DNA of 64,000 nucleotides from an uncultured Pelagibacteraceae bacterium. Its GTDB lineage: Bacteria; Pseudomonadota; Alphaproteobacteria; Pelagibacterales; Pelagibacteraceae. The first letter of the stretch is position 1. Every line of letters starts with the position of its first letter. Below are positions 1 to 64,000 of this stretch, in pieces. The translations under genes and the position numbers were made by a program. Under the pieces are notes generated by a model that saw only the letters and a list, made by a program, of their open reading frames with translations, had not been told where the DNA came from and did not search any database. Location: positions 62,001-126,000 of the forward strand of contig CACCOB010000003.1 of assembly GCA_902547535.1 (NCBI GenBank), read 5' to 3'.

Positions 1-235
1 AACATTCACCAATTGCAATTCCTGTATCTTCAGTTGTGTGGTGAAGATCTATATGCGTATCACCTTTAGCTTTAATATTCATATCCATAGAAGAGTGTTT
101 TGATAATTGCTCAAGCATGTGATCTAAAAATCCTATGCCTGTGTCAACTTTGTACTTACCCTTACCATCAATATTTAGATCAACACTGATGTTGGTCTCT
201 TTTGTTTTTCTACTAATTTTGGCTTTACGTTTCAT
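1..235 (-). CDS. hisB: imidazoleglycerol-phosphate dehydratase, N-terminal part (cut by window edge)
   Basis: HisB dehydrates imidazole-glycerol phosphate to imidazole-acetol phosphate in histidine synthesis. About 78 N-terminal residues are visible, read from the ATG at 233-235. They begin [16 protein letters not shown] and contain the family pattern [17 protein letters not shown] and the metal-binding [15 protein letters not shown], with the paired histidines that bind manganese. The rest of the gene lies beyond base 1. It is transcribed away from hslV, with which it shares a 91-base upstream gap. Identification rests on these two signature stretches and is secure; the completeness of the gene cannot be judged. 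Confidence 0.93.
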
Positions 236-291
236 AATCTGAAAAAGGTATATATCTATTATTCAATTATGGCAATAATTCTAGCCTTGGT

Positions 292-319
292 CTTGAACTA
301 TAAGATTTAATATCCATCT
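292..319 (+). promoter_or_regulatory. sigma-32-like heat-shock promoter of hslVU
   Basis: CTTGAA (292-297), a 15-base spacer and TCCATCT (313-319) match the enterobacterial RpoH pattern CTTGAA-N13-15-CCCATNT at 12 of 13 fixed positions. Only 7 bases separate it from the hslV ATG, so the transcript would start at or next to the start codon. The grpE promoter in this window has the same spacer and the same 7-base distance. HslVU is a classical heat-shock operon, which supports the call; the start point is inferred, not seen. Confidence 0.55.
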
Positions 320-326
320 ATATTCC

Positions 327-842
327 ATGACAACGATAGTATTAGTAAGAAAAAATAACGAAGTAGTAGTTGCTGGTGATGGCCAAGTTAGTATGGGAAA
401 TACAGTAATTAAGAAAACTGCAAACAAAGTTCGTAAGATTGAGAAAAGAAATGTGATCGCAGGATTTGCTGGTTCTACGGCAGATGCCTTAACATTATTT
501 GAAAGATTAGAGTCTAAGTTAGAAAAACATGCTGGAAATTTAGCAAGAGCAGCTGTTGAATTAGCTAAAGATTGGCGAACTGATAAATATTTAAGAAGAT
601 TAGAAGCATTAATGGCTGTTGGTGATAAGGAAAATAGTTTTATAATCTCAGGAACTGGTGATGTTTTAGAGCCTGAGGGGGACGTAATTGGAATAGGTTC
701 TGGTGGAAATTATGCATTAGCTTCAGCAAAAGTATTAATGGATACAGATCTATCAGCAGAGGAAGTTGCAAAAAAAGCAATTAAAGTTGCATCCGAAATA
801 TGTGTTTTTACAAATGATAATTTAAACATCGAGAAAATTTAA
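327..842 (+). CDS. hslV: ATP-dependent protease peptidase subunit HslV (ClpQ)
   Basis: HslV forms the dodecameric proteolytic core that, with the HslU ATPase, degrades misfolded and regulatory cytoplasmic proteins. The protein starts [10 protein letters not shown], so removal of Met exposes the N-terminal threonine nucleophile typical of this proteasome-like family; the [12 protein letters not shown] and GFAGSTADA stretches are also characteristic. At 171 residues it is close to the usual ~175. The ATG leaves no ribosome-binding site, because the candidate heat-shock promoter ends 7 bases upstream. hslU follows after a single base, so the two subunits are co-transcribed. Confidence 0.97.
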
Positions 843-843
843 T

Positions 844-2214
844 ATGGAAAAATCAAACGTTACAACCCTACCAAATGCTAAAGTAAAAAAAGAAAATAGT
901 AATATTCAGAATTCACTATCTCCAAGAGAAATAGTTTCTGAATTGGATAGATTTGTTGTTGGTCAAAACAATGCAAAAAGAGCTGTTGCAATTGCTTTGA
1001 GAAATAGATGGAGAAGACAAGCTTTGGAAGGCGATATGAAAGACGAAGTTCTTCCTAAAAATATTTTAATGATGGGGCCAACAGGAGTTGGTAAAACAGA
1101 AATATCAAGGAGATTATCAAAATTAGCTGAAGCACCATTTGTAAAAGTAGAAGCAACAAGATTTACCGAAGTTGGATATGTTGGAAGAGATGTAGAACAA
1201 ATTATTAGAGACCTTTTAGAAATTGCTATTGCAATGGAAAAAGTAAAAAAGAGAAAAGAAGTTCATGCTAAAGCACAAAAATTAGCTGAGGATAGAGTTC
1301 TTGATGCAATTGTAGGTAATAAAGCAAGTGTTGCAACACGCGAAAGTTTTAGAAAAAGATTAAGAGATGGTGACTTGGATGATAACGAAATTGAAATAGC
1401 TGTAACTGAGAGTGGTGGTGGAATGCCGTCGTTCGAAATTCCTGGTATGCCTGGTGCAAATGTTGGAATGATTAACATTTCAGACATGCTTGGTAAATCA
1501 ATGGGTCAAAAAGCTAAGAAGAAAAAAATGTCAGTAAAAGAATCTCATGAAATATTACTAAACGAAGAAGCTGATAAATTAATCGAACAAGATAAAATTA
1601 TAAAATCAGCAAAAAACACAACAGAAAATAACGGTATCGTATTTTTAGATGAGATAGATAAAATTTCAGCACGAACAGATAGAGTTGGAGGAGATGTGTC
1701 TAGAGAAGGTGTCCAAAGAGATCTACTTCCATTAATAGAGGGAACAACAGTAAGTACTAAATATGGTCCAATTAAAACAGACCATATATTATTTATAGCC
1801 TCAGGAGCTTTCCAATTAGCAAAACCATCAGATCTTTTGCCTGAGCTTCAAGGAAGATTGCCTATCAGAGTTGAGCTTGATGCTTTGAATAGTGAAGATT
1901 TTAAGCGAATTTTAAAAGAGCCAGACAATAGTTTGATTAAACAATACAAGGCTCTACTAAAAACAGAAAATGTTGATTTAGAATTTACTGAAGATGGAAT
2001 TGATACCATAGCAACAATTGCAAGTGAGGTTAACACAACTGTTGAAAACATAGGTGCTAGAAGGCTGCACACTATTATAGAAAGAGTTTTAGATGAAATT
2101 AGTTTTACAGCAACAGATAGAGCTGGCGAGAAGATCAGCATAGACTCAAATTATATTAAGAAAAATATTGGTGAACTTGTTAAGGACGCAGACCTGTCTA
2201 AGTTTATTTTGTAA
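844..2214 (+). CDS. hslU: ATP-dependent protease ATPase subunit HslU (ClpY)
   Basis: HslU is the AAA+ unfoldase hexamer that feeds substrates into HslV. The Walker A motif GPTGVGKT lies at about residues 78-85 and Walker B (IVFLDEID) around residue 270; between them is the extended I domain. The C-terminus ends DLSKFIL, the conserved tail that docks between HslV subunits and activates them. At 456 residues it is slightly longer than many homologues because of a polar N-terminal extension of about 20 residues before SPREIV. It follows hslV directly in one operon. Confidence 0.97.
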
Positions 2215-2217
2215 ATA

Positions 2218-2634
2218 TTATTTTTTTTTTCTTAAAAAAATATCAAAATTTCCAATAGATGGGTTTTCAACAGCCTCAAAATCAATACTTATAATTTTTT
2301 TCATTAAATGATCACTACCTTTAATAAAATTAGGTACTGAGTGTTTTAATATACTCAAATTGCTAGATTGATATGGGTCATTTAAATTTTTAGATCTAAG
2401 ACCCTTTCCAGTAATGACACTAATTTTATTAACTCCATTTGTATAACATTCATCAATGTAAGAAGTCATCTTTTGATTTGCTTCCTCTAAGGAATAACCG
2501 TGCAAATCAATAGATCTTTCAATATATCTTTTAGGTGCTGAAGAAATTTTTTGATCTTTATTTTCTAATTTATCAGTACTATTTAAAAAATTTTCCCAAT
2601 CTTTTTTATCTTTGTCTGATATTTTTTTAATCAA
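2218..2634 (-). CDS. Smr-domain protein
   Basis: A small (138-residue) protein with a single Smr domain, the module found at the end of MutS2 and in free-standing putative nucleases. The domain covers about residues 40-135 and shows the IDLHGYSLEEA motif (LDLHG type) and the glycine loop VITGKGLRS. The reading frame opens with TTG directly after the stop codon of the upstream Tim44-like gene (TAGTTG), with no ATG available before the domain, so TTG is the likely start and translation is probably coupled. Alphaproteobacteria often have the same pair near secB and hslVU. Nuclease activity of this member is not established. Confidence 0.85.
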   Translation of the reverse strand: MIKKISDKDKKDWENFLNSTDKLENKDQKISSAPKRYIERSIDLHGYSLEEANQKMTSYIDECYTNGVNKISVITGKGLRSKNLNDPYQSSNLSILKHSVPNFIKGSDHLMKKIISIDFEAVENPSIGNFDIFLRKKK

Positions 2635-3225
2635 CTAAGCCTGGGTATCTACTATTAGCCAATTAGGATTTTTTGATGTGCTATCTTTTGTAAACTTCCA
2701 AGTATCAAGCACTTTTTTTACTTTTTGAGCATCACCGGAAATGACTTTATTATCTTTATCTTTGATGCAAGAAATAATTTCACTGACAAATTCAACACTT
2801 ACTTCAAGCATATTTTTATTTTGATTGTGCTCTTTTATTTCTGCAGAGTTAATACCTATAAATGTTGTTTCAGAAGTTACATTTCTTGCTTTTTTATCTT
2901 TGATAGCTTCATCAAATTGATCATAGACATTTTTTGCTAATAGATTTTTTATTGATTTTAGATCTCCTTTAGAGAAACTAGTAATAATACTTTCATAAGC
3001 TATTTTAGCACCATTTAAGAAGTCTTTCTTTGCTGCATCGTCAAATGTATCAGCATTTAAAACGGGTGAGGCTTTAGTTTCTGAAACTTCTTCATGAGGG
3101 AAACTTGAATTAATATTTTCCTCAAATCCAGTTTTTTTTCCCAGAATGCCTCTTAATCTAAGGAAAATAAATCCAGCAATCATTGCTAATAGTATTATAT
3201 CGATGTACTCGAAGCTATAACTCAT
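2635..3225 (-). CDS. Tim44/TimA-like inner-membrane protein
   Basis: This 196-residue protein has one N-terminal membrane segment (about residues 8-24) followed by a charged linker and a Tim44-like domain (about 65-196) ending in WLIVDTQA. The family is related to the mitochondrial import motor anchor Tim44; in bacteria its role is unclear, probably in inner-membrane protein biogenesis. The Smr gene follows without a gap. In many alphaproteobacteria a lytic transglycosylase gene (mltA) stands between this gene and the Smr gene; here it is absent. The fxsA-secB pair diverges from it across 58 bases. Confidence 0.85.
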   Translation of the reverse strand: MSYSFEYIDIILLAMIAGFIFLRLRGILGKKTGFEENINSSFPHEEVSETKASPVLNADTFDDAAKKDFLNGAKIAYESIITSFSKGDLKSIKNLLAKNVYDQFDEAIKDKKARNVTSETTFIGINSAEIKEHNQNKNMLEVSVEFVSEIISCIKDKDNKVISGDAQKVKKVLDTWKFTKDSTSKNPNWLIVDTQA

Positions 3226-3283
3226 ATATTAATAATATTTACTATGTTGATTAATTTCAACCTGCAATTTACATTATAGACAA

Positions 3284-3712
3284 ATGAACACAGCAATAAT
3301 TCTCATTTTAGGCATACCTCTAATCGAAATCTACTTATTTATAAAAATTGGATCTCAAATAGGGGCATTAAACACTGTTTTACTAATTATTGTGACAGCA
3401 ATTGTTGGTGTATGGTACGCTAAATATGAGGGATTTAATACATTACGATCTGGTATATCCCAATTAGTCAAAAATGAGCTTCCTTTTTATGAAATTATAT
3501 CTGGAGCAGCGATAGCCTTTGCAGCTTTATTGTTAATACTACCAGGATTTGCAACAGACTTATTGGGTATTGTATTGATTTTGCCTATAACAAGAAAAAT
3601 AATTCTTAGTAAATATTCCAAAAATTATGCTTCAAAGACTAGAAGAAACCATAAAGAAAAAAATTACATTGAAGGGGAATTTGAAGATATAGAAGATAAT
3701 GATGGAAAATAA
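3284..3712 (+). CDS. fxsA: FxsA family membrane protein
   Basis: FxsA is a small cytoplasmic-membrane protein first seen in E. coli as a suppressor of F-plasmid exclusion of phage T7; its normal role is unknown. The 142-residue sequence begins with a hydrophobic helix (about residues 3-20) containing GIPLIEIYLFIKIGSQIG, the family signature, followed by two or three more hydrophobic segments, including LPGFATDLLGIVLILP. The tail is highly charged. It overlaps the start of secB by 14 bases, a linkage common in alphaproteobacteria. Confidence 0.9.
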   Translation: MNTAIILILGIPLIEIYLFIKIGSQIGALNTVLLIIVTAIVGVWYAKYEGFNTLRSGISQLVKNELPFYEIISGAAIAFAALLLILPGFATDLLGIVLILPITRKIILSKYSKNYASKTRRNHKEKNYIEGEFEDIEDNDGK

Positions 3713-4124
3713 ATATAAAATAATTGTTAGTTATATACAGGATTTATCGGTTGAAATACCTAGTCCAGAAAGTCTAATAACGATAAGGAATACGATACCA
3801 GAATATCAAATGAAAGTTAATATAGCTTCAAAACCTTTAAAGAGAAAAATGATAGAAGTCCAAACAACATTGACTTATGAGAATCCTAATAAAAAAAAAA
3901 TAAATGGTTTTTTTCAAATTAAATACGCAACTGCTATAGATATTTTAGATTTGAAAATTAAAAAAGATGAGTTGGAAAAAATTGTGTTATGCGATTTACA
4001 AACAAAAATTTATCCTGAATTAGAGCAAAAGTTTTTGACTATTCTTAAAAATTCAGGCCTGCCAGATTTAAAGTTTGGAAAAAAAATTGATTTTGAAGAA
4101 TTATATAAAGCTAGATTAAACTAG
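3699..4124 (+). CDS. secB: protein-export chaperone SecB
   Basis: SecB is the tetrameric cytoplasmic chaperone that holds preproteins unfolded and passes them to SecA. The sequence is divergent, but it has the YIQDLSVEIPSP stretch of SecB near residues 12-23 and the pattern of alternating strands expected over 141 residues. Two adjacent ATG codons (3699 and 3702) could both start it. The gene begins inside the end of fxsA. The acidic C-terminal SecA-binding tail seen in many SecBs is lacking; this protein ends at YKARLN. The dnaQ gene ends on the other strand, overlapping by 4 bases. Confidence 0.88.
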   Translation: MMENKYKIIVSYIQDLSVEIPSPESLITIRNTIPEYQMKVNIASKPLKRKMIEVQTTLTYENPNKKKINGFFQIKYATAIDILDLKIKKDELEKIVLCDLQTKIYPELEQKFLTILKNSGLPDLKFGKKIDFEELYKARLN

Positions 4125-4786
4125 AAATTATTTTTTTTTAGATTTTTTTGAATGTATTCTTTATGATCAGATAGCTCTTGTTCAGTTGGTTTAATAACTT
4201 TTTTATAATATTCTACTCCACCTTGGGACAAAGAAATATTATTTTCACTATTTTCAACTAGATTTAGAGTAGGTTCTTTTTGATCAATTAAATTTATGTA
4301 AACTTTTGCAAGTAAATCACAATCAATCAGGGCAGTATGTTTTTCTCTCCTTGAATTATCAATTCTAAACCTTTTGCATAGTGCATCTAAGCTTATTCCT
4401 GATCCTGGAAATTTATTTCGCGCTAATTCTAAAGTATCAATAACATTTGCATTACTTATCTTTGGCTTTCCAATTAAAGTTAATTCATTATTTAAATGAC
4501 CAATATCAAATTCAGCATTATGTATAATAATTTTTTTATCCTTAATAAAATCTATAAAATCATCTGCTATATCAGCAAATTTTTGTTTGGTTGCTAAAAA
4601 TTCATCAGAATAACCGTGCACTTCAAATGCTTTCTCTGATACTTTTCTTTCAGGGTTTAAATAAAAATGGAATATATTTTTTGTTGGTATTAAATTATCT
4701 AACTCTATACAACCAATTTCTACAATTCTATGACCATCTCTAACTGATAAGCCTGTTGTCTCAGTATCTAGAACTATTTCTTTCAT
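4121..4786 (-). CDS. dnaQ: DNA polymerase III epsilon subunit (3'-5' proofreading exonuclease)
   Basis: Epsilon removes misincorporated nucleotides during chromosomal replication. The DEDDh exonuclease motifs are complete: ExoI DTETTGL (about residues 7-13), ExoII HNAEFDIGHLN (about 93-103) and ExoIII HTALIDCDLLA with the catalytic His and Asp. Past the nuclease domain is a short variable tail that would bind the alpha subunit; at 221 residues it is a little shorter than the E. coli protein (243). Its ATG lies inside the last 26 bases of coaE, so the two are translationally coupled. dnaQ-coaE-aroE-maf is a standard origin-proximal cluster of alphaproteobacteria. Confidence 0.96.
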   Translation of the reverse strand: MKEIVLDTETTGLSVRDGHRIVEIGCIELDNLIPTKNIFHFYLNPERKVSEKAFEVHGYSDEFLATKQKFADIADDFIDFIKDKKIIIHNAEFDIGHLNNELTLIGKPKISNANVIDTLELARNKFPGSGISLDALCKRFRIDNSRREKHTALIDCDLLAKVYINLIDQKEPTLNLVENSENNISLSQGGVEYYKKVIKPTEQELSDHKEYIQKNLKKNNF

Positions 4787-5354
4787 TTAAAATTTTTTTT
4801 TTAATTAGTTTAACTTTTTTTTTCATCACATTTACTGAAAAATTATTATTAATGACATAGTCAGCTAATTTTTCTTTTTTAGATAGAATAACCTGGTTTT
4901 CTTTAAGATTTTTTATCAATTTTTCATTAAAATTCCGCCTCTTTTTTAATCTGTTTAAGACTTTAGATTTTTTTGATTTAACAAAAATAATTATATCTTT
5001 TTTTTTATTGAGTTTATTTTCTATTAATAAAGGTATATCAAAAATAATAACTTCACTCTTCTTATTCCTTATTATAAATTTTTTCATATTTTTTCTAACC
5101 AAAGGGTGAACAACAGAAGATATAATTTTTAGATTTTTCTTATTTGAGCTAATGGATGATATGAGCTCCTTTTTTTTAATAGGAAATGTTTTTATAAATT
5201 TTGGTAGTTTTTTTTTTAATTTATCAAAACAATCTCTATTTTTTTTATAAATATATTTTACCTCATTATCTGCATTAAATACTGGATATCCAAAAAGTCT
5301 TGAAATAAAAGATTTTCCTGAGCCTATACCACCAATTATCCCAACTCTAATCAT
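4761..5354 (-). CDS. coaE: dephospho-CoA kinase
   Basis: CoaE phosphorylates the 3'-hydroxyl of dephospho-CoA, the last step of coenzyme A synthesis. A P-loop GGIGSGKSF is at residues 8-16, and FDIPLLIENKLNKK corresponds to the conserved DVPLLFE substrate region. The protein is extraordinarily lysine-rich, with long poly-lysine/isoleucine stretches after residue 100, which reflects the AT bias. Its 197 residues are typical. It lies between aroE (24 bases upstream) and dnaQ (overlapping). Confidence 0.94.
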   Translation of the reverse strand: MIRVGIIGGIGSGKSFISRLFGYPVFNADNEVKYIYKKNRDCFDKLKKKLPKFIKTFPIKKKELISSISSNKKNLKIISSVVHPLVRKNMKKFIIRNKKSEVIIFDIPLLIENKLNKKKDIIIFVKSKKSKVLNRLKKRRNFNEKLIKNLKENQVILSKKEKLADYVINNNFSVNVMKKKVKLIKKKILNERNSSRY

Positions 5355-5377
5355 GTTTAATTTTAAATCTCATATTT

Positions 5378-6172
5378 TCATTTTTTTAGAAATTCAATTA
5401 ATTCTTTGTTAATTTCTGGTTCAACATTATGCCAAATATTAAAGGCTTGCTGGCCTTGAAATAAGAACATATTTAAACCATTTTCAATTACATTACCTTT
5501 TGCATTGCCTGCCTCAGAGAATTCTGTTTGAAATGGAGAGTATATAACATCATAAAAAAGTTTGTTATTACTAATCTGTGAGAAGTCTAAACCAAACTTA
5601 TCATCTTTGTTCAAACCTAAAGTAGTTGCATTAATTATCATATCAAAATCAGGTAAATCACCCCAGTCTATAATATTAATCTCTTTAAAAAACTTCTTTA
5701 AATTATTAGCTTTTTCTTTAGTTCTATTACTCAAAAGTATTTTTGATGCTTTCATCCTTAACAGCGAAAAAATAATTGATGGTACAACACCACCAGCACC
5801 TAATATCAGAACTGTTTTGTCACTAACATCATAATTCAATTTTCTTATACTTAATTCAAACCCATTAATATCAGTGTTATCTCCAATTAAATGACCTTTA
5901 TTTAACGATATAGTATTTACAGATTGTGTCCTTAATGCATTACTACTTAAAATATCTAGGTGAGGTATTATTGATTTTTTAAAAGGGACAGTAACATTTA
6001 AACCCTCCAAATCTCCATTTTTGATAGATTTACATAGTTCAGACAAATCATTGTCATAAGTTTCCAATTTTCCGTAAATTGCATCTAAATTATTTTTTTT
6101 TATCCAATAATTATGTAACTTTGGGGATAAAGAATGTTCAATTGGATTGCCTATTACTAAAAATTTTTTCAT
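5378..6172 (-). CDS. aroE: shikimate dehydrogenase
   Basis: AroE reduces 3-dehydroshikimate to shikimate with NADPH in aromatic amino-acid synthesis. The substrate loop NPIEHSLSPKLHN (residues 9-21), the catalytic lysine in NVTVPFKKS, the NTDINGF motif and the nucleotide-binding GAGGVVPS are all in place. At 264 residues it has the normal size. The start overlaps the stop of maf by 4 bases (ATGA type), so it is part of the leftward maf-aroE-coaE-dnaQ operon. Confidence 0.96.
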   Translation of the reverse strand: MKKFLVIGNPIEHSLSPKLHNYWIKKNNLDAIYGKLETYDNDLSELCKSIKNGDLEGLNVTVPFKKSIIPHLDILSSNALRTQSVNTISLNKGHLIGDNTDINGFELSIRKLNYDVSDKTVLILGAGGVVPSIIFSLLRMKASKILLSNRTKEKANNLKKFFKEINIIDWGDLPDFDMIINATTLGLNKDDKFGLDFSQISNNKLFYDVIYSPFQTEFSEAGNAKGNVIENGLNMFLFQGQQAFNIWHNVEPEINKELIEFLKK

Positions 6173-6753
6173 TTTTGCAGTTCCAAATATTCCTTAATTT
6201 TTTTAATAGGTAAGCCCATTATTGTATCTTCATCACCATCAATATTTGAAAATAAAGCTCTTCCTTCTCCTTCAATTTGATAGACATTATAAGCATACAA
6301 AGCTTCATCGCTTATTTTATTTAAATAAGTAATTAATTCATTTTCAGAAAAGTGCTTCATGGTTAAGTAAGCTTTATCAGTATAGTTCCAAACCATAGAT
6401 CCATTTTTAGATATACAAACCGAACTGATCAAAGAGTGTTTTTTTCCATTTAGTTTCTTCAAAATACTTAAAGCCTCTTCCCTACTTTCTGGTTTTGATA
6501 TTAACTCACCAGTCAGATCAATGACGCTATCTGCTCCTAAAACTAAAGTATTATTAACTTTTTGACTTACTTTATTTGCTTTCAATTCTGCAAGATTTTT
6601 GGAAATAATTTCAGGCGAAACTCCCTCTTTCAACAGACTTTCTTTTATTGGATCTTCATCCACATTCGATACTTCAACATTGCATGGGATATTGTTATTA
6701 TCCAATATTTCTTTTCTAACCTTGCTTTTTGATGCTAAAATAATATTAAGCAT
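6169..6753 (-). CDS. maf: Maf-like nucleoside triphosphate pyrophosphatase
   Basis: Maf proteins hydrolyse nucleoside triphosphates (dTTP/UTP or modified CTP, depending on subgroup) to monophosphates as house-cleaning enzymes. The N-terminal LASKSKVRKEIL phosphate loop and the catalytic-base motif LGADSVI near residue 73 are clear; the end KIKEYLEL fits the family. The substrate subgroup cannot be told from these motifs. It overlaps the upstream ppsR by 8 bases and the downstream aroE by 4. Confidence 0.93.
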   Translation of the reverse strand: MLNIILASKSKVRKEILDNNNIPCNVEVSNVDEDPIKESLLKEGVSPEIISKNLAELKANKVSQKVNNTLVLGADSVIDLTGELISKPESREEALSILKKLNGKKHSLISSVCISKNGSMVWNYTDKAYLTMKHFSENELITYLNKISDEALYAYNVYQIEGEGRALFSNIDGDEDTIMGLPIKKIKEYLELQK

Positions 6754-7573
6754 TATTCTTATTTTTTATTTCATAAATTTTAATTATAGATGCAGCTGTT
6801 TCTTCAACAGACTTTCTTGTTACATCTATAGTTGGCCAATTATTTTCCTTAAATATTTTTCTGCTGTTGTTTAATTCATCTCTAATTTTATCAATATTTA
6901 CATACTCACTATTCTGATCTTCCTTCAAGGAGTTTAGTCTATTTTTTCTTAAATCATATAATCTTTCAGCTTCAGTAACCAATCCAACTACACATGGTGT
7001 AAAATTTTTCTCAGTCACTTTGTTTGGTATAGAGTTTTTATTTACCAGCGGTATATTTGAGGTTTTAAATCCTCTATTAGCCAAATATATTGATGTTGGG
7101 GTTTTACTGGTTCTACTTACACCTAAAAGAATAATATCTGATTTTTCTATATCATCTGTTTGATTACCGTCGTCATGGTTCATTGTAAACTGAATTGCTT
7201 CAATCCTATCATAATACTCCTCATTTAAAATATGTTGACCACTTGGCTGATGGGAAGCTTTCTGATTAAGAACTTTTGAAAAATTTAATATCAAATCTCC
7301 AAGAACACCAAAACAAGGTATTTCTCTTTCATAAGCCTTTTCAGTAAGATATTTTGCTAATTTGCTATTAACAATAGTATATAATATTATTGAATTTTTT
7401 TCCTTTTTCGCTTGTTTCAAGATACTTAAGGTTTGACTTTCTGTTCTTGTGAAAGAAAAATGATTTGTTTCATATTCAAAATTAGGAAACTGTGCTTTAA
7501 GCGCTAAGAAAATTCTATCTAATGTTTCACCAGTTGAGTCTGAAATAAGATAAATTTGATACAAGTTTTTCAT
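6746..7573 (-). CDS. ppsR: pyruvate, phosphate dikinase / PEP synthase regulatory protein (DUF299)
   Basis: Members of this family are bifunctional ADP-dependent kinases and Pi-dependent phosphorylases that switch pyruvate phosphate dikinase or PEP synthase off and on. Diagnostic stretches are YLISDSTGETLDRI at the N-terminus, HQPSGQHILNEEYYDRIEAI near residue 105, and the P-loop-like GVSRTSKTPTSIYLANRGF. At 275 residues it is full length. In Caulobacter and relatives the homologous gene is the first one to the left of the replication origin. Which dikinase it controls is not visible here. Confidence 0.92.
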   Translation of the reverse strand: MKNLYQIYLISDSTGETLDRIFLALKAQFPNFEYETNHFSFTRTESQTLSILKQAKKEKNSIILYTIVNSKLAKYLTEKAYEREIPCFGVLGDLILNFSKVLNQKASHQPSGQHILNEEYYDRIEAIQFTMNHDDGNQTDDIEKSDIILLGVSRTSKTPTSIYLANRGFKTSNIPLVNKNSIPNKVTEKNFTPCVVGLVTEAERLYDLRKNRLNSLKEDQNSEYVNIDKIRDELNNSRKIFKENNWPTIDVTRKSVEETAASIIKIYEIKNKNNA

Positions 7574-7858
7574 GTATAAAATGTTTATAAACTATTAGTA
7601 AAATAAGAAAAATGGAGATTTAGTAATTAGAACTGTTAAAGGTTGTTTTTTTTTACATATAGTTAAGATAGTTATAAATTGTGATTAATTTTATACATAA
7701 TAGTCTAAAATTCAGAGAAATCTAAGATTAAGCATAAAATACCTAATTAATTAAAGATTTTGACTGTTAATAAAGAGTTAATTAAGTGTGGTAATTGACT
7801 AATTTACGTTATTCACATTACATAATACTAATAAAGTAAATAATATATATCTATTTTT
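7574..7858. other. oriC: probable chromosomal replication origin (oriC) between ppsR and hemE
   Basis: This is the largest gene-free gap in the window (285 bases), very AT-rich, and genes on each side point away from it. In Caulobacter the origin lies at exactly this junction, next to hemE with ppsR-maf-aroE-coaE-dnaQ on the other side. Candidate DnaA boxes are TTATTCACA at 7809-7817 (8 of 9 to TTATCCACA) and weaker 7-of-9 matches at 7582-7590, 7680-7688, 7691-7699 and 7765-7773. A TTAA-N7-TTAA pair of the CtrA-site type is at 7767-7781, but such matches are frequent in AT-rich DNA. The promoters of ppsR and hemE must also lie here. Synteny is the main support; the boxes alone would not prove it. 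Confidence 0.65.
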
Positions 7859-8860
7859 ATGAGACCTATAACTAATTGTATTAAGAACAAAGATACAAAA
7901 TCTAATCCTATATGGTTGATGAGACAGGCAGGGAGGTATTTGCCAGAGTTTAAGGAAATAAGGAAAAAAAACCAGGATTTTATAAAACTTTGTCTAAATA
8001 GTGATTTAGCATCTGAAATTACTTTACAACCTATTAGAAGATTCGGATTTGATGGAGCTGTAATATTTTCAGATATTTTAATGCTACCATATGGACTTGG
8101 TCAAAAAGTGCAATTTGAAAAAAATTTTGGACCTAAATTAGGAGAAATAAACTTAGAAAAGATAAAAAATGTCGACGAAATAAGTTTTACAGAAAAAGTT
8201 TATAAAGTTTACAAAGCAATCTCGAAAACGTCTAAAGACCCTTTAATGAAGAATAGAGATATGATTGGATTTGTTGGAGCTCCGTGGACTATCTTAGTTT
8301 ATATGATTAATCAGTCCTCTCCCAAAAAAGGTTTATCAAGTGATTTTTTTAAAGATGATTTTTTAATTAATAGATTGCTAGGAATAATAGAGAAATTTTT
8401 AAAACTGCATATAAAAAATCAAGTTGAGGCCGGAGCCCAAGTTATTCAAATCTTTGATAGTTGGGCTGGATTATTAGAAGATAAAATTCCAGAGTACATA
8501 TACATACCTACTCTTAATGTCGTTGAATATGTAAAAAAATTAGGTGTTCCTGTTATTTGTTTTCCTAGAGGTATTAAAGATTATAAAAATTTTTGTGAAA
8601 TTGTTAAACCTGACGCGGTAAATATAGATTACGATGTTGACCCAAAGAAAATAGTCAATGAAATCAAAATACCAATACAAGGAGGTCTTGACCCAAAAAT
8701 ATTATTAACTGATAAAAAATCTCTTAAAATAGAAGTTGAAAAATATCTTGATGTTTTTAAAGACCACCCATACATTTTTAATTTAGGTCACGGTATACTC
8801 CCTGAGACTAAAATTGAAATGGTTGAAGAACTAATTAAGATTGTAAGAGATTTTAAATGA
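7859..8860 (+). CDS. hemE: uroporphyrinogen decarboxylase
   Basis: HemE decarboxylates the four acetate side chains of uroporphyrinogen III to give coproporphyrinogen III. The N-terminal signature MRQAGRYLPEF (about residues 21-31), the DILMLPYGLG region with the catalytic aspartate, and the C-terminal GGLDPKILL and LGHGILPET motifs are all present over 333 residues. It is the first gene to the right of the probable origin and heads a heme operon; hemH begins inside its stop codon (ATGA, 4-base overlap). Confidence 0.97.
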   Translation: MRPITNCIKNKDTKSNPIWLMRQAGRYLPEFKEIRKKNQDFIKLCLNSDLASEITLQPIRRFGFDGAVIFSDILMLPYGLGQKVQFEKNFGPKLGEINLEKIKNVDEISFTEKVYKVYKAISKTSKDPLMKNRDMIGFVGAPWTILVYMINQSSPKKGLSSDFFKDDFLINRLLGIIEKFLKLHIKNQVEAGAQVIQIFDSWAGLLEDKIPEYIYIPTLNVVEYVKKLGVPVICFPRGIKDYKNFCEIVKPDAVNIDYDVDPKKIVNEIKIPIQGGLDPKILLTDKKSLKIEVEKYLDVFKDHPYIFNLGHGILPETKIEMVEELIKIVRDFK

Positions 8861-9849
8861 CCCCAGACCACCCAAAAATTAATTATGGTAAAACAGGTAT
8901 TTTAATTGTTAATCTTGGCACACCTGACTCAACGAGTTGGTTAGATATAAGGAAATATTTAAAAGAATTCTTATCAGACAGACGAGTAATTGAAGTTAAT
9001 CCCTTAATTTGGCAAGTAATACTTAACTTATTTATACTTACCTTTAGACCTTCTAAAACAGCTAAAGCGTATAAAGAAATATGGATGGAAGATAAAAATA
9101 TGTCTCCTTTAAGATATTTTACAGAAAGACAAGCAGAAAAACTATCTAATCAAATTGGTAACGAAAATTTAATTGTTGATTTCGCTATGAGATATGGAAA
9201 TCCAAGTATTAAAAGTAAAATTCATGAACTTCAAAAAAAAGGTTGTGAAAATTTAGTTATATTACCTCTGTATCCTCAGTATGCTGCCGCGACTACAGCA
9301 ACAGTTTGTGATGAGATTTATAGAACTTTAATGAAAATGAGATGGCAACCAAATCTTAAAATAATTCCTCATTATGAATCTGAACCATTATATATTGAGG
9401 CGATTAAAAATAGTATTTTAAAAAAGATAAATGAAATTAATTGGAAGCCCGATTTAATAATTGCATCTTATCATGGAATTCCAAAAAAATATTTTGATAA
9501 AGGTGACCCTTATCATTGCTATTGTCATAAAACTACCAGATTAATTTCAGAAGTGTATTCAGATATTGAAATTAAAACCACCTTTCAATCTAGATTTGGT
9601 CCACAAGAGTGGTTGCAACCTTATACAGATAAAACATTTGAAGACTTACCTAAAGAAGGTAAAAAAAATATTTTAGTTATTTGCCCTGGGTTTTCATCTG
9701 ACTGTGTAGAAACTTTAGAGGAAATATCGATCCAAGGTAAAGAAAGTTTTATCAAATCAGGCGGTGAAAATTTTGAAATGGTACCATGTTTGAACGACAG
9801 TGAAGATCATATTTCATTGTTAAAACATCTAGTTACGAAAAACTTATAA
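8857..9849 (+). CDS. hemH: ferrochelatase
   Basis: Ferrochelatase inserts Fe2+ into protoporphyrin IX, the last step of heme synthesis. The N-terminal VNLGTPDS, the active-site histidine in ASYHGIPKKYFDKGDPY, and the TFQSRFGPQEWLQPYT region are all standard for the 330-residue bacterial enzyme. CYCH follows the active-site loop, but no iron-sulfur cluster arrangement is evident. It is co-transcribed with hemE (4-base overlap) and hemJ (3 bases away). Confidence 0.97.
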   Translation: MTPDHPKINYGKTGILIVNLGTPDSTSWLDIRKYLKEFLSDRRVIEVNPLIWQVILNLFILTFRPSKTAKAYKEIWMEDKNMSPLRYFTERQAEKLSNQIGNENLIVDFAMRYGNPSIKSKIHELQKKGCENLVILPLYPQYAAATTATVCDEIYRTLMKMRWQPNLKIIPHYESEPLYIEAIKNSILKKINEINWKPDLIIASYHGIPKKYFDKGDPYHCYCHKTTRLISEVYSDIEIKTTFQSRFGPQEWLQPYTDKTFEDLPKEGKKNILVICPGFSSDCVETLEEISIQGKESFIKSGGENFEMVPCLNDSEDHISLLKHLVTKNL

Positions 9850-9852
9850 TTT

Positions 9853-10287
9853 ATGAGTGGATATCTTTTATTTAAATCTCTGCACTTAATTGCCGTTATT
9901 TCTTGGATGGCTGGACTATTATATTTACCAAGAATATTTGTTTATCATGTAGAAAACTTTGAAAAAGAACAAGCTTCAAAAATCTTTGAGACAATGGAAA
10001 AAAAGCTTTACAATTACATAATGAGACCAGCTATGATTTTATCATGGCTTTTTGGAATAATTTTAATTTGGATTAATGGTATCGAAAGTTTTGCTTATTT
10101 ATGGGTTCAACTTAAAATCATTTTTGTTGTAATATTAACTATCTATCATGAATATCTTGGCAAATGCATGCGTTTACTAAAACTGAAAGAGAACAAAAAA
10201 TCATCAAAATTTTATAGAATTATCAATGAAATACCTACAGTTTTGCTTATTTTTATAGTTTTCATTGTAGTTTTTAAGCCTATCTAG
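9853..10287 (+). CDS. hemJ: protoporphyrinogen IX oxidase, HemJ type
   Basis: HemJ is the membrane enzyme that oxidises protoporphyrinogen IX to protoporphyrin IX in many alphaproteobacteria and cyanobacteria lacking HemG/HemY. The 144-residue protein has four hydrophobic segments and the family stretch KSLHLIAVISWMAGLLYLPR with its conserved histidine near residue 11 (heme ligand in the family); a second conserved part is KLYNYIMRPAMILSW. Its position directly after hemH closes the late heme pathway in one operon. Confidence 0.93.
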   Translation: MSGYLLFKSLHLIAVISWMAGLLYLPRIFVYHVENFEKEQASKIFETMEKKLYNYIMRPAMILSWLFGIILIWINGIESFAYLWVQLKIIFVVILTIYHEYLGKCMRLLKLKENKKSSKFYRIINEIPTVLLIFIVFIVVFKPI

Positions 10288-10346
10288 GGTTGAAATTTTT
10301 ATATCAGTATATATATTTAATTTATCTTTAATAAAAACTTCCAAAC

Positions 10347-11618
10347 ATGAATATTCAAGAACTAAAAGAAAAAAGCTCTGAAAAGTTGATCACTGAAGCT
10401 GAAAAACTTGGAATAGAAAACGCTAGCACATTAAGAAGACAAGAAATTTATTTTGCAATTTTAAAAAAGCTTGCAGAAAAAGGAGAAGAAATAACTGGTG
10501 GAGGAGTTTTACAATTACTCCAGGATGGTTTTGGTTTTCTTAGAGCAATGGAATCGAATTATTTACCTGGAGCTGATGATATTTATGTAAGTCCGAGTCA
10601 AATTAGAAGATTTGGTCTAAGAACTGGTGATACTGTAGAGGGCCCTATTAGATCTCCAAAAGATGGAGAAAGATATTTTGCACTTCTTCAAGTAAGCAAA
10701 ATAAATTTTGAAGAGCCAGATAAGTTTAAACATAAAATAGCGTTTGATAACCTAACTCCTCTTTATCCGAATAAACAACTAGGAATGGAAATAGAGTCAA
10801 ATAAAATTGAAAAAAAACCTGACTTAACTCCAAGATTAATTGATTTGGTGAGTCCTATTGGCAAGGGTCAAAGATCTTTAATTATTTCTCCTCCAAAAGC
10901 TGGAAAAACAATGATTTTACAAAGTATTGCTAACTCTATAACAGCCAATCACCCTGAATGTTACCTTATGGTTCTTCTAATTGATGAAAGGCCAGAGGAA
11001 GTTACAGATATGCAAAGAACTGTAAAAGGTGAAGTAATAAGCTCAACATTTGATGAGCCAGCTCAACGTCATGTAGCTGTTGCAGAAATGGTGATTGAAA
11101 AAGCTAAAAGATTAACTGAACATAAAAAAGATGTTGTCATTCTTTTAGACTCTATTACAAGATTAGGAAGAGCTTATAATGCTGTTGTTCCAAGTTCTGG
11201 GAAGGTTTTAACAGGTGGAGTGGACGCTAATGCACTACAGAGGCCAAAAAGATTTTTTGGGGCAGCTAGAAATATTGAGGAGGGGGGCTCTCTTACAATA
11301 ATTGCGACTGCTTTAATAGATACTGGTAGCAGGATGGATGAAGTAATTTTTGAGGAATTTAAAGGAACTGGAAATAGTGAAACTATTCTAGATAGAAAAA
11401 TATCAGAGAAAAGAATATACCCAGCAATTGATATTACTAAGTCTGGAACTAGAAGAGAAGAGTTAATTTTTGACAAAAATGATCTACAAAAAATGAACGT
11501 TTTAAGAAGAATTATTGCTCCCATGGGTTCTATGGATGCAATCGATTTTATTAATTCAAAACTTAAAACAACAAAAAATAATGCTGAATTTTTTAATTCA
11601 ATGAATAAGCCCTCGTAA
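10347..11618 (+). CDS. rho: transcription termination factor Rho
   Basis: Rho is the hexameric RNA-dependent ATPase that ends transcription of untranslated RNA. It has an N-terminal helical region ([14 protein letters not shown]), the cold-shock-like RNA-binding domain with GFGFLR, Walker A PPKAGKT (about residue 181) and the R-loop [13 protein letters not shown]. At 423 residues it is complete and lacks the insertion found in some high-GC groups. It follows hemJ after 59 bases. In related genomes mnmE comes soon after; here two sugar/sulfate-transfer genes intervene. Confidence 0.97.
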
Positions 11619-11621
11619 AAA

Positions 11622-12491
11622 TCACAAATAACCTAACTCTTTCATGTCTTTTTCAAATTCAGAAGCAATTTCATTTGAAATATTTTTGTCTAAAATATTT
11701 CTCCAATCATTTTTTGGACCAAGATAAAAAAATTTATTTTTCTTCCCAGTTTGAATATTATAAATACTTTCAGTAAATCCATAATTATCCTCCATGCTTT
11801 TTAATCTATCAAATGAGCTATTTTTTATAGACTCACTTATTTGTTTGTGAGAAAATTTAACTCTTAAAATATCACCTAGAAATTCAGATAATTTAAAAAA
11901 TTCTTTTTGAGGGTTACTAATTAAATCTTCATATTTAATTAGTAAAAAATTCTTCCTCATTAATTTCCAGGATCTATAATGTGTTTGCCATGATCCTATA
12001 ACTTGAGGTAACTGAAAATTTTTTTTTTTCGAAAATTTTTTTTTCTCAATTTCTGATAAAGTTATGACTTGGGATTTACTAAACATAAATTCCTTTGCAT
12101 CATTGTATTTTTTAAGACTATAATGATTTTTCAATGATGTAATCACATTTCTTGGATCTCGGACAATATAAATTGTTGCAAGTGTATTATTTAAATTTGT
12201 GAAATCAGAATTTTTGTATCGAATATTCATATTGTGAGTTTTAAAAATTCTAATTCTTTTATCAGAATTGATTTTTTGTTGGGCATTTATCCAATTTCTA
12301 GATACTTCTTCAAAATCTAAACAGTCTTTAACTAAATTTTCAAATTGCGCTTTTCCTGGAAATGGCATAATTGCTTGCAGATGGTTTAAATTCATTTCTC
12401 TTTTTTTATTATTTGCAAATAGTAAAGATATAATAAAAAATCTTAACCATGTGTTTCCACTCTTTGGGTATGATGCCAACCAAATTATCAT
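11622..12491 (-). CDS. sulfotransferase-family protein
   Basis: The 289-residue protein has the two PAPS-binding signatures of cytosolic-type sulfotransferases: the 5'-phosphosulfate loop [14 protein letters not shown] at residues 6-19 and the 3'-phosphate site [13 protein letters not shown] near residues 107-119, with [10 protein letters not shown] after it. It should transfer a sulfuryl group from PAPS to a hydroxyl or amine; the acceptor is unknown. It is divergent (46 bases) from a GT41-like glycosyltransferase, which suggests that both modify the same surface glycan or protein. The pair interrupts the usual rho-mnmE order and is a candidate acquired cassette. Confidence 0.85.
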
Positions 12492-12537
12492 ATAAAATTG
12501 TGTGTATAATTAAATTTAACTATAATATATTTTATAG

Positions 12538-14229
12538 ATGCTAAGTAGAATTTTACAAGAATCAATAAGCGATCTATTTTCAAAAAAAAAATATAATGAA
12601 ATAATTGTTAAAATAGAGGAGTACTCATCTCAAAAAGATAGACCTCCTGGATTATCATCTATTATTGGAGTTTGCAGAATGCTTAACCCTGTCAAATCCA
12701 AATCTGATTTAATGTTAGCTTTAAATGATTTTGAAGATGCATTTATTAAGTCAAAAGATCCAAATCTCAGTATTGAGGCATTGTGTAATTTCATAAGTAT
12801 TTGTATTGGTGATTTTAAAAAATATATTGAACAAAAACATTTTTTAAATGCAAAGAAGATGTTTTTAAAAATTGAGAAAGAAATTGGATATAATGAAAAA
12901 CTTTATATTCATGGAGTGGATTTATTTAATCATTTTTGTGATCATAACAAACTAAAATATTTATTAAGTTCTTTGATAAAAAATAATACAAAGTCGAAAT
13001 CAATTATATGTTCTTACGGATTTTTCAATAACTACGGATATGATTGGAAACAAGAGGATTACTATAATTTTTCAATTAAGTTTAAAGATTATTTTGAAAG
13101 TTTTGCAATAAAGAATCTTGATCAAATTGAATATAAAAAAAATAAAAAAATCAAAATCTGCTTTGTTTCCTCTGACTTTCTCAGTCATTCTCTAAGTTAT
13201 TTTACTAAAGCCTTATTAGCCAACTTAGATAAAAATTCTTTTGAAACTTATGGTATTTATCTTGGTTCCAATAATGATGCAGATCCATCCAATCAAGAAA
13301 TAGTCAAAGTATTTGATAACTGGCTAAATTTAAGTGACCAAAAAAATGAGAAAATAATAGAGATAATTCAAAAAGAAAAGATAGAAATTTTAGTTGATCA
13401 AATGGGTTTAACTCAAGGAAATAGAATAGAAATATTCAATTCTAGAGTATCTCCATTACAAGTTTCTTGGAATGCATATTGTAATACTGTTGGTTTTGAT
13501 AATATTGATTATTTAATTGCAGACAAAAATTTAATATATAAAAACGAGGAAAAATATTATTCTGAGAAAGTTTTGAAATTAAATAATATTTGGAATTCTC
13601 ACTCTGGATTAAAGTTTGAAAGGCGGTTTTCAGATATCCCATTTAAAAAAAATAATTTCATTACATTTGGATCCTTTAACAACTTTTTAAAAATTTCAGA
13701 TAGTGTAATCAATGTTTGGAGTAGTATTCTAAAGAATATAAAAAAATCAAAGCTTATTTTAAAGTCATCATATAATTATGATACAGAAATTATTTTAAAA
13801 AAATTTGAAAAATATGGCGTAGCCAGTTCTGTTGAAATTCTAAATAGACAGGACTATATAGATCTAGAAGATCATTTAAGATTGTATGAGAATATAGATA
13901 TTGCGCTTGATACATTTCCTTATAATGGGGTAACAACTTCCTTTGAGGCTCTGTGGTCAGGAGTTCCTGTGATATCTATGAAGGGATTTAATTTTAATTC
14001 TAGATGTGGTGAAAGTATTCTAATTAATGCAAATTTAAAAGATTTCTTAGCATTATCTGAGGATGATTATATTAAAAAGGCTATTTTCTTTTCTGAAAAT
14101 ATTTCAATTTTAGAAGAAGAAAGAAAAAAAATCTTTGATAACATACTAGATACTAAATTATTTAATAATAAAGACTTTTCTAAAGATTTTAAAGAAGGTA
14201 TTCTGAGTGTTTACAATAGAAACAAATAA
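12538..14229 (+). CDS. GT41 (O-GlcNAc transferase / SPINDLY-like) glycosyltransferase
   Basis: The C-terminal half (about residues 205-560) matches the OGT catalytic region: ICFVSSDFLSHSLSYF starts the first Rossmann lobe, SPLQVSWNAYCNTVGF the middle, and DIALDTFPYNGVTTSFEALW near residues 458-477 is the UDP-sugar site. The N-terminal ~200 residues are helical but lack clear TPR signatures, so the TPR array usual in this family is short or degenerate. Family members transfer GlcNAc or another sugar to Ser/Thr of proteins. Substrate and donor here are unknown. mnmE follows after 8 bases, so the gene is read into it. Confidence 0.82.
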   Translation: MLSRILQESISDLFSKKKYNEIIVKIEEYSSQKDRPPGLSSIIGVCRMLNPVKSKSDLMLALNDFEDAFIKSKDPNLSIEALCNFISICIGDFKKYIEQKHFLNAKKMFLKIEKEIGYNEKLYIHGVDLFNHFCDHNKLKYLLSSLIKNNTKSKSIICSYGFFNNYGYDWKQEDYYNFSIKFKDYFESFAIKNLDQIEYKKNKKIKICFVSSDFLSHSLSYFTKALLANLDKNSFETYGIYLGSNNDADPSNQEIVKVFDNWLNLSDQKNEKIIEIIQKEKIEILVDQMGLTQGNRIEIFNSRVSPLQVSWNAYCNTVGFDNIDYLIADKNLIYKNEEKYYSEKVLKLNNIWNSHSGLKFERRFSDIPFKKNNFITFGSFNNFLKISDSVINVWSSILKNIKKSKLILKSSYNYDTEIILKKFEKYGVASSVEILNRQDYIDLEDHLRLYENIDIALDTFPYNGVTTSFEALWSGVPVISMKGFNFNSRCGESILINANLKDFLALSEDDYIKKAIFFSENISILEEERKKIFDNILDTKLFNNKDFSKDFKEGILSVYNRNK

Positions 14230-14237
14230 AAATACCT

Positions 14238-15569
14238 ATGACTATTTATGCTCTTTCATCAGGACCTGGTGTATCAGGAATTGCAGTTATTAGAATCTCT
14301 GGTATTGAAACTTCAGACGCAATCAGGCAAATTACAAATAATAAACTTCCTAACCCAAGACTAGCAACTCTAAAAAAATTCAATAAATTTAATACTTCTG
14401 AGCTAATTGATGAGGGTATATTGTTATGGTTTCCTGCCCCTGAGAGCTACACAGGAGAAGATATGGCAGAAATTCACGTTCATGGTAGCATAGCTGTTGT
14501 AAAATCAATCTTAGATCAACTTTCAAAAGTTAAAAACTGTCGATTGGCAGAACCTGGTGAATTCACAAAACTAGCTTTTCAAAATGGGAAAATAAATCTT
14601 CTTAAAGCTGAAAGTATTTCAGATTTAATCTCTGCAGAAACTGAAATCCAAAGGCAGCAAGCTGTCAAAATAATGAGTGGAAGAAGTTCTGAAAAATTCA
14701 ATTCTCTTCGAAAAAAACTTTTAAAAATTTTATCAAATGTTGAAGCTAAAATTGACTTTCCAGAAGAAGATCTTCCAGAAGATGTAATTCAAAATATTAA
14801 AGAAGACTCTGAAAAAATAAGAAAAGAAATTGAAAAAATTTTGGATGATCAAAAAGTTGGAGAAAGAATTAGGGAAGGTTTTAAGATTGCAATTATTGGA
14901 CCTACTAATGCAGGAAAATCTTCTTTACTTAATTATCTTTCTAATCGTGATATAGCTATTGTTTCAGAAATTGCAGGAACAACAAGAGATGTTATCGAAG
15001 CACATTTAAATTTAGATGGTTACCCTGTTGTGATTTCTGATACTGCTGGGATAAGAGAATCCAAAAATGAAATAGAAAAAAAAGGAATTAAATTAGCTCT
15101 GAAACGTGCTGAGGATGCTGATTTAAATATAATAGTAATAGAGCCAAAAAGTATTGATTTTACTGGATTTTTGAATGATCTAGTGAGTAAAAAATCAATA
15201 ATTGTAATAAATAAAATAGATCTTGGTTACAAAAATATTAACAATGAAATTTCAAAATTTAATCCAATTTTTTTATCAATTAAAAATGAAACAAACTTAA
15301 ATGAATTGATTAATCGAATAAAAGACAAATTAAAAAATAAATTTGTAAGTTCTAACGAAACTTTAATTACTAGAGAAAGACATAGACAAAGCTTAGAGGC
15401 TTGTGTTCAAAATTTAAAAAACTTTGAAGAAAAAAATTCCCATCAGGATTTCGATAAAGCTGCAGAGGATTTAAGGTTGGCAACCAGACACTTAGGTATG
15501 ATTGTAGGAAAAGTAGATGTTGAAGAAATATTAGGTTCCATTTTTAGTGATTTCTGTATAGGTAAATAA
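14238..15569 (+). CDS. mnmE: tRNA modification GTPase MnmE
   Basis: MnmE with MnmG adds the carboxymethylaminomethyl group to U34 of certain tRNAs. The N-terminal folate-binding domain (IYALSSGPGVSGIAVIRISG), the G domain with GPTNAGKSSLLN, DTAGIRE and NKIDL, and the C-terminal catalytic CIGK motif at the last four residues are all there. At 443 residues it is normal. The partner mnmG lies 76 bases downstream. Confidence 0.97.
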   Translation: MTIYALSSGPGVSGIAVIRISGIETSDAIRQITNNKLPNPRLATLKKFNKFNTSELIDEGILLWFPAPESYTGEDMAEIHVHGSIAVVKSILDQLSKVKNCRLAEPGEFTKLAFQNGKINLLKAESISDLISAETEIQRQQAVKIMSGRSSEKFNSLRKKLLKILSNVEAKIDFPEEDLPEDVIQNIKEDSEKIRKEIEKILDDQKVGERIREGFKIAIIGPTNAGKSSLLNYLSNRDIAIVSEIAGTTRDVIEAHLNLDGYPVVISDTAGIRESKNEIEKKGIKLALKRAEDADLNIIVIEPKSIDFTGFLNDLVSKKSIIVINKIDLGYKNINNEISKFNPIFLSIKNETNLNELINRIKDKLKNKFVSSNETLITRERHRQSLEACVQNLKNFEEKNSHQDFDKAAEDLRLATRHLGMIVGKVDVEEILGSIFSDFCIGK

Positions 15570-15645
15570 GTATCTAATTTAGTCACTTTTTTCACATTTT
15601 TAACTGTTTTCTTGTAAATTTTAATATCAATAATAAATTACAGCT

Positions 15646-17517
15646 ATGAAAAATGAGATGTCATTTGATGTAGTCGTAATTGGTGGCGGTCACGCTGGCT
15701 GCGAGGCAGCAGCAGCATCTGCTAGATTAGGTGTCAATACCGCCTTATTTACACATAAGTTTGATACTATTGGTGAAATGTCATGTAATCCAGCTATAGG
15801 GGGATTAGGTAAAGGTCATCTTGTTCGCGAGATAGACGCACTTGATGGTGTAATGGGAGAGGTTGCAGATAAATCAGGAATACAATTTCGATTATTAAAT
15901 AGAAGTAGAGGCCCAGCTGTACGAGGACCGCGTACCCAAAGTGATAGATCACTATATAAAAAATATATGCAAGAAAAACTTTTAAATTATTGTAATTTAA
16001 GCATTTTTTGCGATCCTGTAATTGAGTTTATTTTTGAAAAAAACAATATAATTGGTTTTATTACACAAGAGGGTAAAAAAGTACTATCATCTAAAGTAAT
16101 CCTAACAACTGGAACTTTTTTAAATGGTTTAATTCACATTGGTGAAGAAAAAACACCTGCAGGAAGATTTAATGAAAAACCTTCAACAGGTCTAAGTGAA
16201 CAGTTAGAAAAATATGATTTTAAAATTGGAAGATTAAAAACAGGAACACCACCAAGATTGGATGCAACGACAATTAATTTCGAAAAACTCGAAGAGCAAC
16301 ACGCGGATGAAGATCCATATTTTTTTTCTTTCCTAACAAAAAAAAATATTAATAGACAAATTTCATGTAGGATGACTTATACTAATCGAGCAGTTCATGA
16401 GATCATATCTAAAAACATTAAAAGTAGTGCTATGTACTCAGGAAGTATCCAAGGTGTAGGTCCTAGATATTGTCCTTCCATAGAAGATAAAATTGTAAAG
16501 TTTGCTGACAAGCAAAAACATCAAATATTTTTAGAGCCAGAGGGCCTAAATGATAAAACAATCTACCCTAATGGGATTTCAACCTCTCTACCTGCTGAAA
16601 TACAGCAAGAAATATGCAATAATATCAATGGTTTAGAAAGCGTTAAGATTTTAAGGCCTGGTTACGCAATAGAATATGATTTTGTGGACCCGCGGGAGTT
16701 ATTCCTAACTCTAGAGACAAAAAAAATTAAAAATCTTTACCTTGCAGGACAAATAAATGGAACAACAGGCTATGAAGAAGCTGCGGCACAAGGATTGATA
16801 GCTGGAATAAATGCTGCTCTCTCTATTAAAGGTAAAGAACCATTCATACTTGACAGATCTGAGGCATACATAGGCGTTATGATAGATGATTTGGTTACAA
16901 AAGGAGTTGCAGAGCCTTATAGAATGTTCACCTCAAGGGCAGAATACAGGTTATCTTTGAGATCTGATAATGCAGATATAAGACTTACACAAAAAGGAAT
17001 TGATATTGGTTTAATATTAGATGAGAGGAAATTTATATATAAAGAGAAAGCTTTTAAATTGGATAAAAGTCTTAAAAATATGGAAAATTCTTTAATTTCC
17101 CCTTCAAAAGCATCTCAATTTGGAATTAATATTGCTAAAGATGGGGTTAAAAGAAACGCACTAGAAATATTGAGCCAAAAGTCAGTAAATATGAGTAAAA
17201 TTCGTGAAATTTGGCCGGAAATAAAATATGTTTCACGTGAAATCGATGAGCAAATTGAGATAAAGGCCCACTATAAAGGATATTTGAAGAAGCAAGATGC
17301 AGATATTTTAGCATTCAAAAGAGATGAAAATCTTAAAATACCTGAAAATCTTGATTATGATCAATTCTCTGGATTATCAAATGAAGTTAAATCAAAATTC
17401 AAGAAAATAAAGCCAAAAACACTTGGTCAAGCCCTTAGAATAGATGGAATAACTCCAGCAGCAGTATATATTTTGTTGTCTCATGTCAAAAGAAAGTCTA
17501 TTAAGCATATAGCTTGA
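15646..17517 (+). CDS. mnmG: tRNA uridine-5-carboxymethylaminomethyl modification enzyme MnmG (GidA)
   Basis: MnmG is the FAD-dependent partner of MnmE in U34 tRNA modification. The dinucleotide-binding loop [13 protein letters not shown], the [19 protein letters not shown] signature and the second FAD motif [16 protein letters not shown] are present. The family's active-site cysteines are in the expected regions. The 623 residues are full length; a second ATG four codons in ([11 protein letters not shown]) is an alternative start. A near-perfect parS sequence lies within its 3' part at 17229-17244, where it encodes VSRE. The rsmG start codon overlaps its stop. Confidence 0.97.
17229..17244. 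promoter_or_regulatory. parS: parS-like ParB-binding site inside mnmG
   Basis: TGTTTCACGTGAAATC matches the universal parS palindrome TGTTTCACGTGAAACA at 14 of 16 bases, including the central TTTCACGTGAAA. It is 332 bases before a perfect copy in rsmG and 0.9 kb from parA. It lies in coding sequence. Confidence 0.8.
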
Positions 17518-18158
17518 TTGATTCGAAAATAATAAAAACAGATAAAATTTACCTTCCAAATGTTTCACGTGAAACACTAAAGGAGTTAGAAGACTATTCA
17601 CAATCAATTTTAAATACAAATAAGAAAATAAATTTGATAAGTTCAAGTACAGAAAAGTCAATAAATATGAGGCATATTTATGATAGTGCACAAACTATTG
17701 ATTTTATTGATAAAAATGATATAACTGTTTGCACTGATCTTGGTTCTGGTGCTGGGCTCCCTAGTATAGTTTTAGGTATTTTGATGAAATCAAAAAAACG
17801 AGGTTTTAAGCTAATTTTTTACGAAAAAAGTTATCATAAAAGCAATTTCTTAATAGAGATGGCAAAAAAGTTTAAATTAGAAGCAAAAATTTATCATAAA
17901 AATATATTTGAGGAGAAAAATCTAGTGACAGATGTAATAATTTGTCGAGCGTTCAAACCTTTGCCAGTGATTTTTGATATAGCAACAACGAATTTTAAAA
18001 ATTTTAAATACATAATCATGTATTTAGGAAAGAGTGGAAAAAAAATTTTAAAAGATGTCTCCACGAAATGGAAATTTGACTTAGAGGAAATGAAAAGTAT
18101 TACAAGTGAAAAGTCATCAGTAGTAAAAATTTCAAATTTAAAAAAAAAATATGAATAG
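17514..18158 (+). CDS. rsmG: 16S rRNA (guanine-N7) methyltransferase RsmG (GidB)
   Basis: RsmG methylates N7 of G527 of 16S rRNA using SAM. The SAM-binding glycine loop [13 protein letters not shown] is near residue 76, and [23 protein letters not shown] corresponds to the conserved N-terminal helix region of GidB. The only plausible start is TTG at 17514, overlapping the mnmG TGA. The codons for NVSRET contain a perfect parS site. At 214 residues it is normal. parA begins inside its last codons. Confidence 0.94.
17561..17576. promoter_or_regulatory. parS: perfect parS centromere site inside rsmG
   Basis: TGTTTCACGTGAAACA is identical to the consensus 16-base parS palindrome bound by chromosomal ParB. 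It lies in the 5' coding part of rsmG, 575 bases upstream of parA and about 9.8 kb from the probable oriC, the expected arrangement for chromosome segregation systems. Confidence 0.95.
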
Positions 18159-18951
18159 GAAAATTATTTCAGTCATAAACCAGAAAGGAGGAGTAGGTAA
18201 GACCACTACTGTAATCAATCTTGCCGCTGGCTTATCGATGAAAGGGAAAAAAATTCTTGTAATTGATCTTGATCCACAAGGTAATGCTACTACAGGACTT
18301 GGATTATCTAACACAACAAGTTCTAATAAAACTATTTATAATGTATTAAATGGAAATAAAAAAATTTCTGAGGTAATCCAGCCTACAAGCTTTGAAAATT
18401 TAGATTTAGTATCATCAAATGTTGATTTATCTGGGCTAGAGGTGGAAACAGCAGGCGACAGCCGTAGAGCCTTTAAATTAAAGGACGAATTATCATTGAT
18501 TTTAAACAATTCTGAGCCATCTTATGATTATATCATAATTGACTGCCCACCTTCCTTAAGTCTTCTAACAATTATGGCATTGGTCGCTTCTGATGCACTT
18601 GTGGTACCACTTCAAACAGAATTCTTCGCTCTGGAAGGACTCACGCAGCTTATCAAAACAATTGAAAGGATAAAGTCCAATCTAAATCCAAATTTAAATA
18701 TAAGAGGAATACTTCTGACAATGTATGACAAGAGAAATAAATTGTCAGGAGAGGTAGAAATAGAGGCAAGGAACTATTTTAAGGATAAAGTTTATAGTAC
18801 AGCTGTACCACGAAATGTCAGACTATCAGAGGCACCCTCACATGGTGTTCCAGTTCTTATTTATGACAAGACTTGCCCAGGCAGTAGAGCATATTTCAGT
18901 TTTACAGAGGAATTTTTAAACCAAGATAAACCAGTGGAGAGTGCAGCATGA
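18151..18951 (+). CDS. parA: chromosome partitioning ATPase ParA
   Basis: ParA is the Walker-type ATPase that binds DNA non-specifically in its ATP form and moves ParB-parS complexes, and so newly replicated origins. The deviant Walker A KGGVGKTT starts at residue 12, with IDLDPQGNAT (A' motif) and IIDCPPSLSLLT (Walker B). At 266 residues it is the chromosomal (Soj) type, without an N-terminal helix-turn-helix extension. It overlaps rsmG by 8 bases and parB by 4. Confidence 0.97.
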   Translation: MNRKIISVINQKGGVGKTTTVINLAAGLSMKGKKILVIDLDPQGNATTGLGLSNTTSSNKTIYNVLNGNKKISEVIQPTSFENLDLVSSNVDLSGLEVETAGDSRRAFKLKDELSLILNNSEPSYDYIIIDCPPSLSLLTIMALVASDALVVPLQTEFFALEGLTQLIKTIERIKSNLNPNLNIRGILLTMYDKRNKLSGEVEIEARNYFKDKVYSTAVPRNVRLSEAPSHGVPVLIYDKTCPGSRAYFSFTEEFLNQDKPVESAA

Positions 18952-19799
18952 TCAACCCGTTTAAATCGAAAAAAGGACTTGGAAGAGGACTGTCTTCCCT
19001 AATAGGTGACAGTGAGAAAATTAATGATAAAAAAAATGTCTCAATAAGTTCACTAGTTAGAAATAAGTATCAACCCAGAAAAAAATTTGACGAGATTAGT
19101 TTAGAGGAATTAACTAATTCTATAAGAGAGCGTGGTATTATCCAACCTATCATTGTAAGACCATCTTCTGATGAAGTAGATAAATTTGAGATAATAGCTG
19201 GAGAAAGAAGATGGCAGGCAGCACAATATGCAGGACTTCATGAAGTACCTGTAATTGTTTTAAATGTAGATAATCTTAAATCTTTAGAATTTGCTATTGT
19301 TGAGAATGTTCAAAGAAAAGATTTAAATCCAATTGAGGAAGCTGAGGGTTATAAAAGATTAATAGATGAATTTAGTTATGACCAAGATAAAGTATCAAAA
19401 TTCATTGGCAAAAGTAGAGCACACATATCTAATTGTTTGAGACTTTTATCTCTTCCACGAGAAATAATAGAATTAATTATTGAAGAAAAATTATCGCAAG
19501 GTCATGCAAAAATTTTAGTTGGATTAGATAATGCCATTCTTTTATCAAAGAAAATTATTTCAAAAAAATTATCTGTTAGACAAGCTGAAAATTTAGTACG
19601 TATGCTGAAATCAAATTCTAATAGTCATTCTAAGAAAAAAGATCCAAATATTGTAAGCCTTGAAGAAGAGTTAACAGATAAAGTTGGTATGCGAGTTTTT
19701 GTTAAGAATAAAAGAAACAACTCTGGAACTATTAGTTTAGAGTATAAAGGGGCTGATCAGCTAGAAAGATTGGTAGAGATAATTAAACAAAATTATTAA
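18948..19799 (+). CDS. parB: chromosome partitioning protein ParB
   Basis: ParB binds parS, spreads as a CTP-dependent clamp and stimulates ParA. The sequence opens with GLGRGLSSLIGD (the ParA-activating peptide), has the CTP-binding motif GERRWQA near residue 85 with ENVQRKDLNPIEEA after it, and a helix-turn-helix around KVSKFIGKSRAHISNCLRLL. The C-terminal dimer domain ends LERLVEIIKQNY. All 283 residues are consistent with the chromosomal family, and two parS sites lie just upstream. Confidence 0.97.
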   Translation: MINPFKSKKGLGRGLSSLIGDSEKINDKKNVSISSLVRNKYQPRKKFDEISLEELTNSIRERGIIQPIIVRPSSDEVDKFEIIAGERRWQAAQYAGLHEVPVIVLNVDNLKSLEFAIVENVQRKDLNPIEEAEGYKRLIDEFSYDQDKVSKFIGKSRAHISNCLRLLSLPREIIELIIEEKLSQGHAKILVGLDNAILLSKKIISKKLSVRQAENLVRMLKSNSNSHSKKKDPNIVSLEEELTDKVGMRVFVKNKRNNSGTISLEYKGADQLERLVEIIKQNY

Positions 19800-20773
19800 T
19801 AATTACTTACAAAATTAGACACAAAAAGCATTGAATTGACTGTATTTTTCTTAACTACAGCCTCTAAGTCATTGATTTTAAATATAATTTTCTTCACTTC
19901 ATCAGTAGACCATGATTGTGCTTGTTTTTTTACAATAGCCTTTTCTTTCCAAAATATTGGGGGCTTAAAACTAGATAAAACTTGATCAACATTTGTGTTA
20001 TTATCAATCTCATTTCGTATTTTTAAAAGTCTCTTAGATTTATTAAGTATTGTTCTTATAATTAATATGCAATCTTCTGATGAGTAATTATTTTCATTTA
20101 AAATACTTGATACCCTCTTTGAATTTTTTGCTAAGTAATTGTCTGATAGTTCAAATACACTATAGTTTTCAGCAAGATTAGAGAGCTTTAACACATCCTC
20201 AAGAGTTAATTTTTTTTTACTTATTTGCAAATTTCTTAATTTTGATAGTTCATTTTTTAAATTAATTCTATCTCCCTTAGATCTATCTATAAGTATATTT
20301 TTAATTTCTTGGGATAAGCTAAATTTATTCGCTTTCAAAAAGTTATTAACAATTGTATTTAGAGACCTAACATCATCTTCATAAACCGGTGTACAAATAA
20401 TTTGATTTTCCTTCTCAAATAAATTTCTTAATTTAGATCTTTTTTCTAGGTTTGTACTTTTAATTATAATGTTTACTTCCAAAGTTTTTCTTTTCAATAT
20501 TTCAGTTATTAAACCAATTAATTTATCTGTAGCTCTCGATATTATTATTAATTTACTTTCCTGAAACAGAGACTTGATAAATAAGTTTGAAATAAATTCG
20601 TCTTTATTATTCAATATTTCTTGCTCGTCATATTTTAATATTTCACCATTAAAATTTTTCAAATAAAAACTATCAATAATATCTTCCTTGATACCTTCAT
20701 TGTTTCCATAAATTAGATGGATATTTGATTTATTTGACTTTAGTTTTTCTAATTCAAAACTTTTAATTATCAT
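19796..20773 (-). CDS. holA: DNA polymerase III delta subunit
   Basis: HolA is the clamp-loader subunit that opens the beta sliding clamp. The 325-residue sequence is low in conserved motifs, but it has the IHLIYGNNEGIKEDIID opening, the SLFQESKLIII strand-loop and the C-terminal helical domain (PPIFWKEKAIVKKQAQSW) of the family. The order parB / holA-lptE-leuS on the opposite strand is typical for alphaproteobacteria and adds confidence. It overlaps lptE by 11 bases, and its 3' end touches that of parB. Confidence 0.88.
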   Translation of the reverse strand: MIIKSFELEKLKSNKSNIHLIYGNNEGIKEDIIDSFYLKNFNGEILKYDEQEILNNKDEFISNLFIKSLFQESKLIIISRATDKLIGLITEILKRKTLEVNIIIKSTNLEKRSKLRNLFEKENQIICTPVYEDDVRSLNTIVNNFLKANKFSLSQEIKNILIDRSKGDRINLKNELSKLRNLQISKKKLTLEDVLKLSNLAENYSVFELSDNYLAKNSKRVSSILNENNYSSEDCILIIRTILNKSKRLLKIRNEIDNNTNVDQVLSSFKPPIFWKEKAIVKKQAQSWSTDEVKKIIFKINDLEAVVKKNTVNSMLFVSNFVSNY

Positions 20774-21239
20774 CGATATTGATTATTGATGAGACAATCG
20801 AATCACTTATTATTTCTGCAAGATTTTCAATAACACTTTTCTCATTTTGTTCGAGTTTAAACTTATCAGAAATATTATTATAAATATTATTTTTTTTAAT
20901 TTTTTTACTTAATAATATGTTTTCATTTTTTTTAACTTTAAAACTAGTTATAACAATCAACTCAAACTTTAAAGGGTCACCCTTGCTATCTTTTGATATA
21001 ATTTTTTTATCAATTTCTGATAAAATGGAAACATCATATTTTAATTTGTTTGTCTGATTAGTCTTTTTGATTAAATTTAATCTACTTTTAATAATTTTGT
21101 TTATATCCTTCTCACCCGAAAATGATACTTTGTTAATTTCAAAATTATAATTTTTCTCTGAAAAAATTGGCTTATATGAACATGCTGAATTTAGAAATAT
21201 CAATGCCATCAATATAATTTTTACAAAGTTTCTACTCAT
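20763..21239 (-). CDS. lptE: LPS-assembly lipoprotein LptE-like
   Basis: LptE is the outer-membrane lipoprotein that plugs LptD during insertion of lipopolysaccharide. The 158-residue protein has a signal peptide with lipobox LNSAC at about residues 16-20, followed by YKPIF, and a short beta-rich body. Sequence similarity in the family is weak, so the call depends on length, the lipobox and position between leuS and holA, where LptE is found in alphaproteobacteria. It overlaps both neighbours (8 and 11 bases). Confidence 0.78.
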
Positions 21240-23787
21240 TTATTAACAAATTAATTAGTCTATTTTTCACAAAAATTACCTTTTTAATAGATTTATCTTT
21301 TAAATATTTTTCAGATAATTTGTTAGATCTTATCTTAAGTAATAGATTTTCTTGATCGATATCTTTAGTTTCCTTTAAAATTGCCCTTTTTTTACCATTA
21401 ATTTGAACAACAAATTCGATCTTATCATCTTCCTCAAAATCTGGGTCAGCAACTGGCCATGCTAAGTTATTTCTTACATTTAGATCTTCTAAACATTCTG
21501 ATGTGAAATGTGGGATTGCTGGTGAAAATAATATTAAAATTTTTATGTAATTTTCCTTTAACAGTCTGCTGTCTGTTTCATTCAAAATTTCTTTATTAAA
21601 AAAATTATAAGTTTCATAAATGTTAGCAATAATTACATTGTAATTAAAATTTTCAAGATTACTTGAAATCTTTTTAACCATCTTATTAGTAAATTTATTT
21701 ATTTTACATTCTTTATTATCAACTTTAATATCTTTTTTAATTTCTTCTTTAATTTTATTATGAAGACCCCATAGTTTTTGAATAAATTTGTAAGATGCAA
21801 TCATTCCTTGATCTGACCACTGAACATCTTTTTCTGGTGGACTATCTGATAATATAAATAGTCTTACTGCGTCTGCACCATAATTATTTATTATATTTTC
21901 AGGATCAATCACATTTTTTTTCGATTTAGACATTGATTCTGATGGTCCAACTTTTATTTTATTATCCGGTTCTCCCTTTTTTTGATATTGATTTTCTACT
22001 AATTCTATTTCATCAGGACTAACCCATTTATTATTCTTATCTTTATAAGTTTCATGACAAACCATTCCTTGAGTAAATAAACCTTCAAATGGTTCTTCAA
22101 TCTCGAAATCCTTATTTTTATAATTTAGCGCTTTCATAAAAAAACGTGAATAAAGTAAATGTAGGATAGCGTGCTCAACTCCGCCTATATATTGATCAAC
22201 AGGCATCCAATATTTTATATCTTCTTTAGAAAAACCATAAGAAGTTTCATTGGGTGAGCAGAATCTTAAATAATACCATGATGAACAAACAAATGTATCA
22301 AGTGTATCAGTTTCTCTTTTATATTTTTTGCCGTTTATTTCTATAGTTTTCCAATCATCTTGCGCATCAAGTGGATTACCCTTACAATTTAAATTAACAT
22401 TTTCTGGTAATTTCACTGGTAATTCATTTTTTGGTATAGCTACTACATTTCCCTTCTCATCATAAGCAATTGGGATGGGACATCCCCAGTATCTTTGTCT
22501 TGAAACACCCCAATCTTTTAATCTAAAATTAATTTTTTTTTTACCGATTTTTTTTTCTTCTAAAATCTCTATTGTTTTTTTTACAGACTCTTCTGGAACT
22601 TTTAGACCATTAAGATATTCTGAATTTATAATTAAACCAGGGCCAGAATATGCTTCGTTTTGAACCATATAACTGTCGTCCTCTTCTTCCGGTTTAACAA
22701 CAGTTTTTATTTGAAGATTATATTTTTTTGCAAAATCATAGTCTCTTTGATCATGAGCTGGGCAACCAAATACTGCACCAAATCCATAATCCATTAAAAC
22801 AAAATTTGCAAAAAATACAGGTACCTTTTGATTTGGATTTAGAGGATTTGTAGCAGTTAGATTTGTTTTAAATCCAATTTTTTCTCCTATTGCAATAGCT
22901 TCCTCAGTAGTACCTGTTTTAGAACACTCTTTTTTAAACTTTTGAAATTCATCATTTTCTAAAAAATATTTTGAAATTTCATGATCTATCGAAAGTGCAA
23001 GAAATGAAAAACCAAATAGAGTATCTGGTCTGGTTGTATAACACTTTATTTCTTTAACAGGTATGTCACCATCTGTTTTAAAAGTAATTTCACATCCAAA
23101 AGATTTACCAATCCAGTTTCTTTGCATGACTTTTACTTTATTTGGCCATTTTTTTAATTTATCTAAACTATTAAGCAAATCTTCTGAAAATTTTGAAATA
23201 TTAAAAAACCATTGGTTTAACTTTTTTCTTTCCACAACAGCTCCAGATCTCCATCCCCTACCATCTATAACTTGTTCATTTGCGAGAACTGTTTGATCAA
23301 TAGGATCCCAATTTACGTAATTTTCTTTTCTATAAACAAGGCCTTTTTCATAAAGCTCTAAAAAAAATAGTTGTTGATGTTTGTAATACTCCTCTGAACA
23401 TGTTGAAATTTCTCTGTCCCAGTCAATAGAAAGTCCAAGTTTTTTTAATTGACCTTTCATGGTAGATATATTTTTATTTGTCCAATCTTTTGGGTTTAAA
23501 TTATTTTCTCTTGCAGCATTTTCTGCAGGCATACCAAATGCATCCCAACCCATTGGATGTAATACATTAAAACCTTTAAGTGATTTATAACGTGATAATA
23601 CATCGCCTATTGTGTAATTTCTCACATGGCCCATATGTATTTTACCTGATGGATATGGAAACATTTCGAGGCAATAAAATTTTTCTTTTGAGTGATCTAT
23701 TTTTGAATTAAATACTTTATTCTTTATCCATTTCTCCTGCCATTTATTTTCAACAGTCTTAAAATTATATCTTTCTAAAGAAGTCAT
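21232..23787 (-). CDS. leuS: leucyl-tRNA synthetase
   Basis: LeuS charges tRNA-Leu. The class I signatures are clear: the HIGH motif in [17 protein letters not shown] (about residues 46-62) and KMSKS in [17 protein letters not shown]. The editing domain contains [11 protein letters not shown], the conserved threonine-rich site that hydrolyses mischarged tRNA. At 851 residues it is full length. It is the first gene of the leftward leuS-lptE-holA operon and lies 25 bases after the lipoprotein gene. Confidence 0.98.
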
Positions 23788-23812
23788 ATTAATTTTCTTA
23801 AGCTATAGATTA

Positions 23813-24379
23813 TTATCGAGCTGAACCTTTACCTTTGTAAGGTTTGAAATTTTTATCTTTGTTTTGTTTTTTATAAATTGTAGCTTGACTTAAAATCTTT
23901 TTTTTAAGTTCGGCAACAAGAGGTCCTGACTTTTGGCTTGTTTTACAATTTGTTATTTGATTACATTTTTTGTAAAAAACTTTTATATCAAGAGCGTCTG
24001 CTCTTACTTCATTAGATAAAAAACGAATTGAAATTTTGACCGATTCATTAATATTATCTCCGTCAGAATACCAATCAGTTATTATAATTCCTCCACTGTA
24101 ATTAACTGATGAAAGAGGCATAAAATCGATTATATCTAGAGATGCCCTCCAAAGTTCATTTGCGCTGGCAAATACAAAATCACCACCTTTAGCCTTATCA
24201 CCCTGAAAAGCTTTGTCTAATCTGAAACCTCTTCCTTCTTCTAAATTTTTTTTCACTCTCTCTTTAGGATCAGGTGGATTTTTTCTAGCATCTCCTCCAG
24301 GCATTCCTTCACATGCATTTAGTAGGAAAAAGGTCACTCCCAACAAAACAAGGACTCTTGAACTTTTGTAATTTGACAT
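23813..24379 (-). CDS. DUF3576-type lipoprotein
   Basis: A 188-residue secreted lipoprotein: the signal peptide ends in lipobox LNAC at about residues 20-23, then a proline-rich linker (GGDARKNPPDPKER) and a domain with LWRASLDIIDFMPLSSVNYSGG and IITDWYS, which I recognise as the alphaproteobacterial DUF3576 family. Function is unknown. The gene regularly precedes leuS in this class, as here. It diverges from the porin across a 220-base region. The final region (KPYKGKGSAR) is basic. Confidence 0.8.
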   Translation of the reverse strand: MSNYKSSRVLVLLGVTFFLLNACEGMPGGDARKNPPDPKERVKKNLEEGRGFRLDKAFQGDKAKGGDFVFASANELWRASLDIIDFMPLSSVNYSGGIIITDWYSDGDNINESVKISIRFLSNEVRADALDIKVFYKKCNQITNCKTSQKSGPLVAELKKKILSQATIYKKQNKDKNFKPYKGKGSAR

Positions 24380-24563
24380 TTTATATCTATAAAACTTAGT
24401 AATAGATGAAAAGAAGCAAGAATAAATAGAAATTTTTAAAAAAAGGTGAAAATATCAAATAAAATAGGATTTATAGGTGATGTAAAAATACAACACTATA
24501 TTAAAATAACATGTTTAAAAATAATATTAAAGATCAATATTAACAATAAATGATAAGTATTGC

Positions 24564-24581
24564 TTGTTTAATATTAAACAA
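24564..24581. promoter_or_regulatory. perfect 18-base palindrome in the porin leader
   Basis: TTGTTTAATATTAAACAA is a perfect inverted repeat with no spacer, ending 18 bases before the porin ATG. It could be an operator for a dimeric regulator or, in RNA, a hairpin near the ribosome-binding site (CGAAAGG, 24586-24592). Further AATATTAA-like elements occur upstream at 24521-24541. No known regulator site is matched with certainty. Confidence 0.6.
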
Positions 24582-24599
24582 TTAACGAAAGGTAATAAT

Positions 24600-25544
24600 A
24601 TGGACAATCTAAAAAAACTTGGATTGACAGCACTGGGTACTGCGTTAGTAACAGCAGGTTCAGCTCAAGCTGCTTCAATGTCTGTATCAGGTTCAACTTC
24701 ACTATTCTTTAATGGAGAAGATAACTCTGATTTAGGTAATGGATGGTCAATGACTGACTCAATCACTTTTAGTGCAAGTGGTGAAATGGACAATGGTTTC
24801 ACTATTTCAACAACATTAGAGCTTGATGGTAACATAATGGATACAAGAACGTTATCTATTGACACTGGAGATATGGGTAAAATTACATTCTCAGGTGACG
24901 GAGCATCAGGACCAATCGGTGCATGGGATGATATTACTCCAAGTGCAAACGAAGAAGCACATGGTGTAGCAACATCTGGAACTGCTTCTGGAGCTGCTAA
25001 CGCTGCTGCTACAAACAACATATTTGTATATGACTATACAATTACGGATGGTTTAGCGCTTAAAGCATCATACACTCCATCTGGTGGAGCTGGTGTAGTA
25101 GAAAGTTCAATGGACTATGGTCTTTTATACACAGGAATGGAAGGTTTATCTCTTTACGCAGCAATGGGTGAAAACAATAACCAACCAAGTTCTGGTATAA
25201 CTGGAAAAGCTGACTTATCTATGTTTGGTGTGAAATATGCAATGGGTGCAATCACATTAGGTTACCAAATAAATGAGACAGATTCTGGTACTGCTAATGA
25301 AGATGAAGACTTTACAGCAATGGGTGTTTCTTATGCGTTAAGCGATGACCTATCAGTATCACTTAACATGTCAGAAATCGACTTTGAGTCTACAACAGAA
25401 GATCAAGAAGCAACAGGTGTAAGTTTCTCTTATACTTCAGGCGGAATGACGATCTCTGGAACTCACTCAACAATCGATAACCAAAATGGAACTGCAACAG
25501 CAGACAATACTGGTTACGAACTAAATTTCGTATTCTCATTCTAA
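24600..25544 (+). CDS. outer-membrane porin
   Basis: A 314-residue protein with a classical signal peptide (KKLGLTALGTALVTAGSAQA, cleaved before ASMSVSG) and a mature part of repeated amphipathic strands ending in ELNFVFSF, the aromatic-terminal signature recognised by the BAM complex. It belongs to the Gram-negative porin type (16-strand class). I chose the ATG at 24600, preceded by CGAAAGG, over an in-frame TTG at 24564 that would put residues before the signal peptide and lies in the leader palindrome. It is more GC-rich and less lysine-rich than its neighbours, as expected for a highly expressed gene. A strong terminator follows. Confidence 0.9.
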   Translation: MDNLKKLGLTALGTALVTAGSAQAASMSVSGSTSLFFNGEDNSDLGNGWSMTDSITFSASGEMDNGFTISTTLELDGNIMDTRTLSIDTGDMGKITFSGDGASGPIGAWDDITPSANEEAHGVATSGTASGAANAAATNNIFVYDYTITDGLALKASYTPSGGAGVVESSMDYGLLYTGMEGLSLYAAMGENNNQPSSGITGKADLSMFGVKYAMGAITLGYQINETDSGTANEDEDFTAMGVSYALSDDLSVSLNMSEIDFESTTEDQEATGVSFSYTSGGMTISGTHSTIDNQNGTATADNTGYELNFVFSF

Positions 25545-25570
25545 TTACTCTTAGAATCGAATATCTAAAG

Positions 25571-25600
25571 AAGGGCCCCTATTTAGGGGCCTTTTTTTTT
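25571..25600 (+). terminator. rho-independent terminator of the porin gene
   Basis: An uninterrupted GC-rich stem GGCCCCT / AGGGGCC with loop ATTT (25574-25591) is followed by nine T residues. Flanking A/T pairs lengthen the stem. It is one of only two clear intrinsic terminators seen in the window. The stop codon of the converging thiE-like gene (25583-25585) lies inside the hairpin, so the element may also end that transcript. Confidence 0.95.
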
Positions 25601-26125
25601 AATAAAATATGAAATACCAGCAAAGCCAATAGAGTTTGTAAGTTTAATTAAATTAAGATTTCTCTCTGAAATTCCTCCTAAAGCAACTACTCTTTTAGAT
25701 GAGTATTTTGATATTTCTTTAAATTTAGATAGACCTAAATAGTTTTTGTTTTTCTTAAAAATTGAAGATATAAAAATTTCACTGACTGTTTGTTTTTCTT
25801 TAATTCTTATTTCTTTTAAATTATGTGCTGACCCAATTAAAATAAAATCTCTTTTAAATTTAAAACTCAAATGATTAAAACTTTTATTAAAAGATGGAAT
25901 ATAAGCTCCATCTAAATTTAACTTTATCGATAGTTTAATATTATTCGATAGTAAAAATTTAAGAGATTTTTTTTTACAGTAATATTTAAGAGAAAGTATT
26001 TCTTCAATATTATAATTTTTTTTGTAATTTCTATAAATAATTGTGGTATTTTTATCTTGAATATCAATATTACTTTTTATGAATTTATCTATAAAGTAGT
26101 ATTTTTTTAATAATTTAATATGCAT
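25583..26125 (-). CDS. thiamine phosphate synthase-like (ThiE/TenI fold) protein
   Basis: The C-terminal half resembles the ThiE/TenI TIM-barrel: IGSAHNLKEI, a strand ending YLGLSKFKEI, then VVALGGISERNLNLI and GFAGISYF, the phosphate-binding end of the barrel. At 180 residues it is shorter than ThiE (about 210), and the N-terminal part is poorly conserved, so it may be a TenI-like or degenerate homologue rather than a thiamine-phosphate synthase. I start it at ATG 26125; an in-frame TTG at 26137 adds four residues. Its ATG overlaps that of the divergent yggS in the palindrome ATGCAT. Confidence 0.65.
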   Translation of the reverse strand: MHIKLLKKYYFIDKFIKSNIDIQDKNTTIIYRNYKKNYNIEEILSLKYYCKKKSLKFLLSNNIKLSIKLNLDGAYIPSFNKSFNHLSFKFKRDFILIGSAHNLKEIRIKEKQTVSEIFISSIFKKNKNYLGLSKFKEISKYSSKRVVALGGISERNLNLIKLTNSIGFAGISYFIKKKGP

Positions 26126-26782
26126 ATAACTGTTCAAAATTTACTAACTATTCAAAGATCTATTAAATCTAAGTTGTTAGATTTAAAAGAAAAAAATAGA
26201 ATACCGAAAATAATTGCAGTTTCAAAAACATTTAAAATAGATCATATTCTGCCATTAATTGATTATGGTCACTTGGATTATGGAGAAAACAAAGTTCAAG
26301 AAGCAGTAGAAAAATGGACTAGTATCAAAAAACAAAATAAAAAAATTAAATTGCACTTAATAGGAAAACTTCAAACTAATAAGGTCAAATATGCAGTCAA
26401 AATTTTCGATTACATACATTCTCTGGATAGCGAGAAATTAGCAAAAAAGATAGCTGAGGAACAAAATAAACAACATCTTAAACCTAAAATTTTTATTCAA
26501 ATAAATCTTGGAGAAGAAAGTCAAAAATCTGGAATTTTAAAAGAAAATTTATCGGATTTTTATAATTTTTCAAAGGATTTAGGACTTAATATTATAGGAA
26601 CTATGTGTATTCCTCCTTTTGAGAAAGATCCATCTAAATTCTTTTCAATAATGTCTGAGCTAAATCAAAAAAATAATTTATCTGAAATAAGCATGGGCAT
26701 GTCCTCAGATTATTTAAAGGCAATTGAATTCAACTCCACTTATTTAAGAATAGGATCAAATATATTTGGTCAGAGAGGATAA
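26120..26782 (+). CDS. PLP homeostasis protein (YggS/PROSC family)
   Basis: YggS proteins bind pyridoxal 5'-phosphate as single-domain alanine-racemase-like barrels and control vitamin B6 and amino-acid balance. The PLP lysine is in IIAVSKTFK, followed by YGENKVQEAVEKW, the LIGKLQTNKVKYAV strand and the C-terminal MGMSSDYLKAIEFNSTYLRIG phosphate loop region. The 220 residues are normal. The start codon shares ATGCAT with the divergent thiE-like gene, and no Shine-Dalgarno sequence is visible. Confidence 0.94.
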   Translation: MHITVQNLLTIQRSIKSKLLDLKEKNRIPKIIAVSKTFKIDHILPLIDYGHLDYGENKVQEAVEKWTSIKKQNKKIKLHLIGKLQTNKVKYAVKIFDYIHSLDSEKLAKKIAEEQNKQHLKPKIFIQINLGEESQKSGILKENLSDFYNFSKDLGLNIIGTMCIPPFEKDPSKFFSIMSELNQKNNLSEISMGMSSDYLKAIEFNSTYLRIGSNIFGQRG

Positions 26783-26783
26783 T

Positions 26784-27281
26784 TTAAGTTAGTATAATTT
26801 TAGTACTCTTATTGATTAGTTTTATTAGGATTAAAAAATCTTTCCTCTTAAGCGCAACACATCCTGAGGTTGGCTTTAATTTCTCGCTTAAATGTATAAA
26901 AATTGCGCTGCCTTTAGCTAATTTTCTTTTTTTTGTGTTATAGTTAATTGGTATTATAAAATCATACTTGTTATCTTTTCTAAATAATTTTTCAAAACTA
27001 ATATTTTTGTTTTTTATATTTATTAATCGGTTGTAGTACTTTTTGCTTTTAACATCATCACACCAACCCATCTCTTTTTTAATTGGAATACATTTTAACT
27101 TTGTTAAGGGTTTATGGCATCGATCTTTTCTATATAGTAAACTACCTAAAGAAAATGCTCCAATTGGTGTTTTTTTATCGCCTTCCACCTTCATTTTAGC
27201 AGATCCTTTCTTGCCAATGGAGCAAGGGAAAATAAAATCATCAAAAATAAGTGTTCCTTTATTTTTTAAAATAATTGTCAT
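26784..27281 (-). CDS. YkuD-type L,D-transpeptidase domain protein
   Basis: This 165-residue protein has the L,D-transpeptidase motif with its histidine and catalytic cysteine in IHLSEKLKPTSGCVALKRKD near the C-terminus, and the KVEGDKKTPIGAFSLG strand typical of the family. Enzymes of this type make or alter 3-3 crosslinks or attach proteins to peptidoglycan. No signal peptide is evident in the protein from the ATG at 27281, so export is unexplained. It diverges from the following regulator with only 14 bases between start codons. Confidence 0.83.
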   Translation of the reverse strand: MTIILKNKGTLIFDDFIFPCSIGKKGSAKMKVEGDKKTPIGAFSLGSLLYRKDRCHKPLTKLKCIPIKKEMGWCDDVKSKKYYNRLINIKNKNISFEKLFRKDNKYDFIIPINYNTKKRKLAKGSAIFIHLSEKLKPTSGCVALKRKDFLILIKLINKSTKIILT

Positions 27282-27295
27282 ATTCTTTACTATAT

Positions 27296-27847
27296 ATGAA
27301 TAATCAAACTTTAGTAATTTATGATTTTAAAATTTTATACGAAATACTGAGTGAAATTGAAAGTCACTTAAATTTTAGTTTGATTAGTATAAACAAAATT
27401 ACTGATCTTAATTTAAATACTAAAGATAATTATCTTATTATATCAGAAAAAAAAAAAAATATTGAGGATCAGATTATTATTAATGAATTCCCAATTGATA
27501 TTAATAAATTTATAGAGTCAATAAATATTAAATTCCTAAAAAAAAAATATAATCAGCAATCAGATATTGATCTAGGTATTTATAAATTAAATTTAAATTC
27601 AAGAAAAATTTTCAATCAAGAAAAGAGTCTTAATTTGACTGAAAGAGAGGCAAATATTATAATTTTTTTATATAACTCGAATAAACCAGTAAAAATTAGT
27701 AAGTTACAAACAGAAGTATGGGGACATAATTTAAAATTAGAAACCCACACAGTTGAAACTCATATTTATAGGTTAAGAAAAAAAATTAGTAATGTGTTTG
27801 ATGATAAAAATTTTATAAAAAGTTCAAAGACTGGTTATATAATTTAA
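27296..27847 (+). CDS. atypical OmpR-type response regulator with degenerate receiver
   Basis: The C-terminal ~95 residues form an OmpR/PhoB winged helix: LNLTEREANIIIFLYNSN, then the recognition-helix region THTVETHIYRLRKKIS and the terminal KTGYII wing. The N-terminal part has the strand spacing of a receiver (TLVIYD, FSLISI, NYLIISE) but no phospho-acceptor aspartate where expected; the third strand ends in Ser-Glu. It probably works without phosphorylation. ATG 27296 is preferred to an upstream TTG at 27275, which would overlap the divergent gene. Its stop overlaps the start of the ArfA-like gene (TAATG). No kinase gene is adjacent. Confidence 0.8.
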   Translation: MNNQTLVIYDFKILYEILSEIESHLNFSLISINKITDLNLNTKDNYLIISEKKKNIEDQIIINEFPIDINKFIESINIKFLKKKYNQQSDIDLGIYKLNLNSRKIFNQEKSLNLTEREANIIIFLYNSNKPVKISKLQTEVWGHNLKLETHTVETHIYRLRKKISNVFDDKNFIKSSKTGYII

Positions 27848-27954
27848 TGAAAAAAAAAAATCGTATAGCTAAAGATTTATTAACACCAAAGTATAAAATT
27901 CGTATAGTTAAACCCAAAAAAGGTAAGGGTAGCTTTAAAAGAAAAAAAAAATAA
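27847..27954 (+). CDS. arfA: ArfA-like alternative ribosome-rescue factor (35 residues)
   Basis: This short gene starts in the stop codon of the regulator (TAATG) and encodes a very basic peptide: MKKKNRIAKDLLTPKYKIR followed by KPKKGKGSFKRKKK. It matches the core of E. coli ArfA, where a LL-x-x-P-x-[YF]-x-x-RV segment is followed by KKGKGSYxRK. ArfA recruits RF2 to ribosomes stalled without a stop codon. E. coli ArfA is 72 codons, of which about 55 are used; this is close to the minimal functional core. No hairpin that would create a nonstop message is visible. The first lysines are encoded by an 11-A run. Confidence 0.75.
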   Translation: MKKKNRIAKDLLTPKYKIRIVKPKKGKGSFKRKKK

Positions 27955-27957
27955 GCT

Positions 27958-28887
27958 TTAAAGTCTAGCTCCAATTTGTTGAATAACTTTAGATGACATT
28001 TCTGTTCCTTTGTCTAAACTTTCTTTCAGTGACAAATTATTCATATACCCATGTAAAAAACCTGAAGCAAAAAGATCCCCAGCACCTGTTAAATCAACAA
28101 TTTGAAGATTTTTTTTGATACCACATTCAACAACTTCGTCACCACGAATTGCAACTGCACCTTTTTCACCCCTTGTTAAAACGATTATTTTGCCAAGAGA
28201 TTTTGAAAAATTTATTACTTCATCAAAAGATTTTGCATTAATTAAAGACATTATTTCTTGCTCATTTGCAAAAGTTATATCTAATTTATTTTTAACTAAT
28301 TCTAAAAAATGTGGCTTATGTCGATCAACACAAAACTGATCAGATAAAGACATGGCTACTTTATTTGCACTTTGAATTGCCTTTTCAAATGCTTTTTTGG
28401 GTTCACCCTCATCCCAAAGGTATCCCTCTAAAAGTATAATTTCACTTTGTTTAATAGCATCCGAACTGACATCATTTTCATTTATTTTTCCTGCAGTTCC
28501 TAAAAAAGTACACATCGTTCTTTCAGAGTCAGGTGTGACTAAAATTAAACATGTTCCGGTAGGCAGTTCTTCTTTTTTCTTTGAATAAAAATATTTTACA
28601 TTCTCTTGTTTTAGGCCATCTTCATATTTTCCACCAAGGTCGTCATCATTTACTTTACCAATAAATCCAACTTCGTTACCTAACTGAGCTAAACCAACTA
28701 TCGAGTTAGCAACTGATCCACCTGAAACAGTTTTTTCTATCTTAAGATTTGACAATAAATCTTTAAATTCTTTATCATCAAAAATTAATTTCATAGTACT
28801 TTTGGTTAAATTATTTATAGTGATAAAATCATCATCTACTTTACAAATTACGTCTACTATTGCGTTTCCAATTCCTAAAATTTTCAT
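27958..28887 (-). CDS. PfkB-family sugar/nucleoside kinase (adenosine kinase-like)
   Basis: A 309-residue ribokinase-type enzyme: the N-terminal ILGIGNAIVDVI, the substrate-closing VSGGSVANSIVGLAQLG and the PfkB signature DLTGAGDLFASGFLHGY with the catalytic aspartate. Overall pattern, with NAIVD and TGTCLILVTPDSERTM, is closest to the adenosine kinase/sugar kinase group common in alphaproteobacteria; adenosine is the likely but unproven substrate. The gene is followed leftward by nothing on its strand; nth lies 3 bases upstream in the same direction. Confidence 0.85.
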   Translation of the reverse strand: MKILGIGNAIVDVICKVDDDFITINNLTKSTMKLIFDDKEFKDLLSNLKIEKTVSGGSVANSIVGLAQLGNEVGFIGKVNDDDLGGKYEDGLKQENVKYFYSKKKEELPTGTCLILVTPDSERTMCTFLGTAGKINENDVSSDAIKQSEIILLEGYLWDEGEPKKAFEKAIQSANKVAMSLSDQFCVDRHKPHFLELVKNKLDITFANEQEIMSLINAKSFDEVINFSKSLGKIIVLTRGEKGAVAIRGDEVVECGIKKNLQIVDLTGAGDLFASGFLHGYMNNLSLKESLDKGTEMSSKVIQQIGARL

Positions 28888-28890
28888 TGT

Positions 28891-29544
28891 TTATGCTTTC
28901 TTAGTTATTAGTGGTTTTTTTCTCTTAGGATAACAAGTGGTACAGATTTTACAAGATAAACCATAACACTCTCTTGCTTTACAGTATTCTCTTCCATAAT
29001 AAATTATTTGAAGATGTAACTTATTCCAATACTTTTTTGGAAAAAGTCTTTTTAAATCTTTCTCTGTTTGAATAACATTTTTTCCATTTGTCAAACCCCA
29101 TCTTTGAGCAAGTCTATGTATATGAGTATCTACTGGGAAAGCAGGGTATCCAAATCCTTGGGACATCACTACGCTAGCTGTTTTATGACCAACTCCTGGC
29201 AATTCTTCCAACTCTCCAAAGGTTTTTGGAACTTTTCCATTATACTTTTTAACTAAGGTTTTTGATAAATTATAAACACTTTTTGCTTTAATTCTAAAAA
29301 TACCAATACTTCTAATTAGTCTCTCAATTTTTCTTCTTCCTAATTTTACAAAATGTTCTGGCTTATTATATTTTGGATATATATTTTTTGTAACATTGTT
29401 AACATTTACGTCCGTACATTGTGCAGATAAAAGAACAGAAACCAATAAAGTAAACATATTTCTGTGTTTGAGAGGTATTGGTGTTTTTGGATATATTTTA
29501 TTTAATATTTTAAGAACAATTTTTGCTCTTTGTTCTTCGTTCAT
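28891..29544 (-). CDS. nth: endonuclease III (DNA glycosylase/AP lyase)
   Basis: Nth excises oxidised pyrimidines and cleaves abasic sites. The helix-hairpin-helix with the catalytic lysine is in LEELPGVGHKTASVVMS, and the catalytic aspartate in FPVDTHIHRLAQRWGL. The C-terminal cysteines that hold the [4Fe-4S] cluster are oddly spaced: C-x4-C-x4-C-x2-C-x2-C. Counting from the first, positions 1, 11 and 17 fit the canonical C-x6-C-x2-C-x5-C, but position 8 is glycine and extra cysteines occur at 6 and 14. The protein is 217 residues. It begins inside the end of dapB. Confidence 0.93.
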   Translation of the reverse strand: MNEEQRAKIVLKILNKIYPKTPIPLKHRNMFTLLVSVLLSAQCTDVNVNNVTKNIYPKYNKPEHFVKLGRRKIERLIRSIGIFRIKAKSVYNLSKTLVKKYNGKVPKTFGELEELPGVGHKTASVVMSQGFGYPAFPVDTHIHRLAQRWGLTNGKNVIQTEKDLKRLFPKKYWNKLHLQIIYYGREYCKARECYGLSCKICTTCYPKRKKPLITKKA

Positions 29545-30317
29545 TTAAAATTTAAAACATCACGCATAGAATATAAACCAGGTTTCTTACTCATTAACCA
29601 TTTTCCAGCTGTTAAAGCTCCTTCGCTATATAAAGCTCTATCAAATGCCTCATGATTTAGTGTAATAATTTCTTTACCGCTAGAAAACTTTACCTCGTGT
29701 TCACCTACCGTTTTACCTTTACGTATTGAGTTAAAATTAATTTTTTTTCCATAAGGAAAACTTTTTTTGTTTAGATACTTTTTTCCAATTAAATTGTAAA
29801 AATCCCTATTTTTACCTACAGCTATACCTTTACCCAGCATCAACGCTGTTCCAGATGGATGGTCTATTTTATGCTTATGATGTACCTCATACACTTTACT
29901 TAAAAAATTATTACCTAATGATTTAGAGGCAATTTCAGTTAAATACATCAATAGATTTATGCCTAAACTCATATTACCAGCTTTTAAAATAGGAATTTTT
30001 TTTGAAAATTTTTTAATTTGAAGTTCTTCCATTTTAGAGAAACCGGTTGTGCCAATAACCACTCTTTTTTTTAGCTTTGATGCTATTTTAAGAATTTCAA
30101 AAGTACATTTAGGAATTGTAAAATCGATTATTAAATCAACATTTTTAAAAGAATTTTCATGATTCAAACTAGGTTTTATCCCAGCAATTTTTTTTTCTAT
30201 TAATCTGTTTTCTGTAAGTGTAGTTAATTTAAAATTTTTATCAGTTTTAGAAGATTTCACTAGTTGCTGGCCCATTCGTCCCATGCAACCAGATATCGCT
30301 AATTTTACTTTGCTCAT
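29541..30317 (-). CDS. dapB: 4-hydroxy-tetrahydrodipicolinate reductase
   Basis: DapB reduces the dihydrodipicolinate precursor in lysine and diaminopimelate synthesis. It has the N-terminal nucleotide-binding ISGCMGRMGQQLVK, the GTTGFSKME loop, and the active-site EVHHKHKIDHPSGTAL with the conserved histidine and lysine. The C-terminal GALTAGKWLMSKKPGLYSM is also typical. The 258 residues are normal. It overlaps nth by 4 bases; co-transcription looks incidental. Confidence 0.96.
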   Translation of the reverse strand: MSKVKLAISGCMGRMGQQLVKSSKTDKNFKLTTLTENRLIEKKIAGIKPSLNHENSFKNVDLIIDFTIPKCTFEILKIASKLKKRVVIGTTGFSKMEELQIKKFSKKIPILKAGNMSLGINLLMYLTEIASKSLGNNFLSKVYEVHHKHKIDHPSGTALMLGKGIAVGKNRDFYNLIGKKYLNKKSFPYGKKINFNSIRKGKTVGEHEVKFSSGKEIITLNHEAFDRALYSEGALTAGKWLMSKKPGLYSMRDVLNFK

Positions 30318-30358
30318 TAATTTATTTTAATATATTTTTTAATTAATATACAACAATT

Positions 30359-31795
30359 ATGGTTATTAAATACCTATTAAAATTTTTTCTGGTTTTATTT
30401 TTTTTTGTGTCTCACAATCATTCTAAAGCAGACTTTTTTAAAGATATTACATCTCAAATTGAAGATAATGACTTTAGACTTAGTTATGGTATTTCCGTTA
30501 CAGATGTTAACCAAGACAGCAAATATGAATTTGTGGTTACTGGATTTGGATTTTCGAATTTAGCTATGACTTATCAAAATGGGAAAATAGTAAACATTAA
30601 TAAAAATGAAATATTTGATGATGCTAAAAGAAAAACAATTGGTGTAGCTGCATGTGATATAGATCAAGATGGTTTTGAAGAAATTTATTTCTTAAACACT
30701 GACACTTATAGTGGAGAAAAAAAATATTCAGATAGATTGATTGATAATAATAGCGATAGCTTTGTAGATTTGTTTGAAAAAGATATCAATAAAAAGAACC
30801 TGAATTTAACCGCTGGAAGATCAGTTGTTTGTGTTGATAGAAATGGTGATGGAAAATATGGCATATATGTTGCGAATTATGGAGGACCTACTAGATTTTA
30901 TGAACTCCGTTCTGGACAAATTCTAGATTTAGCAGAACAGATTAAAATCAACAAAATAACTGGAGGAAGAGCAGTGGTTGCAGGAAATATTTTGTCAGGA
31001 AAAATGGATATATTTGCTGCAAATGAGAGAGGTAAAAACTTTTTATATTACAACTCTGATGGATATTTTCAGGACATTGCCGAAGATTATAAAGTGGACG
31101 ATCAATACGAAAATGGAAGAGGTACAACTTTAACTGATATACTTTATAGAGGAAGACTAGATATAGTTACATCTAATTGGAATGGTTATCATAGGGCCTT
31201 CGTTTTAGAAGACAACAAATTTAGAGATATTGCTACTCCAACCTACAATATTCCAACTAGAATTAGAACTGTAATATCAGCAGATTTTGATAATGATGGT
31301 TATGATGAGATATTCATGAATAACATTGGTGAGCCAAATAAACTATTCAAAATAAAAGAAAATGGGTTTTTTGAAGAAATCAATATTAAAAATGCTTATG
31401 AAGCAAATGGTCTTGGAACAGGTGCAGCTGTAGCAGATATAGATGATGATGGAATTTTAGAATTGTTAATTGCTCATGGTGAATCTGGAATGCAACCATT
31501 AACAATGTATAAAGCTGATATTAAAAAAGATTTCAATTATTTAAGGATAAAGCCATTAAATAAGTTTGGAGCTCCTGCTAGGGGAGCTACTGTTATATTA
31601 AAATCAAATTTGAGAAATCATGCTAAAACAATTGATGCTGGATCTGGTTATTTATGTCAAATGGAACCAGTGGCACATTATGGAATTAGAGATAGTGAAA
31701 AAAATATTTCTATTAAAATTATTTGGACGAATGGTTTTACTGAGACTTTAAATATTAATGAATTAAATAAAACAATAGAAGTTTACCAAAAATAA
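30359..31795 (+). CDS. secreted FG-GAP/VCBS-repeat protein with ASPIC/UnbV end
   Basis: A 478-residue exported protein. After a hydrophobic signal (about residues 3-22, ending near SKADFF) come several FG-GAP/VCBS-type repeats with calcium-binding-like DxDxDG cores: DVNQDSKYEF, DIDQDGFEEIYF, DRNGDGKYGIYV, DFDNDGYDEIFM and DIDDDGILELLI, as in beta-propellers. The end (GSGYLCQMEPVAHYGI... IIWTNG) is the ASPIC/UnbV domain found in CRTAC1-like proteins. No catalytic function is known; a binding or matrix role is plausible. It diverges from dapB. Confidence 0.82.
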   Translation: MVIKYLLKFFLVLFFFVSHNHSKADFFKDITSQIEDNDFRLSYGISVTDVNQDSKYEFVVTGFGFSNLAMTYQNGKIVNINKNEIFDDAKRKTIGVAACDIDQDGFEEIYFLNTDTYSGEKKYSDRLIDNNSDSFVDLFEKDINKKNLNLTAGRSVVCVDRNGDGKYGIYVANYGGPTRFYELRSGQILDLAEQIKINKITGGRAVVAGNILSGKMDIFAANERGKNFLYYNSDGYFQDIAEDYKVDDQYENGRGTTLTDILYRGRLDIVTSNWNGYHRAFVLEDNKFRDIATPTYNIPTRIRTVISADFDNDGYDEIFMNNIGEPNKLFKIKENGFFEEINIKNAYEANGLGTGAAVADIDDDGILELLIAHGESGMQPLTMYKADIKKDFNYLRIKPLNKFGAPARGATVILKSNLRNHAKTIDAGSGYLCQMEPVAHYGIRDSEKNISIKIIWTNGFTETLNINELNKTIEVYQK

Positions 31796-31852
31796 TAGGA
31801 CAATAAAACCCAATTAATTTTTTAGAATTAAAAGTATACTTGAACAAACAAC

Positions 31853-32563
31853 ATGAGTTTATTAAAAAAAATTAAAAACTTTATACTATTTAGTCTTTTA
31901 ATAAGCTTTAGTATGTCTCAACCTACTCAAGCAACCCAATTTAATTATTATGCTGATCTAGCTGGTGATTGGTCAGAAATCTTTCCTGATCAAAATAGAA
32001 ATGCAGCAGGTCCTAAATTTTTTAAACATATTTTAGGTAAAAAAATTACTTATCAGGACTTTTTAGAATACAACAAACTATATTGCGCTGTGTCTGGTTC
32101 ATTGATAGATCCGAATAACAAGCCTGAATTTGTCTATCTTAATAGCGTTGAAAATGAGGAGAAAATATGTGGTTTTTATCATAGATGCTGTGTCCCATGC
32201 TCATGTGATTTGATGAAATATTCAAAAGTTAAAAAAATGAATTACACTTTTATAGATGGTGAAAAAGAATTTTTTGTTTTAACAATAAGTAATCCCTGTG
32301 GAAAAGATGACTTTCCAATGGAAGTTAATAAGAATTATTTTTGTAATGGTAAAAAACTTGATGACAAACAAGTATATGTTTTAGATGATAGGTTAGTCAT
32401 TGGTTTGTTTCACAATGCATCAAAATGTAATGAACAAAGTATAGCAGCAATCGATAAACACGAGATAACTGGCCAATATTGTGCTTTTAGAAATACTGCA
32501 CCTCTTGAGGAAGTAAAAGGGGGCATGGGAGATATCTTTATTAGGCTAGCAAAAGATAATTAA
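31853..32563 (+). CDS. unrecognised cysteine-rich secreted protein
   Basis: I do not recognise this 236-residue protein. It begins with a signal peptide (about residues 1-27, ending SQPTQATQ), followed by a mainly polar body with about ten cysteines, clustered as HRCCVPCSCDLMKY near residues 109-122, then singly in NPCGKD, YFCNGK, SKCNEQ and QYCAFR. These could form disulfides or bind a metal in the periplasm. It lies 57 bases after the FG-GAP gene in the same direction, so a joint function is possible. Its end overlaps a tiny reverse-strand gene by 4 bases. Confidence 0.6.
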   Translation: MSLLKKIKNFILFSLLISFSMSQPTQATQFNYYADLAGDWSEIFPDQNRNAAGPKFFKHILGKKITYQDFLEYNKLYCAVSGSLIDPNNKPEFVYLNSVENEEKICGFYHRCCVPCSCDLMKYSKVKKMNYTFIDGEKEFFVLTISNPCGKDDFPMEVNKNYFCNGKKLDDKQVYVLDDRLVIGLFHNASKCNEQSIAAIDKHEITGQYCAFRNTAPLEEVKGGMGDIFIRLAKDN

Positions 32564-32661
32564 ATTATTCCAATTCCTTCTTTATAGAAATAGGCACCTA
32601 ATATTAAAATTGCTAAAATATAAACAACGCCAAAAATAATATATTTAATTTTTTTTTTCAT
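32560..32661 (-). CDS. 33-residue single-span membrane peptide downstream of dnaJ
   Basis: Immediately after the dnaJ stop (TAAATG) an ATG opens a 33-residue frame: MKKKIKYIIFGVVYILAIL then ILGAYFYKEGIGII. It has a positive N-terminus and one hydrophobic helix, the usual form of a small inner-membrane protein. It would be translated from the dnaJ message by coupling. It is too short to identify; the membrane-like composition and exact abutment are the only evidence, and AT-rich DNA gives such frames by chance. Confidence 0.4.
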   Translation of the reverse strand: MKKKIKYIIFGVVYILAILILGAYFYKEGIGII

Positions 32662-33789
32662 TTAATTTTTCCAGAAATTTTTAGCTTTTTGAAAAAATCT
32701 TTTTATACTTGGATTTGATCTATCATTTTCAATTTTTCTAAATTTTTCAAGTAATTCTTTTTGTTCTTTATTTAATGATACTGGTACCTCAGTGTTAACT
32801 TGGACGTATAAATCTCCATAGTCTCCTCTTCTCATAAATGGCATTCCTTTGCCTTTCAATCTAAATTGTTTACCACTTTGTGTTCCGTCTGGAATTTTTA
32901 TTTTTGCTTTACCTCCATCAATTGTAGGTATTTCGATCGTCGTTCCTAATGCTGCATCTGTAAATGATATAGGAAATTCAAAAAATAAATTTACTTCTGA
33001 TCTCTTAAAAAGTTCGTGAGATTCAACATTGATAAATAAATAAAGATCACCATTACTTGCTCCTCTTGATCCAGCTTCTCCTTTTCCAGATAATCTAATC
33101 CTTGTTCCATCATCTACACCTTTAGGAATAGTTACAGAAAGTCTTTTACTAGCTTGCTTTTTGCCTTGTCCTCCACATCTAGAACATGGATCAGTAATTT
33201 GTTCACCAGAACCAGCACATTGAGGGCATGTTTGCTGAACAGTAAAAAACCCCTGACTTGATCGTACTTGTCCATGACCACCACACATTGAGCAGGAACT
33301 TGCACTATGACCAGGTTTTGATCCGGAACCGCTGCATGTATCACATCTTTCGGATGTTGAAAATTTAATATCTTGTTTTTTTCCGGTATAAGCTTCCTCT
33401 AAGCTTATTGAGAGATCATATCTCAAATCAGATCCTCTGTTATTAGATCTTCTTGATCTTCTTCCTCCTCCACCAAATCCTTCTCCAAAAAAATCTTCAA
33501 AAATATCTGAAAAGGAGCTTGAAAAGTCAAAGTTTCCGAATCCTCCTCTGCCACCACCGCCATTTTCAAAAGCTGCGTGTCCAAAATTATCATAATTCTG
33601 TTTCCTCTCTGAATTTGATAAAACGTGGTATGCCTCTGAGGCTTCTTTAAATTTTTCCTCAGCTCCTTTATCACCTTTATTTTTATCAGGATGATATTTT
33701 ACTGCCTGTTTTCTATAAGCGGCTTTTATTTGCTCTGGACTAGCACTTTTTTCAACACCTAATACTTCGTAATAATCTCTTTTTGCCAT
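32662..33789 (-). CDS. dnaJ: chaperone DnaJ
   Basis: DnaJ is the Hsp40 co-chaperone that delivers substrates to DnaK and stimulates its ATPase. It has the J domain with HPD (KYHPDKN, about residues 32-38), a glycine/phenylalanine-rich stretch (residues 75-110), four zinc-binding CxxCxGxG-type repeats (for example [24 protein letters not shown]) and the C-terminal substrate domains. It is 375 residues. It follows dnaK after 28 bases in the grpE-dnaK-dnaJ heat-shock cluster. Confidence 0.98.
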
Positions 33790-33817
33790 AACTAGTTATA
33801 GACAAATGGTTGATATT

Positions 33818-35737
33818 TTAGGCGCTCTTTTCTTTATCGTCTTTTACTTCTTCAAAGTCTGCATCAACAACATTATCGTCTTTTTTCCCTTCATCTTTTG
33901 CATCTTTCGGTGCATCACCAGGTTTAGTACTTTGTTGTGATTTGTAAATAGCCTCTCCTAATTTCATCGAAGCTTGAACCAAATCTTGGGTTTTCTTTTT
34001 AATTTCCTCTACATCTGTTCCTTTTAATGCATTTCTTACATTAGCTGACGCATCCTCAATAGCTTTTTTATCTGCGTCGGAAACTTTACTACCGTGTTCT
34101 TTTAAATTCTTTTCAGTTGAATGAAGAAGGGTATCAGCTTGATTTCTTGCATCTACTGCTTCTCTTTTCTTTTTGTCAGCCTCTTTATTTGTTTCAGCAT
34201 CCTTGACCATTTGATTTATCTCTTCGTCGCTTAGGCCACCTGATGCCTGAATTTGAATCTTTTGTTCTTTACCAGTTCCTTTGTCTTTAGCAGAGACATT
34301 TACAATTCCATTTGCGTCAATATCAAATGTAACTTCAATTTGAGGCATTCCTCTAGGAGCAGGTGCTATACCTACTAATTCAAAATTACCTAAAACTTTA
34401 TTATCTGATGCCATATCTCTTTCACCCTGTAAAACTCGAATTGATACTGCGGGTTGGTTATCCTCTGCAGTTGAGAAAACCTGACTTTTTTTAGTTGGTA
34501 TTGTTGTATTTTTTTCAATTAATTTAGTTGAAACTCCACCTAATGTCTCAATTCCAAGCGAAAGTGGCGTTACATCTAGCAATAGAACATCTTTTACATC
34601 TCCTTGTAAAACTCCTGCTTGAATAGCTGCACCCATTGCAACAACTTCATCAGGATTTACAGATTTGTTTGGTTCCTTACCAAAGAAATTTTTAACCTCT
34701 TCAATAACTTTTGGCATTCTAGTCATTCCACCAACAAGTATCACTTCATCTATTTCGCTTGCACTTAAACCAGCATCTTTAAGTGCAGTTTCACACGGTG
34801 GTATGGTTCTTGATATAAGGTCTTCAACAAGAGCTTCTAGTTTTGCTCTAGTCATTTTCATATTTATATGTTTTGGACCAGTTTTATCAGCTGTAATAAA
34901 TGGTAAATTTATCTCAGTTTGAGCAGCAGATGACAATTCGATTTTTGCTTTCTCTGCAGCTTCTTTAAGTCTTTGTAATGCCAATTTATCAGATTTTAAG
35001 TCTATACCATTTTCTTTTTTGAATTCTGCAAGCAAATAGTCAACAATTGTATTATCAAAATCTTCTCCACCTAAAAAAGTGTCACCGTTTGTAGATTTAA
35101 CTTCGAATACTCCATCTCCTAATTCAAGTATTGAAACATCAAATGTTCCTCCACCTAAATCATAAACAGCAATTTTATTATTTGTTTTTTTGTCTAATCC
35201 ATAAGCGAGTGAAGCTGCAGTTGGTTCATTTATAATTCTTAAAACCTCTAGTCCCGCTATTTTACCTGCATCTTTGGTTGCTTGTCTTTGAGCATCGTTA
35301 AAATAAGCAGGTACTGTTATGACAGCTTGTTTCACTTCTTGTCCTAAATATTTTTCAGCAGTCTCTTTCATTTTTTGAAGCGTAAATGCGGAAATTTGTG
35401 ATGGAGAATATTTATTACCTTTTGCTTCTATCCAAGCATCTCCTTTATCTGAATTAATAATTTTAAAAGGTGCTGTTTCAACATCTTTTTTTACAGACGG
35501 ATCATCAAAATTTCTTCCAATTAATCTTTTAACAGCAAATATTGTGTTTTCAGGATTAGTTACTGCTTGTCTCTTTGCAGGTTGTCCAATTAATTTCTCA
35601 TCATTTTCAGAAAATGCAACTACAGAAGGAGTTGTTCTTGCACCCTCAGCATTTTCTAATACTTTAGCCTGCGTACCCTCCATTACAGCTACACAAGAGT
35701 TTGTTGTTCCTAAATCTATTCCTATTACTTTACTCAT
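33818..35737 (-). CDS. dnaK: chaperone DnaK (Hsp70)
   Basis: DnaK is the main ATP-dependent Hsp70 chaperone. The N-terminal [17 protein letters not shown], the phosphate-2 region [11 protein letters not shown], and the GGMTRMP motif are all present; the substrate domain follows from about residue 390, and the C-terminus is acidic ([15 protein letters not shown]). The 639 residues are typical. It reads SD-like AAAGGT before its ATG. No second sigma-32-like promoter is seen in the 77-base grpE-dnaK gap, so it likely depends on the grpE promoter. Confidence 0.98.
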
Positions 35738-35770
35738 AATTTTAATACCTTTCCGTCATATAAGTGCTAA

Positions 35771-35795
35771 TTTTTAGACTACAACCGTCTAAAAA
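35771..35795 (-). promoter_or_regulatory. hairpin between grpE and dnaK
   Basis: TTTTTAGAC and GTCTAAAAA form a perfect 9-base-pair inverted repeat with a 7-base loop in the grpE-dnaK gap. It is not followed by a T run on either strand, so it is not a standard terminator; RNA processing, message stabilisation or partial termination that adjusts GrpE:DnaK ratios are possible. Confidence 0.4.
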
Positions 35796-35814
35796 AATTA
35801 AATTTTGCCTGTTT

Positions 35815-36477
35815 TTATTGATTTTTTTCATCTTTATGATCTTTTTTCGGCTCTTGTTTTTTCTCTTCTTTTACGATTTTCTTTGAAACACCAACTAAAG
35901 ATGGTCTCAATAATCTGTCTTTCATCATAAACCCTTTTTGTATTTCTTGTACGATTGTTCCAGGCTCTTTTGTATCATCTTCTATTTCCATCATTGCTTG
36001 ATGAAGATTTGGATCAAGCTTTTCATTAATTGACCTTATAGGCTCAATATTATTTTTTTTAAATATTGAAAGCATGTCGTTGTTTATAATATCTAAATGT
36101 TCTACAATTTTTCTAAGTGCATCTGAGTCTTTTAATTTTTCATCACTCTCTAACGCAGCTTTTGATCTTTCAAGATTATCTAATAAATTTAATGCCTCTT
36201 TAGCAAAAGAATATCCCCCATACTCGTATGCGTCGTCTCTTTCTTTTTCAAACCTTCGTCTCTGATTTTCCATCTCTGCAAATGTTCTTGCTAACTTATC
36301 TTTCAAAGTTTCTAATTCCTCTTCCGGGGTTAATTTTTCGACTTCTTTGTTTTCAGACTCTGAATTTTTTTCTTCATTTTCTTGATCTACATTATTATTT
36401 TCTGTAGTTTGTGTATTTAGCTCCTCTTTTTCTAGAGCATTTTTATCTGTGTTATTTTTTAACTCATCTTTGTTCAT
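35815..36477 (-). CDS. grpE: nucleotide-exchange factor GrpE
   Basis: GrpE releases ADP from DnaK. The 220-residue protein starts with a long acidic, glutamine/asparagine-rich region (about residues 1-50), then the coiled-coil ELETLKDKLARTFAEMENQRRR and the conserved C-terminal region with DPNLHQAMMEIE and GFMMKDRLLRPSLVGVSKK. It leads the grpE-dnaK-dnaJ cluster and has a sigma-32-like promoter 7 bases before the ATG. The usual upstream hrcA repressor gene is absent; rdgB lies divergently. Confidence 0.97.
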   Translation of the reverse strand: MNKDELKNNTDKNALEKEELNTQTTENNNVDQENEEKNSESENKEVEKLTPEEELETLKDKLARTFAEMENQRRRFEKERDDAYEYGGYSFAKEALNLLDNLERSKAALESDEKLKDSDALRKIVEHLDIINNDMLSIFKKNNIEPIRSINEKLDPNLHQAMMEIEDDTKEPGTIVQEIQKGFMMKDRLLRPSLVGVSKKIVKEEKKQEPKKDHKDEKNQ

Positions 36478-36484
36478 GTTGTTT

Positions 36485-36512
36485 ATATGGTAAGAAAAAG
36501 TATAATTTCTAG
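36485..36512 (-). promoter_or_regulatory. sigma-32-like heat-shock promoter of grpE-dnaK-dnaJ
   Basis: Reading leftward, CTAGAA (36512-36507), a 15-base spacer and ACCATAT (36491-36485) resemble the RpoH pattern CTTGAA-N13-15-CCCATNT at 11 of 13 fixed positions. It ends exactly 7 bases before the grpE ATG, as in hslV. The -35 part abuts the rdgB start codon, so the two divergent genes share this 35-base gap. Confidence 0.5.
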
Positions 36513-37115
36513 ATGTCTAAAAAAAAAATTAAAGAGATATTTATTGGCTCAAATAACAAAGGAAAACTAAAGGAAATAGCGGATCTGCTACCCAAAAGTT
36601 TAAAAATTTATTCGAATTTAGACTTTAAAATACCTAGTCCAAAAGAAACTGGAGTCACATTTAAACAAAATTCTCTTTTAAAAGCAAAATATTTTTCACT
36701 TAAAACTAAAAAAATTTGTATGTCAGATGACTCTGGAATCGAGATCGATATTTTGGATAAAGCACCTGGGATATATTCAGCAGATTGGGCAGGAAATAAA
36801 AGAAATTTTAATTTTGCTATTAAAAAAGTTTACAGAGAAATATCTAAAAAAAATAAAAATTGGAAAAAAAAGAAATTAAGCGCTAGATTTATATGTGCGC
36901 TCACAATCTTTTGGCCGAATGGTAAATTTGTAAGTAAAATTGGTAAAATTGAGGGACGAATATCCAATTCAAAAAAAGGAAAAAATGGTTTTGGATATGA
37001 TCCGATTTTTATTCCTAAAGGAAAAAGATTAACTTTTGGCGAGATGGAGCCCAACAAAAAATATAGAATAGATCATCGCTCTAATGCATTTAAAAAAATT
37101 AAAAAATTTTTTTAA
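36513..37115 (+). CDS. rdgB: RdgB/HAM1-type XTP/dITP pyrophosphatase
   Basis: This enzyme hydrolyses non-canonical purine triphosphates (XTP, dITP) so they are not put into DNA or RNA. The opening FIGSNNKGKLKEIADLL, the metal-binding SDDSGIEIDILDKAPGIYSADWAG and the specificity region GFGYDPIFIPKG are clear, and the end HRSNAFKKIKKFF is standard. The 200 residues are normal. It is divergent from grpE, a common alphaproteobacterial neighbour. Confidence 0.95.
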   Translation: MSKKKIKEIFIGSNNKGKLKEIADLLPKSLKIYSNLDFKIPSPKETGVTFKQNSLLKAKYFSLKTKKICMSDDSGIEIDILDKAPGIYSADWAGNKRNFNFAIKKVYREISKKNKNWKKKKLSARFICALTIFWPNGKFVSKIGKIEGRISNSKKGKNGFGYDPIFIPKGKRLTFGEMEPNKKYRIDHRSNAFKKIKKFF

Positions 37116-38250
37116 AATTATTGTTCTCAACACTATAGAAGTTTAGTTGATGAGTAATAGTATTTTTGTCAATCTCGAAAACACCTATTTTTCCTTTAAA
37201 TTTATTTTTTTTTAAAAAAATTTTTTTTGTAATTTGAAAATCATTTTTATAAATTAAAAAGTAGACTAAACCTACCAAATCATAACTTAAAAATGAAAGT
37301 TGATCTCCATCTAAACCATATGTATTTTTAAAATCACTCATGAATACTTCATAATTACTTTTGTTTATTGAAGGAAAATAAATTGGATGTAGAGAATTTT
37401 CTTTTAAAAGGCTTTGATCAAACCATTGATTTAAGGTTATATAAGTAACTCTTTTTGATGAGACATCAGTATAAAGAAGGGAAGTTGCAACACTTTTTAA
37501 ATTTTCATCAAAATCAGCTATAATAACTGAGTCAAAATCTATATTTCCAAGTGTATCCTTTTTTTTTAAATTTTGTATTTTTTCATCCTTGTTCTTAAAT
37601 GATAAACTCTCAAGCCTTTTTATCTCGTTTTTAAGATTGTTTTTTCTTATTTGATATTTTGTTAAATCCTCAATTTGTTTAGTAAGTTTAGTAGGCTCTC
37701 TATCGTAATAAAAAACTTTTTTATGTTTAATATTTGTTTTGTCAATTGCTTCCTCTATTTCTCTTTTAAACTCCGAGCGTGGGATTAAAAAAATACTTTC
37801 TAATAAATTATTTTTATCATTAAATTTTTTAATAGTTTGTAATTGTGATATAGCATTTACACCTGCACTTATTACGTTTTTTGGATTACCAATTAACTTG
37901 TTTGTAAAAGATATAAAAGTTATTTCTTTAAGATCATCAAGATATTTAGTGCTTTCATTAAATACAGGCCCAATTATTATCCTTACTCCATCTTTATATA
38001 ATTCTTTAGATACTTTTAAAGCGTCAATCGGATTTGATTTTGTATCTTTGGGAATTATCTCGATCTTAGCATCATTTATTTTGTTTATTGCCATTCTTGT
38101 TGATTTTATAATTTTTTCACCAATCACAGAATTTTCACCAGTTAAGGGAATAATTAATCCAATCTTAATTTTTTCAGATGCAAAAATATTTTGGTAAAAA
38201 AGGCAGATACTTAATGGAAATAAAATAAGCAATTTAATTAAAGTTTTCAT
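37099..38250 (-). CDS. LpoA/YraM-like penicillin-binding-protein activator (periplasmic-binding fold)
   Basis: A 383-residue exported protein with an N-terminal hydrophobic signal (about residues 1-24, ending FASEKI) and a type I periplasmic-binding fold: IGLIIPLTGENSVIGEKI, then the GVRIIIGPVFNESTKYL loop and YDREPTKLTKQI. It resembles the family annotated as 'penicillin-binding protein activator' that precedes rsmI in alphaproteobacteria; E. coli LpoA activates PBP1A. There is no lipobox cysteine (the signal has one Cys at position 17, within FPLSICLFYQ), so lipidation is uncertain. It is divergent from rsmI. Confidence 0.72.
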   Translation of the reverse strand: MKTLIKLLILFPLSICLFYQNIFASEKIKIGLIIPLTGENSVIGEKIIKSTRMAINKINDAKIEIIPKDTKSNPIDALKVSKELYKDGVRIIIGPVFNESTKYLDDLKEITFISFTNKLIGNPKNVISAGVNAISQLQTIKKFNDKNNLLESIFLIPRSEFKREIEEAIDKTNIKHKKVFYYDREPTKLTKQIEDLTKYQIRKNNLKNEIKRLESLSFKNKDEKIQNLKKKDTLGNIDFDSVIIADFDENLKSVATSLLYTDVSSKRVTYITLNQWFDQSLLKENSLHPIYFPSINKSNYEVFMSDFKNTYGLDGDQLSFLSYDLVGLVYFLIYKNDFQITKKIFLKKNKFKGKIGVFEIDKNTITHQLNFYSVENNNFKKIF

Positions 38251-38286
38251 TTAAGTTTTAATAATATATTTAATTAACAAATTCTT

Positions 38287-39138
38287 ATGAATTTAAATAA
38301 TAATAAATTTAAACCTGGGCTATATTGTGTTGCTACACCTATAGGAAATATGGGTGATATTTCAATTAGAGCTATTAAAATCCTCCAAGAGTCTGATCTA
38401 ATTTTATGTGAAGATACAAGAGTTACAAAAAAAATACTTCAGAAGTTTGCAATAAATACAAAACTCATTTCAAATCACAAGTTTAATGAAAATAAAAACT
38501 TAAAAAAAGTTTTGGAAATTCTTAAAAATAACAAAATAGTATCATTGGTTTCAGATGCTGGAACACCTGCAGTTTCTGATCCTGGAAGAATTTTAGTAAA
38601 TGAGTGTGTCAAAAATGAAATCAATACTTTCCCAATTCCAGGCACATCTGCAGTAAGTGCAGCAATATCAATAAGTGGTTTTTCTGATAATTTTTATTTT
38701 TGTGGATTTCTTCCTGAAAAACAAAATCAAGTTAAAAAATTATTTAAAAATTTGTCATTGCTTGACAGTTCTATTGTTTTTTTTATTTCTCCAAATAAGC
38801 TCATTAAAAGAATAGATGACATAAAAGAATTTTTTTTTGACAGAAATATTATAATTTGTAGGGAAATTACAAAATTTCATGAAGAGTATATTAGAACTTC
38901 AGTTAAAGAATTATCAAATGTTAACTTTTCAAGAAAAGGTGAGATAACAGTTGTTATTTCTGAAGCAAAAAAAGAAATATTAAGTTTTAAAGAGCTCCAA
39001 GAATCTGATAAAAAAAAAATTAACGAATTAATTAAAAAAATGTCTATTAAAGATATTATTAAAAAAATTTCAAAAAATAGAGAAATTTCTAAAAAACTTA
39101 TTTATAATTATTGTCTTGAAATTAGGAATGAAAATTAA
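38287..39138 (+). CDS. rsmI: 16S rRNA (cytidine-2'-O) methyltransferase RsmI
   Basis: RsmI methylates the 2'-hydroxyl of C1402 of 16S rRNA. It has the tetrapyrrole-methylase-like fold with LYCVATPIGNMGDISIRAI, the CEDTRVTKKIL motif, VSDAGTPAVSDPG and the FPIPGTSAVSAA SAM loop. At 283 residues it is full length. In related bacteria a UPF0102 (yraN) gene usually follows; here a BON-domain lipoprotein gene overlaps its end, so yraN appears to be missing. Confidence 0.95.
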   Translation: MNLNNNKFKPGLYCVATPIGNMGDISIRAIKILQESDLILCEDTRVTKKILQKFAINTKLISNHKFNENKNLKKVLEILKNNKIVSLVSDAGTPAVSDPGRILVNECVKNEINTFPIPGTSAVSAAISISGFSDNFYFCGFLPEKQNQVKKLFKNLSLLDSSIVFFISPNKLIKRIDDIKEFFFDRNIIICREITKFHEEYIRTSVKELSNVNFSRKGEITVVISEAKKEILSFKELQESDKKKINELIKKMSIKDIIKKISKNREISKKLIYNYCLEIRNEN

Positions 39139-39721
39139 AAAAACTTTTTTATTATTAATTTTTGTTATCATTTCAGGATGTGTTGGTTATTCATCGACAG
39201 GAGTTCTAGGAACTGGTGTTTCAGTTGCATTAGATCCAAGGAGCTTTGGTACTCAAATTGACGACTCATTAATGCAACAAAATCTTAGGGCCAAATTGAT
39301 ATCAGCTGACAAAAGTTATATTATTTCTGTAAAAACAAAAATTCTTGATGGAAGAATATTTCTTACAGGAAAAGTTAATTCTGTTGAGGATAAACTTAAA
39401 ATTACAAAATTAGCATGGGAAATTAAAGGTGCCAGGTCAGTAAATAATGATTTACGAATCAAAGAAAAGTTTGATTTTAAAAGATCAGCAAAAGATTTAC
39501 TAATTACTTCACAACTTAGAGCAGCGATAATAGGTAATAAAAAAATTAAGTCTGTAAACTACAATATAGATACTTATAAGAAGAAAATTTATATTTATGG
39601 TATAGCTCAAAACAAAATGGAGAGAGAAGAAGTATCAAAAGAGGCTAAACAAATTCTTGATGTTGAGGATGTAATTACCAGTATATTTTTAGTTGATGAT
39701 CTTAGAGTGGTCAAAAAATAA
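39128..39721 (+). CDS. BON-domain outer-membrane lipoprotein
   Basis: A 197-residue lipoprotein of the YraP/OsmY type. From ATG 39128 the signal peptide is MKIKKTFLLLIFVIISGC, with lipobox ISGC; an in-frame TTG at 39116 adds four residues and is less likely. Two BON domains follow, with IISVKTKILDGRIFLTGKVN and SVNYNIDTYKKKIYIYGIAQ. BON domains bind phospholipids; E. coli YraP helps keep outer-membrane integrity. It overlaps rsmI by 11 bases. Confidence 0.85.
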   Translation: MKIKKTFLLLIFVIISGCVGYSSTGVLGTGVSVALDPRSFGTQIDDSLMQQNLRAKLISADKSYIISVKTKILDGRIFLTGKVNSVEDKLKITKLAWEIKGARSVNNDLRIKEKFDFKRSAKDLLITSQLRAAIIGNKKIKSVNYNIDTYKKKIYIYGIAQNKMEREEVSKEAKQILDVEDVITSIFLVDDLRVVKK

Positions 39722-39728
39722 ATTAATA

Positions 39729-42017
39729 TTAATAAGTCTTTTTATATTTTATCACACCAGCTGAATAAGCTGCAACAGATGCTAAATCTAATATTTCAGA
39801 AGTAGATGATCTCAACGGTGCAATTTCTATTGGTTGAGCAAGACCTATTAATAATGGGCCAATTATTTTAGCACCACCTAATGCTTTCATAATCTTGTTA
39901 GAGATAGCGGCACTATGTTGACCAGGCATTATTAAAATATTAGCATTACCCACTATTTCCGAAAATGGATACAAATCAGAGTATTCATCATTAAGAGCAA
40001 CATCAGGTTGCATGTCACCATCAAATTTAAAATCTACTTTTTTTTCTTTTAAAATTTCTACTGCATCTCTTATATGTTTTGTTCTACTTGTTATTGGTTG
40101 CCCAAACGTTGAATGAGATAAAAAAGCTACCCTCGGATCAAATCCAAATAATCTTACAACTCTTGCAGAAGAAATTGCTATATCAGCTAATTCTTCCGAC
40201 GAAGGGTATTCATTTACTGATGTATCACCAATAAAAACAGTTTTACCTTTACTAACTACCATATTTAATCCAAACATTATTTCTCCTTTTCTAGGAGGAA
40301 TTACTTTTTTAATTTTTTCAAGTGATTGAGAATATCTTCTAGTATTACCTGTTACCATTGCATCGGCATCACCACATTCAACCATACATGATGACCAAAT
40401 AACCCTGTCATTTCTAATCATTCTATCGCAATCCCTTTCAAGTAAGCCTTGGTCTCTTTGCATTTTTTTAAATAAAAATTTTACATATTTTTCTCTCAAT
40501 TTTTTGTCTGTAGAGTTAACAATTTTAATGTCCAGGTTTTCTCTATAACCAATTTCCTTTAACCTTTGTTTAACAACATTCTCTTTTGCAACAATTATTG
40601 GAGTGCCTAGTCCACCATTTTTAAATGCAATCGCAGCCTTAAGCGTATTTTCATCCTCTCCATCAGCAAATACTACAGTTTTTGGATTTTTTTTAACTTT
40701 AGAATTTATACCTTGTAGTATTGTTACTGATGGATCTAATCTCTGTTTCAATTGCTCAGAGTATAAATTAAAATTTTCAATATTTTTTCTAGCAACTCCA
40801 CTTTTAATTGCTGCTTTTGCTACTGCAACAGGAATTACGCTTATTAGTCTTGGATCAAATGTGGATGGAATAATATAATCTTTACCATACTTAGGCCTGT
40901 CCCCTCCCATTGCCGCCGCTACCTCATCTGGAACTCTTTCTCTAGCCAGCTTAGCAATTGCATTAGCTGCAGAAATCTTCATTTCCTCATTTATTGTTTT
41001 TGCCCTTACATCAAGCGCCCCTCTAAATATATATGGAAAACCAATTAAATTATTAACTTGGTTTGCATAATCCGATCTACCAGTTGCTATAATTGCATCT
41101 TTCCTAATTTTGTAAGCTTCCTCTGGTAAAATTTCTGGGTCAGGGTTAGCACATGCAAATATAATTGGGTTTTTTGCCATTCTCTTAATCATTTCTTTTT
41201 TAAGTATGCCTGCTGATGATAGTCCTAAAAAAACATCTGCATTTTCTAAAGCGTCATATAAATTTTTATCTTTTGTTTTTTTTGCGTATTTTAACTTCCA
41301 CTTATTTAATCCTTTTCTATCAAAACTAATTACCCCCTTGCTATCTATCATTGTTAAATTATTTTTTTTTACACCTAATTTCAAAAATAAATCTGAGCAT
41401 GCCATAGCGGATGCGCCTGCACCGTTTACAACAACCTTAATTTTAGAAATTTTTTTTTTAGTGATATGTATTGAATTAATTAATGCTGCTGATGTAATAA
41501 TTGCTGTTCCATGTTGGTCATCATGAAATACTGGTATATCAAGTATTTTTTTAAGATTTTCCTCTATTATAAAACATTCTGGAGCAGCAATGTCTTCAAG
41601 ATTAATACCACCAAAACTTACAGCAAAGTTTTTAATACTATTAATTATTTCTATGGGATCTTTACTATCAATTTCTAAATCAATAGCATCAATGTCCGCA
41701 AATCTTTTAAATAAAACAGCCTTTCCTTCCATTACAGGTTTTGAAGCGATTGCACCTAAATTTCCTAGTCCTAATACTGCAGACCCATTACTTATCACTG
41801 CAACTAAATTGCCTTTAGTTGTATAATCATATGCTCTCTCAGAGTTTTTATAAATTTCTTTAACTGGTGCTGCTACCCCAGGAGAATATGCTAAAGCAAG
41901 GTCTCTTTTTGATATCATTGGTTTTGATGAATTTATCTCAATCTTGCCAGATTTATTTGAAATATGAAATTCAAGAGCTTCTTTATCCGAATAATGTTCA
42001 ATTTTGTTTTTTTTCAT
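39729..42017 (-). CDS. maeB: NADP-dependent malic enzyme with phosphotransacetylase-like domain
   Basis: MaeB converts malate to pyruvate, CO2 and NADPH. At 762 residues it is the long form: a malic domain (residues 1-~430) with YSPGVAAPVKEIYKN, the malate-binding EDIAAPECF, HDDQHGTAIITSAAL and the NAD-binding NGAGASAMAC, followed by a phosphotransacetylase-like domain (about 435-762) with VSKGKTVFIGDTSVNEYPS and AAYSAGVIKY. In E. coli the second domain is regulatory (acetyl-CoA inhibition). It is divergent from murJ across 48 bases. Confidence 0.97.
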   Translation of the reverse strand: MKKNKIEHYSDKEALEFHISNKSGKIEINSSKPMISKRDLALAYSPGVAAPVKEIYKNSERAYDYTTKGNLVAVISNGSAVLGLGNLGAIASKPVMEGKAVLFKRFADIDAIDLEIDSKDPIEIINSIKNFAVSFGGINLEDIAAPECFIIEENLKKILDIPVFHDDQHGTAIITSAALINSIHITKKKISKIKVVVNGAGASAMACSDLFLKLGVKKNNLTMIDSKGVISFDRKGLNKWKLKYAKKTKDKNLYDALENADVFLGLSSAGILKKEMIKRMAKNPIIFACANPDPEILPEEAYKIRKDAIIATGRSDYANQVNNLIGFPYIFRGALDVRAKTINEEMKISAANAIAKLARERVPDEVAAAMGGDRPKYGKDYIIPSTFDPRLISVIPVAVAKAAIKSGVARKNIENFNLYSEQLKQRLDPSVTILQGINSKVKKNPKTVVFADGEDENTLKAAIAFKNGGLGTPIIVAKENVVKQRLKEIGYRENLDIKIVNSTDKKLREKYVKFLFKKMQRDQGLLERDCDRMIRNDRVIWSSCMVECGDADAMVTGNTRRYSQSLEKIKKVIPPRKGEIMFGLNMVVSKGKTVFIGDTSVNEYPSSEELADIAISSARVVRLFGFDPRVAFLSHSTFGQPITSRTKHIRDAVEILKEKKVDFKFDGDMQPDVALNDEYSDLYPFSEIVGNANILIMPGQHSAAISNKIMKALGGAKIIGPLLIGLAQPIEIAPLRSSTSEILDLASVAAYSAGVIKYKKTY

Positions 42018-42065
42018 TTTGTAAATAAATATACTATAAAGACAAATTTAGGACTAATATGATTT

Positions 42066-43595
42066 ATGAACCTCATTAAGTCAACAAGCACATTTAGTCT
42101 ATTTGTTTTACTAAGTAGAGTTCTCGGTTATGTAAGAGATTTCTTCATAGCAATTTACCTTGGATCAGGCTCAATGGCAGACACGTTTTTTGTAGCTTTT
42201 AGAATCCCAAATACTTTTAGAAGATTATTTTCAGAAGGCACTTTTAATGCGGCTTTTGTTCCTTCTTATTCTTCTGAACTTATTAGAGGTAAAAAAAAGG
42301 CAAATATATTTGCAAATACAATTTTTAATTTATTATTACTAGGATTATTTTTTACAATCCTAATAATTGAAATATTCATGCCAGCATTTATTAAAATAAT
42401 TGCACCTGGATTTTCAAATGATCTAGAAAAATTAAATATTGCAATTGATTTAACTAGAATTACTTTTCCATTTTTATTTTTTATAAGTCTTGCATCCTTT
42501 TTTTCAGCAATATTAAACTCACATAATAAATTTGCTGCAGCTGCAGCTGCACCAATAATTCTTAATGTATTATTGATAATTTGTTTATTATACATTGAAA
42601 ATATAGATGATAATTTGGTGTATTATCTATCCTACTCAGTAACTCTTGCTGGTCTTCTTCAATTTATTTTTTTGCTTCTATTTGTTAAAAAGTATTTTGT
42701 AGTAAATATCAATTTTAATTTTAAAATTAATAAAAAAGTTAAAATTTTTTTTAGTAAACTTTTACCAAGTATTTTTTCATCAGGGGTCACTCAAATAAAT
42801 ATCTTAGTTGGAACTATTATTGCATCATTTCAAGCAAGTGCTGTTTCATATTTATATTATGCAGATAGAATTTATCAGATAAATCTAGCAATAGCTGGAA
42901 TTGCTATTGGTACTGTAATACTACCAAACTTAAGTCGACATATAAAAAAAAATAACTCTGCAAAAACGATAGAATTACAAAATAAAGCTTTAGAATTGAG
43001 TTTGTTTTTAAGTTTACCAGCATCATTTGCTCTAATGGTTGGTTCAGAACAAATAACATCAGCATTATTTGGCTATGGCTCATTTGATCAGTTGAGTGTT
43101 AGAAATTCTGCAAAAGCTTTATTCTACTTTTCTTTAGGACTACCAGCATTTTCTTTGATTAAAATATTTTCAACTTTTTTATTTGCGAGAAATGACACTA
43201 AAACACCATTTAAGTATTCCTTAATTTCTGTAATTTTAAATATCTTAATAAGTTTAATTTTTTTTTCAAAGATAGGCTTTATTATAATACCAATAGCAAC
43301 AACAATCTCATCATGGTTTAATGGGATCATTTTGTTGACTTTTGTAATTAATAAAAATTATTTTAAATTTAGTCCTGATTTTTTAATTAAAATAATAAAA
43401 ATTATCTTCGCAAATATAGTTGCAATTTCAATTTTTTATTTTTTAATAAATTTTCAAACAACTTTGTTAGAATATACAAATAATTTTAAATTTATTTTTA
43501 TTATTTTAATTGTTTTATTAACATTTATTTCATACGTTGGAGTTTCAATTATTATAAAAGCCTTTAAAATTTCCGATATTAATTTAAAGTATTAA
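42066..43595 (+). CDS. murJ: lipid II flippase MurJ
   Basis: MurJ flips lipid II across the inner membrane for peptidoglycan synthesis. The 509-residue protein is highly hydrophobic with about 14 predicted spans and carries the family stretches STFSLFVLLSRVLGYVRDFF, GTFNAAFVPSY and YYADRIYQINLAIAGIAIGT. Arginines needed in the cavity of the E. coli protein appear to be present (VLGYVRD, RRLFSEGTF). trpS follows after 3 bases. Confidence 0.95.
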   Translation: MNLIKSTSTFSLFVLLSRVLGYVRDFFIAIYLGSGSMADTFFVAFRIPNTFRRLFSEGTFNAAFVPSYSSELIRGKKKANIFANTIFNLLLLGLFFTILIIEIFMPAFIKIIAPGFSNDLEKLNIAIDLTRITFPFLFFISLASFFSAILNSHNKFAAAAAAPIILNVLLIICLLYIENIDDNLVYYLSYSVTLAGLLQFIFLLLFVKKYFVVNINFNFKINKKVKIFFSKLLPSIFSSGVTQINILVGTIIASFQASAVSYLYYADRIYQINLAIAGIAIGTVILPNLSRHIKKNNSAKTIELQNKALELSLFLSLPASFALMVGSEQITSALFGYGSFDQLSVRNSAKALFYFSLGLPAFSLIKIFSTFLFARNDTKTPFKYSLISVILNILISLIFFSKIGFIIIPIATTISSWFNGIILLTFVINKNYFKFSPDFLIKIIKIIFANIVAISIFYFLINFQTTLLEYTNNFKFIFIILIVLLTFISYVGVSIIIKAFKISDINLKY

Positions 43596-43598
43596 AAA

Positions 43599-44600
43599 AT
43601 GTCCAAAAAAATATTTTCTGGTGTCCAGCCCACAGGTAATCTTCATTTAGGTAACTATCTAGGAGCTATTAAAAATTTTGTTGATTTAAATAATGATAAC
43701 CGAAATGAATGTATTTTTTGTGTTGTAGATTTACATGCAATAACCGTTAGGCAAGACAAAGATCAATTAAAAAATAATATTCGTGAGACAACTGCAACAT
43801 TTTTAGCTAGCGGTATTAATCCAAATAAAAGTATTATTTTTAATCAATCTAAAGTTCATGCACATTCAGAGGGCTCATGGATGTTAAGTTGTATAGCACC
43901 AATGGGTTGGTTGAATAGAATGACTCAATTTAAAGAAAAGGCAGGAAAAGATAAAGAAAAGGCTTCCGTAGGTTTATATATTTATCCTATATTAATGGCT
44001 AGTGATATATTACTTTATGATGCTACTCATGTACCAGTTGGAGAAGATCAGAAACAACATTTAGAATTAACAAGAGATATAGCTCAAAAATTTAATAAAG
44101 ATTATGACTGTGATGATTTTTTAAAAGTTCCAGAGCCTTTAATTAAAAAAAATTTTTCAAGAATAATGAGTTTAAAAGATGGTCTAAAAAAAATGAGTAA
44201 ATCAGATCCATCAGATCTTAGTAGGATTAATCTAACTGATTCAAAAGACGAAATTATAAATAAAATTAAAAAAGCAAAAACAGATTCTTTTCCAATTCCA
44301 AATGAAGAAAGTAAATTAAAGGATAGACCAGAAGCTAAAAATTTGCTTGGAATTTACTCTAGTATTTCAAATCAAAGTTTAAATAAAACTTTAGATGAAT
44401 TTGGGGAAAAAAACTTTTCTGAACTGAAAAGAGATTTAGCTGAAATTTTATCAAATAAAATTTCTCCGATCTCTGATGAGATAAAAAAATTGACTAACGA
44501 TCAAGGGTATTTAGATGAGGTACTAAAACAAGGTGCAAATAAAGCTGAGGAGATTGCAGGTAAAAAGATAAAAGAAATGAAGAAAATAATAGGTTTTTAA
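43599..44600 (+). CDS. trpS: tryptophanyl-tRNA synthetase
   Basis: TrpS charges tRNA-Trp. Its class I motifs are the HIGH-type TGNLHLGNYLGA (about residues 12-23) and KMSKS in GLKKMSKSDPSD near residue 199. The PVGEDQKQHLELTRDIAQKFN region with the conserved acidic and glutamine residues is typical. At 333 residues it is normal. It lies in a rightward run murJ-trpS-nfuA-like gene. Confidence 0.97.
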   Translation: MSKKIFSGVQPTGNLHLGNYLGAIKNFVDLNNDNRNECIFCVVDLHAITVRQDKDQLKNNIRETTATFLASGINPNKSIIFNQSKVHAHSEGSWMLSCIAPMGWLNRMTQFKEKAGKDKEKASVGLYIYPILMASDILLYDATHVPVGEDQKQHLELTRDIAQKFNKDYDCDDFLKVPEPLIKKNFSRIMSLKDGLKKMSKSDPSDLSRINLTDSKDEIINKIKKAKTDSFPIPNEESKLKDRPEAKNLLGIYSSISNQSLNKTLDEFGEKNFSELKRDLAEILSNKISPISDEIKKLTNDQGYLDEVLKQGANKAEEIAGKKIKEMKKIIGF

Positions 44601-44639
44601 AATTCTTTAAATCTTAGAATTAATTGCTATATAAATAAT

Positions 44640-45182
44640 ATGTTTATTCAAACACAAGAAACTCCAAACCCAAATTCTCTAAAATTTTTACCAGGCAAAA
44701 GAGTATCAAATGATGGGCCTTACGAATTCTTAAATGAAAACCAAACTCAAATCCCAATATTAAAAAGTATTCTATCAATAAATGGTGTTACAGGAATATT
44801 TTTGAGTGAGGATTTTTTATCGATCAATAAAACTCAAGATGAAAAATGGGAAAATATAAAACATATAGTTATTTCATATTTGAATGAATACTATGATGAA
44901 GGCAATGAATTTATCATAAATAAAAACACAGAGTTAAATGATCATAAAGAGTTTAGTGAAATTGAAAATAAAATAATTAAAATACTAGAAACTAAAATTA
45001 GACCAGCTGTAGCTAAAGATGGAGGAGATATATCATTTAAGGAATTTAAAGATGGAAAAGTAACAGTTATGTTAAAGGGTAGCTGTTCAGGGTGCCCATC
45101 TTCAACCTTAACTTTAAAAAAAGGAGTGCAAAACCTTCTTTGTCATTATATTCCTGAAGTTAAAGAAGTTTTAGCTGTATAA
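44640..45182 (+). CDS. NifU-like iron-sulfur cluster carrier protein (Nfu)
   Basis: A 180-residue protein with the N-terminal Nfu domain (IQTQETPNPNSLKFLPG, about residues 3-19) and a C-terminal NifU domain containing the cluster-binding CxxC in KGSCSGCPSSTLTLKKGV. Proteins of this arrangement carry [4Fe-4S] clusters to targets; the mitochondrial homologue NFU1 works in lipoate synthase maturation. The N-terminal type distinguishes it from E. coli NfuA, whose first domain is degenerate A-type. Here it is placed after trpS without evident functional partner. Confidence 0.93.
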   Translation: MFIQTQETPNPNSLKFLPGKRVSNDGPYEFLNENQTQIPILKSILSINGVTGIFLSEDFLSINKTQDEKWENIKHIVISYLNEYYDEGNEFIINKNTELNDHKEFSEIENKIIKILETKIRPAVAKDGGDISFKEFKDGKVTVMLKGSCSGCPSSTLTLKKGVQNLLCHYIPEVKEVLAV

Positions 45183-45218
45183 TATTGTTTTTATAAATTA
45201 TATGAATTCAAGAAAAAC

Positions 45219-46289
45219 ATGAAAAAAAAAAAAGAAGATAATAGTAATCTTAATTTTTTTAAAACTTTATTAACAAGTCTTGTTATAATACTTACATTCT
45301 CAGTTTTACCAAACTTGCTCAGTCATATAAAAAATAATTTAAAATCAAAAGAAGTTATTTTAAATTCCTCAAAACAAAGTTTTAATGAAATATTAGATAA
45401 ACAAAATAAAGAAAATAAGATAATTAATGACTCAATTAAAAACAGGTATACATGGAATATTTTTGAGGATATTGATGTTTTTGGAAAGAACGAAGATGAC
45501 GAGGACCCTCAAAGATTAAGTGCATCAACAATAGAGGAATTATTTAAAGATAATGGATACAATCTAGAAACTGTTAAAAAAACTAAACTAGTCAATTCAG
45601 GTAACCAGTTAACAAAATTACCTAAAGAGTTAAAAAATATTGAAAGTCCAAAGAAAAGAAAAGAACTATTTATAAAAATTGTATTACCATTAATTATTGA
45701 GGAAAATCTTAAAATTAGATTTGACCGTAAAAAACTTTTTAAAATTTTAAATAAAAATAATACTACGCAACGCGATAAAGCTTGGCTTGAACTAAAGTTT
45801 AAACAATATGGAGTAAAAAATAAGGATTTTACTAAACTTAAAGTAAGAATGGATGAAATTCCAGTCTCATTAGCAATCGCTCAAGCTGCTAAAGAAACCG
45901 GATGGGGAAGTTCAAGATTTGCACAAGAAGGTAATGCATTATTTGGTCAATGGACCTGGTCAGGTGAAGGTATTAAACCCCTGGATGTAGAAAAAAATAA
46001 AAAACATAAGGTAGCCAAATTCAAAATTTTGAAAGCATCAGTAAGAGCTTATCAAAGAAACCTAAATACACATCCTAGTTATAAAGAATTTAGAATAGAA
46101 CGAGCAATTCAAAGAGATAATGATGAAAAATTAGATAGTTTGAAATTAGTTAATTTTTTGGAAAAATATGCGGAAACAGGAAAAGAATACACAGAAGTTC
46201 TTAAAATTATTATTAATCAAAATTCTTTGACTGATTTTGATGATGTAGATATCTTGCCAACAAGTTTAAAAATGAAAAATTTAATTTAG
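45219..46289 (+). CDS. Bax-like glucosaminidase-domain protein
   Basis: A 356-residue inner-membrane-anchored protein: one N-terminal hydrophobic span (about residues 15-35), a long polar linker and a C-terminal Bax/FlgJ-type glucosaminidase domain with SLAIAQAAKETGWGSSRFAQ, in which the glutamate of KETGWG is the likely catalytic acid. It probably cleaves peptidoglycan glycan strands in the periplasm. Its 3' end overlaps by 9 bases the converging deacetylase gene, also a cell-surface sugar enzyme. Confidence 0.85.
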   Translation: MKKKKEDNSNLNFFKTLLTSLVIILTFSVLPNLLSHIKNNLKSKEVILNSSKQSFNEILDKQNKENKIINDSIKNRYTWNIFEDIDVFGKNEDDEDPQRLSASTIEELFKDNGYNLETVKKTKLVNSGNQLTKLPKELKNIESPKKRKELFIKIVLPLIIEENLKIRFDRKKLFKILNKNNTTQRDKAWLELKFKQYGVKNKDFTKLKVRMDEIPVSLAIAQAAKETGWGSSRFAQEGNALFGQWTWSGEGIKPLDVEKNKKHKVAKFKILKASVRAYQRNLNTHPSYKEFRIERAIQRDNDEKLDSLKLVNFLEKYAETGKEYTEVLKIIINQNSLTDFDDVDILPTSLKMKNLI

Positions 46290-47333
46290 AGTAAACTGAG
46301 TTCCAAGCCATCTCCACCCATTTTTATCTTGCATTGAACAATTAATTCTACCTCTTCTAGGTAAGAATTTTTTAGTAAAAATAACTTCAATTTTATTTTT
46401 TTTAAAGTTTAGTTTAGATTTTTTCCACTCTCCACCTTCATTTGAAAAGCAATTTATCTTATTGATACCAGGTTGATCATTAAAAAATTCTATTATTAGT
46501 TTTGGGGGATTGTTAGTTTGTAATAAAAATTTTTCTTCTGGAATTATATTTTTGTGTTGAATTGGTAAAAGATTTATCAAGAATTTAAATCTTTCTAGAT
46601 CCCCATACTTTTCATTTATTGGAAATCGAGGTAATTCATATTTGTCTTTATTTAAATCTATTACTCCTGAGTGTTGACCAAAAGCATAGTCAAAATTTTT
46701 AGAAATATATTTTTTTTGCTCTAAGCTATACTCACCAAATGGGTACGAAAAAAACTTAGGATTATAACCAAGATTTTTTTCAAATATTTTAATCGATTTA
46801 TGAATATCTTTTTCAAATTTTTCAAATTTGTATTTAACCAAGTACGAATGTGAATGTGAGTGATTTCCTATAAATACAAAATCTTCGTTTGATATTTCTC
46901 TAATTTCTTCCCAACTCATATAACCATTTTTACCTACAGCCTCTGTTGAGACAAATAAAATGAAGGGAATTTTATTTTTTTTTAGAATTGGCCAAGCATT
47001 ATGATAAAAAGAAGAAAATGCGTCATCAATAGTAAGTAAAATTTTTTTTTCTTCACTTACTTTGTTAAATTCTAATTTAAAGTTTTTTGGATTTAAAAAA
47101 GAAAAATTATTTTCCTTGATAATATTTAAATGTTTTTGAAATACATCAATCTTAATATTTGTTGAAGGATATTTATTTTCTTCAAATCTATGGTACATTA
47201 AAGCCAGAATTCCCTTTTCATTAGGTTCATATTTTTTGTTTACAGTACCTGCATAAGCATTTAAAAAAAATAGGTAAAAAATGATAAATTTAATTATTGA
47301 TGCGGCTAATGAAAAAATTGTTTTTGTTATCAT
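46281..47333 (-). CDS. polysaccharide deacetylase-family exported protein
   Basis: This protein removes acyl groups from a carbohydrate, substrate unknown. It has the NodB-type catalytic motifs: LTIDDAF (Asp-Asp pair), GNHSHSHSY (His pair binding the metal) and FSYPFGEYS. An N-terminal signal (MITKTIFSLAAS to FLNAYAG, about 30 residues) supports the ATG at 47333 as start, giving 350 residues; the frame stays open further upstream to 47480, but that would extend deeply into tsaB. From 47333 the two divergent genes still overlap by 53 bases at their 5' ends. The C-terminal ~90 residues are an unrecognised beta-rich domain. Confidence 0.82.
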   Translation of the reverse strand: MITKTIFSLAASIIKFIIFYLFFLNAYAGTVNKKYEPNEKGILALMYHRFEENKYPSTNIKIDVFQKHLNIIKENNFSFLNPKNFKLEFNKVSEEKKILLTIDDAFSSFYHNAWPILKKNKIPFILFVSTEAVGKNGYMSWEEIREISNEDFVFIGNHSHSHSYLVKYKFEKFEKDIHKSIKIFEKNLGYNPKFFSYPFGEYSLEQKKYISKNFDYAFGQHSGVIDLNKDKYELPRFPINEKYGDLERFKFLINLLPIQHKNIIPEEKFLLQTNNPPKLIIEFFNDQPGINKINCFSNEGGEWKKSKLNFKKNKIEVIFTKKFLPRRGRINCSMQDKNGWRWLGTQFTLN

Positions 47334-47646
47334 TGCTGATAAACAATCATATACCAGCAAACATATAAACAGTAGAGAAAACTTTGATAATTTTACGAAC
47401 CTGCTTATGGAATTTTTGAATATAAAAAAAATTAAAATAAGAGATATTAAAAGAATATTTGTCAATTTAGGACCTGGCAAATTTACAAGCCTTAGAATTT
47501 CTCTATCAATAGCTAAAGCTATGTGTTTAGTAAATACTGCTGTTTTAATTGGATTTAAATCGCATGATCTAATAAATAAAAATTACAAAAATGTGATAAA
47601 AATAGATAAAAATAAAAGTTTGATAAAACCCTTATATTCAAGTTAG
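47281..47646 (+). CDS. tsaB: truncated TsaB-like protein (t6A biosynthesis)
   Basis: TsaB forms a heterodimer with TsaD to make N6-threonylcarbamoyl-adenosine in tRNA. The 121-residue sequence has MINLIIDAANEK and the signature VNLGPGKFTSLRISLSIAKA, but stops after the first ASKHA lobe; normal TsaB is about 200-230 residues. The N-terminal lobe is the part that binds TsaD, so function may be kept. The neighbourhood (fur, miaB after it) is the usual alphaproteobacterial one, except that rimI is absent. Its start overlaps the divergent deacetylase. Confidence 0.82.
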   Translation: MINLIIDAANEKIVFVIIADKQSYTSKHINSRENFDNFTNLLMEFLNIKKIKIRDIKRIFVNLGPGKFTSLRISLSIAKAMCLVNTAVLIGFKSHDLINKNYKNVIKIDKNKSLIKPLYSS

Positions 47647-47654
47647 AATAAATT

Positions 47655-48083
47655 ATGCCTGAAACTATTGAACAAATTTGCCAAAAAAAAGGTGTTAAAC
47701 TCACTGATCAAAGAAAAATAATTGCTAAAGTTTTATCTGAGTCAAAAGAAGTTTATGGTGAGTCTGATCATCCAGATGTTGATGAATTGTATCAAAGAGT
47801 CTCTAAGCTGGATCCAAAAATAAGTATTGCTACAGTATATAGAACAGTAAAGCTTTTTGAAGAATCTGGCATACTGACAAAACATGATTTTAAAGGTGGA
47901 AAAGCGAGATATGAAACATTAGTTGAAAGTCATCATGATCATCTTATTGATATTAAATCAGGAGAAATTATTGAGTTTGTTGATGAAGAAATAGAGAAAC
48001 TACAAAAAAAAGTTGCAGAAAAGTATGGATATAATCTAGTAGATCATAAACTAGAGCTTTACGGAGTCAAAAAAACTAAATGA
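47655..48083 (+). CDS. fur: Fur-family metal-responsive transcriptional repressor
   Basis: A 142-residue Fur protein: winged helix with SIATVYRTVKLFEESGIL (about residues 55-72) and the metal-binding HHDHLIDIKSGEIIEF. The cysteine pair that binds structural zinc in E. coli Fur is replaced (DIKS), and no second CxxC follows, as in alphaproteobacterial Fur/Mur that senses manganese or iron. Regulated metal cannot be read from the sequence. It lies between tsaB and miaB; a second Fur-family gene (irr) is at the right edge of the window. Confidence 0.92.
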   Translation: MPETIEQICQKKGVKLTDQRKIIAKVLSESKEVYGESDHPDVDELYQRVSKLDPKISIATVYRTVKLFEESGILTKHDFKGGKARYETLVESHHDHLIDIKSGEIIEFVDEEIEKLQKKVAEKYGYNLVDHKLELYGVKKTK

Positions 48084-48117
48084 TAAGAATTTCAGAATTT
48101 TTTTTAAAAGTTTTAAT

Positions 48118-49452
48118 ATGTCGAACAGAAAAATCTTCATAAAAACTTTTGGTTGTCAAATGAATGAGTATGATTCTAATCGAATTTATGACTCTGTCAG
48201 TAAATTAGGTTTTACAAAGACTACTAACCAATCAAATGCAGACTGTTATATTTTAAATACATGTCATATACGTGATAAAGCCAAAGAAAAAGTTTACCAC
48301 GAAATTGGTAGAGTAAAAAAATTATATAGAGACAAAACAAAACCAATAATGGTCGTTGCAGGTTGCGTTGCACAAGCTGAAAATGAAGAAATGGTTAAAA
48401 GAGAACCATACATAGATATTATACTAGGACCACAATCTTATCATAAAGTTAATGACTTACTAAAAAAACATATTGTAGATTTAAAACAAGAAGAAACAGA
48501 ATTTGATACTATTGCAAAGTTTGGATATTTTGATCAAATAAAAAATAGTGATAACAAAATATCAGCCTTTTTAACTATACAAGAAGGATGTGATAAGTTT
48601 TGTAATTTTTGTGTAGTGCCTTTTACTAGGGGACCTGAATATTCTAGACCATTTAAGAAAATTATAGCAGAAGCTGAGCAACTTATTAAAAACGGTGCAA
48701 AAGAGATTACATTGCTTGGTCAAAATGTTAATGCTTATTCATATACGGAAAATTCTAAAGAATTCAGAATTTCTAATTTAATAAACCATTTAGAACAATT
48801 TTCAGAATTAAAAAGAATAAGATATACCACCTCACACCCAAGAGACATGACAGACGATTTAATTGATTGTTATTCAATTAGTCATAAATTAATGCCTTTT
48901 GTTCATTTACCTATTCAAAGTGGTTCAAATAAAATGTTAGAGCTAATGAATAGAAAACATACTGTTGATGATTACTTAAAGGTATATGAAAGGCTAAAAA
49001 AAATTAATGAAGAGATAGAATTTTCAAGTGATTTTATTATTGGTTATCCTGGAGAAACTCAAAAGGATTTTGAAGATACATTTAATCTGATAAAAAAAAT
49101 AAAATTTATTAATTCTTTTTCCTTTATTTTTAGTCCAAGACCAGGCACAAAAGCATCTAGATTAGAGATGATTGATAAAAATTTAGCTAAAGAAAGACTT
49201 ACCTTAATTCAAGAAAAATTATTTAACAACCAAAAAGAAAAAAATAAATCATTAGAAAATACCATAGTTGACGTACTGGTTGAAAATAAGATGAAAAAAC
49301 AAAATAAATTATTTGGAAGAAATAAATATATTTCACCTGTTATTTTTGATGGAGATGAAAATCATATTGGTCATGTTGTAAAAGTAAAAGTTCAAAACAG
49401 TAATCAGAATACTTTATTTGGTTCACTATTTAAAAAGATGAAAGCTGCTTGA
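48118..49452 (+). CDS. miaB: tRNA-2-methylthio-N6-isopentenyladenosine synthase MiaB
   Basis: MiaB is a radical-SAM methylthiotransferase that modifies A37 of tRNAs. The N-terminal UPF0004 domain begins FIKTFGCQMNEYDSN with further cysteines (NTCHIRDKA, VVAGCVAQ) for the auxiliary cluster; the radical-SAM CxxxCxxC is in QEGCDKFCNFCVVPFTRG. The C-terminal TRAM domain ends near NTLFGSLF. The 444 residues are full length. phoH follows after 1 base. Confidence 0.97.
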   Translation: MSNRKIFIKTFGCQMNEYDSNRIYDSVSKLGFTKTTNQSNADCYILNTCHIRDKAKEKVYHEIGRVKKLYRDKTKPIMVVAGCVAQAENEEMVKREPYIDIILGPQSYHKVNDLLKKHIVDLKQEETEFDTIAKFGYFDQIKNSDNKISAFLTIQEGCDKFCNFCVVPFTRGPEYSRPFKKIIAEAEQLIKNGAKEITLLGQNVNAYSYTENSKEFRISNLINHLEQFSELKRIRYTTSHPRDMTDDLIDCYSISHKLMPFVHLPIQSGSNKMLELMNRKHTVDDYLKVYERLKKINEEIEFSSDFIIGYPGETQKDFEDTFNLIKKIKFINSFSFIFSPRPGTKASRLEMIDKNLAKERLTLIQEKLFNNQKEKNKSLENTIVDVLVENKMKKQNKLFGRNKYISPVIFDGDENHIGHVVKVKVQNSNQNTLFGSLFKKMKAA

Positions 49453-49453
49453 A

Positions 49454-50461
49454 TTGAATAAATTAAAAAAAAAAAATATCATTTCAGAATTAAAATATGT
49501 ATATTCTGAAAATAATACTTTAAGTATAATTTTTCAAAATAATGACTTGTTACTTGGTGTAGCAGGTGAGTTTAATAATAATTTAAGGGAATTAGAGAAA
49601 ATCACTGAAACTAGCCTATATTCTAGAGGCAATTCTATTCTTGTAAAAAGTGATCCAGAAAAGAATAATTTAGTTAAAAATGCTATACAATTTTTAACTG
49701 AACAATTTTTAAATAATGGAACAATTGAAAAAAAAGATATAATTTCCTCAATAAATAAATTTATGATTAATGAAAAAAATAATTCTGAAAAAAAAATAGA
49801 GTACATTATTAAAACACCAAAAAAATCTGTAATTCCAAGATCAGAAAGACAAAAAGATTATGTAAGAGCTTTAAAAGAGTCGGATATAATTATTTCAGCT
49901 GGTCCAGCTGGAACTGGCAAAACTTTTTTAGCAGTTGCCGTTGCATTAACCATGCTATTAGACAAAAAAATAGAGAAAATTATTCTTTCTAGACCTGCTG
50001 TTGAGGCAGGAGAAAGACTTGGATTTTTGCCTGGTGATATGAGAGAGAAGGTAGATCCATATCTTAGACCATTGTATGACTCCTTGTACGATCTGTTAGA
50101 TTTCGAGAAGATACAAAAAAAAATTGAAGTAGGTGATATAGAAATAGCGCCTCTAGCGTTTATGAGAGGTAGAACTTTAAAAAATTCTTTTGCAATTCTT
50201 GATGAGGCACAAAACGCAACAGATACTCAGATTAAAATGTTTTTGACCAGAATTGGAGAGAACTCCAAGATAGTAATTAATGGTGACCCTTCCCAAATAG
50301 ATTTACCTAACAAATCAATTTCAGGGCTACGTAGATCAAAAAAATTATTAGGTCATATAAAAGAAATATCCGTGGTTGATTTTGACCATAATGATGTAGT
50401 TAGACATCCACTTGTTTCTAAAATAGTGAAGGCGTATTCCAATCAAAGCTCAGAGGGATGA
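49454..50461 (+). CDS. phoH: PhoH-like ATPase (YbeZ)
   Basis: A 335-residue PhoH/YbeZ P-loop protein with Walker A GPAGTGKTF (about residue 153) and FAILDEAQNAT as Walker B, and the family's RPAVEAGERLGFLPGD. It is thought to act with YbeY in ribosomal RNA maturation. TTG at 49454, one base after the miaB stop, is the probable start as no ATG precedes the conserved N-terminal region. It overlaps ybeY by 4 bases (ATGA). Confidence 0.93.
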   Translation: MNKLKKKNIISELKYVYSENNTLSIIFQNNDLLLGVAGEFNNNLRELEKITETSLYSRGNSILVKSDPEKNNLVKNAIQFLTEQFLNNGTIEKKDIISSINKFMINEKNNSEKKIEYIIKTPKKSVIPRSERQKDYVRALKESDIIISAGPAGTGKTFLAVAVALTMLLDKKIEKIILSRPAVEAGERLGFLPGDMREKVDPYLRPLYDSLYDLLDFEKIQKKIEVGDIEIAPLAFMRGRTLKNSFAILDEAQNATDTQIKMFLTRIGENSKIVINGDPSQIDLPNKSISGLRRSKKLLGHIKEISVVDFDHNDVVRHPLVSKIVKAYSNQSSEG

Positions 50462-50904
50462 TAAAAGCCAACGTAATATCTGGCTACTCTAATTGGAAAA
50501 AATTTATAAAAAGGCCTAATGATTATCTTAATAAGAAGCTCAAAATATTATCTAAAGCACCTTCGTTTAAAAAAAAAAATCATGAATTCTCGTTACTTTT
50601 AACTAATGATGAGCAAATGAAATATCTAAATCTTAAATTTAGAAAAAAAAATAAGACTACTGATGTTTTGTCATTTCCAATAAAAATTAAAGAGAGAAAA
50701 AGATTATACATAGGAGATATAGCAATCAGTTATGAAATTATTAAAAAGCGATCAAAAAAAACTAATTTCTTTTTAGAATTTGATAAAATGTGGATACATG
50801 GATATCTTCATTTAATTGGCTTTGATCATAAGAAATTAAATGATTTTAAAAAAATGTTTAGAAAAGAAAAATTAATATTAAAATATTTTCACAAAATAAT
50901 TTGA
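50458..50904 (+). CDS. ybeY: endoribonuclease YbeY
   Basis: YbeY is a zinc endoribonuclease of 16S rRNA 3' end processing and ribosome quality control. The metal motif HGYLHLIGFDH (H-G-x-L-H-L-x-G-x-D-H) lies near residues 117-127, and TTDVLSFPI is the second signature. At 148 residues it is normal. It sits between phoH and lnt, overlapping both by 4 bases; the hemolysin-like corC/ybeX that commonly stands between ybeY and lnt is absent. Confidence 0.95.
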   Translation: MIKANVISGYSNWKKFIKRPNDYLNKKLKILSKAPSFKKKNHEFSLLLTNDEQMKYLNLKFRKKNKTTDVLSFPIKIKERKRLYIGDIAISYEIIKKRSKKTNFFLEFDKMWIHGYLHLIGFDHKKLNDFKKMFRKEKLILKYFHKII

Positions 50905-52424
50905 CTTTTTTAAACAAAAATAAAATTTTATTATACCTTATTCCATTTTCATTGGGTCTAATTTCATCTTTTAGCCTTCCTCCATATAATTTGTTTTATT
51001 TAAATTTTTTTTCATATCCAGTTCTTTTATGGGTTTTGTTATTTTATTCAAAAAATAAAATTATATCATTTAATCTTGGATGGATGTTTGGCTTTGGTTA
51101 CTTTATTTCAAATTTATACTGGATAACTAATGCACTTACTTTTGAAGAAATTTTTAAACCTTTGATACCATTTGCTTTAGTTTTAATTCCATTATTTTTA
51201 GGATTGTTTTATGGTTTTTCAACTTTAGTTTTTTCATTTTTAAATCCTCAAAAAAATCTTTTATCAATTTTGATTTTAGCCACTATTTTGTCTATATTTG
51301 AATATATTAGAGGTTACTTATTTGGTGGTTTTCCTTGGAATTTAATTGCTTTTAGCTTTGTAAATTACCTAGAATTTATTCAAATACTTTCGATAACTGG
51401 GACATATACTTTTAATTCACTAGTTATTTTATTATTTTTATTTCCAATCGTTTTATTTTTTAATTACAAAATAAAAATAAAAATAAGTATATTTATTTTT
51501 TCTTTATTAGCTCTTTCAACAAATTATTTTTGGGGCAACTCAAACTTGAAAGAGTTTGAATTGACAAAAAAAAAAGATTTAGGTTTTAATATTAAGATAA
51601 TTTCTCCTAAAATTGACATTAATAGATATTTTCAAAATGAAAATACCAGTGAATTTATTCTTGAGTTGATAAATGTTTCTAAGCCAAATCCATCAAGCGA
51701 AACAATATTCATTTTACCTGAAGGTATTCTCTCAAGTATATATTTTGAGGATCTTAATAAATTTAAAGCTCTTTTTTTAAACAATTTTTCAAAAAAACAT
51801 AAGATTATTTTAGGTATGAATATAAATGAAAATCAAAAGATCTATAATTCTCTTTTAGTGGTTAATAATGAGCTTAATATTTTGCAAAAATACTATAAAA
51901 ATAAATTGGTACCATTTGGAGAGTTCTTGCCATTTGAAAATATATTAAGTAATTTAGGATTTAAAAAAATCACTCAAGGTTACCAATCTTTCGCTGCAGA
52001 TAATCGAAGAGATCTAATAAGCTTAAATAATTTCAATTTCGTCCCACTTATTTGTTATGAAATTATTTATTCTGGTCAAATAAATAGCAGTGAAAAAAAT
52101 TATGATTTTATATTAAATATCTCCGAGGACGGTTGGTTTGGAAATTCTATTGGTCCATACCAGCATTTCTCTCACTCAATTTTTAGATCGATAGAGGAAG
52201 GCAAGCCAGTCATCCGCTCATCAAATAATGGTATTTCAGGCTTTATTAATTCAAAAGGACAAGTAATTGACAAAATTTTAACAACCGATAAGGGATTTAT
52301 TGAGATTCAATCTTTCAAAAAGTCTAATAACACAATCTTTGGCTCTCATGGTAATAAGATCTTCTTTTATTTTCTATTTATTTATATTAGTTTAATTTTT
52401 TTTTTTAAAATACGGGGGAATTAA
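50901..52424 (+). CDS. lnt: apolipoprotein N-acyltransferase
   Basis: Lnt adds the third acyl chain to the N-terminal cysteine of lipoproteins in the inner membrane. It has about six N-terminal spans (residues 10-215), the [11 protein letters not shown] loop, then a nitrilase-fold domain with the catalytic Glu in ILPEGIL, Lys in [12 protein letters not shown] and Cys in [11 protein letters not shown], and a C-terminal span. It starts at TTG 50901 inside the ybeY stop and shares one base with the metK start. Confidence 0.95.
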
Positions 52425-53587
52425 TGAAGAAAAATTTTTTATTTACTAGTGAGTCAGTGTCAGAAGGACACCCTGACAAGGTTTGTGACAGAATTTCAGA
52501 TATGGTTGTGGATAGTTATTTAGCTTCCGAACCCCAAGCAAGAGTTGCTTGTGAAACTTTAACAACAACAAATAAAGTTGTATTAGCAGGAGAAGTAAGA
52601 GGTCCAGAACTTAAAGAAGATGAATTAATTTCGAAGGTAAGAGATTGCATTAAAGATATAGGTTATGACCAAGATGGCTTTTCCTGGAAAGATCAAACTA
52701 AAATTGAAACTCATTTACACTCACAATCAGCAGATATTGCAATGGGAGTAGACTCATCAGGAAATAAAGACGAAGGTGCTGGAGACCAGGGAATTATGTT
52801 TGGTTATGCTTGTAACGAAACTGATGTTTTGATGCCAGCCCCAATTCATTATTCACATAAAATCTTAAGATTGATGGCTGAAGACAGAAAATCAGGAAAG
52901 TTAAATGGAATAGAGCCAGATTCAAAAAGTCAAATTACCATAGAGTATAAAGATGGCATACCTGCTGCTGTAACATCAGTAGTTATTTCCACTCAACATT
53001 CCAAAGATGTTGGTTTGGCAGAAGTTAAAAACCTTTGTATGCCTTACATAGAAAGATCAATACCTAAAAATTTATTAGGAAGTCTTGATGAAAAAGAGAT
53101 TTATATTAATCCAACTGGAAACTTTGTAATTGGTGGACCTGATGGTGATAGTGGATTGACTGGTAGAAAAATAATAGTTGATACATATGGTGGAGCGGCA
53201 CCTCATGGCGGAGGTGCATTTTCTGGTAAAGACCCAACGAAAGTAGATAGATCAGCTGCTTACGCATCAAGATATTTAGCAAAAAATGTTGTTGCGTCAA
53301 AAATTGCTGATAAATGTTTAATTCAGTTAGCTTATGCAATTGGAGTATCTAAACCCTTGTCAATTTATGTGGACTTGTTTGATAATGATGACGAAAAGAA
53401 TCTGCATGTAGAAAAACTTATTAAAGATAATTTTGATCTTAGCCCTAGAGGAATAAGAGAAATGTTAGGTTTAAACAAACCTATTTATGAAAAAACAGCA
53501 GCTTATGGTCACTTTGGAAGAATTCCTGAAAGCGATGGCTCATTTTCATGGGAAAAAACTGATAAATCTGGAGTTTTTAGTAAGTAA
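52424..53587 (+). CDS. metK: S-adenosylmethionine synthetase
   Basis: MetK makes SAM from methionine and ATP. The signatures [20 protein letters not shown] (residues 7-26), [12 protein letters not shown] and [19 protein letters not shown] are all there, over 387 residues. The ATG overlaps the lnt stop by one base, so it is read from that operon; I see no SAM riboswitch-like leader. A possible attenuator-terminator separates it from nusA. Confidence 0.98.
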
Positions 53588-53618
53588 ATATTGTTGATAA
53601 ACAATAAAAAATAACTAT

Positions 53619-53670
53619 ATTTCAAGCTCATTGTTGAAATTTCAAAATGGGCTTAGGCCCATTTTTTTTT
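53619..53670 (+). terminator. terminator with possible antiterminator pairing between metK and nusA
   Basis: AATGGGC / GCCCATT (53646-53663, loop TTAG) followed by a T run (53662-53670) is an intrinsic terminator. It ends only 13 bases before the nusA ATG, leaving no space for a downstream promoter. Upstream, ATTTCAA / TTGAAAT (53619-53625, 53634-53640) forms a second hairpin whose loop GCTCATT (53626-53632) can pair with AATGGGC (one G-U), competing with the terminator. The alternative pairing is an inference. Confidence 0.8.
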
Positions 53671-53683
53671 GGCACTAAAAACT

Positions 53684-55237
53684 ATGTTAAATAGAAGAGC
53701 AGATAAACTTGAATTATTAAGAATTGCTGAGGCTGTTGCCTTAGAAAAATCTATAGATAAAGAACTAATCATTGTTTCAATGGAAACTGGTATTGCAAAG
53801 GCAGCTAAGTCAAAGTTTGGATCAGATAATGAAATCAAAGTAGAGATAAATAGAGATAATGGCGATATAGGGATATTTAGAAAGTTGTTGATTGTAGAAA
53901 ATCCTGAGAATTCAAATGTAGAAATTACTTTAAATGATGCAATTAAGCTTGATGAGGCTAATAAGGATAAACAAATTGGAGATGAAGTTCTTCAGCCCTT
54001 GCCGTCATTTGATTTTGGACGGATCGCTGCACAGACAGCAAAACAGGTTATAAGTTTTAATGTAAGAGAGGCCGAGAGAGAAAGACAATATAACGACTTT
54101 ATTGATAAAAAAGATACAATTTTAAGTGGAATAGTTAAAAGATTAGAATTTGGAAATGTAATTGTAGATCTTGGACGAACAGAAGCCATAATTCAAAAAA
54201 ATGAAATGATACCAAGGGAAAATATTAAAGCAGGAGACAGAGTCAAAGCGTATTGTTTAGATGTAAGAAGAGAGCCAAGAGGTCAACAAATATTTTTATC
54301 AAGGGCTCATCCAAAATTTATGGATAAATTGTTTGTTCAAGAAGTGCCTGAAATTTATGATGGATTAATAGAAATTAAGTCTTCCTCAAGAGATCCTGGA
54401 AGTAGAGCAAAAATCTGCGTTAAGGCCATTGACACTTCATTAGACCCAGTCGGTGCATGTGTTGGTATGAGGGGTAGTAGAGTTCAAGCCGTTGTAAATG
54501 AACTTCAAGGGGAAAAAATTGATATAGTAAATTGGTCAGATGATCCAGCGATTGTTGTTTCTAACGCATTATCTCCCGCAGAAGTACAAAGAGTTAACGT
54601 TGATACTGAAGCAAAAAAACTTGATGTTATACTAACAGAAGAAAATTTAAGTAAAGCAATCGGTAGAAGAGGTCAAAATGTTAGACTTGCTACAAAATTA
54701 TTAAATTATGAAATTAACATAATGACAGAGCAAGAGGACTCAGAAAGAAGACAATTAGAGTTTAAAGAAAAAACAGATAATATTGTAAAAAATTTAGAGT
54801 TAGACGAGACTTTAGGACAACTTTTAGTAGCCGAGGGCTTTTCTTCAATTGATGACATAAAAGATAGCACCTCAGATGCATTAATAAAGATAGAAGGTAT
54901 TGAGGAAGAAACAGCAAAAGAGCTAATTGAAAGAGCGAAAGAATTTTATGAAAAAGATCAAGAGGAGATTTCAAAAAGAATAAAAGATCTAGGATTAGAA
55001 AATGATTTAATAAATCACGAAGGTCTTACTGCAGGTATGCTAGTTACCTTGGGAGAACAAAAAATTTTAACTTTGACAGATTTAGCAGATTTAGCATCTG
55101 ATGAACTTACTGGTACTTATGATATTGTTAAGGGCGAAAGAGTAAAAATCAAGGGTTATTTGGAAGATTTTGCTTTATCAAAGTTAGAAGCAGATAACCT
55201 AGTTATGTCTGCAAGAGATAAAGTTTATAAAGATTGA
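53684..55237 (+). CDS. nusA: transcription elongation/termination factor NusA
   Basis: NusA binds RNA polymerase and RNA to control pausing, intrinsic termination and antitermination. Starting from ATG 53684 (MLNRRADKLELLRIAEAVA), the 517-residue protein has the N-terminal polymerase-binding domain, S1 (GIVKRLEFGNVIVDLG), two KH domains (GACVGMRGSRVQAVV and AIGRRGQNVRLATKLL) and C-terminal helix-hairpin-helix repeats (EGIEEETAKELIERAKEF). A TTG at 53669 in frame lies within the terminator and is less likely. rimP, which precedes nusA in most proteobacteria, is missing. Confidence 0.97.
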   Translation: MLNRRADKLELLRIAEAVALEKSIDKELIIVSMETGIAKAAKSKFGSDNEIKVEINRDNGDIGIFRKLLIVENPENSNVEITLNDAIKLDEANKDKQIGDEVLQPLPSFDFGRIAAQTAKQVISFNVREAERERQYNDFIDKKDTILSGIVKRLEFGNVIVDLGRTEAIIQKNEMIPRENIKAGDRVKAYCLDVRREPRGQQIFLSRAHPKFMDKLFVQEVPEIYDGLIEIKSSSRDPGSRAKICVKAIDTSLDPVGACVGMRGSRVQAVVNELQGEKIDIVNWSDDPAIVVSNALSPAEVQRVNVDTEAKKLDVILTEENLSKAIGRRGQNVRLATKLLNYEINIMTEQEDSERRQLEFKEKTDNIVKNLELDETLGQLLVAEGFSSIDDIKDSTSDALIKIEGIEEETAKELIERAKEFYEKDQEEISKRIKDLGLENDLINHEGLTAGMLVTLGEQKILTLTDLADLASDELTGTYDIVKGERVKIKGYLEDFALSKLEADNLVMSARDKVYKD

Positions 55238-55247
55238 AAGATGGAAA

Positions 55248-57464
55248 ATGGAAAAAAAAAAATTAAAGTTGTCAATAACAGGAAGTTCGAAAAAAACTTT
55301 TAGTAGTATAGAACAAGCAAAATCAAAATCAAAAAATACTGTTGTAATAGAAAAAAAAACTTCAAAGTTTGCAGGAAAGCCTCAGTTCTTAAGACAAAAT
55401 AGTAATAATTTTAAACCTACCAACAATACTTCTAAAAATCTAAGTAATTTTAATCGTCCTTCAACACCACCTTCCTCAAATTTTGAAAAAAGAAAGTTGG
55501 CTGAACAAAGAGCCACAAGAAGACTTAAAGGTGAAACTCCACAAAAAGAAAATAAAGTTAATAAGATAGTTGGAAAAAGAAGAGAGTTAAAATTAACTAT
55601 TTCAAGAGCATTAAGTGAAGATCATTCAGAGGCAAAGGCAAGAAGCTTGGCATCTTTGAAAAGAGCAAAACAAAAAGAAAATAGAAGTTTAAATCATGAT
55701 GAAAATAAAGATAGTTTTGCTCAAGTTAAAAGAGACGTAAATCTTCCAGAAGTAATTACAATCAAAGAGCTAGCAAATAGAATGGCAGAACAATCTAGTA
55801 GTATTATCAAACACTTACTTGGTATGGGGGTAACAGTAACAATAAACAATACAATTGATACTGATACTGCAGAATATCTAGTAAAAGAATTTGGTCATAA
55901 TCCTATACGTGAGACAAAGGCTGAAGAAATAATTGAGAAAATAAAAGAGGTTAAATCGGAAAATTTAAAAAATCGACCTCCGATCGTTACTGTAATGGGG
56001 CATGTTGATCATGGCAAAACTTCAGTTCTAGACGTATTAAGAAAAGCAAATGTAGTTTCAGGAGAGTTTGGTGGTATTACACAACATATTGGAGCTTATC
56101 AGATTAATTATCAAAATAATAAAATCACATTTATTGATACTCCAGGACACGCAGCATTTACAGAGATGAGAGCTAGAGGGTCTAAGCTAACAGATATTGT
56201 AATTTTAGTTGTCGCAGCAGATGATGGTGTAAAACCACAAACTATAGAGTCCATTAAACATGCTAAGGCAGCAAAAGTACCAATAGTTGTTGCTATAAAT
56301 AAATGCGATTTACCTGAGGCTGACCCACAAAAAATAAAAAATCAGCTCCTGGAATATGAGTTAATTGCCGAAGATCTATCAGGGGATACTTTAATGGTAG
56401 AAATCTCAACAAAAACTAAGAATAATTTAGATAAGTTAGTTGAATCAATTTTGTTGCAAGCAGAATTATTAGATTTAAAAACAGATTTTGAAACAAACGC
56501 CAAAGGCATTGTTTTAGAGTCGAAAATAGATATTGGAAGAGGTCCAGTTGCAAATGTTGTTGTAACAACAGGTACTCTTAAAAAGGGAGATCATTTTGTT
56601 AGCGGATTAAGGTGGGGAAAAGTAAGAGCAATAATAAATGATCAAGGTAAAAATATTGATGTTGCTGAACCAGCTACTCCAATTGAAATTATTGGAATCA
56701 ATGGTGCGGCTAAATCTGGGGATGATTTTATTGTTTTATCTAACGAAAAAGAGGCTAAATCTCTTTGTGAAGCAAGAGTTGAAGAGTCAAAAGATGACAA
56801 AATACCCATTAATTTTGTTACTCAAGACTCTGCTTTTCAGAACTCAATATCAGAAGAATTAAATATAATTATTAAATCTGATGTTCATGGATCGTCCGAG
56901 GCAATCAAAAGTGCTATAGACCAAATTAAACACGATGAGGTAAAACCAAAAATACTTCTTTCAGATATAGGAATGGTAACAGAAACGGATGTGACTTTGG
57001 CAAAAGCTTCAAATGCCGTAATAATAGCTTTTAATGTTAAGCCAAGTAAAGAAGCTAAGAAAAGAGCTGAGCAAGAAAAAATTTCAATTTCATCTTTCAA
57101 CATAATTTATGAGGTTCTGGACTTTATAAAAGGAAAGATGGGAGGTCTTTTGTCACCTGATATAGAAGAAAAAATTATCGGAAGTGCAGAAATACTTGAA
57201 ATTTTTAAAGTTTCTAAAGTTGGAAAAGTAGCTGGATCAAAAGTAATCGAGGGAGAAATAACTCAAAATTCTAGTGCCAGAGTAATTAGAGATGGGACTA
57301 TAATATTTAGTGGAAAAATTGGTTCAATATTCAGAGAAAAAGACCAAACTAAACAGGTTTCAGCAGGTTTGGAATGTGGAATAACCATAAAAGATTTCGC
57401 TGATTATCAAAAAAAAGATATTATAGAAGTCTATAATTCAAAAGTAACTGAAAGAACAATTTAA
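55248..57464 (+). CDS. infB: translation initiation factor IF-2
   Basis: IF-2 is the GTPase that places initiator tRNA on the 30S subunit. It has a basic N-terminal region of about 240 residues, shortened from the long alphaproteobacterial form, then the G domain with VTVMGHVDHGKTS, DTPGHAAF and NKCDLPE, and domains II-IV ending in the C2 initiator-tRNA region. The 738 residues are shorter than in E. coli (890). The DUF448 (ylxR) gene often between nusA and infB is absent. rbfA starts directly after its stop. Confidence 0.98.
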   Translation: MEKKKLKLSITGSSKKTFSSIEQAKSKSKNTVVIEKKTSKFAGKPQFLRQNSNNFKPTNNTSKNLSNFNRPSTPPSSNFEKRKLAEQRATRRLKGETPQKENKVNKIVGKRRELKLTISRALSEDHSEAKARSLASLKRAKQKENRSLNHDENKDSFAQVKRDVNLPEVITIKELANRMAEQSSSIIKHLLGMGVTVTINNTIDTDTAEYLVKEFGHNPIRETKAEEIIEKIKEVKSENLKNRPPIVTVMGHVDHGKTSVLDVLRKANVVSGEFGGITQHIGAYQINYQNNKITFIDTPGHAAFTEMRARGSKLTDIVILVVAADDGVKPQTIESIKHAKAAKVPIVVAINKCDLPEADPQKIKNQLLEYELIAEDLSGDTLMVEISTKTKNNLDKLVESILLQAELLDLKTDFETNAKGIVLESKIDIGRGPVANVVVTTGTLKKGDHFVSGLRWGKVRAIINDQGKNIDVAEPATPIEIIGINGAAKSGDDFIVLSNEKEAKSLCEARVEESKDDKIPINFVTQDSAFQNSISEELNIIIKSDVHGSSEAIKSAIDQIKHDEVKPKILLSDIGMVTETDVTLAKASNAVIIAFNVKPSKEAKKRAEQEKISISSFNIIYEVLDFIKGKMGGLLSPDIEEKIIGSAEILEIFKVSKVGKVAGSKVIEGEITQNSSARVIRDGTIIFSGKIGSIFREKDQTKQVSAGLECGITIKDFADYQKKDIIEVYNSKVTERTI

Positions 57465-57830
57465 ATGAAACATTTAGGAAAACCAATTACGCAAAGACAA
57501 CTGAGAGTTGGTGAAATGATTAAGCAGGCATTAGGAACACTTTTTATAAGAGATGAAGCAAAAATTCCAGATTTATCAACTAGAGAAATCACAGTTACAG
57601 AAGTAAGAATGTCGCCAGATCTAAAAACTGCAAAAATATTTGTAATGCCTTTAGGAGGAAAAAATAGTGATGAAATAATTGAAAAATTAAAAATATCCGC
57701 ATTTGTGATTAGAAAAGTATTATCAAAAAAAATTATAATGAAATTTTTACCAAAACTTTTTTTTGTAAAGGATAACTCTTTTGATTATGCTGAAAAAATA
57801 GAAAATTTAATTAAACAAACAACTAAATAA
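57465..57830 (+). CDS. rbfA: ribosome-binding factor A
   Basis: RbfA is a KH-like factor that helps late assembly of the 30S subunit. It has QRQLRVGEMIKQALGTLFIR at the N-terminus and the ITVTEVRMSPDLKTAKIFV strand-helix typical of the family, over 121 residues. It abuts infB with no gap (TAAATG). The pseudouridine synthase gene truB, usually between rbfA and rpsO, is missing. Confidence 0.94.
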   Translation: MKHLGKPITQRQLRVGEMIKQALGTLFIRDEAKIPDLSTREITVTEVRMSPDLKTAKIFVMPLGGKNSDEIIEKLKISAFVIRKVLSKKIIMKFLPKLFFVKDNSFDYAEKIENLIKQTTK

Positions 57831-57838
57831 GGAAAAAA

Positions 57839-58087
57839 ATGAAAGAAAAAGTAAAAGAACTTCAAACTCATGAGAAAGATACAGGGTCTTCTGAAGTTCA
57901 AATAGCTCAATTAACAGGAAAAATAGAGAGTTTATCAAAACATATGAAACAATTCAAAAAGGATAAACATTCTTCTGTTGGTCTTTTGAGAGCAGTAAAT
58001 AGAAGAAAAAAATTATTAGACTACTTAAAGAAAAATAATATGGAGTCTTATAAAGCAGTATTAACAAAATTAAATTTAAGGAAGTAA
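57839..58087 (+). CDS. rpsO: 30S ribosomal protein S15
   Basis: S15 binds the central domain of 16S rRNA early in small-subunit assembly. The conserved DTGSSEVQIAQLT, KDKHSSVGLLRAVNRRKKLLDYLK and final LNLRK are exact for the family. It has 82 residues, 6-7 fewer than usual, as the first helix is shortened. ATAAGGA 9-14 bases before the ATG serves as ribosome-binding site. It is followed immediately by pnp, the standard order. Confidence 0.98.
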   Translation: MKEKVKELQTHEKDTGSSEVQIAQLTGKIESLSKHMKQFKKDKHSSVGLLRAVNRRKKLLDYLKKNNMESYKAVLTKLNLRK

Positions 58088-60160
58088 ATGTTCAAAGTAG
58101 CAAAGAAAGAAATAGAAGTAAGTGGAAAAAAAATAAGTTTAGAGACAGGAAAAATAGCAAGACAAGCAGATGGAGCGATTATAGCTCAATGTGGTGAGAC
58201 TGTTGTTTTAGCAACAGTGGTTGGTGCAAAAAAAGTTAATCCAGACATGGATTACTTTCCTTTGTCAGTAAATTATCAAGAAAAGTATTATGCAGCTGGT
58301 AAAATTCCAGGTGGTTATTTTAAAAGAGAGGCAAGGCCTACAGAAAGTGAAACTTTAATATCAAGATTAATTGATAGACCTATCAGACCTTTGTTTCCTG
58401 ATGAATTTAAAAATGAAGTTCAGCTGTTACCGACTGTAATATCTTATGATAAAGAGAACGAGCCTGATATTTTATCAATAATTGCCTCTTCAGCTGCATT
58501 AGCTATATCAGGTATGCCTTTTATGGGTCCTGTAGGAGCTTCTAGAGTTGGCTTTATTGAGGGAAAGTACGTACTTAACCCATCTAAAAAAGAATTAGAA
58601 AATTCAAAGTTAGATTTAGTGGTTGCAGGAACTAAAGATGCAGTATTAATGGTTGAGTCAGAAGCAAATGGTTTAACAGAGGAAGAAATGTTAAATGCTG
58701 TAAAATTCGGACATGAGGGTTTCGTTCCTGTCATAGAAATGATTGAAGATCTTGCTAAAGAATGTAGAAAACCTGAATGGACTGTCGAGAAGAAAGATCT
58801 TTCAGAGATAAAAAAGAAATTAGAGGAAGAATTTACCGAAGATTTGAAAAAAGCATTTTCTACTAGAGATAAACAAGATAGATCAAATCAAATTTCAGAA
58901 ATAACCGAAAAAGCAAAAAAACTTTATGAGGAAAATGAAGATTATACAGATCTAGATGTGAATTCTCAACTTAAGAGTTTAGAAAAATCTATTGTAAGAA
59001 CTGATATCTTAAAAAACAAAAATCGTATTGATGGACGAGGCCTAGCAGATGTAAGACCAATCATGTGTGAGGTGGGCATATTGCCTAGAGTTCATGGTTC
59101 TGCTTTATTTACAAGGGGTGAAACTCAAGCAATTGTTACAACTACTTTAGGTACATCAGATGATGAACAAAGAATTGAAAGTTTAGATGGGCTTCAAAAA
59201 GAAAGATTCATGCTTCATTATAATTTTCCACCATTTTCAGTAGGTGAAACTGGTAGAATTGGAACAGGCAGAAGAGAGATTGGTCATGGTAAGTTAGCAT
59301 GGAGAGCAATTAACTCATCACTTCCATCAAAAGAAAGTTTCCCATATACGTTTAGAATTGTATCAGAAATAACTGAGTCAAATGGGTCATCCTCAATGGC
59401 AACTGTTTGTGGAACTTCACTTGCTCTTATGGATGCAGGAGTTCCTGTTAAAGAACCTGTAGCTGGAATTGCAATGGGTTTAATTAAAGAGGGTGATGAT
59501 TTTACAGTCTTATCAGATATTCTTGGCGATGAAGACCATTTAGGTGATATGGATTTCAAAGTTGCTGGCACTAAGGATGGTATCACATCCTTACAAATGG
59601 ATATTAAGATTACTGGAATTACATTTGAGATCATGGAGCAGGCTTTAAATCAAGCTAAAGATGGTAGAATTCATATCTTAGGTGAAATGAATAAAGCTCT
59701 TTCTAAATCAAGAGATAATGTTGGTAAACACACACCAAAAATGGAAAAAATCACAGTTGATAAAAAAGACATCGCAGCAGTAATTGGTAAAGGTGGTGCA
59801 ACAATAAGAGAAATAGTTGAAAAATCTGGAGCAAAAGTTGATGTTAACGATGAGGGTGAAGTAACAGTAGCAGCACCAGATGAAGAGTCTAGAAATAAAG
59901 CAATGCAAATGATTAAGGATATAACTGCAAAAGCTGAATTAAATAAGATTTATAACGGTAAAGTTATGAAAATTATGGAATTTGGTGCTTTTGTAAATTT
60001 CTTAGGAAAACAAGATGGACTAGTTCATATTTCAGAACTTGCAGACAAAAGAGTTGCCAAAGTAACAGATGTTGTCAAGGAAGGTGACGAAGTAAAAGTA
60101 AAAGTTATTGGATTTGATAGAGGAAAAGTTAAATTATCTATAAAGCAGGCCGCTATTTAG
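58088..60160 (+). CDS. pnp: polyribonucleotide nucleotidyltransferase (PNPase)
   Basis: PNPase degrades RNA 3'-5' using phosphate and is part of the RNA degradosome. The two RNase PH-like domains are present (first: [21 protein letters not shown] without the glycine break; second: [15 protein letters not shown] and [15 protein letters not shown]), then KH ([20 protein letters not shown]) and S1 ([18 protein letters not shown]). It is 690 residues. The start codon adjoins the rpsO stop. Confidence 0.98.
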
Positions 60161-60164
60161 ATAA

Positions 60165-60545
60165 ATGTCCAACCCATTTATTTTAATTGCAAGAATACGC
60201 GTTAAAGAGGGTAAGGTTGAAGAGTATCTCAGGATAGCAAAAGAAGCTGATGAGGCTGTTAATGCATCAGAGCCAGACATGCTTATTCATACTTTCGATC
60301 AAGATCCAACTGATCCTTTAGAATTTACTTGGAGTGAAGTTTATCGAAATAGTGAAGCTATGCTGCATCATCTTAATAATGCCCCAGTCCAAGCTTATGT
60401 TGAAAAGCACAACAAAATTGCGGATAGATTCGAAATAGAGGTCTATGGAAATATTACGGAAGAGACTATCAAGGCAATAAAAGATACAAATATCCCTTTC
60501 AAGCATTTTAAGACCACTAATGTTGGTTATATTAGAAAAATATAA
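60165..60545 (+). CDS. ABM (antibiotic biosynthesis monooxygenase)-like domain protein
   Basis: A 126-residue protein with the small ferredoxin-like fold of the ABM family: FILIARIRVKEGKVEEYLRI, then FTWSEVYRNSEAMLHHLNN and APVQAYVEKHNKIADRFEIE. Members include quinol and heme monooxygenases, but many have no known activity; the conserved histidine in LHHLNN fits the family. No cofactor partner is adjacent. It is four bases after pnp and may simply be read from that operon. Confidence 0.8.
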   Translation: MSNPFILIARIRVKEGKVEEYLRIAKEADEAVNASEPDMLIHTFDQDPTDPLEFTWSEVYRNSEAMLHHLNNAPVQAYVEKHNKIADRFEIEVYGNITEETIKAIKDTNIPFKHFKTTNVGYIRKI

Positions 60546-60548
60546 TTA

Positions 60549-61040
60549 CTAACTTTCTGGGATAAAAAGCAAGCAAAGACCATTGCTACAATATCTTTTT
60601 CCACCATCTGGACCATCATTGAATACATGGCCGTGATGAGCGCCACAATTTGCACAGCTATATTCAGTCCTCTTCATGCCAAAAGAATAATCAGTTTTTG
60701 TTACAAACGCGCCTGGTATTGCCTCAGTGAATGATGGCCACCCAGTTCCACTATCAAATTTTGCAGTGGACTCAAATAGTTTCACACCACAATTAGCACA
60801 ATGATAAGATCCTTTTCTTTTCTCATAATTTAATTCACTAGTACCTGCACGTTCAGTACCCTCTTCAAACATTATTATTTTTTGCTCATTTGTAAGATCA
60901 GGATTAATTATATTGTATTCACTCTCATCTTTCTTTAATTTTTTTTTAAAACCAACTATGTTATTTGCTAAAGATGTTAACGGATAAAATATGAAACTTA
61001 ATATAGAAGCCCCAGTAATTTTCAAAAACTTTCTTCTCAC
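60549..61040 (-). CDS. msrB: peptide methionine-R-sulfoxide reductase MsrB with Tat-like signal
   Basis: MsrB reduces methionine-R-sulfoxide in proteins. It has the zinc-binding cysteine pairs (YHCANCGVKLF and YSCANCGAHHGHVF), the FDSGTGWPSF strand and the active-site RYCSNG. The N-terminus MRRKFLKITGASILSFIF resembles a twin-arginine signal (RRKFLK), so the enzyme probably acts in the periplasm. At 163 residues it is in the normal range. It lies convergent with the ABM gene. Confidence 0.93.
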   Translation of the reverse strand: MRRKFLKITGASILSFIFYPLTSLANNIVGFKKKLKKDESEYNIINPDLTNEQKIIMFEEGTERAGTSELNYEKRKGSYHCANCGVKLFESTAKFDSGTGWPSFTEAIPGAFVTKTDYSFGMKRTEYSCANCGAHHGHVFNDGPDGGKRYCSNGLCLLFIPES

Positions 61041-61056
61041 AACAATTATTTATTAG

Positions 61057-61206
61057 TTATTTATTTTTTTTCCCAAGCTTATTTATCAAGAATAAAGCTA
61101 TTGCAGTCAATAGGGCAAAAACTTCTAGTGCATGACCAGAACCCTCTAGAATTAATTGAACAAAAATAAATATTATACAAACTACAAACCAAACTAAAAT
61201 TAACAT
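61057..61206 (-). CDS. 49-residue two-span membrane peptide
   Basis: Between fabI and msrB an ATG-initiated frame encodes MLILVWFVVCIIFIFVQLIL, a hydrophilic turn EGSGHALE, then VFALLTAIALFLINKLGKK: two membrane helices with a basic tail. It occupies most of the 178-base gap, is in the same direction as fabI, and its ATG lies 13 bases after the fabI stop. I do not recognise a family. The regular helix-turn-helix hydropathy makes it more credible than random. Confidence 0.55.
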   Translation of the reverse strand: MLILVWFVVCIIFIFVQLILEGSGHALEVFALLTAIALFLINKLGKKNK

Positions 61207-61218
61207 AATGATAAAATT

Positions 61219-62004
61219 TTAAGATATATTTTTTGGATCTGGCATACCTACTTTATTGTAACCAGCATCAACATAGTGAATTTCACCTGTAACACCACCT
61301 GCCATATCGCTTAAAAGATATAATGCTGAGTTTCCAACATCGATATTATCTACATTCCTTTTTAAAAAAGAGTGATCAGCATTCCATTTATATAAAAATT
61401 TTGCATCTCCAATGGCTGAAGCAGCCAATGTCTTTATTGGCCCTGCACTTATTGCATTCACCCGTATTCCTTTAGCTCCTAAATCTCTAGCTAAGTACTT
61501 AACACTAGATTCTAATGCTGCCTTACAAACACCCATTACATTGTAATTAGGGATTGCTTTATTAGCCTCATAGCTAAGTGTAATCATGCTACCACCATTT
61601 TTCATGACTTTTGAAGCTTCTTTTGCAACTTCAGTAAATGAAAAGCACGAAATCAGCATACTTCTTAAAAAATTTTCTCTTGTAGTATTTAGATATTCTC
61701 CTGAAAGTTCAGATTTATCAGAAAAAGCAATTGCGTGAACTACAAAGTCTATCTCGCCCCATTGAGACTTAACATCCTCAAATAATTTTATTACATCTTC
61801 TTTTTTTTCAACATCGCAGCTAAAAGTAACATTAGAACTTAGTTTTTCTGCAAGAGGAACCACTCTTTTTTTAAGAGCATCACCTAAATATGTAAAAGCT
61901 AATTCAGCACCTGCCTCTGAAAGTTTCTGAGATATACCCCATGCAATAGATCTTTCATTAGCAACACCCATTATCAGTCCTTTTTTACCTTTCATTAAAG
62001 ACAT
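61219..62004 (-). CDS. fabI: enoyl-[acyl-carrier-protein] reductase FabI
   Basis: FabI reduces trans-2-enoyl-ACP with NADH in the elongation cycle. It has the NAD-binding LIMGVANERSIAWGISQKL, and the active-site tyrosine-lysine pair in LSYEANKAIPNYNVMGVCKA (Y-x6-K), the InhA/FabI form of a short-chain dehydrogenase. The 261 residues are normal. It lies 3 bases after fabB in the fabA-fabB-fabI operon. Confidence 0.97.
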   Translation of the reverse strand: MSLMKGKKGLIMGVANERSIAWGISQKLSEAGAELAFTYLGDALKKRVVPLAEKLSSNVTFSCDVEKKEDVIKLFEDVKSQWGEIDFVVHAIAFSDKSELSGEYLNTTRENFLRSMLISCFSFTEVAKEASKVMKNGGSMITLSYEANKAIPNYNVMGVCKAALESSVKYLARDLGAKGIRVNAISAGPIKTLAASAIGDAKFLYKWNADHSFLKRNVDNIDVGNSALYLLSDMAGGVTGEIHYVDAGYNKVGMPDPKNIS

Positions 62005-62007
62005 AAG

Positions 62008-63219
62008 TTAGACTTTCTCAAATACTAGAGTTGCATTTGTTCCACCAAAACCAAAACTATTAGACATTACAGTATTTAATGTTGCTTCTGTTTCTGTTTT
62101 AGCGACTATTGGAAATTTTTTAGCCTCTTCATCCATTTCGCTTATGTTAGCTGACCCGGTAATGAAGTTATTTTTCATCATAATTAAACAATATATTGCT
62201 TCATGTACTGATGCAGCTCCTAACGGATGACCTGATAAAGATTTAGTTGAGCTAATCTTTGGAATTTCATTTCCAAAAGCTTCTTTAACAGCATTCAATT
62301 CAGTAATATCTCCAACTGGAGTAGAAGTTCCATGAGTATTTATATAATCTACTTTATTTTTTGAAGTTGCCATTGCCATTTGCATACATCTTACTGCACC
62401 TTCACCAGAAGGCGCTACCATATCATATCCATCTGAAGTTGCTCCATAACCTGTTAATTCTGCGTATATTTTAGCTCCTCGAGCTTTAGCGTGTTCATAT
62501 TCCTCAAGAACTAAAACCCCTGCACCTCCAGCAATTACAAAGCCATCTCTAGTTTTGTCATAAGCCCTTGAAGCTTTTTCAGGAGTATCGTTATACTTAG
62601 AAGATAACGCAGTCATTGCATCAAACATGGCAGTCATTGCCCAGTGTATCTCTTCACTACCACCTGCAAAAACAATATCTTGTTTACCCATTTGAATAAG
62701 TTCCATAGAATTTCCAATACAGTGTCCACTTGTTGCGCAGGCTGAACTCATTGTATAGTTTGTCCCTTTAATTTTAAAAGGAACAGCAAGTGTTGCTGAG
62801 GCGGTACTCGCCATGGTTCTTGGTACAATAAAAGGTCCCATCAATTTTGGAGTTTTAGCTCTAGTTTTATCAGCCGCTAAAATAACATTTTCAATTGAAG
62901 GTCCACCTGAACCCATTACAATTCCTGTTTTGAAATTACTTACTTCACTTTCTTCTAAGCCAGAGTCTTCAATCGCCTCTTTCATTGCAATATAATTGTA
63001 AGCGGATCCTGAACCCATAAATCTAATTGTTTTTCTATCTATATGATCCTCAAGTTTGATGTTAGGCTTTCCATGAATATGACTTTTAAGATTGTGTTCT
63101 TTATATTCTTCAGAAAAAGAAATTCCTGATTTAGTATTTAATAAAGATTGATGAACTTCTTCCTGATTATTCCCAAGACATGAAACAATTCCCAGACCTG
63201 TAATTACTACTCTTTTCAT
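62008..63219 (-). CDS. fabB: 3-oxoacyl-[acyl-carrier-protein] synthase I (FabB)
   Basis: FabB condenses malonyl-ACP with acyl-ACP and is needed for unsaturated fatty acids. The nucleophile is in [14 protein letters not shown], and the two active-site histidines in [13 protein letters not shown] and [15 protein letters not shown]. The 403 residues and association with fabA indicate the FabB group. It shares one base with the fabA stop. Confidence 0.96.
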
Positions 63220-63719
63220 TATTTAAATAATCCTACTTTTAGACCATCAGCTGAGTAAATCTTTTTATCATCTGCCAGAAGAATTCCATTTGCTAAGCCA
63301 ACAGTTGTTTCACCTTTAATTAATATTCTTTTTATATCAATTATATATGTTGCCATTTTGACATTCTTTAAAACCTCTCCAGTAAATTTCACTGTGCTTA
63401 CCCCTAAAGCTCTTCCTCTTCCTGGGTTTCCAAGCCAACCTAAGTAAAATCCAACTAACTGCCACATTGCATCCAGACCTAAACATCCTGGCATAACTGG
63501 ATCTTCTTTAAAGTGACAATCAAAAAACCATAAATCATCTTTAATATCAAGTTCAGCTTTCATCAATCCTTTGCCAAAAGCACCCTTATTTTCATCAATT
63601 TCAGTAATTCTGTCAAACATAAGCATTGGAGGAGATGGTAATTTTGCATTACCAGGGCCAAAAAGCTCACCATTTGCACAACCTATTAAATCGTCATAAT
63701 TAAAGGAATTTTTTTTCAT
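63219..63719 (-). CDS. fabA: 3-hydroxydecanoyl-[acyl-carrier-protein] dehydratase/isomerase FabA
   Basis: FabA dehydrates 3-hydroxydecanoyl-ACP and isomerises the product to the cis-3 form, starting anaerobic unsaturated fatty-acid synthesis. The catalytic histidine is in [20 protein letters not shown] with the aspartate in that stretch (GLDAM). It has 166 residues, close to the usual 172. It leads the operon and is divergent from irr, as in many alphaproteobacteria. Confidence 0.97.
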
Positions 63720-63764
63720 AAATTTGTAATCTTATTACTTGATTTACCAACATTATAATATAGA

Positions 63765-63786
63765 TATTCTTTAGAATAATTATAAT
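63765..63786. promoter_or_regulatory. palindromic operator candidate between fabA and irr
   Basis: TATTCT-TT-AGAATA (63765-63778) is a perfect inverted repeat. Overlapping it, TTTAGAA-TAA-TTATAAT (63770-63786) resembles the Irr-type iron control element TTTAGAA-N3-TTCTAAA (ICE), with 5 of 7 bases in the second half. It lies just before the irr start, so autoregulation by Irr is plausible but unproven. Confidence 0.4.
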
Positions 63787-63791
63787 TAGTA

Positions 63792-64000
63792 ATGGCTTAC
63801 GCTGAGCAATATATAGATAAACTGAGAAAATCAGGACTTCGACCTACAAAACAAAGAATAAAAATTTGTAAGGTATTATTTAATACTGATAAAACCTTTC
63901 ATTTTACAATTAAAGAATTGGTTAAAATCATTGAAAATCAAGCAAATATCAAGGTATCTTTGGCAACAGTTTACAATACTGTTCATGCATTTATCAAGAA
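63792..64000 (+). CDS. irr: Irr-type Fur-family iron-response regulator, N-terminal part
   Basis: About 69 residues are visible before the window ends: MAYAEQYIDKLRKSGLRPTK, then QRIKICKVLF and the winged-helix recognition region VSLATVYNTVHAFIK. This is a Fur-family DNA-binding domain. Divergence from fabA-fabB-fabI is the classical position of irr in alphaproteobacteria, where Irr controls heme and iron genes in response to heme. The metal and heme-binding parts lie outside the window, so the assignment to Irr rests on position. Confidence 0.8.
   Translation, partial: MAYAEQYIDKLRKSGLRPTKQRIKICKVLFNTDKTFHFTIKELVKIIENQANIKVSLATVYNTVHAFIK

Follow-up and report, generated by a model that had tools for sequence, protein, structure and literature searches.

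The ppsR-hemE gap and its DnaA boxes

The window, the whole 64,000-nt stretch of DNA analyzed here, originates from an uncultured Pelagibacteraceae bacterium (source genome G000; 1.28 Mb in 10 contigs). It harbors five gaps of at least 100 bp (ORFs of at least 60 aa considered). The largest of them, 285 bp long with 81% A+T, is located at positions 7574 to 7858 between ppsR (6746 to 7573, minus strand; kinase-PPPase, DUF299/COG1806, PF03618) and hemE (7859 to 8860, plus strand; URO-D, PF01208). According to Pfam, ppsR is followed outward by Maf, a shikimate dehydrogenase N-domain protein (aroE), CoaE, and a dnaQ-type exonuclease; hemE (URO-D) is followed by ferrochelatase and Rho, with ParA/ParB at 18 to 20 kb. 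The initial annotation had proposed this intergenic region as the probable chromosomal origin of replication (oriC), pointing to its size and to the Caulobacter-like gene order. Both observations were reproduced, and the gap is our candidate oriC.

For comparison, 107 gaps from 12 genera of one family were used, the window's own gap counted in. They were drawn from sets of 30 loci, 18 loci, and 59/60 stretches; one of 108 family stretches (L215) was left out at a contig end, and the collection covers all but 14 of the 122 genomes that gave a hemE match. In 101 of the 107 gaps, hemE was the right neighbor, and these gaps were 257 to 294 bp long, as anticipated by the proposal of a minimal origin of less than 300 bases. 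The other six, all of genus g9, have rho at this place and a gap length of 346 to 353 bp. At these g9 loci (L204, L205, and L210 to L213), rho adjoins the origin and hemE is gone, a hemE homologue of ~31 to 33% identity being found elsewhere. In another genome (G040, C1:358206-359197), the hemE match is split into two pieces in a frameshift-like manner. In a second family of the same taxonomic order (f2), a ppsR match was found in 0 of the 18 genomes listed, and therefore their origin may have another neighbor.

A group of near relatives was analyzed separately. The ppsR identity to the window copy was 91 to 97% in 61 of 80 named loci; 2 of the 80 loci had no hemE and were omitted, as were 18 of 78 named gaps with a ppsR identity below 90%. 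The near group thus comprised 61 rows including the window, 59 of them distinct.

Relative to the DnaA-box sequence TTATCCACA, the gap contains one 8/9 match (TTATTCACA, at 7809 on the plus strand) and four 7/9 matches (7582, minus; 7680, minus; 7691, plus; 7765, minus), in agreement with the counts given in the initial annotation. These five matches with at most two mismatches compare with 1.21 expected from the window's own density. This loose count is not unique to the gap, since 345 of 63,724 stretch positions, distributed over about four further regions, also reach five. A stretch at ~28.5 kb contains six two-mismatch matches and lies above the origin gap by the loose count. The exact motif TTATNNACA is present three times in the gap, and no 285-bp stretch elsewhere in the window reaches this number.

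In the family, TTATNNACA was found 274 times in the 107 gaps, vs. 35.4 ± 5.6 in shuffles (first-order Markov sequences), and at least once in 104 of them. The motif occurs at fixed places, and the conserved 9-mers that the initial annotation had asked for as a check do exist: in 63 of the 107 gaps, an exact copy lies at most 26 nt from ppsR (shuffle mean, 1.2; largest, 7), and further clusters lie ~165 to 180, 135 to 150, 60 to 105, and 45 to 60 nt before hemE. Among gaps of at least 100 bp in the stretches analyzed, the origin gap ranks first for TTATNNACA in the window (5 gaps), in G026 (54 gaps), and in G063 (60 gaps). The origin gap of G043 has only two exact copies, and one of 97 other gaps ties with it.

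Conservation in the 59 near rows distinguishes the individual boxes. The box beside the ppsR start, TTATAAACA (7582 to 7590, minus strand), is an exact TTATNNACA in 56 rows, and the box TTATTAACA (7765 to 7773, minus strand) is exact in 37, with TTATTAATA in 13. The weak box-like sequence TTATACATA (7691 to 7699, plus strand) retains at most two mismatches to TTATCCACA in 52 rows, and its role is doubtful; the 7680 match on the minus strand is variable (14 rows). The main box, TTATTCACA (7809 to 7817, plus strand), is an exact TTATNNACA in 57 rows, reading TTATTCACA in 50, TTATCCACA in six, and otherwise in three. It is abutted by a weak tandem box-like 9-mer, TAATTTACG (7800 to 7808, plus strand), which is invariant in all 59. 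Across 101 gaps, the 9-mer abutting the main box has a mean of 3.56 mismatches of 8 to TTATNCACA, vs. 5.34 mid-gap, and at most three mismatches in 57 of the 101 gaps, vs. 8.5% mid-gap.

The boxes had been described as very degenerate. This does not apply to the window, since TTATTCACA is a full match to TTATNCACA, but it is appropriate for several relatives: of 101 gaps, only 28 have an exact TTATNNACA as the main box (g1, 15/26; g3, 9/12; g2, 0/21; g4, 0/25), and 89 have at most two mismatches there.

A box-spacer-triplet module next to hemE

The sequence between the main box and hemE has a regular structure that was absent from the initial annotation. A four-base spacer (7818 to 7821, plus strand) is followed by the triplets ATA-ATA-CTA-ATA (7822 to 7833, plus strand; 3'-NAT-5' on the other strand), which are putative DnaA-trios, and then by an A+T-rich stretch (7834 to 7858) that extends to the hemE start and presumably opens next. 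The region from 7809 to 7858 is 88% A+T. The triplets are identical in 54 of the 59 near rows; there are five variants, one row each, and in four of these the change is confined to the first base of a triplet. With its four NTA triplets at a distance of 4 bp from TTATTCACA, the window fits the search definition of the basal unwinding system (BUS), a known bacterial unwinding element. According to PMC8287927, this definition asks for three or more 3'-NAN-5' triplets no farther than 16 bp from a DnaA box, mostly of tandem boxes.

The periodicity extends to the family. When the 101 hemE-side gaps were anchored on the ACA of the box site, a spacer of 4 gave a mean of 3.45 NTA of 5 triplets, vs. 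0.91 for 503 control anchors (WNACA elsewhere in these gaps), and at least three NTA of 5 in 88 of the 101 gaps, vs. 4.4% of the control anchors. The same-phase spacers 1 and 7 gave means of 2.73 and 2.64, and the other-phase spacers gave 0.17 to 0.78 (0.17 to 0.31 for spacers 0, 2, 3, and 5). Since the N4 register was spotted in these same related sequences first, the counts are descriptive, with controls, and do not amount to blind testing. The six g9 gaps were treated apart. There, the box site, N4, and triplets were found in five of six by a pattern written after viewing them, and the module of the sixth was recognized by eye; the rho start lies 121 to 127 nt beyond the box.

The module is among the conserved parts of the gap. 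In the 59 near rows, the mean minor-allele fraction was 0.016 for positions 7809 to 7833 (box, 0.017; triplets, 0.007) and 0.039 for 7834 to 7858, compared to 0.217 mid-gap. The corresponding values for hemE codon positions 1, 2, and 3 in the near relatives were 0.053, 0.023, and 0.210. Thus, the mid-gap drifts like third codon positions, and the conservation of the module matches that of second positions.

A reading that leaves the location of the origin untouched is that the triplets are not DnaA-trios and that melting takes place in another A+T-rich part. We consider this unlikely, though it deserves to be taken seriously. Indeed, the whole gap is as A+T-rich as stated above, the series is interrupted in g2 and g4 (CTA-TTA-CAT in g2; at least three NTA of 5 in only 15 of 25 g4 gaps), and the box is degenerate in these genera. 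On the other side, the triplets agree with the unwinding element published in PMC8287927 in their strand, their order, and their constant spacing, and variability in g1, g3, and g4 is highest at the first base of the triplet, with non-modal bases at triplet positions 1, 2, and 3 numbering 52/28/14, 17/3/0, and 15/11/5, respectively; g2, invariant over the two triplets counted, is uninformative.

Conservation is not confined to the module. The whole block from 7786 to 7858 is conserved, its best 25-bp stretch starts at 7793, and 7809 to 7833 ranks 17 of 261 stretches. The best stretch includes TTGACT at 7795, which could be a -35 element, and therefore promoter constraint may add to the conservation. 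Taken further, the conserved blocks could be no more than divergent hemE and ppsR promoters, with the triplets serving as the hemE -10 element and the origin lying elsewhere nearby. The box site ends 38 to 51 nt before the hemE start, so that the triplets are at a plausible -10 place, and one of three sigma-70-like sites in the gap (7817 to 7844, 9 of 12) faces hemE. However, three such sites are not above the number in shuffles (3.9 ± 1.7), and g9 keeps the box site and the triplets without hemE, even if rho might have inherited a promoter. Furthermore, this explanation does not account for the family-wide excess of DnaA boxes (274 vs. 35) or for the skew switch described below. We regard it as highly improbable.

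Skew, gene orientation, and dnaA in complete relatives

GC skew and gene orientation were analyzed in four complete relatives (G043, G026, G063, and G009) using sampled stretches that cover 28 to 58% of the genome. Within the window itself, raw GC skew tracks the strand of the genes and was set aside; in G043, third-codon-position skew, computed separately for the two gene strands, did not show a clear replication signal either. In the four sampled relatives, both switches, that of skew and that of gene orientation, have their peaks no more than ~35 kb from the gap. For the GC-skew contrast, the peaks are at -1 kb (G063), +19 kb (G009), +30 kb (G043), and +34 kb (G026) relative to the gap, and the resolution of this approach is therefore tens of kilobases. 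With the origin placed at the gap, the genes on the leading strand number 457/731 (G043), 249/374 (G026), 233/358 (G063), and 263/386 (G009), corresponding to z values of 5.7 to 7.1 if genes are treated as independent, which operons are not.

When the origin was placed at dnaA instead, the leading-strand genes numbered 461 (G043), 239 (G026), 213 (G063), and 208 (G009), and the GC-skew contrasts agreed in direction with the gene counts in each of the four. Compared with the gap, the dnaA position thus fitted clearly worse in G063 and G009 and somewhat worse in G026, and it did slightly better in G043 (461 vs. 457 genes, 10211 vs. 10089). The skew check suggested in the initial annotation favors the vicinity of the gap, with the reservations that the peaks of G043, G026, and G009 are not exactly at the gap and that G043 slightly prefers dnaA. 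In G043, G026, and G063, dnaA is found on the hemE side at +60 to +63 kb, but in G009 on the ppsR side at -72 kb. Since it is on opposite sides in the g1 genomes and in G009, only an intermediate place fits both. An origin beside dnaA with an unused ppsR-hemE gap, as would follow from a rule that sets oriC to the first base of dnaA in a genome set including Pelagibacter (according to PMC2031905), and as G043 slightly prefers, has hardly any probability left given these contrasts, the switching side, and the lack of any TTATNNACA in the 4.3 kb surrounding the own dnaA.

G009 is informative in another respect: its sole hemE-like match is at 718 kb, ~577 kb from the ppsR gap on a 1.21-Mb circle, and the switches peak 19 to 24 kb from ppsR rather than in the vicinity of this match.

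The region also carries partitioning genes. A parS-like palindrome without mismatches to the consensus is located at 17561 to 17576 (plus strand), 9.8 kb from the gap center, with a second copy (two mismatches) at 17229, and parA and parB lie at 18151 to 19799 (plus strand; PF13614, PF02195/PF17762). In the window and in G043, G026, G063, and G009, parS-like sites were found 7 to 20 kb from the gap; G043 has an additional two-mismatch site 47 kb away. A search of 12 genomes for dif-like sites with an E. coli-like pattern yielded two matches (three mismatches), as many as the reversed control, so that no dif site was identified.

The proposal of a chromosomal origin at the gap is thus supported by the boxes in the family and by the skew contrast in the sampled relatives. 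We are highly confident that the ppsR-hemE gap is the replication origin of this SAR11 bacterium, with DnaA boxes and a candidate box-N4-trio unwinding module.

Proposed function and comparison with known origins

From the arrangement of these elements, we infer the following order of events. DnaA, encoded ~66 kb away, would bind the boxes near ppsR, in the middle of the gap, and in the tandem pair, whose second member is TTATTCACA at 7809 to 7817. A DnaA filament may then grow from the tandem pair, cross the four-base spacer, and continue along one strand of the NTA triplets at 7822 to 7833. This filament would melt the triplets and the A+T-rich stretch up to hemE, and the helicase would then be loaded.

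The location is known from other alphaproteobacteria: the Caulobacter and Rickettsia origins lie between hemE and COG1806 (according to PMC1914354), and they likewise have divergent boundary genes, several DnaA boxes, and a high A+T content. We compared the 28 best-scoring loci of other alphaproteobacterial families among 80 class genomes with a ppsR match. In 26 of the 28, hemE lies across the gap from ppsR, so that the location is ordinary for the class. The gaps of these 26 loci are 327 to 899 bp long, vs. 257 to 294 bp in the SAR11 family. In two loci (L337 and L352), rho and not hemE was matched to the right of the ppsR gap. The box-N4-NTA arrangement with at least three NTA of 5 was found in 0 of the 28 loci when strict boxes and spacer 4 alone were considered, a test that demands more of the box than the count in SAR11 did.

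The module resembles the BUS of Bacillus subtilis and others, as described in PMC8287927 and PMC6669920, in that it combines a box, triplets (3'-NAT-5' on the other strand), and an upstream tandem box-like 9-mer. It differs in that the better box is the downstream one and is followed by a four-base spacer, whereas the published spacer lengths peak at 10 to 13 bp from the better box. Moreover, its triplets are mostly ATA and CTA, and, unlike BUS, the SAR11 origin lies away from dnaA. The own DnaA aligns with 8btg_A over residues 2 to 445 of 447 and has, by hand count, a valine at the place of I190, given in PMC8287927 as a single-strand-binding residue of B. subtilis DnaA. The E. coli origin, which is no longer near dnaA, is seen in PMC6669920 as diverged from the ancestral plan; the SAR11 origin, by comparison, keeps the box and triplets with dnaA 60 to 73 kb away.

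Judged by its sequence, the locus is a compact origin of the hemE/COG1806 type without recognized CtrA and with a conserved box-N4-trio module. A specialist would expect the location, and the anatomy with its conservation is the useful part. Our literature search (titles and beginnings of abstracts) retrieved no description of SAR11 origin anatomy. In "Ca. Pelagibacter ubique" HTCC1062, of the same bacterial group as the window, oriC was "manually identified" and marked in a figure whose legend gives neither its place nor its anatomy (PMC4033161). A V-shaped SAR11 coverage with one origin (PMC9589681) and regions flanking the origin (PMC12421898) have been mentioned, with no origin place given in the accessible parts of these reports.

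On balance, we lean toward the view that the SAR11-family origin has been cut to less than 300 bp around a weak tandem box, a main box, N4, and trios, that it operates without CtrA, and that this geometry has been kept despite a distant dnaA (60 to 73 kb in the genomes measured) that switched sides and despite the loss of hemE. If so, this would be an argument against a drift away from the ancestral box-trio plan in origins that have become separated from dnaA, and SAR11 would provide a natural footprint of a minimal alphaproteobacterial origin. The more than 100 natural variants of one compact origin offer a comparative test of DnaA-trios in a lineage without recognized CtrA. Few cells in the sea are as abundant as SAR11 bacteria, and an exact origin would anchor estimates of their replication in situ. 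One read-depth method puts dnaA-bearing fragments at the origin (according to PMC7852909); here, anchoring at dnaA would be off by ~5% of the chromosome.

A further difference from the Caulobacter Cori type concerns the control elements, with a match above the CtrA cut-off in 0 of 11 genomes and no IHF consensus in the window gap. The best CtrA score was 148 of 350 bits, below the cut-off of a Rhodobacterales-named model that was passed by one of 14 control genomes, and the own full-length OmpR-type regulators scored better against models other than CtrA. PMC2877005 also reports that no ctrA ortholog was found in Pelagibacter. The doubt about CtrA in SAR11 voiced in the initial annotation was thus justified, and control by CtrA was rejected. 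Lack of CtrA does not bar membership in the hemE/COG1806 type, since some origins of this type lack CtrA sites according to PMC1914354. The CtrA-like element TTAA-N7-TTAA pointed out at 7767 to 7781 is indeed present, but the motif occurs 16 times in the window. It overlaps the 7765 box, is kept in 42 of the 59 near rows, and was counted 48 times in the 107 gaps, vs. 26.2 ± 4.9, a moderate enrichment. As no CtrA was recognized, we attribute the element to the A+T richness of the DNA and to conservation of the box.

GcrA is encoded in 11 of 11 genomes, each of which also has three genes of the HU/IHF type, with IHF and HU not distinguished. The IHF consensus WATCAANNNNTTR, with 0 copies in the window gap, was found 25 times in the 107 gaps, vs. 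7.5 ± 3.0. A role of CcrM was also considered; its site, GANTC, is missing from the window gap and present in four of 107 gaps, vs. 15.4 in shuffles, and is thus rarer than expected. The window also encodes a 190-aa protein (27275 to 27847, plus strand) with an OmpR-type DNA-binding domain (PF00486), in which no receiver domain was found. Weak matches, maybe relatives of this protein, are located near the origin in several complete genomes.
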